Positions 1-64,000 of a DNA stretch of 64,000 nucleotides are shown here, piece after piece. The notes under the pieces were generated by a model. That model saw nothing but the letters and a program-made list of their open reading frames with translations. It was not told the origin of the DNA and ran no database searches. The position numbers and the translations under genes are program-made. Positions within the stretch are counted from its first letter, which is position 1, and each line of letters begins with the position of its first letter. Source of the stretch: Nocardia sp. BSTN01 (GTDB lineage Bacteria; Actinomycetota; Actinomycetes; Mycobacteriales; Mycobacteriaceae); assembly GCF_015354405.1 (NCBI RefSeq), contig NZ_JADKYP010000010.1:102062-166061 (forward strand), read 5' to 3'.

Positions 1-59
1 CGCTGCATCGCCTGCTCGCGCTCCGCGGTACCGATGCGGACGTCGGGAGAATCAGCCAT
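1..59 (-). CDS. DUF1707 (SHOCT-like) protein, N-terminal fragment cut by the window edge
   Basis: Only the first 19 codons are inside the window. Read on the minus strand they begin M-A-D-S-P-D-V-R-I-G-T-A-E-R-E-Q-A-M-Q. This is the typical opening of the actinobacterial DUF1707 domain, a short helical segment usually found at the N terminus of small membrane or cytosolic proteins of unknown function. The start is supported by a TAATCT hexamer ending 6 nt upstream, a leaderless layout seen at many genes here. The family call rests on this N-terminal motif alone. Confidence 0.7.
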   Translation of the reverse strand, partial: MADSPDVRIGTAEREQAMQ

Positions 60-65
60 GGCACG

Positions 66-71
66 AGATTA
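66..71 (-). promoter_or_regulatory. -10 element (TAATCT) for the DUF1707 gene, leaderless layout
   Basis: TAATCT on the minus strand is followed by 6 nt and then the ATG. It matches TANNNT and would place transcription initiation at or beside the start codon. No Shine-Dalgarno sequence is present. Confidence 0.45.
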
Positions 72-406
72 CCGCGCTGCGGGCCGGTGAGCGGGCTCGA
101 TCCACCCGCGGTACCGCCGACCGCATATCGGCACTATCGTCGGTCTCATGTTCCGCCAGCGCGGCATCGGCACCGCTGCCGCCCCGCTCGTCGAAGCGCC
201 GAGCGCTCCCTCTCCGCGACCGGACGCCGAGACGCCCGCCCCGATCGGCGACGCAGCACTCCGGGCGTGGGCGGCAAGCCGCCGCGCACCCGGTCCGAGC
301 TCGGAGGCGAGACCGAGTCGGGTACCGACGGGCACGACGCCGTGCGCGGTCGCGACAGCGGATCGAACAGTCCGCACGCTCCTCGGACGTCGACCCGCAT
401 GGTGCG

Positions 407-412
407 AGGAGG
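407..412 (+). promoter_or_regulatory. Shine-Dalgarno AGGAGG that favours the kinase start at 420
   Basis: AGGAGG is followed by 7 nt and ATG at 420. The alternative in-frame ATG at 495 lies immediately before the kinase domain but has no comparable site. Against 420, the 25 extra codons have a lower third-position GC than the rest of the gene. Confidence 0.5.
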
Positions 413-419
413 CGGCGTC

Positions 420-2144
420 ATGGCTGTCGAAAACTGCGGCAGGGCAAGGATTTCCGTCAGTCGCCTCGCGCGGAGCGGTGATCGGGCGGATGCGATGACC
501 GCGCGGGAATTCGGGCGGTACCGGCTCGATCGACTGCTCGGCCGGGGGGCGGCCGGGGAGGTGTGGCTGGCGTACGACCCGGCGGATGCGAGGACCGTCG
601 CGCTGAAGATCCTGTCCGGGAGTGCGGCCGAGGACGCGGATTACCGGCGGCGGTTCGAGCGGGAGGCCCGGATCGGGGCGCAGCTGGACAATCCGCATAT
701 CGCGCCGATCCATCGGTTCGGCGAATACGCCGGACGACTGTATCTGGATATGGCCTACATCCCGGGCGTGGACCTGGCGCGGCTGGTGCGGTCGAGCGCG
801 ATGGAGGTGGCGGAGGCGGTCGAACTGACCTCGCAGATCGCCGAGGCGCTCGATGCCGCGCACGCGGCCGGCCTGGTGCACCGAGACGTGAAGCCCGCCA
901 ACATCATCGTGCATACGAGCGGATTCGTCTACCTCATCGACTTCGGCATCGCCCGTGCGGCCGGCCAGACCACCATCACCGCAACCGGTTTCACGGTCGG
1001 CACGCTCGCCTACATGGCGCCGGAGCGCTTCACCGGGCACGGCGACTCCCGCTCGGACGTGTACTCGCTGGCATGTGTGCTGTACGAATGTCTCACCGCG
1101 CGAAGGCCGTTCGGCGACACAGACGCCGTGCAGCAGTTGCACGCCCACCTGCACGAAGCCCCGCCGCGCCCCTCCGCCGCCGCTGCGCACATCCCCGCCA
1201 CCCTCGACGCGGTGGTCGCGCGAGGTATGGCCAAGCGTGCGGACGACCGGTACCGCACCGCGGGCGAGTTGGCGGCCGCGGCCCGGGCCGCCGTCGGAAT
1301 GACGATGTCCGATCGCACACCGCCGTTGCTGCACTCCGAACAGGAAGCCACGACGCGGCTGGGGTCGGCATCCGCGACCAGGTACATCAGCCCTGCGCCT
1401 GGGACCGGCCCCACCTTCACGGCGACTCGGCAGGACGCCGCAGCGGCCCCGAGGGGTTACTCCGGCCCCGCGCCCGACGCGTACGGGCACCCCGGGCCCG
1501 CACCCGTAACGAGAAGAGTCGGCTCCGAGCCCGCAGGCATGGCATCCGACCGGCCGCCTGCCCCGGTCCGGGCTACTCGTGTGCTGCCGGACGCGAGCGC
1601 ACCCGTAGGTTCGCCGGCGGCCCCGGCAGATCGCGCGGTGTCCGCCCGGCCGAATCCGCCGTCCGTTGGTAACCCTCGGCCGACTCTGGTCGGTAGCATG
1701 TCATTTCCGGTGAAATCTGTTCCGGCACAGCATGTTCCGGCAACGCCGCCACGACGCCCGACTCTCGCCGTCGCCGCCGCCCTGATCGGCGCCGCCATCG
1801 TCGCCCTCGCGGTCGTCGCCGGATGCACGGCTCTGCTCAGCAGCGGCTCCCGCACGCCGTCCGACCAGCCGTCGACCCCCCGGACCGAGGTGAACACTCC
1901 GGCGCCGACCACCGCGGCACCGGCCACCCCGGAACCCGAATACACCACCACGGTCATCCCACCGCGCTGGACGCTACCCTTCCCGACGAACATCCTGCCG
2001 CCGCCCCTCCAATTTCCCCATCCCGCAGCGCATTCCGAGGAGCACTACCCGACACCGGCAAAGAAGGGCAGTCCGGGTACACCGCGTACCGACCGGGCCT
2101 CGTGCGACGAGGACACCACCGCCTGCGAGGGCGCGAGCCGATAA
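420..2144 (+). CDS. Membrane-anchored Ser/Thr protein kinase (PknB-type)
   Basis: 574 aa if translated from 420, or 549 aa from ATG 495. The kinase domain covers about residues 30-295: glycine-rich loop GRGAAGEV, catalytic Lys in VALK (about K63), HRDVKPAN (about 154-161), DFG (about 174-176) and an APE-type MAPER motif. A Pro/Ala-rich juxtamembrane linker follows, then one transmembrane helix (about 447-472) and a Pro/Thr-rich outer segment with two closely spaced Cys near the C terminus. No PASTA or other sensor domain is recognised outside the membrane, so the ligand cannot be guessed. The kinase should phosphorylate cytosolic targets on Ser/Thr. It ends at a strong hairpin shared with the convergent accA3 gene. 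Confidence 0.9.
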   Translation: MAVENCGRARISVSRLARSGDRADAMTAREFGRYRLDRLLGRGAAGEVWLAYDPADARTVALKILSGSAAEDADYRRRFEREARIGAQLDNPHIAPIHRFGEYAGRLYLDMAYIPGVDLARLVRSSAMEVAEAVELTSQIAEALDAAHAAGLVHRDVKPANIIVHTSGFVYLIDFGIARAAGQTTITATGFTVGTLAYMAPERFTGHGDSRSDVYSLACVLYECLTARRPFGDTDAVQQLHAHLHEAPPRPSAAAAHIPATLDAVVARGMAKRADDRYRTAGELAAAARAAVGMTMSDRTPPLLHSEQEATTRLGSASATRYISPAPGTGPTFTATRQDAAAAPRGYSGPAPDAYGHPGPAPVTRRVGSEPAGMASDRPPAPVRATRVLPDASAPVGSPAAPADRAVSARPNPPSVGNPRPTLVGSMSFPVKSVPAQHVPATPPRRPTLAVAAALIGAAIVALAVVAGCTALLSSGSRTPSDQPSTPRTEVNTPAPTTAAPATPEPEYTTTVIPPRWTLPFPTNILPPPLQFPHPAAHSEEHYPTPAKKGSPGTPRTDRASCDEDTTACEGASR

Positions 2145-2246
2145 GCCGTCCCGCGATCGGCCGCCGACGAGCCGTCGCCGCCTGCCCGCCGGGATACACG
2201 CCGACCGGCACAGGGCTGGGCTGCCACACATCACGGCCGAAATGCC

Positions 2247-2279
2247 GAAGGCCCCGCTCCGAATCGGAGCGGGGCCTTC
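2247..2279. terminator. Strong hairpin between convergent kinase and accA3 genes
   Basis: A perfect 15-bp stem (GAAGGCCCCGCTCCG and its complement) closes a 3-nt AAT loop. It lies 103 nt after the kinase stop and 17 nt after the accA3 stop, so it can serve both strands. There is no real U-tract, as is common in high-GC actinobacteria. Confidence 0.75.
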
Positions 2280-2295
2280 GTAGAAACCGTTGGTA

Positions 2296-4098
2296 CTACT
2301 TGATTTCGGCGAGCACGGTGCCCTGGGTGATGGCGGCGCCGGCCTCGACGGCCAGACCGGTGACCACACCGGACTTGTGCGCGTTGACCGGGTTCTCCAT
2401 CTTCATGGCCTCGAGCACGGCGATCAGGTCACCGGCCTCGACCGACTGGCCCTCTTCGACGGCCACCTTCACCACGGTGCCCTGCATCGGCGCGGTCACG
2501 GCGTCGCCGGAGGCGGCCGAGGCGCCCGCGCCGCCACGCTTGCGCGGCTTGGGCTTCTTGCGGATCACGCCCGCGCCGTTGTTACCGGCGCCGGCCGCGC
2601 CCGCGCCCACGCTGAACTGACCCGGCAGCGACACCTCGAGGCGACGGCCGCCGACCTCGACGACCACCGTCTGCCGCGCACCCTCGTCCTCGTCCTCGAT
2701 GGGCTGGCCACCGGTGTAGGGCTCGATGGTGTTTTCCCACTCGTTCTCGATCCACTTGGTGTAGACGTCGAACTTGGTGCCATCGCCGACGAAGGCCGGG
2801 TTGGTCACGATGTGGCGGTCGAACGGCAGCACCGTCGCCAGGCCCTCGATCTCGTATTCGGCCAGCGCACGCGCGGCCCGCTCCAGCGCCTGGGTGCGGT
2901 TCTCGCCGGTGACGATCAGCTTGGCCAGCATGGAGTCGAACTGTCCGCCGATCACGCTGCCGGCGACCACGCCGGAGTCCACGCGCACGCCGGGGCCGGT
3001 CGGCTCCTTGTAGACGGTGACCGGGCCGGGTGCGGGCAGGAACCCCCGGCCGGCGTCCTCACCGTTGATGCGGAATTCGATCGAGTGGCCGCGCGGGGCC
3101 GGGTCCTCGGTGATGGTCAGCTCCTCGCCGTTGGCGATGCGGAACTGCCAGCGCACCAGGTCCAGACCCGAGGTCTCCTCGGTGACCGGGTGCTCGACCT
3201 GCAGGCGGGTGTTGACCTCGAGGAAGGAGACGGTCTCGCCCTGCACCAGGTATTCGACGGTGCCGGCGCCGTAGTAGTGGGCCTCCTTGCAGATCCGCTT
3301 GGCGGACTCGTGGATCTTGGCCCGGACCTCGTCGGACAGGAACGGCGCGGGCGCCTCCTCGACCAGCTTCTGGAACCGGCGCTGCAGCGAGCAGTCGCGC
3401 GTGCCGGCGACGATCACGTTGCCGTGCTTGTCGGCCAGCACCTGGGCCTCGACGTGGCGGGCCTTGTCCAGGTACTGCTCGACGAAGCATTCGCCGCGGC
3501 CGAAGGCGGCGGTCGCCTCGCGGGTGGCGGAGTCGAACAGCTCCGGAATCTCCTCGATGGTGTGGGCGACCTTCATGCCGCGGCCACCACCACCGAAAGC
3601 GGCCTTGATGGCCACCGGGACGCCGTACTGCTTCGCGAACTCGACGACCTCGTTCGCGTCCTTCACCGGATCCTTGGTGCCCGCGGCCATCGGCGCCTGC
3701 GCGCGCTCGGCGATGTGCCGCGCGGTGACCTTGTCACCCAGATCGCGAATCGACTGCGGCGACGGGCCGATCCAGATCAGCCCGGCGTCCAGGACGGCCT
3801 GGGCGAAGTCCGCGTTCTCGGACAGGAAGCCGTAACCGGGGTGGATCGCGTCGGCGCCGGACTTGCGCGCCGCGTCGAGAATCTTGTCGAAGACCAGGTA
3901 CGACTCGGCCGAGGTCTGCCCCCCGAGCGCGAATGCCTCATCGGCCAATTTGACGAACGGCGCGTCCGCGTCCGGTTCCGCGTACACGGCGACACTGGCG
4001 ATACCGGCATCCTTGGCGGCCCGGATCACACGCACCGCGATCTCGCCCCGATTGGCGATCAGGACTTTCGTGATCTGCGCGCTGGCATGGCTGGGCAC
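2296..4098 (-). CDS. accA3: Acyl-CoA carboxylase alpha subunit (biotin carboxylase plus biotin carrier), AccA3
   Basis: 600 aa. The N-terminal two thirds form a biotin carboxylase of the ATP-grasp fold: [18 protein letters not shown] at the start, the glycine-rich ATP loop FGGGGRGM and the active-site stretch [16 protein letters not shown]. The C terminus is a biotin carrier domain with EAMKMENP, where Lys566 is the biotinylation site. In mycolic-acid bacteria AccA3 is shared by several carboxyltransferase beta subunits to make malonyl-, methylmalonyl- and long-chain carboxyacyl-CoA. AccD5 and AccE5, likely partners, are encoded about 2.6-5 kb away on the same strand. The GTG start at 4098 is preceded by AGGAGG with 4-nt spacing. 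In M. tuberculosis a SufE-like gene sits between sseA and accA3; it is absent here. Confidence 0.96.
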
Positions 4099-4174
4099 TG
4101 AGCCTCCTGTGCTGTGGACAACTTACGTCTCGGGTGAGTGTAGGCAGTGTGCCAACTGACGCCGAACACGGCTA

Positions 4175-4194
4175 GGGCTACCGAACAGTAGCCC
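4175..4194 (-). terminator. Candidate hairpin downstream of sseA
   Basis: A 7-bp stem GGGCTAC/GTAGCCC with a 6-nt loop sits 26 nt after the sseA stop and before the accA3 leader. It is short and lacks a U-tract, so it may attenuate rather than end transcription. Confidence 0.35.
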
Positions 4195-4219
4195 GGACCC
4201 CCGTGACATGAACAACACC

Positions 4220-5149
4220 TTAGACCGACTGTGCCGCCGCCGACGCTTCGGCCGGAGCCGAACCGGGTTCACTTCCCTTGACGATCGGCGTGCGCACGGC
4301 GTTGCTCCACTCGGTCCAGGAGCCGTCGTAGTTGCGCACATTCGTCACGCCCAGCAGCGAAGTCAGCACGAACCAGGTGTGTGCCGAATGTTCGCCGATG
4401 CGGCAATAGACGATGGTGTCCGCGGCGCCGAGCAGCGGCGCGTAGATCTCCTCCAGCTCCGTCCGGCTGCGGAATCGGCCGTCGCCGCCCACGGCCGCGG
4501 TCCACGGGATGTTGATCGCGGTCGGGATGTGCCCGGCGCGCAACGACTGTTCCTCCGGACGGTCGAGGATGCGGACGTCGTCGCCGGTGTATTCGCCCGC
4601 CGCGCGCACGTCGACCAGTCCGACGCCCGATCCGCCGCGGTCGAGGTAGCCGCGCACGTCCTCGAGGAAGGCCCGGCCGCCCCGGTCGTCGCGCTCGATG
4701 ACCGGATACTCCCCCAGCCCGACGTCGGGCACCTCGAAGGTGGTGTCGCGGGCCTCGGAGATCCACGCCTCCCGGCCGCCGTCGAGCAGCCGCACGTCGC
4801 GATGCCCGAACAGGCCGAAGACCCAGGCGGTGGCGGCGGCGGTGCCGTTGGCCTTGTCTCCGTAGACGACGACCGTGTCGTCGCGCGCGATGCCCTTGGC
4901 GCGCATGAGTTCGGCGAAACGGGCGCCGTCGATCACGTCTCGGGTGATCGGATCGGTAAGCTCGGCCCGCCAATCGATCTTGACCGCCCCTGGCACATGG
5001 CCGATGTCATAGAGCAGGATGTCGTCGTTGGACTCGACGATCGCGAGGCCGCGCGTACCGATGTTTGCCGACAGCCACTCGGTGGTTACCAATCGTTGTG
5101 GATATGCATGAGAGCCGAAGGATGGATGAGAGTCCGAAGCGACGGGCAC
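4220..5149 (-). CDS. sseA: Thiosulfate sulfurtransferase with tandem rhodanese domains (SseA)
   Basis: 309 aa with two rhodanese modules: an inactive N-terminal one (about residues 20-135) and a catalytic one (about 165-290). The active-site loop reads YCRIGEHSAHTWF, with the persulfide-carrying Cys. The IGHVPGA and AGHIPTA motifs mark the two modules. Family members move sulfane sulfur from thiosulfate or a persulfide to an acceptor. Position beside accA3, with maf-accE5-accD5 beyond, matches the M. tuberculosis sseA locus. The GTG start at 5149 is the only reasonable one upstream of the first domain, but it has no clear ribosome-binding site. A SufR-like regulator is divergently transcribed 158 bp away, which suggests shared sulfur or Fe-S control. 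Confidence 0.92.
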   Translation of the reverse strand: MPVASDSHPSFGSHAYPQRLVTTEWLSANIGTRGLAIVESNDDILLYDIGHVPGAVKIDWRAELTDPITRDVIDGARFAELMRAKGIARDDTVVVYGDKANGTAAATAWVFGLFGHRDVRLLDGGREAWISEARDTTFEVPDVGLGEYPVIERDDRGGRAFLEDVRGYLDRGGSGVGLVDVRAAGEYTGDDVRILDRPEEQSLRAGHIPTAINIPWTAAVGGDGRFRSRTELEEIYAPLLGAADTIVYCRIGEHSAHTWFVLTSLLGVTNVRNYDGSWTEWSNAVRTPIVKGSEPGSAPAEASAAAQSV

Positions 5150-5242
5150 GGTGGAAGATCCTTCACACGTGGTAGACGATGGTCGGCTGGGCAGTACCGA
5201 TCGTAGGTGCGAACAATGCGCGGCGGCGGTTTCACATCACGA

Positions 5243-5280
5243 ATCGGATGAAGCGCGATTAAGTCGCAGCTTCGTCCGAT
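5243..5280. promoter_or_regulatory. Nested inverted repeat upstream of the SufR-like regulator (likely operator)
   Basis: ATCGGATGAAG at 5243-5253 and CTTCGTCCGAT at 5270-5280 form an 11-nt inverted repeat with one mismatch. Inside it GCGA-TTAAG-TCGC at 5255-5267 is a second palindrome. The element ends 27 nt before the regulator start and lies in the divergent sseA/regulator region, where an autoregulatory operator would be expected. Confidence 0.5.
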
Positions 5281-5307
5281 AAAGTCACATGGGAGGAGGG
5301 GTGAGCT

Positions 5308-6099
5308 ATGTCCGATTCTTGGCCACGACGGCGCCTGCTTGCGATCCTACGCGGCGCCAGCGAGCCTCTCGATGCCCAGGAACTGGCGCGCATCACCGGA
5401 CAGCACGTCACCACCGTCCGTTTTCATCTCGATGTTCTCACCCGGGAATCGCTGGTTCGCCAATTCCAGCAGCCTCCCCGGGGCCGCGGCCGCCCACGCA
5501 TCGGATACACGGCGGTACAGCGATCGGTCGGTTATCAGGATCTGGCGCAGGTACTGGCCGATCAGCTCGGCAGTGATCCCCGCCGGCGTTCCGAATTGGC
5601 CGTGACGGCCGGACGAGCGTGGGGCGCCAAGGTCGAACAGCTGGAGCAGCCCATCGCCTCGCTCGACGACGCGCGCGACGTCGCGGTGACGGTGAGCTCG
5701 GAGCTCGGTTTCGCCCCCGAGCGCGACCCCGCCTCCGAAACCGGCGACCAGCTCAACATCCGCCTGACGGCGTGCCCGCTGCGGGAATTGGCGCGCACCC
5801 ATTCCGAGGTGGTCTGCGGTGTGCATCAGGGCCTGATGCGCGAGGTACTGGATCGCAACGGCGGACGCGATGCGGTGAACGTCCGGCTGCACCCGTTCGT
5901 GGGCCCGGAACTGTGCGTGATCCATCTGGAAGCACTGGCCAGCACGCTGCCGGATCCCGCTCACCTCCCCGATCAGGCGGGAGCGGCGCCGCGACTGCCG
6001 ACGCCGTCAGCCAATCGCGTCGGCCCGCAGCTGCGCACCGATCCACAACTGCGCAATACCGATGCCCACGTCGCCCAGGAGGCGACGCAGCAGCGGTAG
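5308..6099 (+). CDS. Winged-helix regulator with conserved cysteines, SufR-like (possible Fe-S sensor)
   Basis: 263 aa. Residues about 8-70 form a winged helix-turn-helix (LDAQELARITGQHVTTVRFH, then a basic wing RGRGRPRIGYT). The C-terminal half carries Cys156, Cys170 and Cys203 plus His173 in a pattern, CPLRELARTHSEVVC then LHPFVGPELC, that resembles SufR-type regulators in which cysteines bind an Fe-S cluster. Cys spacing differs from classical SufR, so cluster binding is inferred. The start follows a GGAGGAGGGG ribosome-binding region. It is divergent from sseA, and its last 93 bp overlap the 3' end of maf in antisense. Residues after about 210 are Pro/Gln-rich and may be non-essential. 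Confidence 0.75.
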   Translation: MSDSWPRRRLLAILRGASEPLDAQELARITGQHVTTVRFHLDVLTRESLVRQFQQPPRGRGRPRIGYTAVQRSVGYQDLAQVLADQLGSDPRRRSELAVTAGRAWGAKVEQLEQPIASLDDARDVAVTVSSELGFAPERDPASETGDQLNIRLTACPLRELARTHSEVVCGVHQGLMREVLDRNGGRDAVNVRLHPFVGPELCVIHLEALASTLPDPAHLPDQAGAAPRLPTPSANRVGPQLRTDPQLRNTDAHVAQEATQQR

Positions 6100-6732
6100 G
6101 CCGATCCCGATAACGCTGGACGGGTCACCGTCGATGCGGTCGACGAACCAGCCGCCCATTCCGTCCAGGGTGAACGCACCGGCCACCCGCAGTGGCTCGC
6201 CGGTGGCGATGTAGGCATCCAGCTCGACCGGCCCGGGTTCGGCGAAATGCACGGTGGTGATGCTGCAGTCCTGGGCGTCGGCGACGATCGCCCCGTCGCG
6301 CAGGCGCAGCACACAGTGGCCGGTCAGCAGATCGGCGCTGCGCCCGGCCATTTCGGCCCAGCGGGCGCGGGCGACGTCGGGAGTATGGGGCTTACCCTGC
6401 AGGACGCCGCCGACCAGCAGCATCGAGTCACAGCCCACGACCACACAGTCGTCCACCAGGCGCGGGGTCCGCGCGGAGACGATGCCGTAGGAATCCGGAG
6501 CGGCCGGGCCGTGTACGGACGCCGCGGCGTCGGCGATCAGGGCGGCGGCCACGGTGTGGGCCTTGGCCGTGGCGAGGGCGGTGACCACGCCGGCGGGCGG
6601 AGTGTCCGACGGCAGGGCCGCGGCGACCGCGTCCTCGTCGACCTCGGATATTCGCACCACCGGATCCAGCCCGGCCGCGCGCAACACTTGCAGCCGCGCG
6701 GGCGAGGCGGAACCGAGAACGAATCCCGTCAC
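6007..6732 (-). CDS. maf: Maf-family nucleotide pyrophosphatase
   Basis: 241 aa. The N terminus FVLGSASPARLQVLRAAGLDP is the Maf signature, and CDSMLLVGG with the following GKP is the mid-domain metal/substrate motif. Maf proteins hydrolyse non-canonical or modified nucleoside triphosphates to monophosphates, acting as house-cleaning enzymes and septum-related factors. It sits one base downstream of accE5, so accD5-accE5-maf behaves as a transcription unit, as in mycobacteria. The 3' end runs 93 bp into the convergent regulator gene. Residues about 70-90 (AAASVHGPAAPDSYG) look like a lineage-specific loop. Confidence 0.92.
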   Translation of the reverse strand: MTGFVLGSASPARLQVLRAAGLDPVVRISEVDEDAVAAALPSDTPPAGVVTALATAKAHTVAAALIADAAASVHGPAAPDSYGIVSARTPRLVDDCVVVGCDSMLLVGGVLQGKPHTPDVARARWAEMAGRSADLLTGHCVLRLRDGAIVADAQDCSITTVHFAEPGPVELDAYIATGEPLRVAGAFTLDGMGGWFVDRIDGDPSSVIGIGLPLLRRLLGDVGIGIAQLWIGAQLRADAIG

Positions 6733-6733
6733 G

Positions 6734-7066
6734 TCAGCCGCGGATGTGCGACAGGTAGGGGAAGGCGTAGGGGGAGAACGGCGAGGTACCGCGGTGCATC
6801 ATGGTGGGCCGGCCCCAGTTGTCCACCGGGCCCTGGTCCTGCGGCGCGCCTGCAGTCGCGCTCGCGGCGGCGAACACGGTGACCAGTGCGGCGAGGTCCT
6901 CGTCGGTGGGCGAACCCTTCAGGACGCGGATGACCGGCCCGTAACCGGCCTCGACCTCGACGGCAGCGGCGACGGATGCGAGCTTCGTGTCGTCCGCACC
7001 GAATTCGTCGACCGCCAAATCCAATTCGGCAGCGCGCAATATCTCTTCGTCAGCCACAGCCGTCAC
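6734..7066 (-). CDS. accE5: Acyl-CoA carboxylase epsilon subunit AccE5
   Basis: 110 aa. The C-terminal half (VIRVLKGSPTDEDLAALVTV, then WGRP) matches the small epsilon subunit that stabilises the AccA3-AccD5 holoenzyme of actinobacteria. The N-terminal about 45 residues are acidic and variable. The GTG start at 7066 has a GAGGAG ribosome-binding site 8 nt upstream. It lies between accD5 (205 bp upstream) and maf (1 bp downstream), the conserved order. Confidence 0.9.
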   Translation of the reverse strand: MTAVADEEILRAAELDLAVDEFGADDTKLASVAAAVEVEAGYGPVIRVLKGSPTDEDLAALVTVFAAASATAGAPQDQGPVDNWGRPTMMHRGTSPFSPYAFPYLSHIRG

Positions 7067-7089
7067 AGCGCCAACTCCTCCTGTTCTGT

Positions 7090-7109
7090 GCCGGCCCCGA
7101 GGGGCCGGC
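7090..7109. repeat. Small perfect hairpin in the accD5-accE5 gap
   Basis: GCCGGCCCC and its complement form a 9-bp stem around GA. It lies 24 nt upstream of the accE5 start, close to its ribosome-binding site, so it may influence accE5 translation. Confidence 0.35.
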
Positions 7110-7153
7110 GTTCACGGTGCGGGACGAACCCACGCCGCGAAGGGTATTCGTGC

Positions 7154-7178
7154 GGCCCTCATCGAATGAGGGCCTTTT
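7154..7178. terminator. Hairpin in the accD5-accE5 gap (attenuator or processing site)
   Basis: GGCCCTCAT and ATGAGGGCC pair as a 9-bp stem with a CGA loop, followed on the plus strand by TTTT. The T-tract is on the wrong side for the minus-strand acc operon and no plus-strand gene ends here. It may act as an attenuator or RNA stabiliser between accD5 and accE5. Confidence 0.4.
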
Positions 7179-7271
7179 CCTACCATCTTCGCCCGGATGC
7201 GGCGATCGTGCGCGGTGCGAACGCATCACTCATCCGGAAAGTGTGCCTCCGCTACCGCACATATCGTCGGA

Positions 7272-8912
7272 TCAGAGCGGAATGTTGCCGTGCTTCTTCG
7301 GCGGGAGAGTAACCATCTTTCGCTCGAGCAAGCGGAGCGCGGAGACGATCTGGCCGCGGGTGTGCGAGGGCGGGATCACCGCGTCGACGTAGCCGCGCTC
7401 GGCCGCCACGTACGGGTTGACCAACGTGTCCTCGTACTCGTTCTGCAGCTCGAGGCGCAGTGCGTCGACATCGGCGCCCTCCGCGGCGGCCTGCTGCAGC
7501 TTCTTGCGGTAGACGAAGCCGACCGCGCCCGAGGCGCCCATGACGGCGATCTGGGCGGTGGGCCACGCCAGGTTCACATCGGCGCCCATGTGCTTGGAGC
7601 CCATCACGTCGTACGCGCCGCCGTAGGCCTTGCGAGTGATGACCGTGATTTTGCCCACAGTGGCCTCGCCGTAGGCGTAGAGCAGCTTCGCACCGCGGCG
7701 GATGATGCCGTTGTACTCCTGGCCCGTGCCCGGCAGGAAGCCCGGAACGTCGACCAGCGTGATGATCGGAATATTGAACGCGTCACAGGTGCGCACGAAC
7801 CGCGCGGCCTTCTCCGAGGCGTCGATGTCGAGGCAACCGGCGAACTGGGTGGGCTGGTTGGCCACGAAACCCACACTGCGACCGTCGATGCGGGCGAAGC
7901 CGACGATGACGTTCATCGCGCGCTCTGCCTGCACCTCGAAGAACTCGTCGTCGTCGACCAGGCGCCGGATGACCTCGTGCATGTCGTAGGGCTGGTTCGG
8001 CGAATCCGGGATCAGGGTGTCGAGCTCCAGATCCTCCTCGGTCAGCGAATCCTCGATCGCGCCGGCGATCGGGTCGCTGGCCGGGAAGCGCGGGGCCTCG
8101 GCGCGGTTGTTGCTGGGCAGGTAGCTCAGCAGGTCCTTGACCCAGTCCAGCGCGTCCTGCTCGCCCGAGGCGACGTAGTGCGCGGTACCGGACTTCACCA
8201 TGTGGGTGTGGGCGCCGCCCAACTCCTCCATGGTGACCTCTTCACCGGTGACGGTCTTGATGACGTCCGGGCCGGTGATGAACATCTGGCTGGACTGGTC
8301 GACCATCACGACGAAGTCGGTCAGCGCCGGGGAGTACACGTGCCCACCGGCCGCGGCGCCCATGATCAGCGAGATCTGCGGGATCACGCCGGAGGCCTGG
8401 ATGTTGCGGTGGAAGATCTCGCCGTAGAGCCCGAGCGAGACCACGCCCTCCTGGATGCGAGCGCCGGCGCCGTCGTTGATGCCGATCAGCGGGCGGCCCG
8501 TCTTGAGCGCCAGGTCCATGACCTTGACGATCTTCTCGCCGTAGACCTCACCGAGGCTGCCGCCGAACACCGTCGAGTCCTGGCTGAAGATGCAGACGTC
8601 GCGGCCGTCGATGGTGCCGTAACCGGTCACCACGCCGTCGCCGAGCGGACGGTTGTTCTCCAGGCCGAAGTTCACGCTGCGATGCCGGGCCAGCGCGTCC
8701 ATCTCCACGAACGAACCCTCGTCCAGCAGGGCCAGGATGCGCTCGCGCGCGGTCAGCTTGCCCTTGGCGTGGACCTTCTCGACCACCCCCTCACCCATCG
8801 GGTGCTGGGCCTCTTCGAGCCGATTGCGCAGATCAGCCAGCTTCCCTGCGGTGGTGTGGATATCGGGGGCGCCCGCCGAACCCGGCGAAGGCTGACTCTG
8901 GACACTCGTCAT
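7272..8912 (-). CDS. accD5: Acyl-CoA carboxylase beta subunit (carboxyltransferase) AccD5
   Basis: 546 aa, the usual length of propionyl/acetyl-CoA carboxylase beta chains. N- and C-terminal crotonase-like halves are visible: [36 protein letters not shown] (oxyanion region), then [15 protein letters not shown] and [16 protein letters not shown]. It transfers CO2 from carboxybiotin on AccA3 to propionyl- or acetyl-CoA to give methylmalonyl- or malonyl-CoA. AccE5 is encoded next on the same strand. The start ATG lacks a Shine-Dalgarno, but TACACT lies 7 nt upstream, suggesting a leaderless mRNA. The divergent birA gene of mycobacteria is not present at this position. Confidence 0.96.
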
Positions 8913-8919
8913 GCCCCGG

Positions 8920-8925
8920 AGTGTA
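8920..8925 (-). promoter_or_regulatory. -10 element (TACACT) for accD5, leaderless layout
   Basis: TACACT on the minus strand is followed by 7 nt and the accD5 ATG, with no ribosome-binding site between. This fits the actinobacterial leaderless pattern. Confidence 0.45.
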
Positions 8926-9057
8926 ACCAGTGGCGCAGTCCGGCGGAATTCCAGTGGGGGCTACCGACCAGTACCGTTATTGACTACCTGTCAGCGGAAA
9001 ACCGCTGGTGAAGTGCCACAACGATGGTCCGGACACGCTCCGTGAGCCGGGGACAGG

Positions 9058-10428
9058 TCACCGATCGGCCATGCCCGTGAGGACACGATCCATGGCATCC
9101 ACCGCCCGCTCGAGCTCGTCGGCGGTGACCGTCAGCGGCGGCCGGAACCGGATGCCGCGATCGCCGGTTCCGAGGAACAGTACCCGTTCACGCTGCCGCA
9201 GATCGGCGAGGACGGCATCGCGCAGTTCGGCGGATGCCAACGTCACCGCGCACATCAGACCGCGACCGCGCGGATCGGTCAGCCGCTCGTGCCGGGCGGC
9301 GAGCGCACGCAGCCGGTCGAGCAACAGGGCGCCCAGTTCCTGCGCGCGAGCGGCCAGGTCTTCGGCCTCGACCACCTCGAGGATGCGCCGCGCCCGCACC
9401 ATATCGGCGAGGTTGCCGCCCCAGGTGGAATTGAGCCGTGAACTCACCGCGAACACGTTGTCGGGCACCTCGTCGACGCGCCCGCCGGCCATGATCCCGC
9501 AGACCTGGGTCTTCTTCCCGAACGCGACCACATCGGGTCGCAGGCCGAATTGCTGGTAGGCCCAGGTCGAGCCGGTCATCGCCACGCCGGTCTGCACCTC
9601 GTCGACGACGAACAGCGCGTCGTGCTCGTGGCACAGATCCTGCATGTGGCGGAGAAATTCCGGTCGCATATGCCGGTCGCCGCCCTCGCCCTGAATCGGC
9701 TCGGCGATGAAACACGCGATGTCGTGCGGATTTTCGGCGAACGCGGCCCGGGCCTGCGCCAGCGCACGCTGCTCGGCGGCCTCGATGTCGACACCGGGAC
9801 ACAGGTAGGGGGTCTCGATGCGCGGCCAGTCGAAGGCGGGGAACCGTTCGGTCTTGATCGGGTCGGTGTTGGTCAGCGACAGGGTGTAGCCGGAGCGGCC
9901 GTGGAAGGCGCCGGTCAGATGCAGCACCTTCGTGCCCAGGTCGGCCGGGCGGCCGTGCATCGCGTTGTGGCGGCTCTTCCAGTCGAAGGCGACCTTCAGC
10001 GCGTTCTCGACCGCCATCGCGCCGCCGTCGATGAAGAACAGATGCGGCAGTGCCGGATCGCCGAGGACGCGCGCGAAGGTGTCGACGAAGCGCGCCATCG
10101 CGACCGTATAGACATCGGAGTTACTGGGCTTGTTCAGCGCGGCCGTGGTGAGTTCGGCGCGAAAGCGGGCGTTCGCCGCCAGCGCCGGATGGTTCATTCC
10201 GAGCGCGGAGGAGGCGAAGAAGCCGAACATATCCAGATAGACGGTGCCGTCGCGGGCGTCGACCAGGTTGCGTCCCCGCGATCTGCGCAGGTCCAGCACC
10301 AGATCGAAACCGTCGGCGAGCAGATGGGCGGACAGGATGTCGTGTACGCGCGAGGCGGTGACCGACGCCGGGTTCGTGACCTCCGCGTCGGCCGTTCCGG
10401 GGCGCTCCAGTTCGAGGGTCACACCCAC
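9058..10428 (-). CDS. lat: L-lysine epsilon-aminotransferase (Lat)
   Basis: 456 aa class-III PLP aminotransferase. Recognisable parts are GAFHGRSGYTLSLTNTDP, the AEPIQGEGGDRHM stretch, DEVQTG, and the Schiff-base Lys region AFGKKTQVCG. The specific pattern (FFIDGGAMAVENALKVAFDWKS) identifies lysine 6-aminotransferase, which converts lysine to 2-aminoadipate 6-semialdehyde. The next enzyme of that path is encoded by pcd nearby. lrpA lies 58 bp upstream in the same direction; in mycobacteria the LrpA regulator controls lat. The GTG start (10428, or in-frame GTG 10422) has no Shine-Dalgarno and follows an unusually AT-rich segment. In some Nocardia and Streptomyces, Lat feeds beta-lactam synthesis, but no such genes are visible here. 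Confidence 0.95.
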   Translation of the reverse strand: MGVTLELERPGTADAEVTNPASVTASRVHDILSAHLLADGFDLVLDLRRSRGRNLVDARDGTVYLDMFGFFASSALGMNHPALAANARFRAELTTAALNKPSNSDVYTVAMARFVDTFARVLGDPALPHLFFIDGGAMAVENALKVAFDWKSRHNAMHGRPADLGTKVLHLTGAFHGRSGYTLSLTNTDPIKTERFPAFDWPRIETPYLCPGVDIEAAEQRALAQARAAFAENPHDIACFIAEPIQGEGGDRHMRPEFLRHMQDLCHEHDALFVVDEVQTGVAMTGSTWAYQQFGLRPDVVAFGKKTQVCGIMAGGRVDEVPDNVFAVSSRLNSTWGGNLADMVRARRILEVVEAEDLAARAQELGALLLDRLRALAARHERLTDPRGRGLMCAVTLASAELRDAVLADLRQRERVLFLGTGDRGIRFRPPLTVTADELERAVDAMDRVLTGMADR

Positions 10429-10486
10429 AGGATACGAAAATATTTACGGTTTTACTACGAACAAACGGATAAATTACGATCAGGTC
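10429..10486 (-). promoter_or_regulatory. AT-rich lat control region with quasi-palindrome
   Basis: This 58-bp lrpA-lat gap is far richer in A/T than the rest of the window. CGAAAATATTTACG at 10435-10448 is a near-palindrome centred on AAATATTT, a plausible Lrp-type site. Reading toward lat, TATTTT (10437-10442) lies about 8 nt before the GTG and could be a -10 element of a leaderless message. Confidence 0.4.
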
Positions 10487-10939
10487 TCATCTGTCATAGA
10501 ATGTCTGCAGAATGATGGTGCTTCGGGTGCGCACATTGGCGGTGGCGCGGATCTCCTGCAGCAACTGTTCGAGATGGCGGGGCGAGGCCACCCGGACGAG
10601 CAGCATGTAGCTCTCCTCCCCCGCCACCGAATGACATTCCTCGATGCCGGGGATGTGCTGCAGCAGGGCCGGAGCATCGTCGGGCTGTGACGGATCGAGA
10701 GGAGTGATCGCGACGTATGCCGACAGCAGTTGTCCCAGCGCCTCCGGATCGACCTTCGCGGAATATCCGCGGATCACGCCGCGCGCCTCGAGCCGGCGCA
10801 CCCGCGACTGCACCGCGGAAACCGACAGGCTTGCCTTCTCGGCGAGATTGGACAGCGTGGCCCGGCCGTCGGCCATCAATTCGCGGATCAGGAGCCGATC
10901 GATATCGTCGAGAACAGGTTTCGCAGGTGCATCCGCCAT
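10487..10939 (-). CDS. lrpA: Lrp/AsnC-family regulator LrpA
   Basis: 150 aa. The N-terminal helix-turn-helix (LSNLAEKASLSVSAVQSRVR, about residues 27-50) and C-terminal RAM effector domain (about 70-140) are typical of Lrp/AsnC. It lies directly upstream of lat and divergent from pcd, the same context as M. tuberculosis LrpA (Rv3291c), which responds to amino acids and controls lat. The ATG start is 97 bp from the pcd start, so the shared region probably holds sites for both promoters. Confidence 0.92.
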   Translation of the reverse strand: MADAPAKPVLDDIDRLLIRELMADGRATLSNLAEKASLSVSAVQSRVRRLEARGVIRGYSAKVDPEALGQLLSAYVAITPLDPSQPDDAPALLQHIPGIEECHSVAGEESYMLLVRVASPRHLEQLLQEIRATANVRTRSTIILQTFYDR

Positions 10940-11036
10940 CAGCGAAGGCTAACCCAGCGGGCGGTGGCCGGGGCCGGAAACGATCTCCCACCGGTGTGAA
11001 GTCCCTCGTCAACCGATTTCGGAAACGGAGCCGCAG

Positions 11037-12566
11037 ATGACATCCGCACCCGTGCTGCCCACCACCGACGAACTTCGCGACCGGGCCGCGCGCCTTTTGC
11101 TCGAACTCGGCGTCGACCCGATCGATTCCGGTGACCTGCCGGCGCGCACCCCGATCACCGGCGGGGAACTGATGCGCGTCCCGGCCACCTCCGCCTTCGC
11201 GGTGACCTGCGCGATCGACAAGGCGCACAGCGCTTTTCGCGCGTGGCGTACCGTCCCCGCGCCACAACGCGCCGCGGTGGTGCGGCGGCTGGGACAACTA
11301 CTGACCGAAAACCTCGACGCGCTGGCCGGACTCGTCACGTTGGAGGCGGGCAAGATCGGCGCCGAGGCACGCGGTGAGGTCCAGGAGATGATCGACGTCT
11401 GCGAATTCGCCGTCGGTCTGTCCCGCCAGCTCTACGGCCGCACCATGGCCTCCGAGCGATCCGGGCATCGGCTCATGGAGACGTGGCATCCGCTCGGTGT
11501 GGTCGGGGTGATCTCGGCGTTCAACTTCCCGGTCGCGGTCTGGTCGTGGAACACCGCTATCGCGCTGGTCTGCGGCGACACCGTGGTGTGGAAACCCTCG
11601 CAGACGACGCCGTTGACCGCGCTGGCCTGCGATGCGCTGCTGCGGCGCGCGGCCCTCGACGTCGGCGCCGACCCGCGGATCCACCAGCTGATCCAGGGCG
11701 GCGCCGAGGTCGGCACTCAGCTCGTCGACGACGAGCGGGTGGCCCTGGTCAGCGCCACCGGATCGGTGCGGATGGGACAGGCGGTAGCACCCCGGGTGGC
11801 GGCACGTTTCGGCCGGTGCCTGCTCGAGCTGGGCGGTAACAACGCCGCGATCGTCACCCCGTCCGCGGATCTCGACCTCACCACGCGGGCCGTGGTTTTC
11901 GCCGCGGCGGGCACGGCCGGGCAGCGGTGCACGACGCTGCGCCGGGTCATCGCGCATGTGGATGTGGCCGGACCGCTGCTGGATCGGATGAGCGCGGCGT
12001 ATCGCCAACTGCCCGTGGGTAATCCGTTCGACGACACGGTATTGGTCGGACCGCTGATCGACGGCCGCGCGCACACGGCGATGCGGGCGGCGATCGACCG
12101 TGCGCTCGCCGACGGCGGTGAATTGATCTGCGGCGGTGAGCGGGTCGAGGTCGGTGGCGGCGACTCCTACTACGTGCGCCCGGCGATCATCCGGATGCCC
12201 GGGCAGACCGCGATCGTGCGGGAGGAGACTTTCGCGCCGATTCTCTACGTGCTCACCTACCAGGATCTCGACTCCGCGATCGCCCTGCACAACGGTGTGC
12301 CGCAGGGGCTTTCATCGGCCATTTTCACCTGTGATCAGCGTGAGGCGGAACGGTTCCTGGCCGCCGACGGCTCCGATTGCGGCATCGCCAATGTGAACAT
12401 CGGCACCTCGGGTGCGGAGATCGGCGGTGCGTTCGGCGGTGAGAAACAGACCGGCGGCGGGCGCGAATCGGGATCCGACTCCTGGAAGGCGTATATGCGC
12501 CGCGTCACCAATACGATCAACTACTCCACCGAACTGCCACTGGCACAGGGCATTCGGTTCGGCTGA
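11037..12566 (+). CDS. pcd: Aldehyde dehydrogenase, piperideine-6-carboxylate / aminoadipate-semialdehyde type (Pcd)
   Basis: 509 aa ALDH with the NAD-binding core (GVISAFNFPVAVWSWNTA, VVWKPS), catalytic Glu in LELGGNN and catalytic Cys in GQRCTT. The ALDH7 (antiquitin-like) features and the position beside lat and lrpA point to oxidation of 2-aminoadipate semialdehyde, or its cyclic piperideine form, to 2-aminoadipate. An AAACGGAG-type ribosome-binding site precedes ATG 11037. It ends 5 nt before the convergent SDR gene, leaving almost no intergenic space and no visible terminator. Confidence 0.92.
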   Translation: MTSAPVLPTTDELRDRAARLLLELGVDPIDSGDLPARTPITGGELMRVPATSAFAVTCAIDKAHSAFRAWRTVPAPQRAAVVRRLGQLLTENLDALAGLVTLEAGKIGAEARGEVQEMIDVCEFAVGLSRQLYGRTMASERSGHRLMETWHPLGVVGVISAFNFPVAVWSWNTAIALVCGDTVVWKPSQTTPLTALACDALLRRAALDVGADPRIHQLIQGGAEVGTQLVDDERVALVSATGSVRMGQAVAPRVAARFGRCLLELGGNNAAIVTPSADLDLTTRAVVFAAAGTAGQRCTTLRRVIAHVDVAGPLLDRMSAAYRQLPVGNPFDDTVLVGPLIDGRAHTAMRAAIDRALADGGELICGGERVEVGGGDSYYVRPAIIRMPGQTAIVREETFAPILYVLTYQDLDSAIALHNGVPQGLSSAIFTCDQREAERFLAADGSDCGIANVNIGTSGAEIGGAFGGEKQTGGGRESGSDSWKAYMRRVTNTINYSTELPLAQGIRFG

Positions 12567-12570
12567 ACGC

Positions 12571-13422
12571 CTAGCGCTCCGGTTCGCGGCCGATGGCGCG
12601 GACCTGGTCCTCGTAGACGGCCCGCACCGCCGCATCGCCCGGATGCAGCGCCCGGTCGCCGTCGAAGAGGCCGCGCACCCTGCGCACCACCGACTCGGGC
12701 GCGGCCGCCAGCGCGATGTCGACCGGGTCGAGGTATTGCGGCACCGCCACCTCGGCTCGGCGGGAGCGGCAGGTCTTGACGATCGCGGTGGCGACGTCGA
12801 CCGGGTCCACCGTGGGCAGCCCGCGGCCCAGGGTCAGCCCCGAGGACAGCCGGGTGCGCACCGCGGCGGGCAGCACACAGCTCACGCTGACCCCCGATTC
12901 AGCGAATTCCAGCCGGGTCGCGGCCGACAACCCGACGGCGGCGAATTTGCTCGCGTTGTACACCGCCAGGCCGGGCAGCGGAATTTTGCCGGCCAGCGAG
13001 GCGACGTTGACGATATGACCGCGGCCGCGGTCGACCATCGCCGGTGCGACGGCCCGCATGCCGTGGATGAGACCCCAGACGTTGACGTCGATCGTGGTGT
13101 GCCCCACCGCATCCGGTTCGCCGAGGAACGGGCCCGCCGGCATCACTCCGGCGTTGTTCACCAGGATGTCGATCCGGCCCAGATCGGCGACGACCTCGTC
13201 CCACCGCGCCCGGTCACGCACGTCGAGTTCGACAGCGCGGGCACCGAGGGCGGCCGCCGCGTCGGTGGCGGCCGCGGCGTCCACATCGGCGAGGACGACC
13301 TCGGATCCCTTGTGCGCGAACGATTCCGCGGCGGCCCGGCCGATGCCGCGTCCGGCGCCGGTGACGAGGACGCGGGCCGCGGCGAGGTCGATCGGCGGAT
13401 AGCCGTTGCCGAACAGATTCAT
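12571..13422 (-). CDS. Short-chain dehydrogenase/reductase
   Basis: 283 aa classical SDR. The dinucleotide site is VLVTGAGRGIGRAAAESF (about residues 18-35), NNAGV follows at about 89, the catalytic triad Ser is in VASLAGK and Tyr/Lys in YNASK (about 158-162). The Asp after beta-2 (LADVD) suggests NAD(H) preference. The substrate cannot be deduced. The start overlaps the stop of the upstream patatin-like gene by ATGA, so the two are probably translationally coupled and may act on the same lipid metabolite. Confidence 0.9.
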   Translation of the reverse strand: MNLFGNGYPPIDLAAARVLVTGAGRGIGRAAAESFAHKGSEVVLADVDAAAATDAAAALGARAVELDVRDRARWDEVVADLGRIDILVNNAGVMPAGPFLGEPDAVGHTTIDVNVWGLIHGMRAVAPAMVDRGRGHIVNVASLAGKIPLPGLAVYNASKFAAVGLSAATRLEFAESGVSVSCVLPAAVRTRLSSGLTLGRGLPTVDPVDVATAIVKTCRSRRAEVAVPQYLDPVDIALAAAPESVVRRVRGLFDGDRALHPGDAAVRAVYEDQVRAIGREPER

Positions 13423-14366
13423 GTGAATTCACTCCGTTCCATGGCGCGGCGGGTGCTGCGCAGACTGTGTTCGAAGGTCTCGCCGCGGCGGCGGCCGTCC
13501 ATGAAATTCGGGCCCATCACCGCCAGGTCGGCGGCGGTCACCGCCAATCGCAGCACGCGGGTTCCGGCCGCGCGCACGGCGGCGATCTCGGAGTCCAGTT
13601 GCGCGCTCATCGGCTTGCGGAGCTGACGCTCGAGCCAGTGCCCGGGCCCGCCCGCCGGCACCGACCGCGCCGAGGCCATCGGGGTCAGCACCACCAGTTC
13701 GTCCAGGTGCAGCGGCAGCAGCAGATCCACCGAGGCGGTGGAGGCGGCACCGCCGTCGACGAACCGCCGGCCCGCGATCGGCACCGGCGGGAACCAGCCC
13801 GGAACCGCCCACGAGGCCCGCAGCGCCTGACCGACCGTCGCGGCCGGCGCCTCCGGTGCGCCGAAGGCCACCCGCTCGCCGGAGTCGTAGTCCATCGCGA
13901 CCAGCCACGCGGCCGGATGAGCGAACCAGTCCCGATCGTGGTTCAGGTCGGTGGCCAGGCGCTGCAACCAGCTCGCGTCGCCGCCCCCGACCGGCAGCAG
14001 CCGACTGCCCGCGCTCAGCAGAGCTTGCCGGGAACGGTTGCCGTGCAAGGCCATTCGCGGTGCGCCGAGGCGGGGGCGGGGCAGCGGCGGGAAGCGGCCC
14101 GGTTCGTCGGCCATGTGCCGGGCCAGGATCGGATCGGCGACGGTACCGCGCTGCATGGCCGCCAGATCGTCGACGGAGATCCCCGAGGCCAGCATCGTCA
14201 CCATCTCCGCACCGGCGGAGGTGCCGATCAGCGCGTCGGCCTCGCGCGGATCCCACTGCAGCACATCCCGCACCGCGGCCAGCGCCGCCACGATCCAGGC
14301 CGCACCGACGGTGCCGCCGCATCCGATCGCCAGGCCACGTCGCTGTAACCCGTTACTGTTACGCAT
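13419..14366 (-). CDS. Patatin-like phospholipase/esterase
   Basis: 315 aa from ATG 14366. Features of the patatin Ser-Asp dyad fold are a glycine-rich oxyanion region (IGCGGTVGAAW), the nucleophile elbow GTSAG and the catalytic DGG motif (FVDGGAAS). No signal peptide is evident, so it is probably a cytosolic lipid acyl hydrolase. It is coupled to the downstream SDR by a 4-bp overlap. A longer frame begins at 14423, but ATG 14366 has TAGTGT 8 nt upstream (leaderless layout) and starts just before the conserved domain. Confidence 0.88.
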   Translation of the reverse strand: MRNSNGLQRRGLAIGCGGTVGAAWIVAALAAVRDVLQWDPREADALIGTSAGAEMVTMLASGISVDDLAAMQRGTVADPILARHMADEPGRFPPLPRPRLGAPRMALHGNRSRQALLSAGSRLLPVGGGDASWLQRLATDLNHDRDWFAHPAAWLVAMDYDSGERVAFGAPEAPAATVGQALRASWAVPGWFPPVPIAGRRFVDGGAASTASVDLLLPLHLDELVVLTPMASARSVPAGGPGHWLERQLRKPMSAQLDSEIAAVRAAGTRVLRLAVTAADLAVMGPNFMDGRRRGETFEHSLRSTRRAMERSEFT

Positions 14367-14374
14367 AGTCTCAA

Positions 14375-14380
14375 ACACTA
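14375..14380 (-). promoter_or_regulatory. -10 element (TAGTGT) for the patatin-SDR pair
   Basis: TAGTGT on the minus strand stands 8 nt before ATG 14366, matching the TANNNT pattern seen before other genes in the window. Confidence 0.35.
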
Positions 14381-14447
14381 GCGGGCGAGGGGCGCGCTGC
14401 GCGCTCAGGTCGGCCGATCGCAACCGTTCGGCAATGAACGGCCCCCG

Positions 14448-14942
14448 CTACCGCCACGGCATGTACTGCAGACTCCAGGTATTGCCGTCGGGGTCGGCGA
14501 AATGGGCGTACAGCACACCCCCGCCGACATCTTCGACGTCACCCACGGCGACGCCGCGCGCGACGAGCTCCGCGCGGGCAGCCTCGATATCGGCCACTAC
14601 CAAGTGCAGTCCGCGCAGGGAGCCGACCGCGCCGTCCGTGGTGGGGACGCCTTCGGACAGCAGAATCGAACAGGCCGAACCGGGCGGGGTCAGCTGCGCG
14701 ATTCGCACACCCGGTGCGGGCGCCACGTCGACATCGAGATGAAATCCCACCCGATCGCGATAGAACTCGATCCCCCGGTCGATATCTCGCACCGGGACCG
14801 GCACCAATTCCAGCAGCAGCGTGCCGGGCGGGACCGGCGGGTTGTCCGGGTCGTTCGTGACCTGTGCGGGGTCGGCCGGAATCTCGGTCACAGTGTCGGG
14901 GCGCTCGCTCATGGTCGGTCCCATCGTCGGTGTCCACCGCAT
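14448..14942 (-). CDS. VOC-family (glyoxalase/bleomycin-resistance fold) protein
   Basis: 164 aa from 14942, or 154 aa from the internal ATG at 14912. The core (about residues 40-160) has the paired beta-alpha-beta-beta-beta modules of the VOC superfamily: DIDRGIEFYRDRVGFHLDVD, LHLVVADIEAARAELVARGV and FADPDGNTWSLQYMP. These enzymes are usually metal-dependent isomerases, lyases or dioxygenases, or drug-binding proteins; the substrate here is unknown. The first about 40 residues are Pro/Asp-rich and variable. TAGGCT 8 nt before ATG 14942 favours the longer form. Confidence 0.85.
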   Translation of the reverse strand: MRWTPTMGPTMSERPDTVTEIPADPAQVTNDPDNPPVPPGTLLLELVPVPVRDIDRGIEFYRDRVGFHLDVDVAPAPGVRIAQLTPPGSACSILLSEGVPTTDGAVGSLRGLHLVVADIEAARAELVARGVAVGDVEDVGGGVLYAHFADPDGNTWSLQYMPWR

Positions 14943-14950
14943 TCGCGGCC

Positions 14951-14956
14951 AGCCTA
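14951..14956 (-). promoter_or_regulatory. -10 element (TAGGCT) for the VOC gene
   Basis: TAGGCT on the minus strand lies 8 nt before ATG 14942 and supports that start as leaderless. Confidence 0.35.
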
Positions 14957-15079
14957 TCGGGACGAGCCGTGGACCGGCGCCGATCCGGCCACCTCATCCG
15001 GCGAGGTCGGGCCCGGGAAACACCTCCACACACATCGCCGTCGGGACTCGATGTCGGTGCCCGGGTGCAGACTGAACCC

Positions 15080-18000
15080 ATGCAGCAGTTCTCCCGGCCG
15101 ACCCAGGAGTGGTTCGACGGTGCGTTCCCCGCGCCCACGACCGCCCAGCTGGGGGCCTGGGAGGCGATATCCGCCGGAGAACACACGTTGGTGATCGCGC
15201 CGACCGGGTCGGGTAAGACGCTGTCGGCTTTCCTGTGGGCGATCGACCGGCTCGCCACCCGCGAACCCACGGACGGTCCGCAGCGCACTGCCGTGCTCTA
15301 CATCTCCCCGCTCAAGGCCCTGGCGGTCGACGTCGAGCGCAATCTGCGCGCCCCCCTGGTGGGCATCACCCGCACGGCCGCCCGGCTCGGTATGCCCGCC
15401 CCGGAGATCAGCGTCGGCGTGCGTTCCGGCGACACCACGCCGGCCGACCGGCGGACCCTGCAGCGCAGGCCGCCCGACATCCTGATCACGACGCCGGAAT
15501 CGCTGTACCTGATGCTCACCTCGGCGGCGCGCGAGACGTTGTCACAGGTCGGCACCGTGATCGTCGACGAGGTTCACGCCATCGCCGGTTCCAAGCGCGG
15601 GGCGCATCTGGCTCTGTCGCTGGCCCGGCTCGATCAGCTCACCGAGCGGCCCGCGCAGCGCATCGGGTTGTCGGCCACCGTCCGGCCGCCGCAGGAGGTG
15701 GGGCGCTTCCTGGTCGGCTCGGCGCCGATCACGATCGTGTCGCCGCCGGCGCCGAAAACGTTCGACCTGTCGGTGCGGGTGCCGGTGGCGGATATGACCG
15801 AGCCGGGCGAATCCGATCAGCCGGGTTCGATCTGGCCGCATGTGGATGCCGCGATCGTGGATCTGGTGCTGGCGCATCGTTCGTCCATCGTGTTCGCGAA
15901 TTCGCGGCGGCTGGCCGAACGTCTGACGGCGCGGCTGAACGAGGAATACGCCGAGCGCATCGCCGCACCGGACGAGGCGGAGGAGGTCGCGGGACGCCGC
16001 GAGCACGCGCCGCCCGCACAACTCGGGTCACCGACCGAGGTCAATCACGGGGCGGCGCCGTTGCTGGCGCGAGCCCATCACGGTTCGGTGAGCAAGGAAC
16101 AGCGCGCCATCATCGAGGACGATCTCAAGAGCGGCCGGTTGCGGTGTGTGGTGGCGACCAGCAGCCTCGAGCTCGGTATCGATATGGGGGCGGTGGATCT
16201 GGTGGTGCAGGTCGAGGCGCCGCCGTCGGTCGCCGGCGGGCTGCAGCGGGTCGGTCGTGCCGGACATCAGGTGGGTGAGATCTCACGCGGGGTGATCTTC
16301 CCCAAACACCGCACCGACGTGATCCACTGCGCGGTGGCGTCGATGCGGATGACGGCGGGACAGATCGAGGAGTTGAAGATCCCCGCTCATCCCCTCGACA
16401 TCCTGGCCCAGCAGACCGTGGCCGCCTGCGCCCTGGAACCGATCGATGTCGACGAATGGTTCGAAACCGTCCGGGGCACAGGCAGTTTCGCCCTCCTGCC
16501 GCGTTCGGCGTACGAATCGGTGCTGGATCTGCTGTCGGGCCGCTACCCCTCCGACGAATTCGCCGAACTGCGTCCACGCCTGGTGTGGGATCGCGATGCG
16601 GGCACGCTGACCGGACGCCCCGGTGCGCAGCGCCTCGCGGTCACCTCCGGCGGCGCGATACCCGACCGCGGCCTGTTCCCGGTGTTCATGGTTGGCGAAA
16701 AGGCCTCGCGGGTCGGTGAACTCGACGAGGAGATGGTCTACGAATCGCGGGTGGGCGATGTGTTCGCCCTCGGCGCGACCAGCTGGCGCATCGAGGACAT
16801 CACCCACGACCGGGTTCTCGTCTCCCCAGCCTTCGGCCTGCCCGGCCGGCTGCCCTTCTGGCACGGCGATTCCCTCGGACGCCCGGCCGAATTGGGTGCG
16901 GCCCTGGGCGAATTCGTCCGCACGGCCGGTCAGGCCGTCGAACGCGCACCGGCCGGGCGGATCGAGGAACTCGTGCGGGATGCGGGCGGTTTCGATGCTG
17001 CGCTCGACGGTGAAGCCATCGACTCCGAGCCGGCGACGCTCGGCCGCGGACGGCAGCAGCCCGCTCGCCGGGCCCTCGGGAACGGCGCCGATTCGATCGG
17101 TGACGAGCAGCCGCGGTCCCCGGCGGTGCGGGCGGAAAGTCCTGCGCCACAACGCCGATCGTCCGCCGACCCCAGCGGAAACGGCGCCACGCGACGCACG
17201 TCCTCCCGCGCGGGAGCCGCGGCCTCCAAGGCGGGTAAGACCGCCGCGAAGGGCGGCGAACTGGTCGAACTCGAACAGCTCGTCCACGCCGCGGGCCTCG
17301 ACGATTTCGCGACGGCAAACCTGGTCGCGCTGCTCGCCGAGCAGCGCCGAGCCACCGGTCATCTGCCGACCGACCGTACCCTGCTGGTCGAACGCTTCCG
17401 CGACGAACTCGGCGATTGGCGGCTGATTCTGCACTCGCCCTTCGGATTACCGGTACATGCGCCCTGGGCGCTCGCCGTGGGTGCGCGGTTGCGGGAGCGG
17501 TTCGGAGTCGATGCCGCGCCGACCGCGTCCGACGACGGCATCGTGGTGCGGCTGCCCGATACCACCGACGATCCGCCGGGCGCGGAACTGTTCGTCTTCG
17601 AACCGGACGAGATCGACGACGTGGTGACAGAGCAGGTGGGCGGGTCGGCGCTGTTCGCCTCTCGTTTCCGCGAATGCGCGGCGCGGGCACTGCTGTTGCC
17701 GCGCCGGGATCCCGGCCGCCGCGCGCCGCTGTGGCAGCAGCGCCAGCGCGCGGCCCAATTGCTCGATGTGGCCAGGAAATTCCCGGATTTCCCGATCCTG
17801 CTGGAAACGGTGCGCGAATGCCTGCGTGACGTCTACGATCTGCCGGCCCTGCGGGATCTGCTGACGAATGTGGCGCGGCGCAAACTGCGACTGGTCGAGG
17901 TCGAGACGGCCTCCCCCTCACCGTTCGCCAATGCGTTGCTGTTCGACTACATCGGCCAGTTCATGTACGAGGGCGACAGTCCGCTGGCCGAGCGCCGCGC

Positions 18001-20005
18001 GGCCGCGCTGTCGCTGGATTCGAGCCTGCTCGCCGAGCTGCTGGGCCGGGTGGAACTACGCGAACTCCTCGACGCCGCGGTCCTCGAACTGACCGAACGC
18101 GAACTGCAACGGCTCACCCCCGAACGCCATGCCCGCGACGCGGAAGGGCTCGCCGACCTGCTGCGACTGCTCGGCCCGCTCACCCCCGCCGAGGCGGCCG
18201 AGCGCTGCACCGCGGACCCGGGCCCGTGGTTCGCCGAATTGCTGCAGGCCAGGCGGGTTCTGGAAGTGTCGTTCGCGGGATCGCGGTGGTGGACGGCGAT
18301 CGAGGACGCCGCCCGGTTGCGCGATGCCCTCGGCGTCCCCTTGCCGATCGGCACGCCGGCGGCCTTCATCGAACCGGTCGCCGATCCGCTGGGTGATCTG
18401 GTCGCCCGCTTCGCCCGCACCCACGCCCCGTTCACCCTCGACGCCGTCGCCCGGCGCTTCGGCATCGGGCCGGCCGTCGCGGCCACCGCATTGCATCGGC
18501 TCGGAGCCGAGAAGCGAGTGGTGGAGGGCGAATTCACGCCGGGTTCGGCCGGTGCGGAATGGTGCGACGCGCAGGTGTTGCGCCGGCTGCGGCGCCGTTC
18601 GCTGGCCGCCGCGCGTAAGGAGGTCGAGCCGGTCTCCATGGGCGCGTTCGGCCGGTTCCTGCCGGCGTGGCAGCATATCGGCACCTCGACCCTGCGCGGC
18701 GTGGACGGGGTGGCCGCGGTGGTGGAACAGCTTGCGGGCGTGCCGATTCCGGCTTCCGCATGGGAGTCGCTCATCCTGCCGTCGCGGGTGCGCGACTACA
18801 CACCGGCGATGCTCGACGAACTCACCGCCTCCGGCGAAGTGCTGTGGTCCGGTCACGGCGCCATCACCGCCAAGGACGGCTGGATCGCCCTGCATCCGGC
18901 GGATCAGGCGCCGGTCACGCTGGGGCCGCCGCAGGAGATCGACTTCACCGATGTGCAGCTGCGCCTGCTGACGGCGTTGGGCGCGGAGATGACCGCGGCG
19001 GCCACCGACGCGATTCCGCTCGACGCCGACGGCACGGTTGCTACCGAATCGGGCGCCGGCAACCGGCTCGTCGTGGTGGCGGGCGGCGCCTATTTCTTCC
19101 GGCAGTTGTCCGATGCGACGGGCGTGCTCGACGACGCGGCCGTGGCGGCGGCACTGTGGGAGCTGGTGTGGGCCGGATATCTGTCCGGCGACACCTTCGC
19201 TCCGGTCCGGGCGCGACTGTCGGGCACTACCCGCAGCACCACCGCCCATCGCACCCCGCGGCGCACCCCGCGCGGGCGCATGTACCTGCCGCGGCCGGCG
19301 ATGCCGACCCGGACCGGCCCTCCCGCCGTGGCCGGGCGATGGTCGCTGCTGCCACAGCGCCTGGCGGACAACACGATTCGCGCCCACGCCACCGCGGATC
19401 TGCTACTGGAGCGCTATGGCGTGCTGACCCGCGGTTCGGTGCAGAACGAGGAGATTCCGGGTGGGTTCGCGCTGATGTACCGGGTGCTCACCGAATTCGA
19501 GGACCGCGGGCGCTGCCGGCGCGGCTATTTCGTCGACACCCTCGGCGGTGCGCAGTTCTCCACCACCGACGTGGTGGATCGGCTGCGCTCCTACGATTCC
19601 GACCGGCTGGGCCCCGGCACCGGCCGGGTCGGCACGGTCGCACTCGCCGCCTGCGATCCGGCCAATCCGTACGGCGCCGCCCTGCCGTGGCCGAAGAACG
19701 CGGGTGAGGGAGCCGGACATCGCCCGGGCCGCAAGGCGGGGGCTCTGGTCGTCCTGGCCGCGGGCGAACTGGCCCTGTACCTGGAACGCGGCGGCAAGAC
19801 GCTGCTCACCTTCACCGAGGATCCCGAAATCCGGACCGAGGCCGCGGCCGCGCTGGCGGCCCTGGTCCACGACCGCCGGATCGACTCCCTGGTCGTCGAA
19901 CGCGTGGACGGAGAATCCGTGCACGGCAACACCTTCGCCACCTTCCTCACCGACGCCGGTTTCCACACCACTCCCCGGGGCTTCCGGCTACGGAGCACGG
20001 CATGA
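15080..20005 (+). CDS. lhr: ATP-dependent DNA helicase Lhr (large, four-domain core plus long C terminus)
   Basis: 1641 aa from ATG 15080. Superfamily 2 helicase motifs are clear: Walker A PTGSGKT at 41-47, DEVH at 163-166, SAT in GLSATVRP, and motif VI QRVGRAGH. A winged-helix region and the long Lhr-specific C-terminal part follow. Lhr translocates 3' to 5' on single-stranded DNA, unwinds DNA and RNA:DNA hybrids and is induced by DNA damage in mycobacteria. About 80 residues (about 648-728) are Ser/Arg/Ala-rich and look disordered; this linker probably accounts for much of the extra length over the mycobacterial protein. nei follows after 41 bp, matching the mycobacterial lhr-nei order. Confidence 0.95.
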   Translation: MQQFSRPTQEWFDGAFPAPTTAQLGAWEAISAGEHTLVIAPTGSGKTLSAFLWAIDRLATREPTDGPQRTAVLYISPLKALAVDVERNLRAPLVGITRTAARLGMPAPEISVGVRSGDTTPADRRTLQRRPPDILITTPESLYLMLTSAARETLSQVGTVIVDEVHAIAGSKRGAHLALSLARLDQLTERPAQRIGLSATVRPPQEVGRFLVGSAPITIVSPPAPKTFDLSVRVPVADMTEPGESDQPGSIWPHVDAAIVDLVLAHRSSIVFANSRRLAERLTARLNEEYAERIAAPDEAEEVAGRREHAPPAQLGSPTEVNHGAAPLLARAHHGSVSKEQRAIIEDDLKSGRLRCVVATSSLELGIDMGAVDLVVQVEAPPSVAGGLQRVGRAGHQVGEISRGVIFPKHRTDVIHCAVASMRMTAGQIEELKIPAHPLDILAQQTVAACALEPIDVDEWFETVRGTGSFALLPRSAYESVLDLLSGRYPSDEFAELRPRLVWDRDAGTLTGRPGAQRLAVTSGGAIPDRGLFPVFMVGEKASRVGELDEEMVYESRVGDVFALGATSWRIEDITHDRVLVSPAFGLPGRLPFWHGDSLGRPAELGAALGEFVRTAGQAVERAPAGRIEELVRDAGGFDAALDGEAIDSEPATLGRGRQQPARRALGNGADSIGDEQPRSPAVRAESPAPQRRSSADPSGNGATRRTSSRAGAAASKAGKTAAKGGELVELEQLVHAAGLDDFATANLVALLAEQRRATGHLPTDRTLLVERFRDELGDWRLILHSPFGLPVHAPWALAVGARLRERFGVDAAPTASDDGIVVRLPDTTDDPPGAELFVFEPDEIDDVVTEQVGGSALFASRFRECAARALLLPRRDPGRRAPLWQQRQRAAQLLDVARKFPDFPILLETVRECLRDVYDLPALRDLLTNVARRKLRLVEVETASPSPFANALLFDYIGQFMYEGDSPLAERRAAALSLDSSLLAELLGRVELRELLDAAVLELTERELQRLTPERHARDAEGLADLLRLLGPLTPAEAAERCTADPGPWFAELLQARRVLEVSFAGSRWWTAIEDAARLRDALGVPLPIGTPAAFIEPVADPLGDLVARFARTHAPFTLDAVARRFGIGPAVAATALHRLGAEKRVVEGEFTPGSAGAEWCDAQVLRRLRRRSLAAARKEVEPVSMGAFGRFLPAWQHIGTSTLRGVDGVAAVVEQLAGVPIPASAWESLILPSRVRDYTPAMLDELTASGEVLWSGHGAITAKDGWIALHPADQAPVTLGPPQEIDFTDVQLRLLTALGAEMTAAATDAIPLDADGTVATESGAGNRLVVVAGGAYFFRQLSDATGVLDDAAVAAALWELVWAGYLSGDTFAPVRARLSGTTRSTTAHRTPRRTPRGRMYLPRPAMPTRTGPPAVAGRWSLLPQRLADNTIRAHATADLLLERYGVLTRGSVQNEEIPGGFALMYRVLTEFEDRGRCRRGYFVDTLGGAQFSTTDVVDRLRSYDSDRLGPGTGRVGTVALAACDPANPYGAALPWPKNAGEGAGHRPGRKAGALVVLAAGELALYLERGGKTLLTFTEDPEIRTEAAAALAALVHDRRIDSLVVERVDGESVHGNTFATFLTDAGFHTTPRGFRLRSTA

Positions 20006-20046
20006 GACCGGCACGCATCGCCCACCGGCACCGGTGGTGAACGCCG

Positions 20047-20853
20047 ATGCCGGAAGGAGATACCGTCTATCTCGCGGCGGCGCGGCTGCGTACCGCGCTA
20101 GCGGGAAAGATATTGACGCGCAGTGATTTTCGCGTCCCGCGCTACGCCACGCTCGATCTGCGCGGCGCCCGGGTCGACAGCGTCGGCAGTTACGGCAAAC
20201 ACCTGTTCGTGCGGACCGAGACGCTCAGCATCCACACCCATCTGAAGATGGAGGGCACCTGGCGGATCTACCGCCCCGGGCAGCGGTGGACCAAACCCGG
20301 ATTCACCGCGCGACTGATTCTCGCCACCGCCGACACCGAAGCCGTCGGGTTCTCCCTCGGCCTGGTCGAGGTGCTACGCCTCGCCGACGAGCACACCGCC
20401 GTCGACCATCTCGGCCCGGATCTGCTGGGCCCGAATTGGGATGCGGCCGAGGCGGTCCGCCGGCTGCGCACGGATCCGGAGCGGCCGATCGGGCTCGCGC
20501 TACTCGATCAGACGACCATGGCGGGAGTCGGCAACATCTTCCGCAGCGAGATCTGTTTCGCCGAGCGGGTCCACCCGGCCACCCCGGTCGCCGCCGTACC
20601 CGATCTTCCCGGACTCGTCGACGCCGCGCATCGCATCCTCGGCCGAGCCGCACACCATCCACCCCGGCCCGCGGTGGTCTACGGCCGGCAGCGCCAACCA
20701 TGCCCCCGCTGCGGATCGATGATCCTCGTCCGCATGCTCGGCCCGGATGCCGCATCCGCGCCCGCCACCGAACGCGGGATCTACTTCTGTCCTCGCTGTC
20801 AGCCCGCACCCGAGACGCCGGAGCCGAGGACCGCAGGCCGGACTCGCCGCTGA
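20047..20853 (+). CDS. nei: DNA glycosylase/AP lyase of the Fpg/Nei family (endonuclease VIII)
   Basis: 268 aa. MPEGDTVY at the start gives the catalytic N-terminal Pro2 and Glu3. The helix-two-turn-helix region (LDQTTMAGVGNIFRSEICF) lies near residues 158-176, and the C terminus has a zinc finger CPRCG...CPRC. Nei removes oxidised pyrimidines and cuts the abasic site. Downstream of lhr by 41 bp, it probably belongs to the same repair operon. Confidence 0.95.
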   Translation: MPEGDTVYLAAARLRTALAGKILTRSDFRVPRYATLDLRGARVDSVGSYGKHLFVRTETLSIHTHLKMEGTWRIYRPGQRWTKPGFTARLILATADTEAVGFSLGLVEVLRLADEHTAVDHLGPDLLGPNWDAAEAVRRLRTDPERPIGLALLDQTTMAGVGNIFRSEICFAERVHPATPVAAVPDLPGLVDAAHRILGRAAHHPPRPAVVYGRQRQPCPRCGSMILVRMLGPDAASAPATERGIYFCPRCQPAPETPEPRTAGRTRR

Positions 20854-20971
20854 TCGGTCACGAACCGCGATGTTTGCCGATCGATAGCTATATCTCTCGG
20901 CCGCTAACACTTCGGAGCGTGAATGCGACATAAGGGCGACACAGATCGTCACCGGTCGGGAAGCAGGGCAG

Positions 20972-21145
20972 ATGACATATGCGAGCACCGCGATGCGTCG
21001 TAGCACACGGCTTGTCACCCAACTGCTGATCACGGCCATCGCCATCGCGGCCACCGTCCTGTTCACCTATGCGCTGCAGCATTCGGTGAGTACGGGCCCC
21101 GTCCATTCCGGTCACACCTCGGCGCCCACGTCGAACGCCCCCTAG
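20972..21145 (+). CDS. Small single-pass membrane protein (57 aa), unknown function
   Basis: A 57-codon frame begins at ATG 20972 and ends in TAG, 9 nt before the glpD stop on the other strand. The translation has a basic N terminus (MRRSTR at residues 8-13), one hydrophobic helix (about 15-36, LVTQLLITAIAIAATVLFTY) and a short Ser/Thr/Pro tail containing two His. Basic-inside topology and helix length are right for a membrane peptide. An internal ATG at 20993 would shorten it by 7 residues. No family is recognised. It could be a spurious frame, but the intergenic space and residue pattern favour a real small gene. Confidence 0.5.
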   Translation: MTYASTAMRRSTRLVTQLLITAIAIAATVLFTYALQHSVSTGPVHSGHTSAPTSNAP

Positions 21146-21154
21146 CCGCCCCGC

Positions 21155-22903
21155 CTACGCCTGGGGCAGCGGCACCGGCTCCAAAATCTCCGGACGGGGC
21201 TCCGGTGCGGCCGCGCGCAGGGCGTCGGCCGAGACGTCGTCGGGTTGGGTCTGGGATCGAATCTCGGCCTCGACGCGGGCGTTGTACGTACTCACCTCGC
21301 GCCGGATCTGCTCCTCGTCCCAGCCCAGTACCGGCGCCACCAGCCGCGCCACCTCGTCGGCGCATTCGGTACCGCGATGGGAGAACTCGATGGAGATGCG
21401 GGTGCGCCGGGCCAGAATGTCGTCCAGATGCAGCGCCCCCTCGGCGACCGCCGCGTAGACGGCCTCCACCCGCAGATATCCGGGCGCGTCCGTAATCGGC
21501 TGCAGCAGTTCGGGTTTGCCCTCGGCCAGATCGAGGACGTCGGTGATCAGGGAGCCGTACCGGTTGAGCAGATGTTCGATCCGGTAGGGATGCACACCGT
21601 AGGTCTGCGCGAGCTGCGGTGTCTGGTTGAGCAGAGCGAAGTAGCCGTCGGCGCCGAGCAGCGGCACCTTGTCGGTGATCGAGGACGACACGCGCTGCGG
21701 GATGTCGCGGACGGCCAGATCCACCGCGTCGTAGGCCATCACCCGGTAGGTGGTGTATTTACCGCCCGCGATGGCGACCAGCCCCGGCGCGATCTGCGCC
21801 ACCGCGTGCTCGCGCGACAGCTTGGAGGTCTCGTCGCTCTCCCCGGCCAGCAGCGGCCGCAGCCCCGCGTACACACCCTGGATGTCGTCGTGGGTGAGCG
21901 GGGTGACCAGTACCTCGTTGATCCGTTCGAGCAGATAGTCGATATCGGCCTTGGTGGCGGCCGGATGAGCCAGGTCCAGATTCCAGTCGGTGTCGGTCGT
22001 GCCGATGATCCAGTGATTGCTCCCCCACGGAATCACGAACAGCACCGAGGTGCGGGTGCGCAGAATCAGCGCGGCGTCACTGGCGATCCGATCGCGCGGC
22101 ACCACGATATGCACGCCTTTGGACGCGCGCACATGGAATCGACCGCGAACATGCGACAGCGCCTGCAGTTCGTCGGTCCATACGCCTGTCGCGTTGATCA
22201 CCACATGTCCGCGGACCTCGGTCGTGCGCCCGTCCTCGCTGTCGCGCACCTTCACTCCGACCACGCGGTCGGCCTCCCGCAGGAAGTCCACGACCTGGGT
22301 CGACGTGCGGATCACCGCACCGTAGTGGGCGGCGGTGCGGGCGACCGTCATGGTGTGGCGGGCGTCGTCGACCACGGTGTCGTAGTAGGTGACACCGCCG
22401 ATCAGCGCGTCCCGGCGCACCCCCGGCGCCAGGCGCAGCGCTCCCGAGCGGGTCACATGATGTTGGCCCGGAACGGATTTCGCTCCGCCCATGGTGTCGT
22501 AGAGCACCAGGCCGGAGGCGACGTAGGGCCGCTCCCAGCCGCGATGGGTCAGCGGGTAGAGGAACCGCAGCGGTTTCACCAGATGCGGGGCCAAGGTCTT
22601 CAGGCTCAGCTCACGTTCCCGCAGCGCCTCGCGGACCAGCCCGAATTCCAGCTGCTCGAGATAGCGCAGGCCGCCGTGGAACATCTTCGACGAACGGCTC
22701 GAGGTGCCCGAGGCCAGATCGCGCGCCTCCACCAGGGCCACCTCCAGGCCCCGGGTGGCGGCATCGAGTGCGATGCCCGCGCCGACGACCCCGCCACCGA
22801 TCACGATGACGTCGAAATGCTTGGCGCCCAAGCTGTCCCAGGTGGCCGCGCGCTGCTCGGGCCCCAGTTCGCCGGTGTGCTGACCGTGTGACTTCTCGTT
22901 CAT
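21155..22903 (-). CDS. glpD: FAD-dependent glycerol-3-phosphate dehydrogenase GlpD
   Basis: 582 aa, normal for GlpD. The N-terminal FAD site is FDVIVIGGGVVGAGIALDAA, followed by SRSSKMFHGGLRYLEQ, which is characteristic of the family, and GTTDTDWN near the middle. It oxidises sn-glycerol 3-phosphate to dihydroxyacetone phosphate and passes electrons to the quinone pool at the membrane. It is divergent from glpK across 132 bp, forming a glycerol-use pair. The last about 30 residues (Pro/Glu-rich) are variable. Confidence 0.95.
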   Translation of the reverse strand: MNEKSHGQHTGELGPEQRAATWDSLGAKHFDVIVIGGGVVGAGIALDAATRGLEVALVEARDLASGTSSRSSKMFHGGLRYLEQLEFGLVREALRERELSLKTLAPHLVKPLRFLYPLTHRGWERPYVASGLVLYDTMGGAKSVPGQHHVTRSGALRLAPGVRRDALIGGVTYYDTVVDDARHTMTVARTAAHYGAVIRTSTQVVDFLREADRVVGVKVRDSEDGRTTEVRGHVVINATGVWTDELQALSHVRGRFHVRASKGVHIVVPRDRIASDAALILRTRTSVLFVIPWGSNHWIIGTTDTDWNLDLAHPAATKADIDYLLERINEVLVTPLTHDDIQGVYAGLRPLLAGESDETSKLSREHAVAQIAPGLVAIAGGKYTTYRVMAYDAVDLAVRDIPQRVSSSITDKVPLLGADGYFALLNQTPQLAQTYGVHPYRIEHLLNRYGSLITDVLDLAEGKPELLQPITDAPGYLRVEAVYAAVAEGALHLDDILARRTRISIEFSHRGTECADEVARLVAPVLGWDEEQIRREVSTYNARVEAEIRSQTQPDDVSADALRAAAPEPRPEILEPVPLPQA

Positions 22904-22944
22904 CGCTCGACTTCCTCCGCACTGTTCGGTGGGATCGTCCTGCG

Positions 22945-22958
22945 TTACCCGTCGGTAA
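22945..22958. promoter_or_regulatory. Short inverted repeat in the glpD-glpK divergent region
   Basis: TTACC-CGTC-GGTAA is a perfect 5-bp inverted repeat 42 nt upstream of the glpD start, with a further GCTACC just beyond. It could be half of a regulator site controlling both genes, but is short enough to be chance. Confidence 0.3.
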
Positions 22959-23023
22959 TCGCTACCACCCTAGTCCACCGACAGGCGCGCGGCGATGTGA
23001 TGCGCGGCGCGTGCGAGGTTTAG

Positions 23024-23029
23024 TAGCCT
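23024..23029 (+). promoter_or_regulatory. -10 element (TAGCCT) for glpK, leaderless layout
   Basis: TAGCCT is followed by exactly 6 nt and the glpK ATG. There is no Shine-Dalgarno sequence. Confidence 0.45.
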
Positions 23030-23035
23030 GCACGG

Positions 23036-24535
23036 ATGCGACGCTTCGTGGCCGCCATCGACCAGGGGACAACCTCGAGCCGGTGCATCGTGTTCGACCG
23101 CTCCGGCCGCATCGCCGGCCTCGGGCAGCGCGAGCACGAACAGCTGTTCCCACGACCGGGCTGGGTGGAGCACGATGCCGAAACCATCTGGCGCAATACC
23201 GAATTCGTGATCGGTGCGGCGCTCGAGGATGCCGGGATCGGCGCCGGCGACATCGCGGCGGTCGGAGTCACCAATCAGCGCGAAACCACCGTCGTCTGGG
23301 ACCGTGCCACCGGCAAGCCGGTCGCCAACGCCATCGTCTGGCAGGACACCCGCACCGCGGCGCTGTGTGACGAGCTGGCCGGCGACGTCGGCCCCGCGCG
23401 CTACGCCGACCGGACCGGGCTGCCGCTGAGCACATATTTCGCCGGTCCCAAACTGCGCTGGATTCTCGACAACGTCGACGGTGCGCGCGCCCGCGCGGAG
23501 GCCGGTGACCTGTGCTTCGGCACCATGGACAGCTGGATCCTGTGGAAGCTGACCGGCCGCCACCTCACCGACGTCACCAACGCCTCCCGCACGATGCTGA
23601 TGAATCTCGAGACCTTGCAATGGGATTCGCAGATCTGCGCGGAATTCGGCATCCCCGTCTCGATGCTGCCGCAGATCCACAGCTCCTCGGAGGTGTACGC
23701 CGAGATCTCCGCCGGCCCACTCGCGGGGGTTCCGGTGGCCGGCATCCTGGGCGATCAGCAGGCCGCGACGTTCGGGCAGGCGTGCCTGTCACCGGGCGAG
23801 GCGAAGAACACCTACGGAACCGGCAACTTCATGCTGCTCAACACCGGTACCACGCCGGTGTTCAGCAAGCACGGTCTGCTGACCACGGTGTGTTACCGGC
23901 TCGGCGACCAGCCCGCGGTGTACGCGCTGGAGGGTTCCATCGCGGTGACCGGATCCCTGGTGCAGTGGTTGCGCGACAACCTCGGCATCGTCGAATCCGC
24001 GGCGGAGATCGAACCGCTGGCCCGCAGCGTCGACGACAACGGCGGCACCTATATCGTCCCCGCCTTCTCCGGCCTGTTCGCACCCCGGTGGCGGCCGGAC
24101 GCGCGTGGCGTGATCACCGGACTCACCCGCTTCGTCACGAAGGCGCATCTGGCCCGAGCGGTATTGGAGGCCACCGCATTTCAGACCCGCGAGGTGATCG
24201 ACGCGATGCGCGCCGACGCCGAGGCGGAGAATCTCGGCGTCGAATTGACCACCCTCAAGGTCGACGGCGGCATGGTCGCCAACGAACTGCTCATGCAATT
24301 CCAGGCCGACATCCTGGATGTGCCGGTGGTGCGGCCGGTCATCACCGAAACGACCGCGCTCGGCGCCGCCTACGCGGCCGGACTGGCGGTCGGTTACTGG
24401 TCCGGCACCGACGACATCCGCGCCAACTGGTCCGAGGACAAGGTGTGGCAGCCGACGATGTCCGACGCCGACCGCGATCACCTCTACGGCGAATGGAACA
24501 AGGCCGTCGAACGCACCTACGGGTGGGCGCGGTAG
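23036..24535 (+). CDS. glpK: Glycerol kinase GlpK
   Basis: 499 aa FGGY-family kinase of standard length. [18 protein letters not shown] at the N terminus is the phosphate-1 motif, [13 protein letters not shown] and the central [10 protein letters not shown] follow, then [19 protein letters not shown] and [13 protein letters not shown]. It phosphorylates glycerol to sn-glycerol 3-phosphate, the substrate of the divergent glpD. No uptake facilitator gene is adjacent. It ends 10 nt before the convergent aminotransferase gene. Confidence 0.96.
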
Positions 24536-24545
24536 ATCCGCCGCG

Positions 24546-25730
24546 CTACCCCGCCGCGTCGACCGCGCGGCCCAGCCGATCGACCGCGTCGGTGAGCACG
24601 GCCGCATCCGAGGTGGTGAAACACATGCGCATGGAGCCGCGGTAGGGCTGTGAGACCGCGAAGGCGGAGCCCGGGACGTAGGCCACGCCGTGGTCGATCG
24701 CGCGCGGCAGCAGTTCGACGGTATCGGTGCCGTCGGTGAAATCGAGCCACACGAACATGCCGCCGGCGGCGTCGGTACTCACCACCCGGTCGCCGAAGCG
24801 GACGCGAACCGCGCTCACCAGGGCGGCGGCGCGCTCACCGTAGATGCCGCGCACCTTGTCCAGGTGGGCGCCCAGCCACGGCTCGTCACCCAGCAGGTCC
24901 GCGGCGATCTGCTGGGTGAGCGCCGAACCGCACAGATCGGCGCCCTGCTTCAGCAGTTCCACGCCGCGGCACACCTCGTCGGGGGCGATCATCCAGCCCA
25001 CCCGCAGCGTCGGCGCCAGGATCTTCGAGGCACTCGACAGCCGAATCACGTTGGGCGAGTAGGAGGCAACAGCCTGCGGCGCGGGGCGGTCGAACCACAG
25101 TTCGCCGTACGGATCGTCCTCGACCACCCAGAAGCCGTACCGTTCGGCCAGCGCCGCCAGTTCGCGCCGGCGCTGCGGGCTCAGCGTCACACCGCGCGGA
25201 TTGTGGAAATTGCTCACCGTATGCACCAGCGCCGGGCGCTCGCCGCGCTCGAGCAGCTCGGCCAGCGCGTCGACACGCATACCGTCGGCATCCAGCGGAA
25301 TCGCCACGATCCGCGCCCCCGCCGCGCGGAACACCTGCAACGCGCCGACATAGGCCGGATCCTCGACCACCACGAGAGCACCCGGATCGAGAAGCACCTC
25401 ACCCAGCAGCGACAACGCCTGCTGCGAGCCGTGCGTGACGAAGATCTCCTCCAGCGGGACGGGCCGGCCCAGCCGCACCGACTCCCGGGATGCGAGCACC
25501 TCGCGCAACGGCCCCCAGCCCGCGGATTCGGTGTACTGCAACCGGGACGGGTCGGCCAGCGCCGACTCCGCCGCGCGGGCGATGGCATCGCGCGGCATCA
25601 GCTGTTCGTCGGGCAGCCCCCCGGCCAGGCTGACGATATCCGGCCGGGCGGTCAGCTTGAGCAGATCCCGGATCGCCGAACTCTGCAGACCGTCCAGCCG
25701 GCGGGACAGGGGTGGAGTATGCGGCGACAT
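24546..25730 (-). CDS. PLP-dependent aminotransferase, fold type I (2-aminoadipate/aromatic aminotransferase-like)
   Basis: 394 aa from ATG 25730, which is preceded by GGAGGTCTCC. The class I/II features are SLAGGLPDEQLMP near the N terminus, YTESAGWGPLREVLA, THGSQQALSLLGEVLLDPG, NFHNPRGVTLS and the PLP lysine in SSASKILAPTLRVGW. The motif pattern is that of the LysN/2-aminoadipate transaminase and MocR-linked group, without a GntR domain. With lat and pcd in the same window, action on 2-aminoadipate is possible but unproven. A strong inverted repeat 51 bp upstream suggests a dedicated repressor. Confidence 0.87.
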   Translation of the reverse strand: MSPHTPPLSRRLDGLQSSAIRDLLKLTARPDIVSLAGGLPDEQLMPRDAIARAAESALADPSRLQYTESAGWGPLREVLASRESVRLGRPVPLEEIFVTHGSQQALSLLGEVLLDPGALVVVEDPAYVGALQVFRAAGARIVAIPLDADGMRVDALAELLERGERPALVHTVSNFHNPRGVTLSPQRRRELAALAERYGFWVVEDDPYGELWFDRPAPQAVASYSPNVIRLSSASKILAPTLRVGWMIAPDEVCRGVELLKQGADLCGSALTQQIAADLLGDEPWLGAHLDKVRGIYGERAAALVSAVRVRFGDRVVSTDAAGGMFVWLDFTDGTDTVELLPRAIDHGVAYVPGSAFAVSQPYRGSMRMCFTTSDAAVLTDAVDRLGRAVDAAG

Positions 25731-25780
25731 GGAGACCTCCGAGCGAAAGGGTGGTACCTCCACTTTCGCACAGCGGCATC

Positions 25781-25810
25781 CACAATATGAACTCAGATTC
25801 TCATATTGTG
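25781..25810. promoter_or_regulatory. Perfect 10-bp inverted repeat upstream of the aminotransferase gene (operator)
   Basis: CACAATATGA and TCATATTGTG are perfect complements separated by 10 bp, so half-site centres are 20 bp apart, two helical turns. A second, overlapping palindrome TCTCA-N5-TGAGA occupies 25799-25813. The element is AT-rich in a high-GC setting, begins 51 bp upstream of the aminotransferase start and ends 5 bp after the stop codon of the preceding gene. Confidence 0.6.
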
Positions 25811-25814
25811 AGAT

Positions 25815-27002
25815 TTAGAACGACTGGATCAGCTGGATGAGGTTCCGGCCTCCCTGATTCACGGTTGTGATGACCTCCAGATACAGCGACTTCGTACCGT
25901 CGGGGTGGAACTCCGAGACCTCGACGTTGAACTGGTTGGCCGCGGTCGTCGAAATACGCAGGCAGTACGTCGTGCCCTTGGGGATGTGCTCGTCGATGGT
26001 CTTCTGCAGCTCCGGCGGGGCCTGCACATTCGCCCCGGGAGCGATGAAGGTGTGCGCCTTCTCCGCGTTGCGATCGGTGTAGTACGCATGCTGATAACCG
26101 AAGATGGCGTTCGCACCACTCGACGTGTCGCCCGGCCCGTTGCCGTAGATCAGATTGCCCTCGGTGCGGGCCCGGCAGTCCGCACCGTCGGCCGCATTGG
26201 TCGCACCACCGGCCTGCGCATTGTCGGACTTGTCGCCACCACCGCTCGTGGCGAAGACGACGACCACGATCAACGCCACGATCAGCACGACGGCCGCACC
26301 GATGCCGCCGATCAGCACTGTCTTGTTGCGACCGGTCTCGACAAGTTCGGGCCCGGGCACCGGCCGCGACGGCGCGAGCTTCTTCGCCAGATCGTCGTCG
26401 TCCCACAGCGAACCCGATTTCTGCTCGCCACCGCCGCGCGGGACGGTGAGCTTCTTGGCGAGTTCGTCGTCGTCCCACAGCGATCCCGTGGTTTCCCGCG
26501 GCGGAGTGGGCGGAAAGCCGGAATCGTCTGCGCGCCACCAGGTTCCACGATCCGCCTCGGCACCGCCGGCGTCCGGGTACCGCACGGTCTCCGGAGCGCG
26601 CGGCGCATCCGCAGCGCGGGGCGGCTCGGGGATGCGGCGGGTCTCGGGCGCGGGCGCCCGAACAGTCTCGGGCGCGGGGGTCCGAACGGTCTCCGGCGCC
26701 CGCGTGGTGTCGGCCGCGCGCGGCGTCTCGGGCACCGGATGGCGCACGGTTTCCGGCGCCGCGGACGAATCCGGCGCACGGTATTGCGGGGGCGGCGGCG
26801 GGACGGACGGCGTCGCGGGGCCATCGGCGGGCTGCCAGCCCAGTGTGGGACGTTCCGGTTCCCCGGCCGGCGCCCAGCCGACCGCACCCGTTTCACCCGT
26901 CGGCGGCCCGAAATCGTTCAGCGGTGGTCCGAATCCGGAAACCGGCGGGCCGAATCCCGACTCGCCTTCGTCCCGGTCCTGATCGTCGCCGGAGGCCATC
27001 AC
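25815..27002 (-). CDS. Single-pass membrane protein with Pro-rich and GSLWDDD repeats, unknown function
   Basis: 395 aa from GTG 27002, or 394 from ATG 26999; GGAAGGA precedes both. From the N terminus: FGPP repeats (about 17-34), an Ala/Pro/Arg region with PETVR repeats (83-141), two copies of GSLWDDD[ED]LAKKL (173-185 and 197-209), a transmembrane helix (228-251) and an outer domain (about 270-395) with Cys276 and Cys347 that could form a disulfide. The outer part resembles small NTF2/DUF-type lipid-associated domains of actinobacterial envelope proteins, but no family can be assigned. The duplicated acidic-aromatic motif just inside the membrane looks like a docking site. The secreted-protein gene 27073-28233 lies upstream, separated by a strong terminator. 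Confidence 0.75.
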   Translation of the reverse strand: MMASGDDQDRDEGESGFGPPVSGFGPPLNDFGPPTGETGAVGWAPAGEPERPTLGWQPADGPATPSVPPPPPQYRAPDSSAAPETVRHPVPETPRAADTTRAPETVRTPAPETVRAPAPETRRIPEPPRAADAPRAPETVRYPDAGGAEADRGTWWRADDSGFPPTPPRETTGSLWDDDELAKKLTVPRGGGEQKSGSLWDDDDLAKKLAPSRPVPGPELVETGRNKTVLIGGIGAAVVLIVALIVVVVFATSGGGDKSDNAQAGGATNAADGADCRARTEGNLIYGNGPGDTSSGANAIFGYQHAYYTDRNAEKAHTFIAPGANVQAPPELQKTIDEHIPKGTTYCLRISTTAANQFNVEVSEFHPDGTKSLYLEVITTVNQGGRNLIQLIQSF

Positions 27003-27022
27003 CCGTTCCTTCCCCGAGACAC

Positions 27023-27058
27023 ACGCGTGGGGCGGTCGCGAACGACCGCCCCACGCGT
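27023..27058 (-). terminator. Intrinsic-type terminator after the secreted repeat protein gene
   Basis: A perfect 16-bp stem (ACGCGTGGGGCGGTCG and complement) closes a CGAA tetraloop, starting 15 nt downstream of the stop codon at 27073. It separates this gene from the membrane protein gene. Confidence 0.75.
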
Positions 27059-27072
27059 CGATTCAGTCTGTA

Positions 27073-28233
27073 TCAGTACTGGACCGTGCCACCCCACTGT
27101 GTTGTCGCACCAGCGACATTCACCGTTTGCGGAGCGAAATCACCCTGCGGGAGTCTACCAATCTGAGCGGCCGCATCCAGTGCTGCGGCACCACCCGGCT
27201 GCTGCTTGATCCAGCCCTCGACGGCGGCCTTGGCCGCATTCGCCTCGGTGGTGTCGACGTAGTTCTCGGACTTCAGATCATCGAAGCCGGTGGCGTGGGT
27301 GTACGAGGTGATCTTGATCTTGTTCGCCTCGACGAACTCCACCGACACACCCGCGTCGCCCACGCCGTTCGGAGTGCTGTAACCCACCGTGCCGACATAG
27401 CCGTCGAGGTTGCTGAAGTGGTGGGTGTTGGCCACGTAGCCCGGCAGCAGTCCGCCGCCGTCGACGTTGGCACCGACCTCGGTGTGCGGGCCGTTCATCT
27501 GGACGACCGGTGCGGCCGGTGCGGCCTGCAGGCTCGGCGAGGTCCACTGCGCCTGCTGCGACGGGTTCGAGTTGCCCTGCTGGCTGCGCAGCGTGTCCGC
27601 GTTGCCGCCGTTCTGCGACTGTGGCTTGTTCGGAGTGCCGACGGTCTGGTCCGGCGACTGCTGACCCGGCTTCAGCTGGTCGGCCTGGCCGTTGGGGGTC
27701 GGCTGATCCGGAACGACGGCCGGCTGCACCTGGCCACCCTGACCCGGCACCGGCAGCGGCGCGACGCGCGGGGTGGTCACACCCGGCTGCGTCGGCGAGG
27801 CCAGGTTCTGGTCCGGCTTCGGCGTGTTCTGGTTCGGGGTCGTGACACCCGGCTGCGGGGTGGTGACACCCGGCTGGTTCGGAGTCGTGACACCCGGCTG
27901 ATTGGGGGTGGTGACACCCGGCTGGGGGTTGCCGTTGCGCTGGGGCCCGTTCTGCTGGGTCCCGTTCTGCTGGTTGTTGTTCTGCTGAGTGCCACCCTGC
28001 GGAGCGTTCTCCTGCGTGCCCGGCGTGTTCTGCCCCTGGCCGTTGTCGCCCTGCGCGGGTGCCTCGTTGGTGGCGCCCGGCTGCGCCGGAGTGGTCGGCA
28101 CGCTCGGCTGATCGGCCGGCGCGGCACTCGCCGTACCCGACGCGAGGATGGTCGCCACGGCGGCCGCGGTGGCCAGCGGCAACGACGTCGTGGCCATCGC
28201 TCGCTGCGCCCGACTCGGCTTACGATGTTTCAC
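27073..28233 (-). CDS. Secreted protein with QPGVTTPN repeats, unknown function
   Basis: 386 aa from GTG 28233 (AAAGGGA upstream). A signal peptide is clear: basic MKHRKPSRAQR, a hydrophobic stretch and GTASA-AP cleavage near residue 37. Residues about 40-235 are a low-complexity Gln/Asn/Pro/Thr spacer with five QPGVTTP units (four in tandem). The C-terminal about 145 residues (VQMNGPHTEVGANVDGGGLL onward) form a compact, Gly/Val-rich region without Cys. This layout, a wall-spanning flexible stalk with a terminal domain, fits a surface-exposed or wall-associated protein. No sortase motif is seen. Function unknown. Confidence 0.78.
   Translation of the reverse strand: MKHRKPSRAQRAMATTSLPLATAAAVATILASGTASAAPADQPSVPTTPAQPGATNEAPAQGDNGQGQNTPGTQENAPQGGTQQNNNQQNGTQQNGPQRNGNPQPGVTTPNQPGVTTPNQPGVTTPQPGVTTPNQNTPKPDQNLASPTQPGVTTPRVAPLPVPGQGGQVQPAVVPDQPTPNGQADQLKPGQQSPDQTVGTPNKPQSQNGGNADTLRSQQGNSNPSQQAQWTSPSLQAAPAAPVVQMNGPHTEVGANVDGGGLLPGYVANTHHFSNLDGYVGTVGYSTPNGVGDAGVSVEFVEANKIKITSYTHATGFDDLKSENYVDTTEANAAKAAVEGWIKQQPGGAAALDAAAQIGRLPQGDFAPQTVNVAGATTQWGGTVQY
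27834..27924 (-). repeat. Tandem repeats encoding QPGVTTPN units
   Basis: The core GTGACACCCGGCTG recurs four times here, with period 21 or 24 nt, and once more in variant form near 27774. It encodes the Pro/Thr repeats of the secreted protein; copy number may vary between strains. Confidence 0.8.
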
Positions 28234-28552
28234 TGTCTCGCAATCCCTTTCCCGAGCTCGGCCAGTGCCACCGACCGACGAACGCCGCTCGATGGGGCCG
28301 TCTCCATTGGTCCCTCATCGATGTCCGGCCCGCACCCTGCTGCGGGCCGCGAGCCGCTCGCGGATTCCCGGCCCGGGAAAGATTGCATTCCCCCCGCCAC
28401 GTGAACCTGCCAACCGCCCACCACTGACATCTCTGCCGGAAGTGAACCATACGAACAAGTTTCAGGCAACCGGTGCTACCCGACTGTGGGAAGCCACACT
28501 CGGTCCGGCAAAAGATCAAGCGGGGCAGCGCATTTGAAACAGCCGCCGCCCA
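28234..28552. other. Upstream region of the secreted repeat protein, no gene seen
   Basis: About 319 bp separate the lpdA stop from the start of the secreted-protein gene, both on the minus strand. It must contain the promoter of the latter and perhaps the lpdA terminator. The part near 28430-28500 is richer in A/T than its surroundings. I found no convincing -35/-10 pair, hairpin or coding frame. Confidence 0.4.
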
Positions 28553-29956
28553 CTAGTCCAGATCGTCGTGACGCATCAACTGCCGCGCCGCCTCGGTGAC
28601 CGATCCCGACAGCGACGGGTACACCGAGAACGTCTGGGCCAGGTCGTTCACCGTCAAGTTGTTCTGGACCGCGATCGCGATCGGCAGGATCAGTTCGGAG
28701 GCGATCGGCGCGACCACGACGCCACCGATCACCACGCCCGTGGCCGGTCGGCAGAAGATCTTCACGAAGCCGCGGCGCAGGCCCGACATCTTGGCACGCG
28801 GATTGGTGTTGAGCGGCAGCATCACCGTGCGCGCGGGCACCTCACCGTTGTCGATCGCGGTCTGGCTGACACCGACCGTGGCGATCTCGGGCCGGGTGAA
28901 CACCGCGGAGGCCACCGTCTTCAACCGGATCGGCTGCACTCCCTCGCCGAGTGCGTGATACATCGCGATCCGGCCCTGCATCGCCGCGACCGAGGCCAGC
29001 GGCAGCAGCCCGGTGCAGTCACCGGCGGCATAGATCCCGGTCGCCGCCGTCCGCGAGACGCGGTCGACGCGCAGATAACCGCCGCGGTCGAGTTCGATGC
29101 CGATGCGCTCGAGACCCAGATCCTGGGTGTTGGGCGTGGAGCCGACCGTCATCAGCGCGTGTGAGCCGGTGACCGTACGCCCGTCGGACAGTTTGACCAC
29201 GATCCCGTCCGCGGTCCGCTCGACGGCGTCGGCACGGGCCTGTTTGACGAGCTCCACCCCGCGTTCGGCCAGGGCGTCCTCGAGGACCAGCGCGGCGTCG
29301 GCGTCCTCCCCGGGCATCATCCGGTCGCGGCTGGAGACCAATTTCACCTGCACGCCCATCTCGGTGTACGCCGAGACGAATTCCGCGCCGGTGACCCCCG
29401 AGCCGACGACGACGAGCGTTTCCGGCAGCTCCTTCAGGTCGTAGAGCTGCCGCCAGGTGAGGATGCGTTCACCGTCGGGTTCGGCGCCGCGCAGCACCCG
29501 CGGGCTGGCGCCGGTGGCGATAAGGACGATCTCGGCCTCCATCACCCGTTCGGTGCCGTCGGCGAGCGTCGCGCGCACCAGATGTGTGGCCAGACCGGCG
29601 ATCTGGTCGATCAGCTGACCGCGGCCGTTGAGGATGGTGACGCCGGCGGCCTGCAGTTTCGAGCGGATATCGGACGACTGCGCCTGCGCCAGCGCCTTCA
29701 CCCGGGAGTTCACCTCCGACAGCCGCACCTGCGCCTGCGCCACATGCAGCGTGATACCCAGATCACGCGCGCGCCGCAGATCGGTGCGCACACCGGTCGA
29801 AGCGATGAAGGTCTTGGACGGGACGCAGTCCCACAGCACGCATGCACCACCGATACCGTCGGAGTCGATCACGGTGACCGTGGCTCCGTGCTGAGCTGCC
29901 ACCAACGCCGCTTCGTAGCCGGCGGGGCCGCCCCCGATGATTGCAATGCGGGCCAT
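28553..29956 (-). CDS. lpdA: LpdA-type flavoprotein disulfide reductase homologue / NAD(P)H quinone reductase
   Basis: 467 aa. FAD site IAIIGGGPAGYEAALVAAQ, the NAD(P) site VVVGSGVTGAEFVSAY and the C-terminal FAD motif GIYAAGDCTG are all present. The segment GGACVLWDCVPSKTF holds Cys39 and Cys44 in the CX4C spacing of lipoamide dehydrogenases. The C terminus reads SVYPSLSGS where lipoamide dehydrogenases have HPTLSE, so the catalytic His-Glu pair is missing, as in M. tuberculosis LpdA (Rv3303c), an NAD(P)H:quinone reductase. As I recall it, that protein has Ala at the first Cys position; here both Cys remain. The GGAGGTACAC site precedes ATG 29956. Confidence 0.9.
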   Translation of the reverse strand: MARIAIIGGGPAGYEAALVAAQHGATVTVIDSDGIGGACVLWDCVPSKTFIASTGVRTDLRRARDLGITLHVAQAQVRLSEVNSRVKALAQAQSSDIRSKLQAAGVTILNGRGQLIDQIAGLATHLVRATLADGTERVMEAEIVLIATGASPRVLRGAEPDGERILTWRQLYDLKELPETLVVVGSGVTGAEFVSAYTEMGVQVKLVSSRDRMMPGEDADAALVLEDALAERGVELVKQARADAVERTADGIVVKLSDGRTVTGSHALMTVGSTPNTQDLGLERIGIELDRGGYLRVDRVSRTAATGIYAAGDCTGLLPLASVAAMQGRIAMYHALGEGVQPIRLKTVASAVFTRPEIATVGVSQTAIDNGEVPARTVMLPLNTNPRAKMSGLRRGFVKIFCRPATGVVIGGVVVAPIASELILPIAIAVQNNLTVNDLAQTFSVYPSLSGSVTEAARQLMRHDDLD

Positions 29957-30160
29957 GTGTACCTCCGCTATCGAGCCGTGCGGCCGGGATCTCCGGCACT
30001 GCCGTCAACGTTATCGGTCCTGTTCCTCATCGTTTTGACCGCGTCATGGGTGACGTTGCGCGTGTCACCTACCGGTAATTCTCCGGACATCCGCCCGCCC
30101 CGCCGGAGACAGGCACGGCCCGAACCCGGCCGGATCGAAACAAGCGGTCCCTACATTCGA

Positions 30161-30166
30161 TACTCT
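30161..30166 (+). promoter_or_regulatory. -10 element (TACTCT), leaderless layout, gamma-glutamylcyclotransferase-like gene
   Basis: TACTCT is followed by 6 nt and GTG 30173. This spacing identifies the GTG as the likely start. Confidence 0.45.
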
Positions 30167-30172
30167 TGCCAG

Positions 30173-30655
30173 GTGCCGATATACGCCGCCTACGGATCCA
30201 ATATGGACCCGGAGCAGATGCTCAAGCGCTGTCCGCACTCCCCCGTCTACGGAACGGGCTGGCTGGAAGGGTGGCGCCTGACCTTCGCCGGCGACGACAT
30301 CGGCTGGGAAGGCCCGCTCGCGACGGTGGTCGAGGATCCGGGCTCCCGGGTGTTCGTCGTGCTGTACGACGTCTCCGCCGAGGACGAGCAGAGCCTCGAC
30401 CGGTGGGAGGGTTCGGATTTCGGTATCCACAAGAAGATCCGGCTCCGGGTCTCGCCCAATTCGGGGACGGGTACGCAGCCGGTGCTGGCGTGGCTGTACG
30501 TGCTGGACGCCTACGAGGGCGGGCTGCCTTCCGCCCGCTACATCGGTGTGATCGCCGACGCGGCCGAAAAGGCCGGAGCTCCGGGCGATTACGTCCACGC
30601 GCTGCGCACCCGCAACAGCCGCAACGTGGGTCCGGGGACCTTCGGCTCGATGTAG
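30173..30655 (+). CDS. Gamma-glutamylcyclotransferase-like protein
   Basis: 160 aa from GTG 30173. The N-terminal YAAYGSNMDPEQM holds the YGSN substrate-binding loop of the GGCT fold, and the DRWEG stretch places the probable catalytic Glu. Members cyclise gamma-glutamyl compounds to 5-oxoproline, but bacterial relatives often have unknown substrates. It corresponds in position and length to Rv3304 of M. tuberculosis, next to lpdA and the amidohydrolase pair. A hairpin follows 24 nt after the stop. Confidence 0.85.
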   Translation: MPIYAAYGSNMDPEQMLKRCPHSPVYGTGWLEGWRLTFAGDDIGWEGPLATVVEDPGSRVFVVLYDVSAEDEQSLDRWEGSDFGIHKKIRLRVSPNSGTGTQPVLAWLYVLDAYEGGLPSARYIGVIADAAEKAGAPGDYVHALRTRNSRNVGPGTFGSM

Positions 30656-30679
30656 CCGGCCCGCCGGGACGCCGGACGG

Positions 30680-30712
30680 ACGGCCCGCCGGGTTCGCCAC
30701 CCGACGGGCCGT
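30680..30712. terminator. Bidirectional hairpin between convergent genes
   Basis: ACGGCCCGCCGGGT and ACCCGACGGGCCGT pair over 14 positions with one mismatch around a 5-nt loop. It lies between the cyclotransferase stop and the amidohydrolase stop, so it can end both transcripts. Confidence 0.65.
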
Positions 30713-30716
30713 ACGA

Positions 30717-32129
30717 TCAGCGTGCCTGCAGGACCAGATTGGTCATCACGCGCACGCCGGCCGCCAGCGCGCGCTCGTCGATGTCGAAGGTCGGCTGGTG
30801 GATGTCCAGTTGCGGCCCCTCGCCCGACCAGACACCCAGCCGCGCCATGGCACCCGGAACCTCCTCGAGGTACCAGGAGAAGTCCTCGCCACCACCCGAC
30901 TGCGGAGTGTCCGACAGCGCGTCCGGGCCCAGACCGAGAATCGCGTCCTCGAACATCCGGGTGGAGAATTCGTCGTTGACCACCGGCGGCACGCCGCGCT
31001 TGTAGTTCAGCTGATACCGCACCCCGGTCGGGGCGAGCAGCCCGTCGACGATCTCGCGGACCATCGGCTCGAGCAGCGACCAGGTGGTGTGGTCACCGGT
31101 GCGCACGGTCCCGGTCAGCATGCCGGTCTGCGGAATCGCATTGGGCGCCTTACCCGCCGATACCGCGCCCCACACCATCACCGTGCTGGTCCGCGGATCG
31201 ATGCGGCGGCTCAGCAGACCGGGCAGGCCGGTGATGACGGTGCCGATGGCGTACACCAGATCGCTGGTCAGATGCGGCCGGGAGGTGTGCCCGCCCGGCG
31301 AGTCCAGTACCAGTTCCACGGTGTCGGCGGCCGAGGTGATGGCGCCGACCCGCACCCCGATCCGACCGACCTCGAGCCGGGGATCGCAATGCAGCGCGAA
31401 GACTCGCGAGACGTCGTCCATCGCACCGGCGGCGACCATGTCGATGGCACCGCCGGGCATGACCTCCTCGGCGTGCTGGAAGACCAGCCGGACGCCGACC
31501 GGAAGTTCGTCCATCTCGGCGAGGGCGAGTGCGGTGCCGAGCAGGATCGAGGTGTGCGCGTCGTGTCCGCAGGCGTGGGAGACGCCGGGAACGGTCGAGG
31601 CGAACGGCCGCCCGGTGTACTCCTGCAGCGGCAGCGCATCCATATCGGCGCGCAGTGCCAGGCGCGGCCCGGCCGGGCCGATATCGCAGATCAGGCCGGT
31701 GCCGGTGGGCAGTGTGCGCGGTTCCAGACCGGCCTTGACCAGCCAGGATTCGACGAATTCGGTGGTGCCGTGCTCGGCGCGGGACAGTTCCGGATTGGCG
31801 TGGATGTGGCGGCGCCAGCCGATCAGATCGTCACCGTGCTCGCTCAGCCACGCCTCGACCGCGGCCTGTCCGGCCGTGATCTCGGCCTGCCGTCCGGTCG
31901 CGAGTCCGGTGTGCCGACAGGTACCGGCCTCCGGGCCTACCGCCTTGCTCTGCAGGCCGGGTGTCACCGCCTTGCTCTGCAGGCCGGAGCTCCCCGCCTT
32001 GCGACCCGCCGCGGAAGGGCGCGAAGCGGTCGCGGAGTCGTCCTCCGAACCGGTCGCGGCATCGTCGCCGCGACCCGCCGCGGCATCTCCCTCGCGGCCC
32101 GCCGGTGATGACCGGCCGATCGTGCTCAC
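30717..32129 (-). CDS. M20-family amidohydrolase (AmiA1/AmiB1-type) with repetitive N-terminal extension
   Basis: 470 aa from GTG 32129, which overlaps the upstream amidohydrolase stop by GTGA. Residues about 85-470 are an M20 peptidase/amidohydrolase: RHIHANPELSRAEH, RADMDALP, SHACGHDAHT (metal ligands), HAEEVMPGG and GGGEDFSWY near the end. It probably releases an acyl or amino-acyl group from an amide substrate such as an N-acyl amino acid. The first about 80 residues are Gly/Ala/Ser/Asp-rich and contain a duplicated LQSKAV segment encoded by a 27-bp repeat; this extension looks non-catalytic. Confidence 0.88.
   Translation of the reverse strand: MSTIGRSSPAGREGDAAAGRGDDAATGSEDDSATASRPSAAGRKAGSSGLQSKAVTPGLQSKAVGPEAGTCRHTGLATGRQAEITAGQAAVEAWLSEHGDDLIGWRRHIHANPELSRAEHGTTEFVESWLVKAGLEPRTLPTGTGLICDIGPAGPRLALRADMDALPLQEYTGRPFASTVPGVSHACGHDAHTSILLGTALALAEMDELPVGVRLVFQHAEEVMPGGAIDMVAAGAMDDVSRVFALHCDPRLEVGRIGVRVGAITSAADTVELVLDSPGGHTSRPHLTSDLVYAIGTVITGLPGLLSRRIDPRTSTVMVWGAVSAGKAPNAIPQTGMLTGTVRTGDHTTWSLLEPMVREIVDGLLAPTGVRYQLNYKRGVPPVVNDEFSTRMFEDAILGLGPDALSDTPQSGGGEDFSWYLEEVPGAMARLGVWSGEGPQLDIHQPTFDIDERALAAGVRVMTNLVLQAR
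31939..31987 (-). repeat. 27-bp-period direct repeat in the amidohydrolase N terminus
   Basis: A 22-nt unit is present at 31939-31960 and again at 31966-31987 without mismatch, with a shorter third trace (CCGCCTTGC) at 31994-32002. The period is 9 codons and keeps the reading frame. Confidence 0.85.
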
Positions 32130-33424
32130 CGAATTTCCTCCTGTCGCTGGATACTGCGCTCCGACAACCTGTCCCTGTGTAGTTGATCGCCCGCAACCTG
32201 GATTGCGGTACGGGCCAGTGCCCGCGCCCCGTCGGTCACCGCGAGATCGGCCGACGGCGTCACACAGGCCGCGGCGAACTCCCGCTGGTGTGTCACCGCG
32301 CCGTTCGCCTCGATGCCGATAACCGGGTGGATGCCGGGAATGACGTTGGTGACATTGCCCATATCGGTACTGCCCAGCGGCCGTGCTGCCTCGAGTTCCG
32401 GCGCGAGCGGCATGCGACCCATACCGATGATCTGCTCGCGGTAAGCACACAGTAGTGCGGAATCCGGCGTGAGCTCGGTATATGTGGGCGCCAACGCCCG
32501 GATTTCATGAGTGCATCCGGTCGCCAGCGCTCCCGCCTCGAAGCAGGCCGAGGCGCGCTGCAGCAAATCGTCGAGGGATGCGGAATCGTCTGCCCGCAGG
32601 TAGTACAACAGTTCCGCATGGCCGGGCACGATATTCGGGGCAACACCGCCCGACTCGACTATACCGTGGAGTTGCTGGCCGGGGCGCAGATGCTGACGTA
32701 GCAGACCCAGCGCGACCTGCGCGACGGTGGCGGCATCCCCGGCGTTGCGGCCGTACTCCGGCGCGGCGCTGGCATGTGCCTCGCGGCCGTGGAAGGACAC
32801 CGACAGATCGGCCAGGGCCAGCGACCGCGCGCCCACGATGTCCATCGGACCCGGATGGACCATCAGGGCCATCGCGACCTCGTCGAAGACGCCGCGCTGC
32901 AGCATCAGAACCTTGCCGCCGCCGCTCTCCTCGGCCGGTGTGCCGAAAACCTTCACGGTCAGACCGCACCGATCGGCCACCTCGGCCAGGGCCAGCCCCG
33001 CGCCCACCGCGGCCGCGGCGATGATGTTGTGGCCGCAGGCGTGACCGATCTCGGGCAGGGCGTCGTATTCGGCGCAGATTCCCACCACCAGCTCGCCGCT
33101 GCCGAAGGTGGCGACGAAGGCGGTGTCCAGGTCCGCGACCGGCATCTCGATCCGGAACCCGCGCTCGCGCAGCGGGGCCAGCGTCTTGGCCACACTGCGG
33201 TGCTCGGCGAATGCCAGCTCGGGCTCGGCGTGGATGGAATGCGAGAGGGCGATCAATTCCGATTCGGCCGCCGTGACGGCGGCATCGGCGGCGGCGAGCA
33301 GGGCCGGATCCGCCGGATCCACCGAGGGATCGACGTCGTCGGCGCGGGCGCAGCCGGATGCCGCGGCCCGGTGCGCCGACCGGTCCGCGCGACTCCAGCT
33401 GCGTTCGTCCCCGCTGCGTGGCAT
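32126..33424 (-). CDS. M20-family amidohydrolase (AmiA1/AmiB1-type)
   Basis: 432 aa from ATG 33424. M20 features are SHSIHAEPELAFAEH, EYDALPEIGHACGHN (metal ligands) and TPAEESGGGK with the catalytic Glu. Its paralogue lies immediately downstream with a 4-bp overlap, matching the amiA1-amiB1 pair of mycobacteria. The GHACGHN/PAEESGGGK form resembles AbgB-like and p-aminobenzoyl-glutamate-type amidases, so a different substrate from its neighbour is likely. The N-terminal about 45 residues are Arg/Asp-rich. Confidence 0.88.
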   Translation of the reverse strand: MPRSGDERSWSRADRSAHRAAASGCARADDVDPSVDPADPALLAAADAAVTAAESELIALSHSIHAEPELAFAEHRSVAKTLAPLRERGFRIEMPVADLDTAFVATFGSGELVVGICAEYDALPEIGHACGHNIIAAAAVGAGLALAEVADRCGLTVKVFGTPAEESGGGKVLMLQRGVFDEVAMALMVHPGPMDIVGARSLALADLSVSFHGREAHASAAPEYGRNAGDAATVAQVALGLLRQHLRPGQQLHGIVESGGVAPNIVPGHAELLYYLRADDSASLDDLLQRASACFEAGALATGCTHEIRALAPTYTELTPDSALLCAYREQIIGMGRMPLAPELEAARPLGSTDMGNVTNVIPGIHPVIGIEANGAVTHQREFAAACVTPSADLAVTDGARALARTAIQVAGDQLHRDRLSERSIQRQEEIR

Positions 33425-33469
33425 GGCACACAGTCTCGCACTGTGCGCCACGCGGTGATCATCGGGTGT

Positions 33470-34171
33470 TCAGGAGCCGAAGGCGAGATTTTCCGGTGTC
33501 GTCGGGGTATTCAGGCCCGCGAGCGCGCGGCCGTGCAGCGCACGCTTGATAACCGGCAGATTCGGCTTGCGGTTGCCGGTCAGTGCCGCGGCCCGCGCGA
33601 TGGCCGCGGCCAGTAGTCCGTCGGCCTCGGCCGCCTCGTCGACGATGCCCGCGGCGATCGCGTCGGCGGCGCCGTAGCGGCGGCCGGTGGTCATCGCCTC
33701 GAGCGCCACCTGATTGGTCAGCCGCTCGGTGACGAGCGCGTTCATCGCCACCGTGAACGGCATTCCCAGATGGACCTCGGGCAGGCACCAGTACCCGCGA
33801 TCCGAGCGCATCACCCGGAAGTCGTGCGAGGTGGCCAGCATGGCGCCCGCGCCGAAGGCGTGGCCGTTCAGCGCGGCGACGGTCGGCATGCCGAAGGCCA
33901 GCAGCCGGCTGAAGACGGTGTGCACCCGGTCCAGGTACCAGTGCATCTTGTCCATGTTGCCGAACAGCCAGTCGGTGTCCAGGCCGTTGCTGAAATATTT
34001 TCCGGTGGCCACCGTGACCAGCGCCGCCGGCCCCTCGGCGGCCTCGACCTCGTCCAGTTTCGCGTGGATGGCGTCGATCCAGTCGGGATGGAAGCGGTTC
34101 TCGCTGTCGGTCTGACCCTCGTTGCCGAGGTAGAGCACGAATACGTCTCCGTCACGGTCCAAGTACGGCAT
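33470..34171 (-). CDS. Enoyl-CoA hydratase/isomerase-family protein
   Basis: 233 aa crotonase-fold protein. VTVATGKYFSNGLDTDWL forms the first oxyanion strand and ALNGHAFGAGAML the second; Glu in WCLPEVHLGMPF is the likely catalytic base. The pattern is closest to delta3,delta2-enoyl-CoA isomerases, which move the double bond during oxidation of unsaturated fatty acids. No thiolase or other beta-oxidation gene is adjacent. ATG 34171 follows TATTCT with 6-nt spacing, a leaderless layout. Confidence 0.87.
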   Translation of the reverse strand: MPYLDRDGDVFVLYLGNEGQTDSENRFHPDWIDAIHAKLDEVEAAEGPAALVTVATGKYFSNGLDTDWLFGNMDKMHWYLDRVHTVFSRLLAFGMPTVAALNGHAFGAGAMLATSHDFRVMRSDRGYWCLPEVHLGMPFTVAMNALVTERLTNQVALEAMTTGRRYGAADAIAAGIVDEAAEADGLLAAAIARAAALTGNRKPNLPVIKRALHGRALAGLNTPTTPENLAFGS

Positions 34172-34177
34172 ACGCAG

Positions 34178-34183
34178 AGAATA
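34178..34183 (-). promoter_or_regulatory. -10 element (TATTCT) for the enoyl-CoA isomerase-like gene
   Basis: TATTCT on the minus strand lies 6 nt before ATG 34171, with no ribosome-binding site. Confidence 0.45.
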
Positions 34184-34259
34184 TGCAGCTCCGAACGAAC
34201 GCCCGCATCACACCCCCGGACAAGTTACCGGCGAGTTGGAATCGCCGCCGGTGCACAGG

Positions 34260-35168
34260 TCAGCGACGCGGTGGAAGCGGCACCCGCATCAGGTCCTCCG
34301 CGATCACCAGTTCTCCGTCGAAATACCGCTGCGCCTCGGCCCGGTGCCCGGCCAGATCGCCGTAGCGCTGCGAGAAATGGGTGAGCACGAGCGTTCGCAC
34401 CCCTGCCGCCGCGGCCACGCGCGCCGCCTGCCCGGCGGTGAGGTGGCCGAAATCGTCGGCCAGCTGCGCCTCGGCCTCCAGGAAGGTCGACTCGATGACG
34501 AGCATATCGGCGCCTTCGGCCAATTCCACTATGCCCGAACACATTCGGGTGTCCATGACGAAGGCGAAGCGTTGCCCGGGGCGCGGAACCGACACCTCGT
34601 CCACGGTGACCGTGCGACCGTCGGGCAGCCGGACCGCGCCTTCGCGCTGCAACGTCCCGACCGTCGGACCCGCCAGGCCGAATTCGGCGAGGCGCTCCGG
34701 CAGGATCCGATAGCTGTCGGGTTCGACGAGCCGATAGCCGAAGGTGTCGATGCGATGCGACAGCCGCACCGCCTCGAAGGTGAACGGCGCGTCCGGCAGC
34801 GGCACCGGGCCGTCCGTTTCGATCGGATGCTCGCGCAGACCGGGAAACTCGGGCACCACGCCGCGTAGATGTGTGAGCAGTTCCGCGCCCGATCCCGGGA
34901 AGCAGATGTCGACCGGATGGGTGACCTGGTCCAGATTGAGCCGCGCCAGCACCCCGGGCAGGCCGAGGCAGTGATCGCCGTGAAAATGGGTCAGGCCGAT
35001 CCGGGTGATGCCACTCGCCGAAACCCCCGCGAACAGCATCTGCCGCTGGGTCCCTTCGCCGGGGTCGAACAGCAGGCCGTCACCGTCCCAGCGCAACAGA
35101 TATCCGTTGTGATTGCGTCGGCGGGTCGGCACCTGACTGGCCGTCCCGAGGACCACGAGTTCACGCAC
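34260..35168 (-). CDS. rnz: Ribonuclease Z (tRNA 3' endonuclease)
   Basis: 302 aa from GTG 35168. The metallo-beta-lactamase core is clear: [19 protein letters not shown] at the N terminus, the zinc motif [24 protein letters not shown] and the later LTHFSQRY. RNase Z trims the 3' trailer of tRNA precursors lacking an encoded CCA. The internal layout and length match the short bacterial form. A CAGGAT hexamer 6 nt before the GTG fits a weak leaderless -10 element. Confidence 0.93.
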
Positions 35169-35257
35169 GGCACCATCCTGCCCTCGCCCCGCCGACCGCG
35201 CCCGGCGGCGGCACTCGTGTCCGGCCCGCGACGCGCACCACCGGCCCGTCGGCGCAC

Positions 35258-35263
35258 TATCGT
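35258..35263 (+). promoter_or_regulatory. -10 element (TATCGT) for deoD, leaderless layout
   Basis: TATCGT is followed by 6 nt and the deoD ATG at 35270. The same hexamer and spacing occur before upp. Confidence 0.45.
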
Positions 35264-35269
35264 GGGCGC

Positions 35270-36049
35270 ATGCTTGCCGAACAGGCCGCCGAGGCGATCG
35301 CCACACGTACGGGAGTCACGCACCATCGGGTCGCGGTGGTACTCGGATCCGGCTGGCAGTCCGCCGCCACCGAGATCGGAGCGCCGCGGGCATCGATTCC
35401 GATGACCGAACTGCCCGGCTTCGAACCGCCGACGGCCCAGGGACATCAGGGCATCGTGCATTCGGTCCAGGTCGGCGAGGTGCCGGTCCTGCTGATGATG
35501 GGTCGCCAGCACCTCTACGAGGGCTACGAACCGCACCGGGTGGTGCACGCGGTACACGCGGCGGCCGCGGCGGGTGCCGAGACGGTGATCCTCACCAACG
35601 CCGCGGGCGGTATCCGTCCGGGCCTGCGGGTCGGCGAACCGGTACTGATCAGCGATCACCTCAATCTCACCGGGCGCACCCCGCTCACCGGCGCCGCGTT
35701 CGTGAACATGGTCGATGCCTGGGACCCCGAATTACGCACGCTGGCAAGGGAAATCGATCCCTCGCTGACCGAGGGCGTCTACGCGGGCCTCAACGGTCCG
35801 CAGTACGAGACACCCGCCGAGATCCGCATGCTGGGCGGCATGGGCGCCGATCTGGTCGGCATGTCGACCGTGCTGGAGGCGATCGCGGCACGCTCGCTGA
35901 GCCTGCGGCTGCTGGGCATCTCGCTGGTGACCAATCTGGCCGCGGGCGTGACCGGCGCGCCGCTGTCCCACGAGGAGGTGCTCGCCGAAGGGCAGGCCGC
36001 CGCGCCGAGATTGGGCAAACTGCTGCGCGGTGTGCTGGAACGGCTGTAG
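35270..36049 (+). CDS. deoD: Purine nucleoside phosphorylase
   Basis: 259 aa, trimeric (inosine/guanosine) type. Features are [11 protein letters not shown] (phosphate loop), [31 protein letters not shown] and [25 protein letters not shown]. It splits purine (deoxy)nucleosides with phosphate to base and (deoxy)ribose 1-phosphate. pmmB follows after 9 bp, the same pair as in M. tuberculosis, so pentose phosphate handling by the mutase is plausible. Confidence 0.95.
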
Positions 36050-36058
36050 GCGAGCGCC

Positions 36059-37747
36059 ATGTTGCGATTCGGAACCGCAGGTCTGCGCGGCCCCCTGCAA
36101 GACGGGCCGGACGGGATGAATGCCGGCACGGTGGCGCGCGCGAGCGCCGGTGTGGCGGCATGGCTCCGCGACCGCTGTCTGGGCGGCGGCCTGGTGATCG
36201 TCGGCCGCGACGCCCGCCACGGCTCCGCGGAGTTCGCCACTGTCACCGCGGAAGTGTTTGCGGCAGCGGGCTTTTCGGTGCTGCCGTTGCCGCGCCCGCT
36301 GCCGACGCCGATCGTGGCGTTCGCGGTCCGGGAGTTGGGGGCGGTGGCTGGGGTGCAGATCACCGCGTCCCACAACCCCGCCACGGACAACGGTTACAAG
36401 CTCTACCTCGACGGCGGTTCGCAGCTGATCCCGCCCGCCGACGCCGAGATCGAACGCTGCATCGACGCGGTCACCGAACCGATCCCGCGCATCGCCCCGG
36501 CCGCGAGCGCCCCGGCGCCATCGATCCTGTCGCTGCCCGCGGATGCCACCCCAGCCGATCTCGGCAAGGAGATAATTCGCCGCTACCTGACGCGAGCCGC
36601 CGCCGTGCCCGAGACGATCGGCGGCGCGCGCACGGTCCCGGTCCATCCGAGCCACCACTCCGTGGGCGACAAGCGCGAACCGCGACACGACGACATCCGC
36701 GGCGGCACCGCGCGCGAACCCGGCGTCCTCGAGCGGGACGGCGAACCGGGGACGGGAGAACGGATGACGGTGCAACGCCCCGATATCCGGATCGCGCTCA
36801 CGCCCATGCACGGTGTCGGCGGCGAGACCGCGGTGGCGGCGCTGGCCGCGGCGGGATTCCGGGACGTCCACGTGGTCGAGCGACAGTTCACCCCCGATCC
36901 GGACTTCCCGACCGTGGCATTCCCGAATCCGGAGGAGCCCGGCGCCGCGGATCTGCTGCTGGCACTGGCGGAGAAGATCGATGCCGACCTCGCTGTCGCC
37001 CTCGATCCCGATGCCGATCGCTGTGCGCTGGCGGTACCCGGCCCGCACGGGTGGCGCATGCTGCGCGGGGACGAAACAGGTGTGCTGCTGGCCGATTACG
37101 TCCTGCGTGCCGCGCCGCCGAACTCCCTGGTCGCCACCACGGTGGTGTCGTCGCGGCTGCTGGGGAAGCTCGCGCCCGCACGCGGCGCCCGCTACGCCGA
37201 AACACTCACGGGCTTCAAGTGGCTCGCCCGCGCCGGTGACGGCCTCGTGTACGCCTACGAAGAGGCCATCGGCCACTGCGTCGACCCGGCCGCCGTGCGC
37301 GACAAGGACGGCATCACGGCGGCGATCGCCGCCGCCGACCTCACGGCTCGTCTGCGAGAGCAGGGGCGTTCCCTGCTCGACGTCCTCGACGACTACGCCG
37401 TGGAGTTCGGCCTGCACGCCGGCGACCAGGTGTCACTGCGGCCGGCCGATCCGGCGGCCGCCGCGCAAGCCGTTGCCCGCCTGCGCGACACGCCGCCCGA
37501 CGTCATCGCGGGCGTCGCCGTCAGCTGCACCGACCTGTCGACGGTTCGCGGCCGGATGCGGACCGACGCGTTGATCTTCGAGGGCGATGGGCAGCGCATC
37601 GTCATCCGCCCGTCGGGTACCGAGCCGAAACTCAAATGCTATCTGGAGGTCGTCGAGCCGGTTCGCGACCGCGACGCGCTGATTCAGTCGAAATCCATAG
37701 CGGCACACCGTCTATCGGCGCTGCGCGCATTCTGCGAGCAACTGTGA
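36059..37747 (+). CDS. pmmB: Phosphomannomutase/phosphopentomutase-family protein PmmB
   Basis: 562 aa alpha-D-phosphohexomutase. Phosphoserine loop TASHNPATDNGYK, metal loop DPDADR, sugar-binding GDETG and YAYEEAIGHCVDP, and C-terminal phosphate-binding RPSGTEPKLKCY are all present. The enzyme interconverts sugar 1- and 6-phosphates (or 1- and 5-phosphates for pentoses). Position directly after deoD suggests use of ribose 1-phosphate. About 45 residues around 200-245 are Arg/Gly/Glu-rich, look inserted, and may explain why it is longer than the mycobacterial homologue. Confidence 0.93.
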   Translation: MLRFGTAGLRGPLQDGPDGMNAGTVARASAGVAAWLRDRCLGGGLVIVGRDARHGSAEFATVTAEVFAAAGFSVLPLPRPLPTPIVAFAVRELGAVAGVQITASHNPATDNGYKLYLDGGSQLIPPADAEIERCIDAVTEPIPRIAPAASAPAPSILSLPADATPADLGKEIIRRYLTRAAAVPETIGGARTVPVHPSHHSVGDKREPRHDDIRGGTAREPGVLERDGEPGTGERMTVQRPDIRIALTPMHGVGGETAVAALAAAGFRDVHVVERQFTPDPDFPTVAFPNPEEPGAADLLLALAEKIDADLAVALDPDADRCALAVPGPHGWRMLRGDETGVLLADYVLRAAPPNSLVATTVVSSRLLGKLAPARGARYAETLTGFKWLARAGDGLVYAYEEAIGHCVDPAAVRDKDGITAAIAAADLTARLREQGRSLLDVLDDYAVEFGLHAGDQVSLRPADPAAAAQAVARLRDTPPDVIAGVAVSCTDLSTVRGRMRTDALIFEGDGQRIVIRPSGTEPKLKCYLEVVEPVRDRDALIQSKSIAAHRLSALRAFCEQL

Positions 37748-37970
37748 ACGGTGGGCCCGCTGCCGAGCGACGGGCCACGGCGGACCGGCGGTCGTAGCGG
37801 CCCGACTCCGGCCGCCGCCGAAATAGCACCCGTCTGTCCCGGCGCACCGCTGCGGTCGTGCGGCTGGGGGCCGGCAGGCGACCCCTACTCTCGGCGGTTT
37901 CGCGTGCGGTACCGCGCGAGCAGACGCGCCGTGCTGCGGCTCGACGCGCTCCCCTGTTCCCCAGGCGACC

Positions 37971-38600
37971 TCAGTCGTGGCGCGGACCGAATTGCCGGTC
38001 GCCCGCATCACCCAGTCCCGGCACGATGAAGGCGTCGGCATTGAGTCCGGAGTCGACCGCGGCGGTCACCAACCGCACCGGCAGGCCCGACTTCTCCAGC
38101 GCGGCAATGCCTTCCGGGGCGGCGACGACACAGACGGCGGTGATGTCGGTGGCGTTGCGGGCACACAGCAGTTCCAGGGTGTGGCGCATGGATCCGCCGG
38201 TGGCCAGCATCGGATCGAGGACGAAGACCGGTAGGCCCGCCAGATCCGCCGGCAGCGATTCCATGTACGGCACCGGACGATGGGTCTGCTCGTCGCGCGC
38301 CACGCCGACGAAACCCACGCGGGATTCCGGAATCAGCGCACTGGCGGCGTCGACCATGCCGAGGCCGGCGCGCAACACCGGCACGAGCAGCGGTGGTTTC
38401 GCCAGCCGGGCGCCCCGGGTCGGTGCGACCGGGGTGTCGATGTCGAAGGTGTGCGTCGGGGCTTCCCGCAGTGCTTCGTAGACGAGGAATCCGGTCAGAT
38501 CGGCCAGTGCCGCGCGGAAACCCGCGTTGGACGTGCGGGCATCGCGCATGGCCGTCAGGAGGGTGGCCGTCAGCGGGTGTTCCACGATATGCGTACGCAT
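37971..38600 (-). CDS. upp: Uracil phosphoribosyltransferase
   Basis: 209 aa from ATG 38600, the normal UPRT length. [22 protein letters not shown] (PRPP-binding loop) and the C-terminal GDAGDRQFG uracil-binding motif are present. It makes UMP from uracil and PRPP, completing pyrimidine salvage with cdd and deoA elsewhere in the window. TATCGT 6 nt upstream supports this start over a longer frame. It converges on pmmB across 223 bp in which I see no gene. Confidence 0.95.
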
Positions 38601-38606
38601 GAGGGA

Positions 38607-38612
38607 ACGATA
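38607..38612 (-). promoter_or_regulatory. -10 element (TATCGT) for upp, leaderless layout
   Basis: TATCGT on the minus strand is 6 nt before ATG 38600, identical in sequence and spacing to the element before deoD. Confidence 0.45.
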
Positions 38613-38746
38613 AGGTCTGTCGGGGTTCGGAATCGTCAACCGAGGGCGGATTTCCGCAACCGGAGTGGGAACCGTTGCGCAGGAGCATGCGTCGAACTAC
38701 TCGGATGACGTAATCTGCCACCAGACCAGCACGATGGGGGATGTTG

Positions 38747-39067
38747 ATGCACAAGATCTCGGTCGACACCGAGGGCGTCGCCGCCTACGGTGCGACAGCC
38801 GCGGGACTGGCCGGTGAGATGGGTGTCGCCGCGGCGGGTGCCGCCGGGGCCGACCCGCTTCTGCTCGGCCCGATCTTCGGACTGGTGGGAGGCGATTTCG
38901 TCGCTGCCTATGCCGCGGCCCACGCCGGGCATGTCGCGGGGATCGGCGAACTGTCCGCGGTGATGGGCAGTGTGGGAGCCGCCGCGACGGGCGCCGCCAC
39001 CACCTATTCCGAAACCGACGCCGCCCACGCCGCCGCACTGCGCGCCGCCGAAGGCCCGATCGGATGA
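38747..39067 (+). CDS. Type VII secretion target-like protein with YxxxD motif
   Basis: 106 aa from ATG 38747, which has GGGGG 6 nt upstream; ATG 38741 is too close to it. The protein is Ala/Gly-rich and helical, without signal peptide, and ends with TTYSETDAAHAAAL, where Y87-SET-D91 matches the YxxxD/E export signal of type VII substrates placed after the second helix. It overlaps the next gene by ATGA, and that gene encodes a protein with a WNG (WXG) turn. The two are therefore likely to fold as an exported heterodimer. Specific family (EspC/PE-like) not certain. Confidence 0.65.
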   Translation: MHKISVDTEGVAAYGATAAGLAGEMGVAAAGAAGADPLLLGPIFGLVGGDFVAAYAAAHAGHVAGIGELSAVMGSVGAAATGAATTYSETDAAHAAALRAAEGPIG

Positions 39068-40206
39068 CGGGCGTCATCGATCTCGACGCACTCGCCCAAC
39101 CACTCATCGATCTGCTCACCAGCTTCGGCTCCGGTGTGCTGCCGGCGGGCGGCCCGGCCGACGCGCTGCGTCAGGTGTCCACCCACCTCGACGGAATCCA
39201 CCAGGCCGGCAGCGCGAGTATCAATCAGATGACCAACGTCTGGAACGGCGGTGGTGGCGACGCCGCGATGGACAAGGCGCTCAAGGTGCAGACCTCGGCG
39301 GCCACGATGTCGGATCGCGGCAACGATATGGCCGACGTGGTCAGCCAGGCCGCCGCCACGGTGCAGACGGGGCAGAAGGAACTCGACGGAATCGTCCAGT
39401 CGTTCGTGCAGTCGGTGACGGCGCTGGGGCCCGCGCTGACGACTCCTCCGGGACTGATCACCGTGGTCAACTCCGCTATCGACCATTTCGGGCAGGCTCT
39501 GAGTGTGGTCGGCCGGGTGCGGTCGGACCTCGACACGCACACCACCTCGATGACCGAACTGACCCCGCCCCCGCCGACGCCGTCCATGTCGGGCACCCCG
39601 GTGGCCGCGGCCTCGGTCGCCGCGCCCGCGCTGAGCACCGGCGCGCAGACGGCCAGTTCACTGCTCGGCGGGCTGGTGTCGAGCGGCGGTTCGATGATGA
39701 GCAGTATGACCAGCCCGGCCTCGGCGGCGACGCAGTCGCGGTCGAGTTCGGGCGCGACGAAAACGCCCGGCGCTCAGCAGTCCGGCGCCGACAAGCCCGG
39801 CCGCCACGGCGGCGTCATGATCACCCTGCCCGACGGCAGCCAGGTCGAGGCACCCAATCAGAAGGCCGCGACCGCGGTCAAGGCGGCGATCAGCGCCTGC
39901 GGCACGCCGTACGTCTGGGGTGGTAACACCCCCGGCGCCGGGCTCGACTGCAGTGGCCTGACCAAATGGGCCTACGGCGAAGCCGGTGTCGACCTGCCCC
40001 GGCTCGCCTGCGATCAGAGCGCCGGCGCGACACCGGTGAGCCCGGGCGATGTGATGCCGGGTGATCTGGCCATCTGGGACGGTCACGTCGCGATGGTCGT
40101 CGGTAACGGACAGATGGTCGAGGCCGGTGATCCGGTGCAGATCGACTCGATTCGAACGGAGAACATGGGAATGGCGTTCCACGGGTTCTACAGGCCGACG
40201 TCATGA
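39064..40206 (+). CDS. NlpC/P60 peptidoglycan endopeptidase fused to a WXG-type helical domain
   Basis: 380 aa. Residues 1-165 are helical with W60-N-G62 at a turn, like WXG100 proteins. A Pro/Ser/Ala linker (about 167-247) leads to an NlpC/P60 domain (about 265-380). Catalytic residues are Cys296 in LDCSGLTKW, His341 in DGHVAMV and a polar Glu353; the spacing of His and third residue (12) equals that of the RipA triad. The domain should cut D-Glu to diamino-acid bonds in peptidoglycan. There is no signal peptide, consistent with export by type VII secretion together with its 106-aa neighbour. It overlaps genes on both sides by 4 bp. Confidence 0.85.
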   Translation: MTGVIDLDALAQPLIDLLTSFGSGVLPAGGPADALRQVSTHLDGIHQAGSASINQMTNVWNGGGGDAAMDKALKVQTSAATMSDRGNDMADVVSQAAATVQTGQKELDGIVQSFVQSVTALGPALTTPPGLITVVNSAIDHFGQALSVVGRVRSDLDTHTTSMTELTPPPPTPSMSGTPVAAASVAAPALSTGAQTASSLLGGLVSSGGSMMSSMTSPASAATQSRSSSGATKTPGAQQSGADKPGRHGGVMITLPDGSQVEAPNQKAATAVKAAISACGTPYVWGGNTPGAGLDCSGLTKWAYGEAGVDLPRLACDQSAGATPVSPGDVMPGDLAIWDGHVAMVVGNGQMVEAGDPVQIDSIRTENMGMAFHGFYRPTS

Positions 40207-40550
40207 GCCAGCCGCAGCAGCAGATCCCTAGCGTCACGGTCGCCGCCAGCACCAATCGCGCCGGCACCATCAGCGTGCGGGCCACCGATCAGGGCATTCC
40301 GGTGGAGATCAAATTCGAGCGCAGCGAATACCGTTACGGCGCACAGGCTTTGGCCGCCGAGATCCTGCGGCTGACCAAGCGGTCGGCGATCGTCGCCAAG
40401 GCGCGCCGGCGCGAACTGCTCGCCGAATCCGGCATGCCCACCGAGATCCTGGACAAATTGGGCCTGCCCACCCGTCAGGAAGCCGTCGACGAACTCGACC
40501 GCATGGACGACGAGGACACCGGACCCACCAGCTGGATGAGGCCGGTATGA
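40203..40550 (+). CDS. YbaB-related small protein of the type VII cassette
   Basis: 115 aa, starting in a 4-bp overlap with the endopeptidase gene. The first 50 residues form a beta-rich part (SVTVAASTNRAGTISVRATD), followed by a basic helical stretch (LRLTKRSAIVAKARRRELLA) and an acidic tail. This resembles the second half of YbaB/EbfC-like proteins that commonly accompany type VII substrates in nocardioform bacteria. It is likely cytosolic. A chaperone or assembly role is a guess from context. Confidence 0.6.
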   Translation: MSQPQQQIPSVTVAASTNRAGTISVRATDQGIPVEIKFERSEYRYGAQALAAEILRLTKRSAIVAKARRRELLAESGMPTEILDKLGLPTRQEAVDELDRMDDEDTGPTSWMRPV

Positions 40551-40617
40551 GCGGCCGGGCTCATACGGCTGATCAGCACAGCATGAGCGCCAGCGCATAT
40601 GCCGGAAAGGACGCACT

Positions 40618-40950
40618 GTGAGCGCGGAAATGGATGCCCTGGTCGCCGCGGCGACGAATAAACTCGAGGCCCTCGAGGCCGCGCTCTACAACCTCAAGAA
40701 CGTGCGCGGTCGCTTCACCGCCGAGGACGGTTCGGTGAGCGTCGAGGTCGACAGCGACGGCGCCCTCGTGGGCCTGGACCTGTCCGAGGCCGTCACCTCC
40801 CATTCTCCGGCCGAAGTGGGCCAGTTGATCATCTGGGCGTGCCAGCAAGCTGCGCAGAACGCGGGAGAGCAGCGCTCCGAGGTGGTCGCCACCCTGAATT
40901 CCGCCTTCACCGCACCCGAATCGGGAAACGTTGGGGGGCGGGCCGAATAG
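40618..40950 (+). CDS. YbaB/EbfC-family protein
   Basis: 110 aa from GTG 40618, with GGAAAGG 7 nt upstream. A helical N terminus (about 1-30) precedes the YbaB core: NVRGRFTAEDGSVSVEVDSDGALVGLDLSEAV, then an Ala/Gln-rich helix. Classical YbaB binds DNA, but the divergent copies clustered with type VII genes may instead act on secretion substrates. Last gene of the four-gene cassette; 34 bp before the next gene. Confidence 0.7.
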   Translation: MSAEMDALVAAATNKLEALEAALYNLKNVRGRFTAEDGSVSVEVDSDGALVGLDLSEAVTSHSPAEVGQLIIWACQQAAQNAGEQRSEVVATLNSAFTAPESGNVGGRAE

Positions 40951-40970
40951 TGCCGAAGGCAACGGCTCGA

Positions 40971-40976
40971 TAGGCT
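40971..40976 (+). promoter_or_regulatory. -10 element (TAGGCT) for the conserved acidic protein gene
   Basis: TAGGCT is followed by 7 nt and ATG 40984, without a ribosome-binding site. It suggests the gene has its own leaderless promoter and is not part of the upstream cassette. Confidence 0.45.
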
Positions 40977-40983
40977 TCCGTTC

Positions 40984-42246
40984 ATGGCTTCTGGAGACAT
41001 CGTCCCGATCGAGCTCGGTCTCACCGACGGCGATCTGGTCACCCTGTGGGCACCGCGCTGGCGAGACGGTGACGACGAGTGGGAGGCATTCCTCGGTCAC
41101 GAGGACGAGCTCTACGGATTCGACTCTCCCGCGGAGCTCGCCGCGTTCATCCGGACCAACGACGACAACGATCTCGTGGACCATCCGTCCTGGAAGGTCG
41201 TCGTCGGTTTGTCCGCCGCCGAACTGGAGCCCCACGAGGAGCACGTCTTCGATCTGGTCGGTGTCCCGGAGCTCGCGGCCGGTGAGCCCGACCCGGAGAC
41301 CATCGCCGAACTGGAAGAGACCCTCGAGATGGTCCGCACCATCGGCGAGGTGTGCGAACTCGAGGTGGTCACCAAGTTCTTCGGCTCGCACCCGGTCCTC
41401 GGCGCACTGCCGGCGGGTGTGACCGCGTTCGTGGGCCGCGACGGCGAACAGCTGTGGGATCAGGTCGGCAACGCGATCGCCAAGGACTGGGACCAGGTCA
41501 TCGACGCCATCGATTCGGTGGTGGCCTCGCCCGAGGTCGATGCCGAAGCGCTGGCCGTGGCCGAGGCGGAACTGCTGGCCGCCGAGGAGAACGTCGTCGA
41601 CGCCGAGGACGCCGCCGACACCGACGACGACGACATCGAACCGGTCGACCTCGACGAGGACGAGGACACCGACGAGGAAGACGACGAGGACGAAGAGGAG
41701 ACCTTCTGGCACGAGGTCGGCATCGACCCCGTCAAGATCGTCACCTCCGAGGGCGAATTCTTCACCCTGCGTTGCTATCTGGACGACGAACCGGTGTTCC
41801 TGGGCGGCAACGGCACCATCACCGTCTTCCCCTCCGAACGCGCGCTGGCCCGCTATCTGGCCGACGATCACGACCACGATCTGGCGCGGGTCAGCACCTA
41901 CGGTGAGGTCCGCACGGCGGCGGTCGACGGATCGCTCGAGGTCGAGGTCACCGAGGAGAACGTCTACGTGCTGCCGGGTCTGGCCGACGATCTGGGGCAG
42001 GGCCCCAAGTCGGTCGACATCGACCAGCTCGATCTGGCGGTCGAATTGTTCACCGACGCAGCCGATTACGTCGGCGACGACTCGGTCGAGCAGGCGCTGG
42101 CGAAGTCGACGCCGCTGGGCTGGTACGTCTCCTATCTGCTGGAGCCGGACCCGACCCGGCTGGCGCCGAGTCCGCCGTTCACCGCCGAGGCCGAGAGCTG
42201 GCGGGCCCTGGAACAGGCCTTCGAGAACCGGCTGGAGAAGGGCTAG
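40984..42246 (+). CDS. Conserved acidic actinobacterial protein (Rv3311-like), unknown function
   Basis: 420 aa, the same length I recall for Rv3311, which also sits between upp and add. Two related halves are visible, each with a WAP/FHLG-type beta-rich segment (about 1-140 and 240-380), joined by an extremely acidic linker (about 190-240: runs of Asp/Glu such as EDEDTDEEDDEDEEE). No enzyme motif, membrane segment or signal peptide. The duplicated fold with an acidic hinge suggests a binding or scaffolding role, but nothing specific can be assigned. Confidence 0.85.
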   Translation: MASGDIVPIELGLTDGDLVTLWAPRWRDGDDEWEAFLGHEDELYGFDSPAELAAFIRTNDDNDLVDHPSWKVVVGLSAAELEPHEEHVFDLVGVPELAAGEPDPETIAELEETLEMVRTIGEVCELEVVTKFFGSHPVLGALPAGVTAFVGRDGEQLWDQVGNAIAKDWDQVIDAIDSVVASPEVDAEALAVAEAELLAAEENVVDAEDAADTDDDDIEPVDLDEDEDTDEEDDEDEEETFWHEVGIDPVKIVTSEGEFFTLRCYLDDEPVFLGGNGTITVFPSERALARYLADDHDHDLARVSTYGEVRTAAVDGSLEVEVTEENVYVLPGLADDLGQGPKSVDIDQLDLAVELFTDAADYVGDDSVEQALAKSTPLGWYVSYLLEPDPTRLAPSPPFTAEAESWRALEQAFENRLEKG

Positions 42247-42265
42247 CCGGCTCCCGAGGCGGTCG

Positions 42266-43360
42266 TCATCCGATGAGGACGGCGTAACCGGGCTTGATCA
42301 CCTCGTCGATGATGCGCAGCCGGTCCGGGAACGGGATGAACGCCGACTTCATGGCGTTGATGGTGAACCGTTCCAGATCGCTCCAGCCGTAGCCGAATGT
42401 TTCGACCAGCTTGAGCATCTCGCGGCTCATGTCGGTATCGCTCATGAGCCGGTTGTCGGTATTGACCGTGACCCGGAACCGCAACCGGGCCAGCAGGTCG
42501 AACGGATGCTTGTCCAGAGCCGGTACCGCACCGGTCTGCACATTCGACGAGGGGCACAACTCGAGCGGAATCCTTTTGTCACGTACATAATTGGCCACCA
42601 GCCCGAGGGTGGGTTCGGCGCCGTCGCTGTCGAAGATGTCGTCGGTGATCCGCACCCCGTGTCCGAGCCGATCGCAGCCGCAGAACGCCAGCGCCTCGTG
42701 GATCGACGGCAGTCCGAACGCCTCCCCCGCGTGAATGGTGAACTGCGCGCAGTTGGCCCGCATGTATTCGAAGGCGTCCAGATGCCGCGAGGGCGGATAG
42801 CCCGCCTCGGCTCCCGCGATATCGAATCCGCCGACGCCGCGGTCTCGGAAGCGCACCGTCAGTTCGGCGATCTCACGGGAGCGCGCGGCGTGACGCATGG
42901 CGGTCAGCAGGCAGGTCACCCGGATGGGAGTGCCGGCTTCGGCGGCCAGCCGCTCCCCTTCGCGGAACCCGGCCAGGGTGTGCTCGACGACCTCGTCGAG
43001 GGTGAGGTCGCGTTCGAGATGCTGTTCGGGCGCGAAGCGGACCTCGGCGTACACCACGCCGTCGGCCGCCAGGTCCAGCGCGCATTCGCGGGCCACTCGT
43101 CGCAGGCCCTCCGGCGTCTGCATCACCGCCACCGTGTGGGCGAAGGTCTCGAGATAGCGCTCGAGCGATCCGCTGTCGGCCGCCTCGCGGAACCAGTGCG
43201 CCAGCGCCTCCGCGTCGGTGGCGGGGAGCTGGTCGTATCCGCAATCCTCGGCCAGTTCGAGCACGGTCGCGGGACGCAGGCCACCGTCGAGATGGTCGTG
43301 CAGCACGGCCTTGGGGGCCTGGCGGATCGAGGCGAGAGTCAAAGGCATCGGTCCAGTCAT
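42266..43360 (-). CDS. add: Adenosine deaminase
   Basis: 364 aa. Zinc-binding [10 protein letters not shown] replaces the usual HxH motif near residue 20, the catalytic HAGE lies near 210, then GHG and the later C-terminal Asp region NTDNRLMSD. It converts (deoxy)adenosine to (deoxy)inosine, which DeoD then cleaves. ATG 43360 is supported by TAGCGT 6 nt upstream; an in-frame ATG 12 nt further on is less likely. Confidence 0.95.
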
Positions 43361-43366
43361 GTAACG

Positions 43367-43372
43367 ACGCTA
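43367..43372 (-). promoter_or_regulatory. -10 element (TAGCGT) for add, leaderless layout
   Basis: TAGCGT on the minus strand lies 6 nt before ATG 43360. Confidence 0.45.
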
Positions 43373-43470
43373 TCCGCATTCGCGGGCCCGCGCAGGCAAC
43401 TTGCCCCGGTGTGCATCTACCCGCCGGGCTGTCGTTGCCCGATGGTCGCCCGCGTGTAGCCGGGCCCGGC

Positions 43471-43974
43471 TCAGTACTTCGCCATCAGATACGCGCCCAT
43501 GACGATCAACGCACAGCCCGCCAGTCGTTGCGCGCTGACCGGCCGGCGCGGGAAACCCATGACACCGAAATGGTCCATAACCGCCGCGAGCAGCATCTGA
43601 CCGGCGATGATCAGGGCATTGAACGTGCTCACTCCCACGCTGGAGGCCACGGTGATCATCGCGAAGATGGCGGCGCCGCCGGTGAGCCCACCGAAGGGAG
43701 CCCATCGTGGCATCGCCTTCAGATCCGCTCGGGACGGCCACGGCTGACGCGGCGAAATCGCGAGTGTCACAGCGAATATCGCGCCCACACCGGCGAGCGC
43801 CACCGCATACGAGATCACCCCGCACAGAAAGACGTTGTGCAGGGCGAGTTTCAGCGAGTTCTGGCATCCGGCCTCGACCGAGCGCAGGGCGCCGCCGACG
43901 AGCATCAGCACGAAGACGAGAATCATCGCTCCGCGGCCGAGCGTCGCAGGCCGGACTGTGGTGCGAGCGGTCAT
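43471..43974 (-). CDS. YdcZ/DUF606-type half-size DMT transporter, second subunit
   Basis: 167 aa with five hydrophobic helices (about 15-37, 52-75, 92-112, 118-140, 147-165). GGALRSVEAGCQNSLKLAL and the central WAPFGGLTGG are characteristic of the DUF606 branch of the drug/metabolite transporter superfamily. Its neighbour encodes a homologous protein of similar size with a 4-bp overlap, so the two probably form a heterodimer. Substrate unknown. The GC-rich palindrome at its stop (43458-43471) may help end transcription. Confidence 0.8.
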   Translation of the reverse strand: MTARTTVRPATLGRGAMILVFVLMLVGGALRSVEAGCQNSLKLALHNVFLCGVISYAVALAGVGAIFAVTLAISPRQPWPSRADLKAMPRWAPFGGLTGGAAIFAMITVASSVGVSTFNALIIAGQMLLAAVMDHFGVMGFPRRPVSAQRLAGCALIVMGAYLMAKY

Positions 43975-44495
43975 CGCGCCGCCTCCCCGCCCGGCACGAA
44001 CGCGGGTGGCCGGGGCGCGGCCTCCTGAGAATCGCTCGCCATGAGATACACGGCCACGGTGATCAGCGCGGCCGCCAGCAGCCGGGGCGGGGTCGCGTGC
44101 CGTTCGGCGAAACCCATCGCGCCGAGGTCGTCCATCACCAGCGCGACCAACATTTCGGCCACGATGACGACGGCGTTGAAGGTGGCGACACCGACATATC
44201 TGGCCACGGTGATCATGCCGAGCACCGCGACACCGCCGATCAGCCCGCCGAACGGCGCCCACCAGGGCATTCGTTCCACGTCGGCCCATGTCGGCCACGG
44301 CGAGTGCGAGACCACGGTCGAGATCACGAGGAAAATCGAGAATCCGGCCAGCGCGACGGCGTAGGAGACCACCGCGCACAACCACATGTTCTTCAGATGG
44401 AATTTCTGCGTGTTCTGGCAGCCGACCTCGACGGACCGTAATCCGCCGGCGGCCAGGATGAACACGAAGATGAGTCCGAGAGCGACAGCACCCAC
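43971..44495 (-). CDS. YdcZ/DUF606-type half-size DMT transporter, first subunit
   Basis: 174 aa from GTG 44495, chosen because GAAGGA stands 9 nt upstream; GTG 44501 and TTG 44519 are in-frame alternatives. Five helices and the motifs GGLRSVEVGCQNTQKFHL and WAPFGGLIGG match the downstream paralogue. The stop overlaps the next start (ATGA), implying coupled synthesis in equal amounts. Location among add, deoA and cdd makes a nucleoside or base a possible substrate, but this is only context. Confidence 0.78.
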   Translation of the reverse strand: MGAVALGLIFVFILAAGGLRSVEVGCQNTQKFHLKNMWLCAVVSYAVALAGFSIFLVISTVVSHSPWPTWADVERMPWWAPFGGLIGGVAVLGMITVARYVGVATFNAVVIVAEMLVALVMDDLGAMGFAERHATPPRLLAAALITVAVYLMASDSQEAAPRPPAFVPGGEAAR

Positions 44496-44642
44496 GAGCA
44501 CACGTCCTTCGCTAGGCAATCGAATGCCGCCGCACGCGGGCGGTGCTTACCAGCCGGATTTTGCGGTCGTGCGAGCACAGAATAGCAACCCAGACGACGT
44601 GCCGTTAGTTATTGGCACAATAGACAGGTCAGCTGATATTGC

Positions 44643-45929
44643 TCAGAGCCCGATCCGGCCGAGGATCAATGGATGCGCGGTCGGCGGGACCGGCCCGATG
44701 TCGTATCCCGCCCGCAGTTGCGCGATCGCCGCGGGTACGGCCGCTTCGGAATCGGTGTGCAGCGTGAACAGCGGCTTCCCGGCCGTCACCGAATCGCCCG
44801 GCTTGCAGTGCATTTCGATGCCCGCGCCGAACTGGACGGGATCGCCCTGACGCGCGCGTCCGGCACCGAGCCGCCAGGCGGCGAGGCCGACCGCCATCGC
44901 ATCCAGCCGAGTCACAATGCCCGACTCCTGCGCCACCAGGGTTTCGGAGTGCCGGGCCCGCGGCAGCGCCGCGCCGGGATCACCGCCCTGCGCCGCGATC
45001 ATCGCCCGCCAGCGATCCATCGCGCGGCCGTCGGCCAGCGCATCGGCGGGATCGATATCGTGAATTCCGGCCTGCGCCACCATTTCTCGCGCCAGCGCCA
45101 CCGTCAGCTCCACGACATCCGCGGGGCCACCGCCGGCCAGCACCTCCACCGCTTCGGCGACCTCGAGCGCATTGCCCGCCGTACGCCCGAGCGGAGTGTC
45201 CATCGCCGTCAGCAACGCGACCGTCCGCACCCCGGCGTCGGTCCCCAATTCGACCATGGCCGTGGCCAATTCGGTGGCGTCACGGAAGTTCTTCATGAAC
45301 GCGCCGCCGCCGACCTTCACATCCAGGACGAGAGCGCCGGTCCCCTCGGCGATCTTCTTGCTCATGATCGAACTGGCGATCAGCGGAACCGATTCCACGG
45401 TGCCGGTGACATCGCGCAGCGCGTACAGGCGCTTGTCGGCAGGCGCCAGATCCGCTCCCGCCGCACAGATCACCGCGCCGATTTCCGGATCGGTGAGGAT
45501 CGAGCGCATCCGCGCCGGGTCCAGATCGGCCCGCCAGCCCGGAATCGACTCCAATTTGTCCAGGGTTCCGCCGGTGTGGCCCAGGCCGCGGCCCGACAGC
45601 TGCGGGACCGCCGCCCCACAGGCGGCCACGAGCGGCGCCAGCGGCAGGGTGATCTTGTCGCCGACACCGCCCGTGGAGTGTTTGTCGACGGTCGGCCGGG
45701 GCAGGTCGGTGAAGTCCATCCGCCGGCCGGAGGCGATCATCGCGGCGGTCCATCGGTCGAGTTCGCGCCGCGTCATACCGCGCAGCACGATCGCCATCGC
45801 CAGGGCCGACATCTGTTCGTCGGCGACCTCGCCACGGGTGAATGCGTCGACCACCCAGTCGATCTGCTCGTCGTCGAGTTCCGCACCGTCGCGCTTGGCC
45901 GCGATCACCGACACCGCCGTATGGGTCAT
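44643..45929 (-). CDS. deoA: Thymidine phosphorylase
   Basis: 428 aa pyrimidine nucleoside phosphorylase. VDKHSTGGVGDKITLPLAP is the family signature; SGRGLGHTGGTLDKLES and the C-terminal swivelling domain follow. It cleaves (deoxy)thymidine/uridine to base and sugar 1-phosphate. cdd lies 44 bp upstream on the same strand, so cytidine deaminated by Cdd can pass straight on. Confidence 0.95.
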   Translation of the reverse strand: MTHTAVSVIAAKRDGAELDDEQIDWVVDAFTRGEVADEQMSALAMAIVLRGMTRRELDRWTAAMIASGRRMDFTDLPRPTVDKHSTGGVGDKITLPLAPLVAACGAAVPQLSGRGLGHTGGTLDKLESIPGWRADLDPARMRSILTDPEIGAVICAAGADLAPADKRLYALRDVTGTVESVPLIASSIMSKKIAEGTGALVLDVKVGGGAFMKNFRDATELATAMVELGTDAGVRTVALLTAMDTPLGRTAGNALEVAEAVEVLAGGGPADVVELTVALAREMVAQAGIHDIDPADALADGRAMDRWRAMIAAQGGDPGAALPRARHSETLVAQESGIVTRLDAMAVGLAAWRLGAGRARQGDPVQFGAGIEMHCKPGDSVTAGKPLFTLHTDSEAAVPAAIAQLRAGYDIGPVPPTAHPLILGRIGL

Positions 45930-45973
45930 GGCGAAAAGCCTTCCAGATCCCGTTGGGGGTGCGGAAATTCACA

Positions 45974-46375
45974 TCACGTCCGGCCGGCGGCCAGATCGTC
46001 CGGCCCGAAGGCGTCCGGCAGCAACCTCGCCAGCGGAACCGGGCCGTCGCGATGATCGACGAGCAGGTCCGGTCCGCCGTGCTCGTAGAGCACCTGCCGG
46101 CACCGTCCGCAGGGCATCAGGATTTCCCCGTGCGAATCACAGACCGCGATCGCCAGCAAACGGCCACCGCCGGAAGAACAGAAGTTACCGACGAGTACAG
46201 TTTCGGCGCAGACGCCGAGGCCGTATGAGACATTTTCCACATTGCAACCGCTCACAATGGAACCGCCGGCCGTGAGAGCGGCGGCGCCGACCGGAAAGCC
46301 GGAGTACGGTGCATACGCATTACGCATTACTCGAAATGCGTTGTGACGCAGGGAATCCCAATCAATTTCCGGCAT
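45974..46375 (-). CDS. cdd: Cytidine deaminase
   Basis: 133 aa from ATG 46375 with GGAGG upstream. Zinc-site motifs are CAETV (catalytic Glu) and PCGRCRQVL, and NAYAPYSGFPVGAA is the N-terminal substrate loop. Tetrameric family; it makes (deoxy)uridine from (deoxy)cytidine. First gene of a cdd-deoA unit. An IdeR/DtxR-like box lies 66-84 bp upstream. Confidence 0.95.
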   Translation of the reverse strand: MPEIDWDSLRHNAFRVMRNAYAPYSGFPVGAAALTAGGSIVSGCNVENVSYGLGVCAETVLVGNFCSSGGGRLLAIAVCDSHGEILMPCGRCRQVLYEHGGPDLLVDHRDGPVPLARLLPDAFGPDDLAAGRT

Positions 46376-46704
46376 ATCGGACCTCCGCTCGAATGGTTGA
46401 TATGACAGCGTAGAAATGGCATCGCGACGCTGTCGAACATTCAGGCAAGGCAAACCTAACTCCCCGCTTGGAGGCTCAACGCACGGCACGCCGAATTAGT
46501 TCCGCGAATCGCCGGGGATTAGAGTTCTCCACAGATCGGTCCAGGTTTGGCAACGCACCGCCGGCCACCGCCTCCGGATGTCAGCGCCCGAGATGAGCTG
46601 GTGTTTCTCCAGATTCACATGCTCGGCGTATGCCGAAGCTGCGACCGGATCCGACTGCCGGCTCGCCGGCGTGTCCATCAACGACGTTGGAGGCACCGCA
46701 CTCT
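46376..46704. other. Divergent cdd/sdhC control region, no gene seen
   Basis: These 329 bp separate two divergent operons. They contain the IdeR/DtxR-like box at 46441-46459. The stretch at about 46495-46560 is richer in A/T and could hold the sdhC promoter, but no confident -35/-10 pair was found. The sdhC leader ends with TTGGAGG about 12 nt before its start. No coding frame is credible. Confidence 0.45.
46441..46459. promoter_or_regulatory. IdeR/DtxR-like iron box between cdd and sdhC
   Basis: TCAGGCAAGGCAAACCTAA matches the IdeR/DtxR consensus TTAGGTTAGGCTAACCTAA at 15 of 19 positions, or 17 of 19 when A/T swaps at the variable W positions are allowed. The right half (CAAACCTAA) is nearly ideal. 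It lies 66 bp upstream of cdd and 245 bp upstream of sdhC. Which promoter it controls cannot be read from the sequence. Confidence 0.5.
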
Positions 46705-47106
46705 ATGACGACCACACTGGAAGCTCCGGCCCAGCCGAAGCGGAAGACCCTGTACCGCGGCGACCCGGGTATGTGGTCCTGGGCGATGCACCGGATCACC
46801 GGTGTCACGATCTTCTTCTTCCTGTTCGTCCACGTACTCGACACCGCTCTGGTGCGGGTCAGCCCGGACACCTACAACCGGGCCATCGAGACCTACAAGA
46901 ACCCGGTCGTGGCCCTCATGGAGATGGGCCTGGTCGTCTGCGTGCTGTTCCACGCGCTCAACGGCGTCCGCGTCATCCTGATCGACTTCTGGTCCAAGGG
47001 CCCCAAGTACCAGCGCCTGATGCTGTGGATCGTGCTCACCATCTGGGTTCTGGTCTCCGCCGCCGGCGTCGGCCGCCAGTTCTTCTACCTGCTGACGGAG
47101 CACTGA
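46705..47106 (+). CDS. sdhC: Succinate dehydrogenase cytochrome b556 subunit SdhC
   Basis: 133 aa with three transmembrane helices (about 31-53, 66-88, 104-126). HRITGVTIFFFLFVHVLDTA contains the conserved His of the haem/quinone region. ATG 46705 is preceded by GGAGG. With SdhD it anchors the catalytic SdhAB part to the membrane and reduces quinone. First gene of sdhCDAB. Confidence 0.93.
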   Translation: MTTTLEAPAQPKRKTLYRGDPGMWSWAMHRITGVTIFFFLFVHVLDTALVRVSPDTYNRAIETYKNPVVALMEMGLVVCVLFHALNGVRVILIDFWSKGPKYQRLMLWIVLTIWVLVSAAGVGRQFFYLLTEH

Positions 47107-47107
47107 T

Positions 47108-47539
47108 ATGACCGCACCTGTTCTCGGCAAGTCCTACGACCGGCCCGCCAGCCTCGACTCGCCGCGCACCCCGCGCCGTTCCTCCGGCAACAACTTCGAG
47201 AAGTACGCGTGGCTGTTCATGCGCTTCTCCGGCCTGCTGCTGATCGTGCTGGTGTTCGGCCACATGACGATCATGCTGATGCTCGACGGCGGCGTGAAGC
47301 GGCTGAACTTCGGCTTCGTGGCCGGCCGCTGGGCCAGCCCGTTCTGGCAGTGCTGGGATCTGGCCATGCTGTGGCTGGCGCAGCTGCACGGCGGCAACGG
47401 CCTGCGCACGGTCATCGACGACTACTCCCGCAAGGACTCCACCCGCTTCTGGCTGAAGACCCTGCTGGCCGTCGCCATGATTCTGATCATGGGCGTGGGC
47501 ACCTACGTCATCTTCACCTTCGACCCCAACATCAGTTAG
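47108..47539 (+). CDS. sdhD: Succinate dehydrogenase membrane anchor subunit SdhD
   Basis: 143 aa, one base after sdhC. Three hydrophobic helices (about 33-55, 75-97, 112-137), with FGHMTIML supplying a conserved His likely to bind haem. The N-terminal about 30 residues are basic and cytosolic. Confidence 0.92.
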   Translation: MTAPVLGKSYDRPASLDSPRTPRRSSGNNFEKYAWLFMRFSGLLLIVLVFGHMTIMLMLDGGVKRLNFGFVAGRWASPFWQCWDLAMLWLAQLHGGNGLRTVIDDYSRKDSTRFWLKTLLAVAMILIMGVGTYVIFTFDPNIS

Positions 47540-47552
47540 GAACGCCTCCGCG

Positions 47553-49337
47553 ATGAGTGAGACTCGACCGGTTCAGGAGCACCGCTACGACGTGGTCATC
47601 GTCGGTGCCGGCGGCGCGGGGATGCGTGCGGCGATCGAGGCCGGCCCCCGGGCCCGCACCGCCGTGCTGACCAAGCTGTACCCGACCCGCAGCCACACCG
47701 GCGCGGCCCAGGGCGGTATGTGCGCCGCGCTGGCCAACGTCGAAGAAGACAACTGGGAATGGCACACCTTCGACACCGTCAAGGGTGGTGACTACCTGGT
47801 CGACCAGGACGCCGCGGAGATCATGGCCAAGGAGGCCATCGACGCGGTGCTGGACCTGGAGAAGATGGGCCTGCCGTTCAACCGGACGCCCGAGGGCAAG
47901 ATCGACCAGCGTCGCTTCGGCGGTCACACCCGCGATCACGGCAAGGCGCCCGTGCGCCGCGCCTGCTACGCCGCCGACCGCACCGGCCACATGATCCTGC
48001 AGACGCTCTACCAGAACTGCGTCAAGCACGACGTGGAGTTCTACAACGAGTTCTACGTGCTCGACCTGGTGATGACCGAGACCGACCGCGGTTCGGTCGC
48101 CACCGGTGTGGTCGCCTACGAGCTGGCCACCGGTGAGATCCACGTCTTCCACGCCAAGGCGATCATCTTCGCCACCGGCGGTTCCGGCCGGATGTACAAG
48201 ACCACCTCCAACGCGCACACGCTGACCGGTGACGGTATGGCGATCGTGTTCCGCAAGGGACTGCCGCTGGAGGACATGGAGTTCCACCAGTTCCATCCGA
48301 CGGGCCTGGCCGGTCTGGGCATCCTGATCTCCGAGGCCGTCCGCGGTGAGGGCGGCATCCTGCGCAACGCCTCCGGTGAGCGCTTCATGGAGCGCTACGC
48401 CCCCACCATCAAGGACCTCGCGCCCCGCGACATCGTGGCCCGGTCGATGGTCAAGGAGGTCCTCGAGGGTCGCGGTGGCGGCCCGAACAAGGACTACGTC
48501 TTCATCGACGTGACCCACCTCGGCGAGGACGTGCTCGAGGAGAAGCTGCCCGACATCACCGAGTTCTCCCGCACCTACCTGGGTGTGGACCCGGTGAAGG
48601 AGCCGGTGCCGGTCATGCCGACCTGTCACTACGTGATGGGTGGCATCCCGACCCGTATCCGCGGTGAGGTGCTGCGCAACAACACCGACGTGGTCCCCGG
48701 CCTGTACGCCGCCGGTGAGTGCGCCTGCGTGTCGGTGCACGGCTCGAACCGCCTGGGCACCAACTCGCTGCTGGACATCAACGTGTTCGGCCGCCGCTCG
48801 GGTATCGCCGCCGCCGAATACGCCGCCCGCACCGAATTCGTCGAGCTGCCGGAGAACCCGGCGCAGATGGTGCAGGACTGGCTGGCGCTGCTGTTGAGCG
48901 ACCACGGCAACGAGCGGGTCGCCGACATCCGGACCGACCTGCAGGTCACCATGGACGCCAACGCCGCGGTGTTCCGCACCGAGGAGACCCTCAAGACGGC
49001 GCTGACCGACATCCACGCGCTCAAGGAGCGCTACCAGCACATCACCGTGCAGGACAAGGGCAAGCGCTACAACAGCGACCTGCTCGAGGCCGTCGAACTC
49101 GGCTTCCTGCTGGAGCTGGCCGAGGTCACCGTCGTGGGCGCGCTCAATCGCAAGGAATCGCGCGGCGGCCACGCCCGCGAGGACTACCCCGACCGCGACG
49201 ACGTCAACTTCATGCGCCACACCATGGCGTACAAGCAGGTCGAGCCCGGTAAGCCGGCGGAGCTGATCGCCGACATCCAGCTCGACTTCAAGCCGGTCGT
49301 GCAGACCCGTTACGAGCCGATGGAGCGTAAGTACTGA
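47553..49337 (+). CDS. sdhA: Succinate dehydrogenase flavoprotein subunit SdhA
   Basis: 594 aa. FAD-binding DVVIVGAGGAGMRAAIEA, the covalent FAD His in TRSHTGAAQGGM, and the active-site HPTG loop (QFHPTGLAG) with downstream Arg residues (GGIPTRIRGEV). It oxidises succinate to fumarate in the TCA cycle. Its stop overlaps the sdhB start by one base. Confidence 0.97.
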   Translation: MSETRPVQEHRYDVVIVGAGGAGMRAAIEAGPRARTAVLTKLYPTRSHTGAAQGGMCAALANVEEDNWEWHTFDTVKGGDYLVDQDAAEIMAKEAIDAVLDLEKMGLPFNRTPEGKIDQRRFGGHTRDHGKAPVRRACYAADRTGHMILQTLYQNCVKHDVEFYNEFYVLDLVMTETDRGSVATGVVAYELATGEIHVFHAKAIIFATGGSGRMYKTTSNAHTLTGDGMAIVFRKGLPLEDMEFHQFHPTGLAGLGILISEAVRGEGGILRNASGERFMERYAPTIKDLAPRDIVARSMVKEVLEGRGGGPNKDYVFIDVTHLGEDVLEEKLPDITEFSRTYLGVDPVKEPVPVMPTCHYVMGGIPTRIRGEVLRNNTDVVPGLYAAGECACVSVHGSNRLGTNSLLDINVFGRRSGIAAAEYAARTEFVELPENPAQMVQDWLALLLSDHGNERVADIRTDLQVTMDANAAVFRTEETLKTALTDIHALKERYQHITVQDKGKRYNSDLLEAVELGFLLELAEVTVVGALNRKESRGGHAREDYPDRDDVNFMRHTMAYKQVEPGKPAELIADIQLDFKPVVQTRYEPMERKY

Positions 49338-50113
49338 TGACTGCTGTAGCCGAAGCCCCGGCCGGGCAGAAGCCGGCCCCCGTGCCCGACGGGTCGACCA
49401 TGGTGACGGTCAAGGTCGCCCGGTTCAACCCGGAGGACGACAAGGGCGCGCACTGGGATTCGTTCCAGGTGCCGGTCCTGCCGACCGACCGCTTCCTGAA
49501 CGTGCTCATCTACATCAAGTCCTACCTGGACGGCACGCTCACCTTCCGGCGCTCCTGCGCCCACGGTGTCTGTGGTTCGGACGCCATGCGCATCAACGGT
49601 GTGAACCGGCTGGCGTGCAAGGTGCTGATGCGCGACATGCTGCCCAAGAACGGCAAGGAGCTCACCGTCACCGTCGAGCCGATCCGCGGCCTGCCCGTGG
49701 AGAAGGACCTCGTGGTGAACATGGAGCCGTTCTTCGACGCGTTCCGCGCGGTGAAGCCGTACCTGATCACCTCGGGTAACGCGCCGACCCGTGAGCGCAT
49801 CCAGTCCCAGACCGACCGGCACCGCTTCGATGACACCACCAAGTGCATCCTGTGCGCCTGCTGCACCACCTCCTGCCCCGTGTACTGGAGCGACGGCAGC
49901 TACTTCGGCCCGGCCGCGATCGTGAACGCCCACCGCTTCATCTTCGACAGCCGCGACGAGGGCGCCCGCGAGCGTCTCGACATCCTCAACGACGTCGAAG
50001 GCGTCTGGCGCTGCCGCACCACCTTCAACTGCACCGACGCCTGCCCCCGCGGCATCGAGGTCACCAAGGCCATCCAGGAGGTCAAGCGCGCCCTCCTGTT
50101 CGCCCGGCCCTGA
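49337..50113 (+). CDS. sdhB: Succinate dehydrogenase iron-sulfur subunit SdhB
   Basis: 258 aa. Three cluster motifs are present: CAHGVCGSDAMRINGVNRLAC for [2Fe-2S], CILCACCTTSCPVY for [4Fe-4S] and CRTTFNCTDACPRGI for [3Fe-4S]. It passes electrons from SdhA to quinone. A strong terminator begins 29 nt after the stop, closing the operon. Confidence 0.97.
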   Translation: MTAVAEAPAGQKPAPVPDGSTMVTVKVARFNPEDDKGAHWDSFQVPVLPTDRFLNVLIYIKSYLDGTLTFRRSCAHGVCGSDAMRINGVNRLACKVLMRDMLPKNGKELTVTVEPIRGLPVEKDLVVNMEPFFDAFRAVKPYLITSGNAPTRERIQSQTDRHRFDDTTKCILCACCTTSCPVYWSDGSYFGPAAIVNAHRFIFDSRDEGARERLDILNDVEGVWRCRTTFNCTDACPRGIEVTKAIQEVKRALLFARP

Positions 50114-50141
50114 GGTAGCAGCCTCGCAGAGTCGAAAAACG

Positions 50142-50177
50142 AAGGCCGCCCGTATCTTTCGACGCGGGCGGCCTTTT
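50142..50177 (+). terminator. Intrinsic terminator of the sdh operon
   Basis: AAGGCCGCCCG and CGGGCGGCCTT form an 11-bp stem with a 12-nt loop, followed by TTTT. It has an A-run on the other side and may work in both directions. Confidence 0.85.
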
Positions 50178-50238
50178 CGTATGCGGCGCCGGGCCGCCGG
50201 CGCACGCGGGCACCCATCGACATGGCCGGTGGCGCCGA

Positions 50239-50270
50239 ATAACGGTCGCATCACCAGTATTGCTCGTTAT
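50239..50270. promoter_or_regulatory. Inverted repeat upstream of vapBC (possible autoregulatory operator)
   Basis: ATAACG at 50239-50244 and CGTTAT at 50265-50270 are perfect complements, 20 nt apart, ending 17 nt before the vapB start. VapBC complexes normally bind such repeats. Confidence 0.4.
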
Positions 50271-50287
50271 AAGGGGGCGGACATACC

Positions 50288-50506
50288 GTGGTAAATATGA
50301 AGACGATGATCGACTTGGACGACGAGGCCTTGACCCTGGCGGCCAAGGAGCTGGGCACAACCACCAAGAAGGACACCGTCAACGCGGCGCTCCGGTTCGT
50401 CGCCGAACGCCGTCGGCGCGTCGAGGAGATTCTCAACGATCCCTACGGCTTCGGAGTCGGTCCGGATATCGGCGACCCCGAGGTCATGCGCGGGGCTCGG
50501 CGGTGA
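50288..50506 (+). CDS. vapB: VapB-type antitoxin
   Basis: 72 aa from GTG 50288, chosen because AGGGGG lies about 10 nt upstream; the in-frame ATG 50297 would remove three residues. The N-terminal MKTMIDLDDEALTLAAKEL is the short-strand ribbon-helix-helix DNA-binding domain of this antitoxin type, followed by a toxin-wrapping tail rich in Arg and Asp. The stop overlaps the toxin start by GTGA. Confidence 0.88.
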   Translation: MVNMKTMIDLDDEALTLAAKELGTTTKKDTVNAALRFVAERRRRVEEILNDPYGFGVGPDIGDPEVMRGARR

Positions 50507-50937
50507 TCGAGCCGATCCCACTGCGTCTGCACCTGATCGATACATCCGCATATGCCCGCCTGAGCGATCCCGGCGTCCGGACCGTCATCGCCGGTCTGCT
50601 CGCCGATCGTGCGGCCGCAACGTGCGTCACGCTCGATCTCGAAGCAGGCTATTCGGGTCGAAATCCGGCAGACGTCCAGAACATCGCGCACAGCCGCCGG
50701 GCACGATTCACCACGCTTCCGGTCACCGAGCCGATCGCCGACCGGGCTCGTGAAGTGCAACTATTGCTCGCCAGACAGGGAAAACACCGCGCAGCCGGCA
50801 TCATCGATCTACTCACCGCGGCAGTCGCCGAGTACCACGGAGCCACGATCCTGCACTACGACGAAGACTTCGAACACATCGCCTCGGTCACGCGTCAGCC
50901 CCAAGTCTGGGTCGTGCCGAAAGGAAGTATCGACTGA
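50503..50937 (+). CDS. vapC: VapC-type PIN-domain ribonuclease toxin
   Basis: 144 aa from GTG 50503. PIN acidic residues appear as DTSAY (about 13), LDLEAGYS (Glu about 48), HRAAGIIDLLTAAVA (Asp about 104) and HYDEDFEHI (Asp about 122-124). VapC toxins cut specific tRNA or rRNA sites and are held inactive by VapB. Start and stop overlap vapB by 4 bp, giving translational coupling. All catalytic residues are present, so the toxin is probably active. Confidence 0.9.
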   Translation: MIEPIPLRLHLIDTSAYARLSDPGVRTVIAGLLADRAAATCVTLDLEAGYSGRNPADVQNIAHSRRARFTTLPVTEPIADRAREVQLLLARQGKHRAAGIIDLLTAAVAEYHGATILHYDEDFEHIASVTRQPQVWVVPKGSID

Positions 50938-51018
50938 CGATCCGGCCGCAACTAGGCAATTTGCTCAGTTTGCTGGGGGTTTGTTGTCGGATTGGGGTCG
51001 GGGTGCTTGCCTGGAGGC

Positions 51019-51903
51019 ATGTTCACCGAAGCTCAGCTGTATTCGCCGGTTACCACGGGTAGCGACGGCGATGTCACGGTGCATTTGAGTGCCGAGCATC
51101 CGGGTGTGCACGATCCGGAGTATCGGGCGCGGCGCAACGCGATCGCCGCGCTGGCCTTGGCGTATCGGGAGGGTGAGACGCTGCCGCGCATCGACTACAC
51201 CGAGGAGGAGCAGCAGGTGTGGCGCATCGTGTCGGCGGAGTTGACGCGTAAGCATCGGACGTACGCGTCGGCGGAGGTGCTCGACGGCGCCCGGCGGCTG
51301 AGCCTGCCTGCCGACCACATTCCGCAGTTGGACGAGGTGACCGCGAAATTGGTGCCGCTCACCGGCTTTCGTTATGTCCCCGCGGCAGGACTGGTGCCGT
51401 TGCGGGAATTCTTCGGCTCGTTCGCCGATCGAATTTTCCACTCCACCCAGTACATTCGCCACCATTCCGCGCCGCTGTACACACCGGAACCCGATTCGAT
51501 CCACGAAATCATCGGGCACGCCAACCAATTGGCGTCACCGCGGTTCGCCGCGATCTATGCCGAAGTCGGCGCCGCGGTGGCCCGGCTGGAGACCGAGGCG
51601 GCGCTGAAATTCCTGGCCGACGTGTTCTGGTTCTCCATGGAATTCGGCGTGGTGCGCGAAAAGGGTGAAGTGCGTTGCTACGGTGCGGGTTTGCTGTCGT
51701 CGTTCGGTGAGATCGAGGAGTTCCGGCACGCCCGGTTGCGTCCGCTGAACATTCACGAGATGGGCACCGCGACCTACGACATCACGCACTATCAGCCGAT
51801 TCTGTATTGCGCGCAGTCGATTTCCGAGATCGAGGACGTGATCGGCGGCTTCATCGCCGGCATGACCGACGACAGCGCGGCCGCCGAGCTGGCCGCGTCC
51901 TGA
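51019..51903 (+). CDS. phhA: Aromatic amino acid hydroxylase (phenylalanine 4-monooxygenase type)
   Basis: 294 aa from ATG 51019, with GGAGG one base upstream. The non-haem iron motif is PDSIHEIIGHANQL, giving two His ligands, and the third ligand Glu follows in the conserved YAEVGAA region. FWFSMEFGVVREKGEVRCYGAGLLSSFGE is the signature of pterin-dependent hydroxylases. It should convert phenylalanine to tyrosine using tetrahydropterin and O2. No pterin carbinolamine dehydratase is adjacent. Confidence 0.93.
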   Translation: MFTEAQLYSPVTTGSDGDVTVHLSAEHPGVHDPEYRARRNAIAALALAYREGETLPRIDYTEEEQQVWRIVSAELTRKHRTYASAEVLDGARRLSLPADHIPQLDEVTAKLVPLTGFRYVPAAGLVPLREFFGSFADRIFHSTQYIRHHSAPLYTPEPDSIHEIIGHANQLASPRFAAIYAEVGAAVARLETEAALKFLADVFWFSMEFGVVREKGEVRCYGAGLLSSFGEIEEFRHARLRPLNIHEMGTATYDITHYQPILYCAQSISEIEDVIGGFIAGMTDDSAAAELAAS

Positions 51904-51952
51904 TCGGAAGGCTGCCTCGTCGGGGTCACGGACGGCGACGCAGCCGCAGGAG

Positions 51953-52606
51953 TCAGTCGCCCGATTCCGGGGCGGGGGTCCCCGGCCCCAGCGGCATGCC
52001 CGCCGCGATGAATTCCGCGATCCGGTCCACCTTGTCCAGGTCGAGACCCTCGCGGCCGAAAGCGGTCATCATGGCCCCGATCATCGCCCCGGAGAAGGTG
52101 CGGACCTCGAAATCGTCCGGTTCGCGCCCGATCCGGCGGGCGAGCAGCCCGGCGATCAGATCCACGTTGCGTTCGGTCTCCTGCATGATCACGCTGCGCA
52201 GCTCGGGCTCGTTGTAGATCAGCTTCATCCGGTCCTGCTCGAACTGCCAATCCTGCGGGTCCAGATTGTGGAAGGTGTCGCGCATCGCCTGGCGGAACGC
52301 GGCCAGCGGCGACAGCTCCGGCGGCTGGGACTCGATGGCGTCGATCATGATCGGATCGACGTCGTCGGCCAGCACCACCTGCTCTTTGGTGGGGAAATAG
52401 CGGAAGAACGTACTCGGCGAGATATCGGCGGCCTCGGCGATCTGCTCGATCGTGGTCGCCGAATACCCCTGTCGCTGAAATAGTTTCATCGCTTCGGCGC
52501 GGATGGTGCGGCGGGTGCGCTGCTTCTTGCGTTCACGCAGACCCATCCGGGGCGAGGTGGTCGCCCCGGAATGGGCCCGCGCGGGTGCCTTCGACTCAGC
52601 CGACAT
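51953..52606 (-). CDS. TetR-family repressor
   Basis: 217 aa from ATG 52606. The helix-turn-helix (TTIEQIAEAADISPSTFFRY, about residues 49-68) is a classical TetR N terminus and is followed by a variable ligand-binding half. It starts 11 bp inside the end of the MFS exporter gene and is cotranscribed with it, so it probably represses its own operon and is released by a drug-like ligand. The first about 20 residues are Ala/Pro/Ser-rich. Confidence 0.9.
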   Translation of the reverse strand: MSAESKAPARAHSGATTSPRMGLRERKKQRTRRTIRAEAMKLFQRQGYSATTIEQIAEAADISPSTFFRYFPTKEQVVLADDVDPIMIDAIESQPPELSPLAAFRQAMRDTFHNLDPQDWQFEQDRMKLIYNEPELRSVIMQETERNVDLIAGLLARRIGREPDDFEVRTFSGAMIGAMMTAFGREGLDLDKVDRIAEFIAAGMPLGPGTPAPESGD

Positions 52607-54236
52607 GCACCGATTCTCCCGCATCGGCGGCGGAGTGCGGGTCCGGCTCCCCGCTTCGGATGCGGATCGCGGCCAGCAGCGCCGCCACCGCGCACACCGC
52701 GGCACACAGCCACAGCATCGCGCCCATCCCGGACACGAAGGCGGACTGCACGTGAGCGAGCATGTCACCGTTGCCGGTGGCCCGGGCCATCGCGACGCCC
52801 GCGTTCACGCCGTCAGATATCGGCTCGTGGTTGTAGGTCCCCAGGTCGGACCGGTATTGCGTGGCGAGGACGGTGCCCAGCACCGCGACGCCGATGGTGC
52901 CACCGGCCTGGCGCAGCGCCTGCAGCAGTGCCGAACCGGAACCGGCGCGCTCGGGACCGAGCTGTCCCATCGCCATTCCCATTCCGGCGGGCATGACCAG
53001 GCCCATCGCGAACCCGAGGATGGTGGTCCATGCGGCGGTATAGCCGTACCCGCTGCTCACCTGGGTCATCGCGCCCATGGCCAGGGCGGCGCCGAGGATC
53101 AGGAAGCCGCCGCTGAGTACGATCCGCGCTCCGAGTCTCGGCAGCAGTTTGTCGACCGCGCGCGTGCCGACCACCAGCCCGCCGATCAGCGGCAGCAATC
53201 GCAGCCCGCTACCGAGCGAATCGACGCCGAGCACCGCCTGGAAATACTGCGGCACCGTGAAGAACATCCCGAACATCGCGAAGTTCACGAAGACGGAATA
53301 CGCGGTGCCCCAACGGAAACCACGGTTGGTGAACAGCGCGATATCGACCAGCGGATGTGCGATCCGCCGCTGCCACCACACGAAGCCGCCCAGCAGCGCC
53401 GCACCGGCGACCACCGCCGCCCAGGCCGCGCCGTCACTCCACCCGTGTTCGCCGAAGCGGATGAATCCGTAGGTGAATCCCAGCATGCCCGCGGCCGAAA
53501 GCAGCACACCGGGCAGATCGATGCGGAAGGCCGAGTCGCTGCGGGTCTCCGGGACGAGAAGGGCGACCGCGATCAATCCCACCACGACCAGCGGAACGTT
53601 GATCAAGAACACCGACCCCCACCAGAAGTGGTTCAGCAGCCAGCCGCCCACGATCGGGCCGAGCGGCAGACCCAGTGCGGTGGAGCTGACCCAGATCGTC
53701 AGCGCGCGCTGGCGTTCGGCCTGATCCGGGAACAGGCCGGGCAGCACCGACATCGACAGCGGCATCATGGCGGCCGCCGCGATACCCAGCACCGCGCGGG
53801 CGACGATCAACATCCCCGCCGAAGTAGCCAGCGCACACCACAGCGATGCCCCGCCGAAGACGACCAGCGCCGCCAGCAGGAATTTCTTGCGTCCGTAGCG
53901 GTCGCCGAGCGCACCCGCCGGCAGCATCACGGCGGCCAGCGCGAGGGTGTAGGCAGTGGTGAACCATTGCAGCGCAGCGGTATTCGCGTGCAGGTCGAGG
54001 GCCATGGTGGGCAGCGCGACGACCAGCACGGTGGTGTCGAGGCCGATGGTGAGCATCGCTAGCGCGAGCGCACCGAGGGCGAGCCAGCGCGCCCGCCCGG
54101 CGCCCGCCGCATCGGCAGTGGGCGCTTCGCGGTTCGCTGCCGACGACCCGCCGGTCGCTCTCCGGCTGCCGGTCGCGTTCTCTCGCGCCGCGGTCTCGGC
54201 GAGTGCGGGCGATTCCGGTGATCTCCGCAAGTTCAT
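52596..54236 (-). CDS. MFS drug exporter, DHA2 (EmrB/QacA) family, 14 TM
   Basis: 546 aa from ATG 54236. After a about 45-residue cytosolic N terminus there are 14 hydrophobic helices. Motif A is GDRYGRKKFLLA, motif C GLPLGPIVGGWLL, and the first helix has LDTTVLVVALPTMALDL typical of EmrB/QacA-like proton-drug antiporters. Cotranscribed with the following TetR gene, it is an inducible efflux pump. Its promoter with a palindrome in the spacer is visible upstream. Confidence 0.92.
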   Translation of the reverse strand: MNLRRSPESPALAETAARENATGSRRATGGSSAANREAPTADAAGAGRARWLALGALALAMLTIGLDTTVLVVALPTMALDLHANTAALQWFTTAYTLALAAVMLPAGALGDRYGRKKFLLAALVVFGGASLWCALATSAGMLIVARAVLGIAAAAMMPLSMSVLPGLFPDQAERQRALTIWVSSTALGLPLGPIVGGWLLNHFWWGSVFLINVPLVVVGLIAVALLVPETRSDSAFRIDLPGVLLSAAGMLGFTYGFIRFGEHGWSDGAAWAAVVAGAALLGGFVWWQRRIAHPLVDIALFTNRGFRWGTAYSVFVNFAMFGMFFTVPQYFQAVLGVDSLGSGLRLLPLIGGLVVGTRAVDKLLPRLGARIVLSGGFLILGAALAMGAMTQVSSGYGYTAAWTTILGFAMGLVMPAGMGMAMGQLGPERAGSGSALLQALRQAGGTIGVAVLGTVLATQYRSDLGTYNHEPISDGVNAGVAMARATGNGDMLAHVQSAFVSGMGAMLWLCAAVCAVAALLAAIRIRSGEPDPHSAADAGESVHVG

Positions 54237-54271
54237 GACATGTCCATTCAGTTGGGTGTGTCTATATTTTG

Positions 54272-54302
54272 ATAGTAGCTCCCATTTAATGGTCTCTGTC
54301 AA
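54272..54302 (-). promoter_or_regulatory. MFS-TetR promoter with operator-like palindrome in the spacer
   Basis: On the minus strand TTGACA (54297-54302) and TACTAT (54272-54277) are separated by 19 bp. The spacer carries the perfect palindrome CCATTTAATGG (54282-54292). A repressor bound there would sit between the RNA polymerase contacts, as expected for a TetR-controlled efflux operon. Confidence 0.6.
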
Positions 54303-54346
54303 TACTTGACCGCCCCGTGTTCGCGGCACCATCGCGCCACGCCGCA

Positions 54347-54352
54347 TAAGCT
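54347..54352 (+). promoter_or_regulatory. -10 element (TAAGCT) for the D,D-carboxypeptidase gene
   Basis: TAAGCT is followed by 8 nt and ATG 54361; no Shine-Dalgarno is visible. Confidence 0.35.
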
Positions 54353-54360
54353 GCATATCG

Positions 54361-55674
54361 ATGAACACCCGCATGTCCCGCACCGTCCGCTTCCGCCGAT
54401 CCCGCGCGCTGGCGGCCGCCGTACTGACTGCCGGGCTGCTGGGCGCCACCACGGTCACCGGGCTCGGCGTGGCAGACGCGGCCCCTGCGCCGCCGTCTAC
54501 GCCGTTCACGACGCCGAATACGGATTCCTGCCCGAACAAGACGGCCCCGCCGCCGCCGATCGACACCTCGGAGGTGCCGGCGCCCGGCAGTACGACGCCG
54601 TCGCCGCTGCCGGTGCCGTCGGATCCGATCGGCGGCGACAAACTCGGGCGCTGCGGAGTGGTGGTTCCGGCCGGAGCACCACCGCTGCCCGCCGACATCT
54701 CGGCGACCGCGTGGCTGGTGGCCGACCTCGACACCGGCAAGGTGCTGGCCGCGAAGGATCCGCACGGCCGCTACCGGCCCGCGTCGACGATCAAGACGCT
54801 GTTGGCCGCCGTCGCGCTCCCCGCACTGGACCCGAACCAGGTCGTGATCGGCACGCAGGACGACGCGAATGCCGACGGCACTCGCGTCGGCATCGGTCCG
54901 GGTGGCCGCTACACGAACGACCAGCTGTTCCACGCGCTGCTGATGTGCTCCGGCAACGACGCCGCCCACGCCATCGCCACCCAGCTGGGCGGCGACGAAG
55001 CCACCGTCGCGAAGATGAACGCGATGGCGAAACAGTTGCGGGCCATGGACACTCGGGCCGCCACCCCCTCAGGGCTGGACGGCCCCGGGATGAGCACCTC
55101 GGCCTACGATCTGGCGACGATCTTCCGCCACGACATGCAGAACCCCACCTTCGCCTCGATCATCCACACCGAGCAGTACGACTTCCCGGGTTACCCCGCG
55201 AACCCCACGATCCCCGACGACAAGGACCACTCGGGCTTCCCCATCGCCAACGACAACCACCTGCTCTACGACTACGACGGCGACCTGGGCGGCAAGACCG
55301 GCTACACCGACGACGCGCGGCAGACCTTCGTGACCGCCGCCGAACGGGGCGGCCACCGCCTGGTCGTCACCCTGCTCAAGGCCGACGTCCTGCCCATCCG
55401 CCCGCCGGAGCAGGCCGCCCGCCTCCTGGACTACGCCTTCGCCCTCCCCGCCGGCGCAACCATCGGCTCCCTCCCCGACCGGACCACCGGCGAGGACTCG
55501 AACACCAACGTCGCGCTGGCCTCCCCGCCCGCCCACGACACCCCGACCGCCGCCGCGCAGACAACAACCCACGGCAACTCGAACCTGCGGACGATCGGCA
55601 TCATCGGCGCACTGGGCTTGGCCATCGCGCTGGGTTTGTTCGGGTGGTCACGCATGGGACGATCGCGGCGGTAG
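54361..55674 (+). CDS. D-alanyl-D-alanine carboxypeptidase (low-molecular-weight PBP, DacB-like)
   Basis: 437 aa. A signal peptide (RFRRSRALAAAVLTAGLLGA, cleavage near ADAA) is followed by a Pro-rich linker and an SXXK serine protease domain: STIK nucleophile (about 140-143), SGN (about 197-199) and KTG in GGKTGYTD. A C-terminal transmembrane helix (about 412-432) and short basic tail anchor it outside the membrane. It trims the terminal D-Ala from peptidoglycan stem peptides. Position after the sdh region matches M. tuberculosis dacB1. The Pro/Thr linkers help it reach through the wall. Confidence 0.93.
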   Translation: MNTRMSRTVRFRRSRALAAAVLTAGLLGATTVTGLGVADAAPAPPSTPFTTPNTDSCPNKTAPPPPIDTSEVPAPGSTTPSPLPVPSDPIGGDKLGRCGVVVPAGAPPLPADISATAWLVADLDTGKVLAAKDPHGRYRPASTIKTLLAAVALPALDPNQVVIGTQDDANADGTRVGIGPGGRYTNDQLFHALLMCSGNDAAHAIATQLGGDEATVAKMNAMAKQLRAMDTRAATPSGLDGPGMSTSAYDLATIFRHDMQNPTFASIIHTEQYDFPGYPANPTIPDDKDHSGFPIANDNHLLYDYDGDLGGKTGYTDDARQTFVTAAERGGHRLVVTLLKADVLPIRPPEQAARLLDYAFALPAGATIGSLPDRTTGEDSNTNVALASPPAHDTPTAAAQTTTHGNSNLRTIGIIGALGLAIALGLFGWSRMGRSRR

Positions 55675-55707
55675 ACGGCCATCGAGACAGCGTGCGAGCG
55701 TGACGCG

Positions 55708-56799
55708 GTGATACCCGCCGAGCCGGGGACCCGGCCCGCACACCCCCGCATCCTCGTCGTCGACCCCGCGCCAGGTGAGTTGGCGATCCCGGAACTCGAG
55801 CGCCTGGCGGCACTCGGACTCGCTCCGACGGCCAACCTCCGGCGAGTAGCGGATCCGACGCTGCGTTCGGAGATCTCCCGCCGGTGGCACTCGATCGACA
55901 TCGACGGTTTCCGTGCCGACGACATCGTGGCGGCATTCGACCGCCACGGCGGTTACGACGCCCTGAAGTGCCGCGCCGGCATCCCACTGACCTGCGACGT
56001 CTTCGAGCGGCTGACCGCGAGCACGCACGATCAACCGCTGCGCCTGGTCGCCAAGGCCGCCTCGGGTGTGGACAGCTTCGACTTGGACGCTGCCGCCGAA
56101 CGAGGCGTCACCGTGCTGTCCACGCCGGGCGCCAATGCCGGCGCGGTCGCCGAGTTGACGATCGGTCTCATGCTCGACGCTCTCCGCGGAATCAGCAGGC
56201 GCGATGCCGCACTGCGCGCCGGTGACTGGAGTGCGGCGATCGGCGGTATTCCGACCGGAAGCCTGGCCGATGCCCGCGTCGGCCTCATCGGAAGTGGTTC
56301 GATCGCACGGGAAGTCGCGACACGACTCGCGCCGTTCGGAGCCGAGGTCTGGGTCCACGGCTCGCCGCGTTTCACCGCGCGGGATGCGCAGCACTGGCCC
56401 GCGCGATGGATTGCCACCCTCCGCAAGCTCATGACCGGTTGCGACATCGTCTCCGTGCATGTACCGGCCACCGCGGCGACCGCCGGGCTCATCGGCGCGC
56501 CGGAACTGCGGTGGATGCGACCCGGCTCGATCCTGGTCAATACCTCACGAGCGAATGTGGTTCCCGAGGACGCTCTCGATGCGGCACTGCGCGACCCGGA
56601 TTGCGGTCTCGCGCACGTCGCCGTCGATGTATTCGCCACGGAGGGAACAGGTTTCACCTCTCCGCTGGCATCGAATCCGCACACCACGCTGAGCCCACAT
56701 GTGGGCGGAATGACGGGGCAGGCGATGAAAGCCAGTTCCGCGCAGCTGCTTATCGAAATATCGTGGTTCTACGCGAGCTCAACCAATGCGACCGCCTAA
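55708..56799 (+). CDS. D-isomer-specific 2-hydroxyacid dehydrogenase
   Basis: 363 aa from GTG 55708. The NAD-binding fold has GLIGSGSIAREVATRL (GxGxxA/G, about residues 192-207). Catalytic residues lie in NTSRANVVPED (Arg), the following Asp/Glu stretch VAVDVFATEG and the C-terminal SPHVGGMT (His). Typical members reduce or oxidise D-2-hydroxyacids such as lactate, glycerate or phosphoglycerate; the substrate is not apparent. The first about 90 residues are more divergent than usual. It starts 33 bp after the carboxypeptidase stop, so cotranscription is possible. Confidence 0.88.
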   Translation: MIPAEPGTRPAHPRILVVDPAPGELAIPELERLAALGLAPTANLRRVADPTLRSEISRRWHSIDIDGFRADDIVAAFDRHGGYDALKCRAGIPLTCDVFERLTASTHDQPLRLVAKAASGVDSFDLDAAAERGVTVLSTPGANAGAVAELTIGLMLDALRGISRRDAALRAGDWSAAIGGIPTGSLADARVGLIGSGSIAREVATRLAPFGAEVWVHGSPRFTARDAQHWPARWIATLRKLMTGCDIVSVHVPATAATAGLIGAPELRWMRPGSILVNTSRANVVPEDALDAALRDPDCGLAHVAVDVFATEGTGFTSPLASNPHTTLSPHVGGMTGQAMKASSAQLLIEISWFYASSTNATA

Positions 56800-56843
56800 T
56801 CCAGGCGGTCACAGCGCCACACCCCTCGCAAATCTCCGAGTAG

Positions 56844-57044
56844 TCAGCAGTCGAAGTCACCGCGGATGGCGGACGCCGTGAACGACGACCACTCCGGGCT
56901 GGTGAAGACCAAGGCAGGTCCGCCGACGTCCTTCGAATCACGCACTCCCACACGGCTATCGCGTAGGAATGCTACTTCGACACAGTTCTTCGAGCCGCCG
57001 CTACGACTGCTTTTGAACCACTGCGCGCCTGCCAGATCCACCAT
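56844..57044 (-). CDS. DUF397 protein, second copy
   Basis: 66 aa from ATG 57044, preceded by AAGGAG at 9-nt spacing. The whole protein is the DUF397 module: WFKSSRSGGSKNCVEVAFL, VGVRDSKD, and SFTASAIRGDFDC at the end. It is about 78% identical to the upstream copy over the last 58 residues. DUF397 proteins are found in actinobacteria next to XRE regulators of the WhiJ type and are thought to modulate them. Third gene of the XRE-DUF397-DUF397 unit. Confidence 0.88.
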   Translation of the reverse strand: MVDLAGAQWFKSSRSGGSKNCVEVAFLRDSRVGVRDSKDVGGPALVFTSPEWSSFTASAIRGDFDC

Positions 57045-57112
57045 CGCACATACTCCTTCGCTATCTGCCGGAGCAGACCTCGGCTTGCGACCAGCCCCAG
57101 TACACTCCGCTA

Positions 57113-57316
57113 TCAGCAGTCGAGGTCGCCCCGCGCGGCGGACGCGGTGAACGACGTCCATTCGGTTGCGGTGAAGACCAAGGCCGGTCCGGTGCGATCC
57201 TTCGAATCGCGCACTCCTACCAGGTTGGGAGCCAGGAACGCTACCTCGACACAGTTTTCGGAGCCGCCGCTCCAACTGCTTTTGAACCACTGCACGCCCG
57301 ATAAATCGCTTATCAC
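57113..57316 (-). CDS. DUF397 protein, first copy
   Basis: 67 aa from GTG 57316, whose GTG overlaps the stop of the XRE regulator (GTGA). Sequence WFKSSWSGGSENCVEVAFL, VGVRDSKD and the final ARGDLDC define the DUF397 family. Coupled translation with the regulator suggests a fixed ratio and direct interaction. Confidence 0.88.
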   Translation of the reverse strand: MISDLSGVQWFKSSWSGGSENCVEVAFLAPNLVGVRDSKDRTGPALVFTATEWTSFTASAARGDLDC

Positions 57317-58194
57317 GAGACATACTCCTTTGCCATCTGCCGGAGCCTGGCCCGGCTGGCATCCACATCCAACGCGCCTCGCCGCAGGTCCTGGTAAGCC
57401 CGATGGTACCGCCGCACAGTCTGGGATTTCGCAAGATACAAACCGCCCGTGAAGCATCCGGTGTAGACAACGGTCGGCTCAGCTGCTTCGCCCTTCCTGC
57501 TTGCCCCGAACTCGAGAACGACGAACGGCCCGACTGCCTCCCCCAGCGGAAAACCAGAGCTGAACGGCAGGATATGCACGTTGACATTGCTACGGGTACT
57601 CATGTCGGCCAGGTGTCGTAACTGTGCGGCCATCACCTTCGGTCCACCCACCACGCCGTGTAGGACCGACTCCCGCAGGATGACATCCAAGGTCGCCGGT
57701 CGATACTTGCGTGTGATCCGCGTCTGCCGACGAATACGCAGCTGCACACGTCGCGCGTGTTCCTCGGCGTTGTCCTCTGGATGCGCCGCGTGCATCAACG
57801 CACTTCCATAAGCAGGGGTCTGCAGAAGACCTGGCACAAGTTCGGGTTCGTACGTAACGAGGCGTTCGGCCGCTGCCTCCAGACCGACATAGAAGTCGAA
57901 GTTCTGTGGGATCACATCGCCGTACTCACACCACCAACTCTGCTCGTTCCCCTGGACCGCAAGCGCTTTCATCGCGACGATCCGCTCGTCGTCGAATTCG
58001 TAGATTCTGCACAGCGCATCGATATCCACCTCCCGCAGTTGCGCGACCATGCCGTGCTCGATGCGTTGCAGGGTGCTCGCGCTGCGCTGAATGAGCGCCG
58101 CCGCCTGATGCAGGGTCAGCCCGCACTCCTCGCGGCCGTTGCGCAGATACCTTCCGAGCTGCCGTCGCGGCAAGGTGGACCCGTACTCCGACAT
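57313..58194 (-). CDS. XRE-family regulator with DUF5753 domain (WhiJ-like)
   Basis: 293 aa from ATG 58194. The helix-turn-helix covers about residues 12-70 (LGRYLRNGREECGLTLHQAA, then SASTLQRIEHG). The DUF5753 domain follows (about 85-285: YEPELVPGLLQTPAYGSALM, RQTRITRKYRPATLDVILRESVL, FPLGEAVGPFVVLEFG). Such proteins pair with DUF397 partners and repress developmental or secondary-metabolism genes in Streptomyces. Here two DUF397 genes follow directly. Confidence 0.9.
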   Translation of the reverse strand: MSEYGSTLPRRQLGRYLRNGREECGLTLHQAAALIQRSASTLQRIEHGMVAQLREVDIDALCRIYEFDDERIVAMKALAVQGNEQSWWCEYGDVIPQNFDFYVGLEAAAERLVTYEPELVPGLLQTPAYGSALMHAAHPEDNAEEHARRVQLRIRRQTRITRKYRPATLDVILRESVLHGVVGGPKVMAAQLRHLADMSTRSNVNVHILPFSSGFPLGEAVGPFVVLEFGASRKGEAAEPTVVYTGCFTGGLYLAKSQTVRRYHRAYQDLRRGALDVDASRARLRQMAKEYVS

Positions 58195-58445
58195 GCCTGC
58201 CTCCCAACAGGTTCCGATTCGACGCCGCCAGCACACCATCAGGTGAACCACCACGACGCGTCCACCGCGGAATTTCATTCGATCTCCGCATAATCCCAGG
58301 AAGCTTTGCACCGCTCAGCGCCTTTCGACCCGCATCCCGGACGGCGCATCGGGCCGCGCACGACTCGGGACCACAACGGCCGCTGCCGGATGCATCGACG
58401 CGTCCGGTATGGTCGGGGCGAATTTCAGGGTGGGAGGTACAGCCG

Positions 58446-59822
58446 GTGGCTCAGACACTGGTGCACGGGCAGGTCTTTGCCGGATATCGGATCGAGCGAC
58501 TGCTCGGTGCGGGCGGTATGGGCGAGGTGTATCTGGCTCACGATCGCGATCTGCCGCGCTACACGGCCCTGAAGGTGCTCAATCCCGCCTTCGCGGGTGA
58601 CGAGGATGCCCGCCATCGGTTCCTGCGGGAAGCCGATACCATTGCGCGCCTGTCACATCCGAACATCGTGACCGTCTACGCCCGGGGCCAGGAGGGCGAT
58701 CGGCTGTGGATGGCCATGCAGTACATCGAGGGCACCGACGTCGCGGCGGTGCTGCGCAACGGCCCCATGCATCCGGAACACGCGGTCGCGATCGTCACCG
58801 AAGCGGCGAAGGCTCTGGACTTCGCCCACCGCGCCGGGGTGCTTCATCGCGATGTGAAGCCCGCCAACATCCTGCTCGCGCAGGGTGATTCGAAGCAAGT
58901 CTTCCTCGCCGACTTCGGCATAGCGAAGATCCTGGATCATGCGAACGAGTTGACGCGGTCAGGCGAGGTGCACGCCAGCCTCCGATACGCCGCGCCGGAA
59001 CAGCTCGACCCCGGTGTGCCGGTCGACCACCGAGTGGACGTCTATGCCCTCGGCTGCACGCTGTATCACATGCTGACCGGAGCGCCGCCGTATCCCGGCG
59101 CCTCACCCGCTCAGCTCGTCCATGCCCACCTCAACCTTCCGCTTCCGCCTGCCAGTCAGCAGAACCCTTGGCTACCACCGGCTTTCGACGCGGTGATCGC
59201 GCTGGCCACGGCCAAGAATCCGCAGGAGCGGTTCGGCAGCTGCGGCGAACTCGCCGCGGCCGCTCACTACGCATCGGCCGCAAGCCCGACGCCCGCGCCG
59301 CACGCGGCACCGGCGTCCGGCTCCGGTCGCCGCTGGGGGTGGATCGCGGCCGCGATCGTGGCCGTGCTGGTGGTCCTCGGCGCGGGCGGGGCCGGCGCAT
59401 TCGTCCTGTACCACAACAGGTCCACCGACGACACGCAGCGTTCGGCCGACGCCGCCCGCGACGCCGCCTGCGCCTTCGGCCGCACCGTTTCCACCTACGA
59501 CTACACCAAATTCGCGGACTATCAGACGGCAGTTCTCGATGCCACCACCGGTGATCTGAAGACCCAGATGCAGTCGACCATGCCTACCCTGCGCGATGTC
59601 GTCACCCAGTCGCAGGCGCGATCCCACGTGTCCGACGCTCAGTGTTTCGTGAAGACCTCCGATGCCGATCGCGCGGAGGTCGCCGCGATCATCACCCAGG
59701 CCCTCACCAACAACACGTCCTCGACCGAACGAAGCAGTCAGGTCTCGGTTCTGCTGACCATGCAGTTCGTGGACGGACGGTGGCTCGCCGAGAAGCTGGA
59801 GCAGCTGGCGGCGCCGAAATAG
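58446..59822 (+). CDS. Membrane-anchored Ser/Thr protein kinase with outer sensor-like domain
   Basis: 458 aa from GTG 58446 with GGGAGG upstream. Kinase domain about 13-275: glycine loop GAGGMGEVYL, Lys43 (ALK), HRDVKPAN at 134-141, DFG at 156-158 and APEQ. A Pro/Ala linker precedes the transmembrane helix (about 297-322). The outer domain (about 323-458) has the helix-plus-strand pattern of NTF2/Mce-associated-like domains with two Cys (Cys345 region and FVK region) that may pair. The ligand is unknown. Divergent from the XRE unit. Confidence 0.9.
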   Translation: MAQTLVHGQVFAGYRIERLLGAGGMGEVYLAHDRDLPRYTALKVLNPAFAGDEDARHRFLREADTIARLSHPNIVTVYARGQEGDRLWMAMQYIEGTDVAAVLRNGPMHPEHAVAIVTEAAKALDFAHRAGVLHRDVKPANILLAQGDSKQVFLADFGIAKILDHANELTRSGEVHASLRYAAPEQLDPGVPVDHRVDVYALGCTLYHMLTGAPPYPGASPAQLVHAHLNLPLPPASQQNPWLPPAFDAVIALATAKNPQERFGSCGELAAAAHYASAASPTPAPHAAPASGSGRRWGWIAAAIVAVLVVLGAGGAGAFVLYHNRSTDDTQRSADAARDAACAFGRTVSTYDYTKFADYQTAVLDATTGDLKTQMQSTMPTLRDVVTQSQARSHVSDAQCFVKTSDADRAEVAAIITQALTNNTSSTERSSQVSVLLTMQFVDGRWLAEKLEQLAAPK

Positions 59823-59846
59823 CTACGACGCCGCACCACGCCGCCC

Positions 59847-60470
59847 TCACACCAGTTCCGGCACCCGCAGATGGGCCAGCGCCAGTTCGAACTCGCGCAC
59901 GTCGATCGCCTCGACACCGACCTGGCGAGCCGCGTCGACCCGCAGGGCCGCGGACTGCTCGCGGTTGCGCTGCATGGCCTCGGCGCTGTCGAAGACGCCG
60001 CAGGACACGGCACGGCCGGATGCGCGGTTGATCAGCAGGCTCGCGCTGCAGAAGCCGTCGAGCTGTTCCATCCCCGGCAGGATGTAGTTGCGGTAGGCGT
60101 CGGTCGACATGTCGAGCCGGCTCGGATCGGTCTTGATCCAGGTGGCGCGCACGCAGGCCCCCGGCATCGAGCGGTGGTCGCGGTGCAATACGGCGATCTC
60201 CCATTCCGCGACCTGCGCGGCGGTGCCGCCGAAGACCGTCACTGCCCGGTCGCGCGCGGCCATGAAGGCGCCCTCGCTGTCATGCATCGCGGCCTCGGAT
60301 TCCCAGCCGGTGGTGGAGATGCAACGACCGAAGGTGCGATCGACCAGCAGAGACAACCCGCTACAGCCGGGCGTCTCGGCCAGCACCGGCATGACCTCGT
60401 CCCGCATATGCGCAATCCCGGCATCGATAGCGGAGGGCTGCGCCTGAATCGTGGTAGACCGTGCGAACAC
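59847..60470 (-). CDS. Tandem dimeric alpha-beta-barrel (antibiotic monooxygenase-like) protein
   Basis: 207 aa from GTG 60470. Two ferredoxin-like ABM repeats are visible (about 1-95 and 105-205): [20 protein letters not shown]...[10 protein letters not shown] and [15 protein letters not shown]...[14 protein letters not shown]. Single-chain tandem ABM proteins are small quinol-type oxygenases, haem-binding proteins or stress-response proteins. No cofactor residues can be assigned. Function unknown. Confidence 0.75.
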
Positions 60471-60567
60471 GACCCACCCCCTCTCTGCTCGGGGCAGCGC
60501 CCGGCGGCGCCACCGGTGCTCTCAGACTGCTCCGATGCGCGGGTGCTCGCAATAGGCCGTTTCGGCG

Positions 60568-61845
60568 TCAGTCGAGACGCAACCGGCCGCCGTTCTCCTC
60601 CTGGTAGAAGGTGTCACCGTCCAGATCCAGGCTGAAACCGGAGTTTCCGGTCGCCACCGAGCTGGTCACCACCGGTTGCGGAGGCTCGAGGTCGGGGACG
60701 CCGCACGGCACCGGACGCTGGTCGCCGCCGCTCGAATCCACCGATCCATCGAAAGAGACCGGTCCGCCCTGCGGGCCCGGCTGCACAACGCCGCCATACG
60801 GACCAGGAGCACCGGAATGGTCGGCGGCACCACCACCCGGACGCGAGTCCGGATACAGCGCGTAGGGATCGTCGCCACCGCCGACGCCGGCGGGCACCGT
60901 CGTGCCGTCCGCCGAGGACTGGAGCTGTGCGGCCGGAGCCGGTGTGGTGCCCTCGGAATCGTTGCCGAACCGATGCTTCGCCAACTGGGTGGCGTCACTC
61001 TTCAAGCGCTTCTTGTCGTCCTGCGGCGCGTCGACGACTTCGTCGGCGACCTTCTCTCCGAAGTCGCCGACCTTACCCTCGAACTTCTTGCGCTTGTCGG
61101 TTTTCGGCGCGCCGGGGGTCTCCGGCTCGTGGGTGTGCGGGTTGCGCCCGTCGGGGGACTTGTTGTGCTCGTCCACCCCCACCTTGCCCAGAGCGCCGCC
61201 CAGCGCACCGCTCGCCGCGCTCGAAATGCCGTGGTGCAGACCGGCTTTCCCGATATCGTCGAGGCTGAAGCCGTCGCGCAGGCCGAGCGCGTTCTCCCCC
61301 GCCTCCCAGGCCAGTTCCTTACCGGCCCCCTTCATGAATCCCTTGAACCCCTCGATGGCGGTTTCCTTGATGATGCGCGTCAGTAGTTGCTTCAGCGCCT
61401 GCTGGATCACCACGCGGGTCGCGACCTCGGCCGCGGCAGCCTCGGCCATACTCGCGCCCAGCGTCTCGACGGCCGCCGCAGCGGCGATCGCCAGGTTGAT
61501 CGCCAGCTCGACCAGCATCGCGATGATGTAGAGCTTCACCGCGAGAATCAGCACGGACATGACTCGGCAGGCGATGGCGATCGCCTTGCAGAAGGTGACC
61601 AGACCGTCCAGGTCGTCACCGGCGGTGCGCCAGAACTGCTGGATGGATTCGTGGGTCCGGCCGTCGATGCGGGCGAGAATCGCGGTGGTGACGGCGTCGC
61701 CTTCCGCACGGATCTGCGACAGCGTGTCGCCCATATGTTCCCAGTGGTCGGCCATCCGCAGCAGGGCGGTTTCGTCGGCCTTGGGCCAATCGCAGGCGAC
61801 GAGGGAGGCGACCGGCTTCAGATAGTCGGGGATCTCGATGCCCAT
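60568..61845 (-). CDS. WXG100-like/CpnT-N-type type VII effector scaffold lacking a recognised toxin domain
   Basis: 425 aa, ATG 61845 with GGAGG upstream. Residues 1-100 (IPDYLKPVASLVACDWPKAD and LLRMADHWEHMGDTLSQI) match the helical N terminus of CpnT-like and nocardioform polymorphic toxins exported by type VII systems. A hydrophobic stretch (about 92-135) and an amphipathic Ala-rich segment (to about 215) follow. The remaining about 210 residues are Pro/Gly/Asp-rich linker ending in DLDGDTFYQEENGGRLRLD. No known toxin fold is recognised, and no immunity-type gene follows. Upstream genes 61849-62208 and 62216-62725 are tightly linked. Confidence 0.75.
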   Translation of the reverse strand: MGIEIPDYLKPVASLVACDWPKADETALLRMADHWEHMGDTLSQIRAEGDAVTTAILARIDGRTHESIQQFWRTAGDDLDGLVTFCKAIAIACRVMSVLILAVKLYIIAMLVELAINLAIAAAAAVETLGASMAEAAAAEVATRVVIQQALKQLLTRIIKETAIEGFKGFMKGAGKELAWEAGENALGLRDGFSLDDIGKAGLHHGISSAASGALGGALGKVGVDEHNKSPDGRNPHTHEPETPGAPKTDKRKKFEGKVGDFGEKVADEVVDAPQDDKKRLKSDATQLAKHRFGNDSEGTTPAPAAQLQSSADGTTVPAGVGGGDDPYALYPDSRPGGGAADHSGAPGPYGGVVQPGPQGGPVSFDGSVDSSGGDQRPVPCGVPDLEPPQPVVTSSVATGNSGFSLDLDGDTFYQEENGGRLRLD

Positions 61846-61848
61846 CGC

Positions 61849-62208
61849 TTACGCCTCCCCCCCGTTGATCCCGTTCTTCTCGATGGCCTCGCGCACCGTG
61901 TTCAGCACCCCGGCCAATCCCTCGTCGGCGGCCTCGAGCGTATCGGCGGCAGCGCCGGACGACTCCTCCAGATGTGCGAACATCAGCGCGGCCTTCGCGA
62001 TGTCCTGCAGTGCCTGTTCGGCTTTCGGCAGATAGTTCTGCGCGAACGCGGAGCCGAAGATGTCGTCTCCCCATTTGCCGGTGACCTCACCCAGGTCGAC
62101 CGTGAGATTTTTCAGATCCTGCTCGAGCTGCTTGCCGAGTTGGCCCAGACGCGGTGCGTGCCGCCGGAATTCGTCGAGCTCGATGCGAAACTCGTTGCCG
62201 CTGGTCAT
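61849..62208 (-). CDS. Small helical WXG/EspC-like type VII partner
   Basis: 119 aa from ATG 62208. Two long helices are predicted around KWGDDIFGSAF (W about 46, G about 47), resembling WXG100/EspC-like proteins, but no YxxxD export motif is seen at the C terminus. It lies 3 bp upstream of the CpnT-N-like gene and 7 bp after the YbaB-like gene, so the three form one operon. Likely heterodimer partner or chaperone for the large protein. Confidence 0.7.
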   Translation of the reverse strand: MTSGNEFRIELDEFRRHAPRLGQLGKQLEQDLKNLTVDLGEVTGKWGDDIFGSAFAQNYLPKAEQALQDIAKAALMFAHLEESSGAAADTLEAADEGLAGVLNTVREAIEKNGINGGEA

Positions 62209-62215
62209 CTCCGGC

Positions 62216-62725
62216 TCACCAACCCTTCCAGTGCGGCCCGTTGTCCTCGTCGTCGTCCGCGACACGCGGCGGCTCCGGAACAGGCTCCGGCTCGGCCACC
62301 GGCTGCGGCGGCGGCGGCAGGATGCCGCCCACGACGCGCTCCAGGTCCGGGTCATCGCCGAGCGGATTCGTGATGTGGAAACGTTTCTCGTCGGCGAGGA
62401 TCGGGGCCATCGCCGCACCGATCTCCGACTTCGCCGCACGGGCAGCGGCTTGTGCGGCCTCGGTGATGGCGTCGCCGAGTTTCTCCGGAGTGGTGCGTTT
62501 GAACGCGGCGGGGTCGACCCACACCTGGATCGGGATGCCCGCCGAATTGCTGGTGACGCGGATCAGATTGTCCGAGGACCACCCTTCGGCGGTCGCGGCG
62601 GCCAAAGTGTCTCGGGCCGTGGCGATATCGCGCAGTTGATGCTCATAGCTCTCGAGCATCGAATCGACCTGTACCCGCAGGGCGTCGGTTCGCGCGCGCA
62701 GCTGATCGTAGCCGGATGAATCCAC
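62216..62725 (-). CDS. YbaB/EbfC-related protein with Pro-rich tail
   Basis: 169 aa from GTG 62725 with GAGGGG 5 nt upstream. The N-terminal helix (SGYDQLRARTDALRVQVDSM) and the core (SSDNLIRVTSNSAGIPIQVWVDPAAF) fit YbaB/EbfC. The C-terminal about 50 residues are Pro/Glu/Asp-rich. First gene of the minus-strand type VII operon, divergent from another YbaB-like gene. Confidence 0.72.
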   Translation of the reverse strand: MDSSGYDQLRARTDALRVQVDSMLESYEHQLRDIATARDTLAAATAEGWSSDNLIRVTSNSAGIPIQVWVDPAAFKRTTPEKLGDAITEAAQAAARAAKSEIGAAMAPILADEKRFHITNPLGDDPDLERVVGGILPPPPQPVAEPEPVPEPPRVADDDEDNGPHWKGW

Positions 62726-62820
62726 TGGTTCCCCTCAATCGGACTTGTCGCGTCCTGTATTACGACGCAACGGATCGGTTGCCGGTTCCCGCGCCCGGCA
62801 AACCTGTCCGTTGTGTCAGG

Positions 62821-63261
62821 ATGGACCCCGTGGATCCGAACGACCCGGACGGCGCCGCCGACCAGCTGACGGCCTGGGCCGACGACCTCGAACACAAGGC
62901 CGGGCAATACCGGGAGCTGCACGACCGGATGGCGAGTCTGAGCGTCACCGAAACCTCACGCGACGGCATCGCGGTGACGGTCGACGGCGAGGGAATTCCC
63001 ACCGACATCCGCTTCGCCGAATCCGTCCGCGGCATCGATCCCGTCGCGCTGTCCGCCGAGCTGATGCGCACCCTGCAGCGCGCCCAGGTGCGGATGCGGG
63101 AGCAGATCGCGGCGACCGTGCACGAGACGGTCGGCGACGACGAAGCGGGGGCGAACATCATCGACCGCTACGCCGAGCGGTTCCCCGATCCCGAGGAGCC
63201 CGAGACGGACTTCGGTCCCGGCACAGACGGTGCGACGATCAGACCACCAGGCGGGCAATAA
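62821..63261 (+). CDS. YbaB/EbfC-family protein
   Basis: 146 aa from ATG 62821; in-frame GTG 62830 is an alternative with AGGA at 8-nt spacing. A helical N terminus (DQLTAWADDLEHKAGQYREL) precedes the YbaB core (SRDGIAVTVDGEGIPTDIRFAESVRG) and a second helix region with Gln/Arg. The acidic Pro-rich tail is variable. It is divergent from the type VII operon and likely belongs functionally with it. Confidence 0.75.
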   Translation: MDPVDPNDPDGAADQLTAWADDLEHKAGQYRELHDRMASLSVTETSRDGIAVTVDGEGIPTDIRFAESVRGIDPVALSAELMRTLQRAQVRMREQIAATVHETVGDDEAGANIIDRYAERFPDPEEPETDFGPGTDGATIRPPGGQ

Positions 63262-63278
63262 CTTCCGAGCCCGGCCCG

Positions 63279-64000
63279 TCACCGCTTCCGGCGCGCGATA
63301 CCGACCATCGAACCCAGCGCCGCACCCACCCCGAACAGGGCCAGACCCGTGGACGCCGTCATGCCCGCGTGCATCCGCGGCTCGATCACCGCCGGTCCCG
63401 GCGCCGGGATCTCGGCCTCCACCTCGTTCTCCCGGGCGGTGGCGGCCCAGGCGGTGGCGAACAGGATGATGCGGGCGGTGATGTAGGCGAAGACCATGAG
63501 GCCGATGATCGAGCCGAAGGCGACGCCCGCGGGGCTGGTGAGCACCTTCTGCAGGTAGAACGAGGCCACCTGCTTCCAGATCTCGAAGGCGATCGCGGCG
63601 ATGAACGCCGCGCGCACGGCACTGCGGAAGGTCACCGGCTGGCGAGGCAGCCGGGCGATGATCCAGACGAAGACCGCCCAGGACGCGAGCACCGCGAGGA
63701 CCAGAGTCAGCAATCGCAACAGCCACGAGACACCGGGCGCCTTGTCGAGCCCGACACTTTCCAGCAGTTGCAGCGCCAGTCCACTCGACGACAACGCCGA
63801 CAGCCCCAGCGACACCACCATCGCGACGCCGAGCCCGGCCAGCGCCATCAGGTCCGACAGTTTGGTCTTGAACCAATTGCCCTCGTGCGCGGGCTGTTCC
63901 CACTGTTCGGTCAGCGCGGCGCGCAGGTTGGCCATCCAGCCGAGTCCGCTGTAGGCGGCGATGAACAGACCGATGAGGCCCACACTGGTCCGGGACTTGA
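63279..64000 (-). CDS. YihY/BrkB-family membrane protein, C-terminal part (start beyond window)
   Basis: About 240 C-terminal codons are inside the window. The visible part has about five to six hydrophobic helices (RTSVGLIGLFIAAYSGLGWM, LMALAGLGVAMVVSLGL, LLRLLTLVLAVLASWAVFVW, SPAGVAFGSIIGLMVFAYIT), typical of the YihY/UPF0761 family of multi-pass inner-membrane proteins. In mycobacteria the relative YhjD has been linked to lipid-related membrane functions. The start lies past position 64000. Confidence 0.88.
   Translation of the reverse strand, partial: KSRTSVGLIGLFIAAYSGLGWMANLRAALTEQWEQPAHEGNWFKTKLSDLMALAGLGVAMVVSLGLSALSSSGLALQLLESVGLDKAPGVSWLLRLLTLVLAVLASWAVFVWIIARLPRQPVTFRSAVRAAFIAAIAFEIWKQVASFYLQKVLTSPAGVAFGSIIGLMVFAYITARIILFATAWAATARENEVEAEIPAPGPAVIEPRMHAGMTASTGLALFGVGAALGSMVGIARRKR

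What the first reader, a model, noticed from the sequence alone, without database searches (positions are those of the whole stretch)
38747..40950. Type VII-like cassette pairing a YxxxD protein with a WXG-NlpC/P60 endopeptidase
Four tightly packed genes: a 106-aa protein ending in YSETD, a WNG-bearing helical domain fused to a RipA-like NlpC/P60 peptidase, and two YbaB-like proteins. No signal peptides are present. The pair appears built to export a peptidoglycan hydrolase through a type VII pore as a heterodimer, with YbaB-like helpers. It interrupts the conserved upp to Rv3311-like interval. It is a good candidate for a little-described wall-remodelling or antibacterial system.
Basis: partly seen in the sequence, partly recalled or inferred. 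Interest (0 to 1): 0.75.

Follow-up and report, generated by a model that had tools for sequence, protein, structure and literature searches.

The report
Type VII cell-wall enzyme beside SatS
A four-gene set that looks built to export a cell-wall-cutting enzyme through a type VII secretion pore is widely kept in mycolic-acid bacteria, usually beside the export chaperone gene satS and, in two lineages, inside the secretion locus itself.

Summary
Window 38741-40950 carries A (EspC family, YSETD), B (WNG helical domain, disordered linker, NlpC/P60 peptidase with C296-H341-E353), and C and D (YbaB-like). The gene just downstream is a satS homologue; SatS is a SecA2-pathway chaperone in M. tuberculosis.

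The cassette does not "interrupt" the upp-satS interval; it is its usual occupant. B has relatives in 140 of 151 family genomes. In 54 of 60 genomes read, satS follows B with only C/D or no recognised gene between. In the other six, from two genera, the cassette lies directly behind eccC; in three of the four of these read at satS, upp and satS are adjacent without it. That relocation is the best evidence for a type VII role. In six B-lacking Mycobacterium-like genomes a phosphoesterase (SapM-like, four) or DUF218 gene (two) takes the place.

Best reading: an Esp-type type VII substrate pair whose larger partner is a peptidoglycan endopeptidase, with YbaB-like (EspH/EspD/EspL-type) chaperones, serving the cell's own wall remodelling rather than attack. 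Export, activity and the SatS link are untested; both export motifs are largely lost in Corynebacterium-sized genomes. Main rival: SatS/SecA2 export. New variant of a known kind.

The parts
38741..39067 (+). A: EspC-family small partner, 108 aa (106 from ATG 38747), YSETD 15 residues before the end
   Evidence: YxxxD/E in the last 40 aa in 43 of 56 relatives, shuffle mean 5.3, maximum 12 in 200 shuffles
39064..40206 (+). B: WXG-type helical domain (residues 7-166, WNG 60-62), disordered linker (171-248), NlpC/P60 peptidase (about 250-378; C296, H341, E353)
40203..40550 (+). C: YbaB-like small protein, proposed chaperone
40618..40950 (+). D: YbaB-family small protein, proposed chaperone
   Evidence: PF02575 over cut-off; profile matches solved YbaB chains and Rv3716c
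40984..42246 (+). satS homologue (protein export chaperone family), usual downstream neighbour
   Evidence: NF050072 524.6 bits, E 1.9e-157, under its equivalog cut-off of 700; adjacency in 54 of 60 genomes
37971..38639 (-). upp, flanking gene (longest of several possible starts)
42266..43360 (-). adenosine deaminase-like gene (add), flanking
   Evidence: name recalled, no family call made on it

Best explanation
A and B are an Esp-type substrate pair of a type VII (ESX, most likely ESX-4-like) system. A supplies the YxxxD export signal and B the WxG helical half. Once outside the membrane, B's tethered NlpC/P60 domain would cut stem peptides of peptidoglycan (by analogy with RipA, the D-Glu to meso-DAP bond). 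C and D would be dedicated YbaB-fold chaperones like EspH/EspD/EspL. The enzyme would serve remodelling of the cell's own wall, perhaps opening peptidoglycan for the ESX machine or its cargo, as EssH does for the S. aureus type VIIb system. SatS, its usual neighbour, would be a further chaperone for the pair. Shown here: gene families, conservation, active-site conservation, synteny with satS, and relocation behind eccC. Inferred: heterodimer, export route, chaperone roles, substrate and purpose.
For: A is over the Pfam EspC cut-off; B has NlpC/P60 and, barely, WXG100. Active site kept: C296/H341/E353 invariant in 20 of 20 aligned; in 60 genomes DCS 60, GHVA 60, [VI]EAG 59. The His-to-Glu spacing (12) equals RipA H432/E444, residue numbers named in entry titles. 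The cassette lies directly after eccC in 6 of 60 genomes (5 of genus g35, 1 of g46; EccC confirmed by NCBIfam in all six). In the 4 g35 contigs that continue, two Esx-sized genes follow D, and the two pairs tested are WXG100 proteins. In 3 g35 genomes upp and satS are adjacent without the cassette. In another family of the order (G036) a B-type NlpC gene and a YbaB gene lie about 11 and 15 kb past the end of eccC. In G000, C-D-A-B-like paralogues with two Esx-like genes about 2 kb on, and another A-B-like pair, share contig C1 with two of three EccC genes. YbaB-like chaperones of ESX-1 pairs: PMC6107294 (passages). Dedicated T7SSb hydrolase EssH: PMC13059805 (abstract).
Confidence: 0.62

Rival explanations
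1. B is exported by the SecA2 pathway with SatS as its chaperone. A, C and D stabilise it in the cytoplasm, and the type VII features are a relic.
For: satS follows B in 54 of 60 genomes. In M. tuberculosis satS is in an operon with, and needed for export of, its client SapM (PMC6333443, passages). Corynebacterium-sized genomes keep B-satS but largely lose YxxxD and WxG. Recalled: Listeria SecA2 exports the NlpC/P60 protein p60.
Against: B lacks an obvious signal peptide (hydropathy only). In two genera the cassette stands behind eccC, away from satS. A belongs to the EspC family. In G083 the copy beside satS has no peptidase while the intact enzyme is behind eccC; this can be read either way.
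Confidence: 0.17
2. An interbacterial (antibacterial) type VII effector with wall-degrading activity.
For: WXG module, linker and C-terminal enzyme resemble polymorphic toxins in layout. NlpC/P60 domains are listed as toxins of T6SS, PVC and TcdB/TcaC-type systems (PMC3482391, passages).
Against: Found in 140 of 151 family genomes, one match at that threshold in 128 of the 140, with a nearly invariant catalytic domain. No immunity-gene candidate seen: C and D are YbaB-like and both are missing by profile in 13 A-B-satS loci and 2 B-satS loci. The table passage does not list type VII for the NlpC/P60 class.
Confidence: 0.07
3. An ordinary cell-separation NlpC/P60 hydrolase of the RipA/RipC kind whose helical N-terminus merely resembles WXG proteins.
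For: The peptidase fold matches RipA, RipB, RipD and Cg1735. RipC and Cg1735 also have long helical N-termini (recalled).
Against: RipA and RipB carry signal peptides (PMC12067865, passages); none is obvious in B. None of the NCBIfam Rip models is met. EspC-type partner and placement behind eccC.
Confidence: 0.09

Closest known systems
EspE-EspF-EspH and EspA-EspC-EspD of ESX-1 (with EspL)
   Same: A small EspC-family YxxxD protein paired with a larger WxG-type protein, and YbaB-like chaperones; heterodimeric secretion in the literature model (PMC6107294, PMC6319747, passages)
   Different: The larger partner here carries a catalytic NlpC/P60 domain; gene order is A-B-(C-D) beside satS or behind an ESX-4-like eccC; only a sub-threshold EspA_EspE hit (18.1 bits, cut-off 27)
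EssH of the S. aureus T7SSb
   Same: A peptidoglycan hydrolase dedicated to a type VII system (PMC13059805, abstract and passages)
   Different: CHAP domain, type VIIb, different architecture; here the functional link to secretion is only inferred
NlpC/P60 proteins of plasmid-borne T7SSa clusters
   Same: NlpC/P60 proteins associated with an actinobacterial ESX cluster (mentioned in PMC13059805, passage)
   Different: Plasmid-borne; here chromosomal, core in the genus and fused to a WXG-type domain with an EspC-family partner. The plasmid proteins' architecture was not checked
RipA/RipB/RipC of mycobacteria
   Same: NlpC/P60 fold and Cys-His-Glu pattern
   Different: RipA and RipB have signal peptides and other N-termini; Rip models not met
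sapM-satS operon of M. tuberculosis
   Same: A secreted protein's gene directly upstream of satS (PMC6333443, passages)
   Different: SapM is a phosphatase exported by SecA2; here the occupant is a type VII-like hydrolase pair

Membership tests
EspC family (PF10824) | profile score over curated cut-off | tested here: met
   25.9 bits against 23.5
EspC family (PF10824) | C-terminal YxxxD/E signal | tested here: met
   YSETD in window A; 43 of 56 relatives, shuffle mean 5.3; 13 of 56 lack it
Type VII WXG100-type substrate | helix-WxG-helix domain, Pfam WXG100 over cut-off | tested here: met
   27.4 against 27.3 bits, marginal; WNG at 60-62 between long helices; WxG in 49 of 60 relatives
NCBIfam WXG100_ESAT6 (TIGR03930) | profile score over cut-off | tested here: not met
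   18 against 44.85 bits
Type VII substrate pair | encoded in a type VII ATPase locus | tested here: met
   in 6 of 60 genomes read; not in the window itself
Type VII substrate pair | co-dependent export through EccC | not testable with these tools
   needs an eccC mutant
NlpC/P60 peptidase | fold and catalytic Cys-His-polar residue | tested here: met
   66.7 against 23 bits; C296/H341/E353 in 20 of 20; activity not tested
Rip (RipA-D) proteins | NCBIfam Rip models over cut-off | tested here: not met
   RipA 34.8 of 625, RipB 52.1 of 335, RipC 68.7 of 425, RipD 59.4 of 215 bits
EspA/EspE family (PF18879) | profile score over cut-off | tested here: not met
   18.1 against 27 bits for B
YbaB fold (D) | PF02575 over cut-off | tested here: met
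   33.5 against 25.5; E. coli YbaB chain E 1.8e-08 with D's profile
YbaB fold (C) | YbaB-like profile and fold | tested here: inconclusive
EspH/EspD/EspL chaperones | binds and stabilises its substrate pair | not testable with these tools
   needs co-purification
SatS (NF050072) | equivalog cut-off (700 bits) | tested here: not met
   524.6 bits, E 1.9e-157 over nearly the full length: a homologue under the mycobacterial equivalog line

The most novel reading that the evidence does not exclude
A-B is the self-exported wall-opening enzyme of the ancestral ESX-4-like system of mycolic-acid bacteria. SatS began as a chaperone of this type VII pair and was later taken over, in lineages that lost A-B, by SapM and the SecA2 pathway.
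Probability: 0.25. Interest if true: 0.88.

Novelty: new variant of a known kind. Interest (0 to 1): 0.68.

Why it matters
How type VIIa systems deal with peptidoglycan is, to my knowledge, open, and no paper seen here says what SatS does outside Mycobacterium. A core, type VII-style peptidoglycan hydrolase placed beside satS in most genera and behind eccC in two makes both questions directly testable in harmless Rhodococcus strains, and offers a candidate cargo for ESX-4.

Tried and rejected
Interruption of a conserved interval: rejected, since 54 of 60 genomes have the cassette there and one genome of another family, G048, has A-B-YbaB-YbaB-satS-add. Three other outgroup genomes read (G038, G042, G050) have satS without the cassette, so the deep ancestral state is not settled.

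Rows left out of counts: L129 (second B match of G100) and L069, L070, L073, L230 (other families) are not in the 60; L110 and L100 are the same genomes as L144 and L145 and count once. Of the 54 B-satS genomes, four (L091, L121, L124, L125) gave no A hit, though an unmatched small frame precedes B in L121, L124 and L125. One search dropped low scorers and six named loci. Of the 80, 66 show satS after B in the fetched stretch (L193 3.2 kb and L207 1.1 kb away) and 14 do not; I read 11 of the 14, and the genes called after B there, where any were called, are other genes. So B-satS adjacency is not absolute, above all in Mycobacterium.

Literature on a type VII WXG-NlpC/P60 pair, or on satS neighbours outside Mycobacterium: none noticed in the listings of searches of this one library; a review of mycobacterial NlpC_P60 proteins has no hit for ESX or WXG.

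Full report

Real genes. dN/dS is 0.06-0.24 for A, B, C and D against two relatives. All 35 other same-genus genomes searched have a B relative at E 1.3e-60 or better, in two pieces in G015 and G024. Two same-genus contigs have exactly the lengths of named Nocardia contigs (97517, N. arizonensis; 146490, N. exalbida), so the window is Nocardia by inference.

Distribution. B has a relative at E 1e-30 or better in 140 of 151 genomes of the family, 28 of 31 genera, with one match in 128 of the 140; many of these matches cover only the peptidase half. Of 60 distinct genomes read around B, 54 have satS downstream on the same strand, 11-885 nt from the B match, with only C/D or no recognised gene between. 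C and D are both found in 34 of these (33 plain A-B-C-D-satS, plus L090), 13 are A-B-satS, and the other seven are variants or fragments; A was not found by profile in four. Absent: both g29 genomes, the one g33 genome, both g39 genomes and 6 of 9 of g50, all of which keep satS. The two g29 genomes have a glutaredoxin-like gene before satS (Pfam in one).

The type VII link. In all five g35 genomes and in G083 (g46) the cassette follows eccC on the same strand; EccC is over the NCBIfam cut-off in all six, and EccD and mycosin genes lie beside it in G117. In the four g35 contigs that continue, two Esx-sized genes follow D; the two pairs tested (G072, G117) are WXG100 proteins over the cut-off. 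The fifth contig ends at C. Of these six genomes I read the satS locus in four: in G099, G117 and G134 upp and satS are adjacent (about 70-105 nt apart) with no A-D match; G083 keeps beside satS an A gene and a 202-residue B' with the WNG domain but no peptidase, while the full cassette stands behind eccC. In another family of the order (G036) a B-type NlpC gene and a YbaB gene lie about 11 and 15 kb past the end of eccC. In the window's own genome, C-D-A-B-like genes with two Esx-like genes about 2 kb on (one over the WXG100 cut-off, one at 24.2 of 27.3 bits), and another A-B-like pair after a glmM-like gene, lie on contig C1, which carries two of the three EccC genes. All 51 genomes tested have an EccC match at E 1e-60, 50 over the cut-off. 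ESX-4 is reported in all the mycolic-acid species examined of Mycobacterium, Gordonia, Nocardia, Rhodococcus and Corynebacterium (PMC4791881, passages). That the g35 locus is ESX-4-like is judged by gene content and recall, not by a tree.

Export motifs. YxxxD/E occurs in the last 40 residues of 43 of 56 A proteins against a shuffle mean of 5.3 (maximum 12 in 200 shuffles). A WxG 120-300 residues before the peptidase motif occurs in 49 of 60 B frames, is absent in 10 and was not assessable in 1. DCS and GHVA occur in 60 of 60, [VI]EAG in 59 of 60. Six Nocardia A proteins have lost the Tyr. Corynebacterium-sized genomes have lost most of both motifs while keeping the enzyme, which weakens the type VII case there.

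How it most likely works. A and B form a heterodimer carrying a bipartite type VII signal; C and D hold it in the cytoplasm, as proposed for EspH, EspD and EspL (PMC6107294 and PMC6319747, passages); the pair leaves through EccC; the tethered peptidase then cuts peptidoglycan. A hydrolase dedicated to type VII secretion exists in S. aureus (EssH, PMC13059805, abstract and passages). The wide, mostly single-match distribution and the lack of an immunity-gene candidate speak for housekeeping remodelling over attack. SatS is a chaperone for SapM in the SecA2 pathway; the passages I saw speak of sapM-satS in 26 mycobacterial species, and the words Corynebacter and Nocardia do not occur in the text (PMC6333443). 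Its place beside A-B in most genera suggests an older client. All steps after gene content and synteny are inference.

Limits. No export, binding or activity was tested. The match of B's N-terminus to PPE41 is not distinguishable from other helical bundles. Adjacency to satS is lost in several named Mycobacterium genomes. No A-B fusion was found. Papers were seen as passages or abstracts only.

Noticed in passing
L216:4998-6587 (Rhodococcus triatomae BKS 15-14): A large serine recombinase (Resolvase and Recombinase Pfam domains) starts right after the stop of B, suggesting a mobile element integrated at B's 3' end.
   Followed up: partly
L156:4001-5044 (Mycobacterium sp. GA-1199): The B frame ends early and is followed by genes unlike the usual neighbours; possibly another insertion in the 3' part of B.
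   Followed up: no
L236:4064-4998: In G083 an A gene and a peptidase-less B' (202 aa, WNG domain only) remain between upp and satS while the full cassette stands behind eccC.
   Followed up: partly
G087 contig C2, about 17603-22213: An eccC match and an NlpC/P60 frame of 348 aa lie within 4.6 kb on a second contig, perhaps a plasmid-type ESX cluster.
   Followed up: no
L080:6734-8734, L081:4423-6119, L086:3481-5252: The window's genome has three further EspC-like plus B-N-terminus-like pairs whose large partner has no Pfam domain at E 0.05: a possible wider family of Esp-type pairs.
   Followed up: partly
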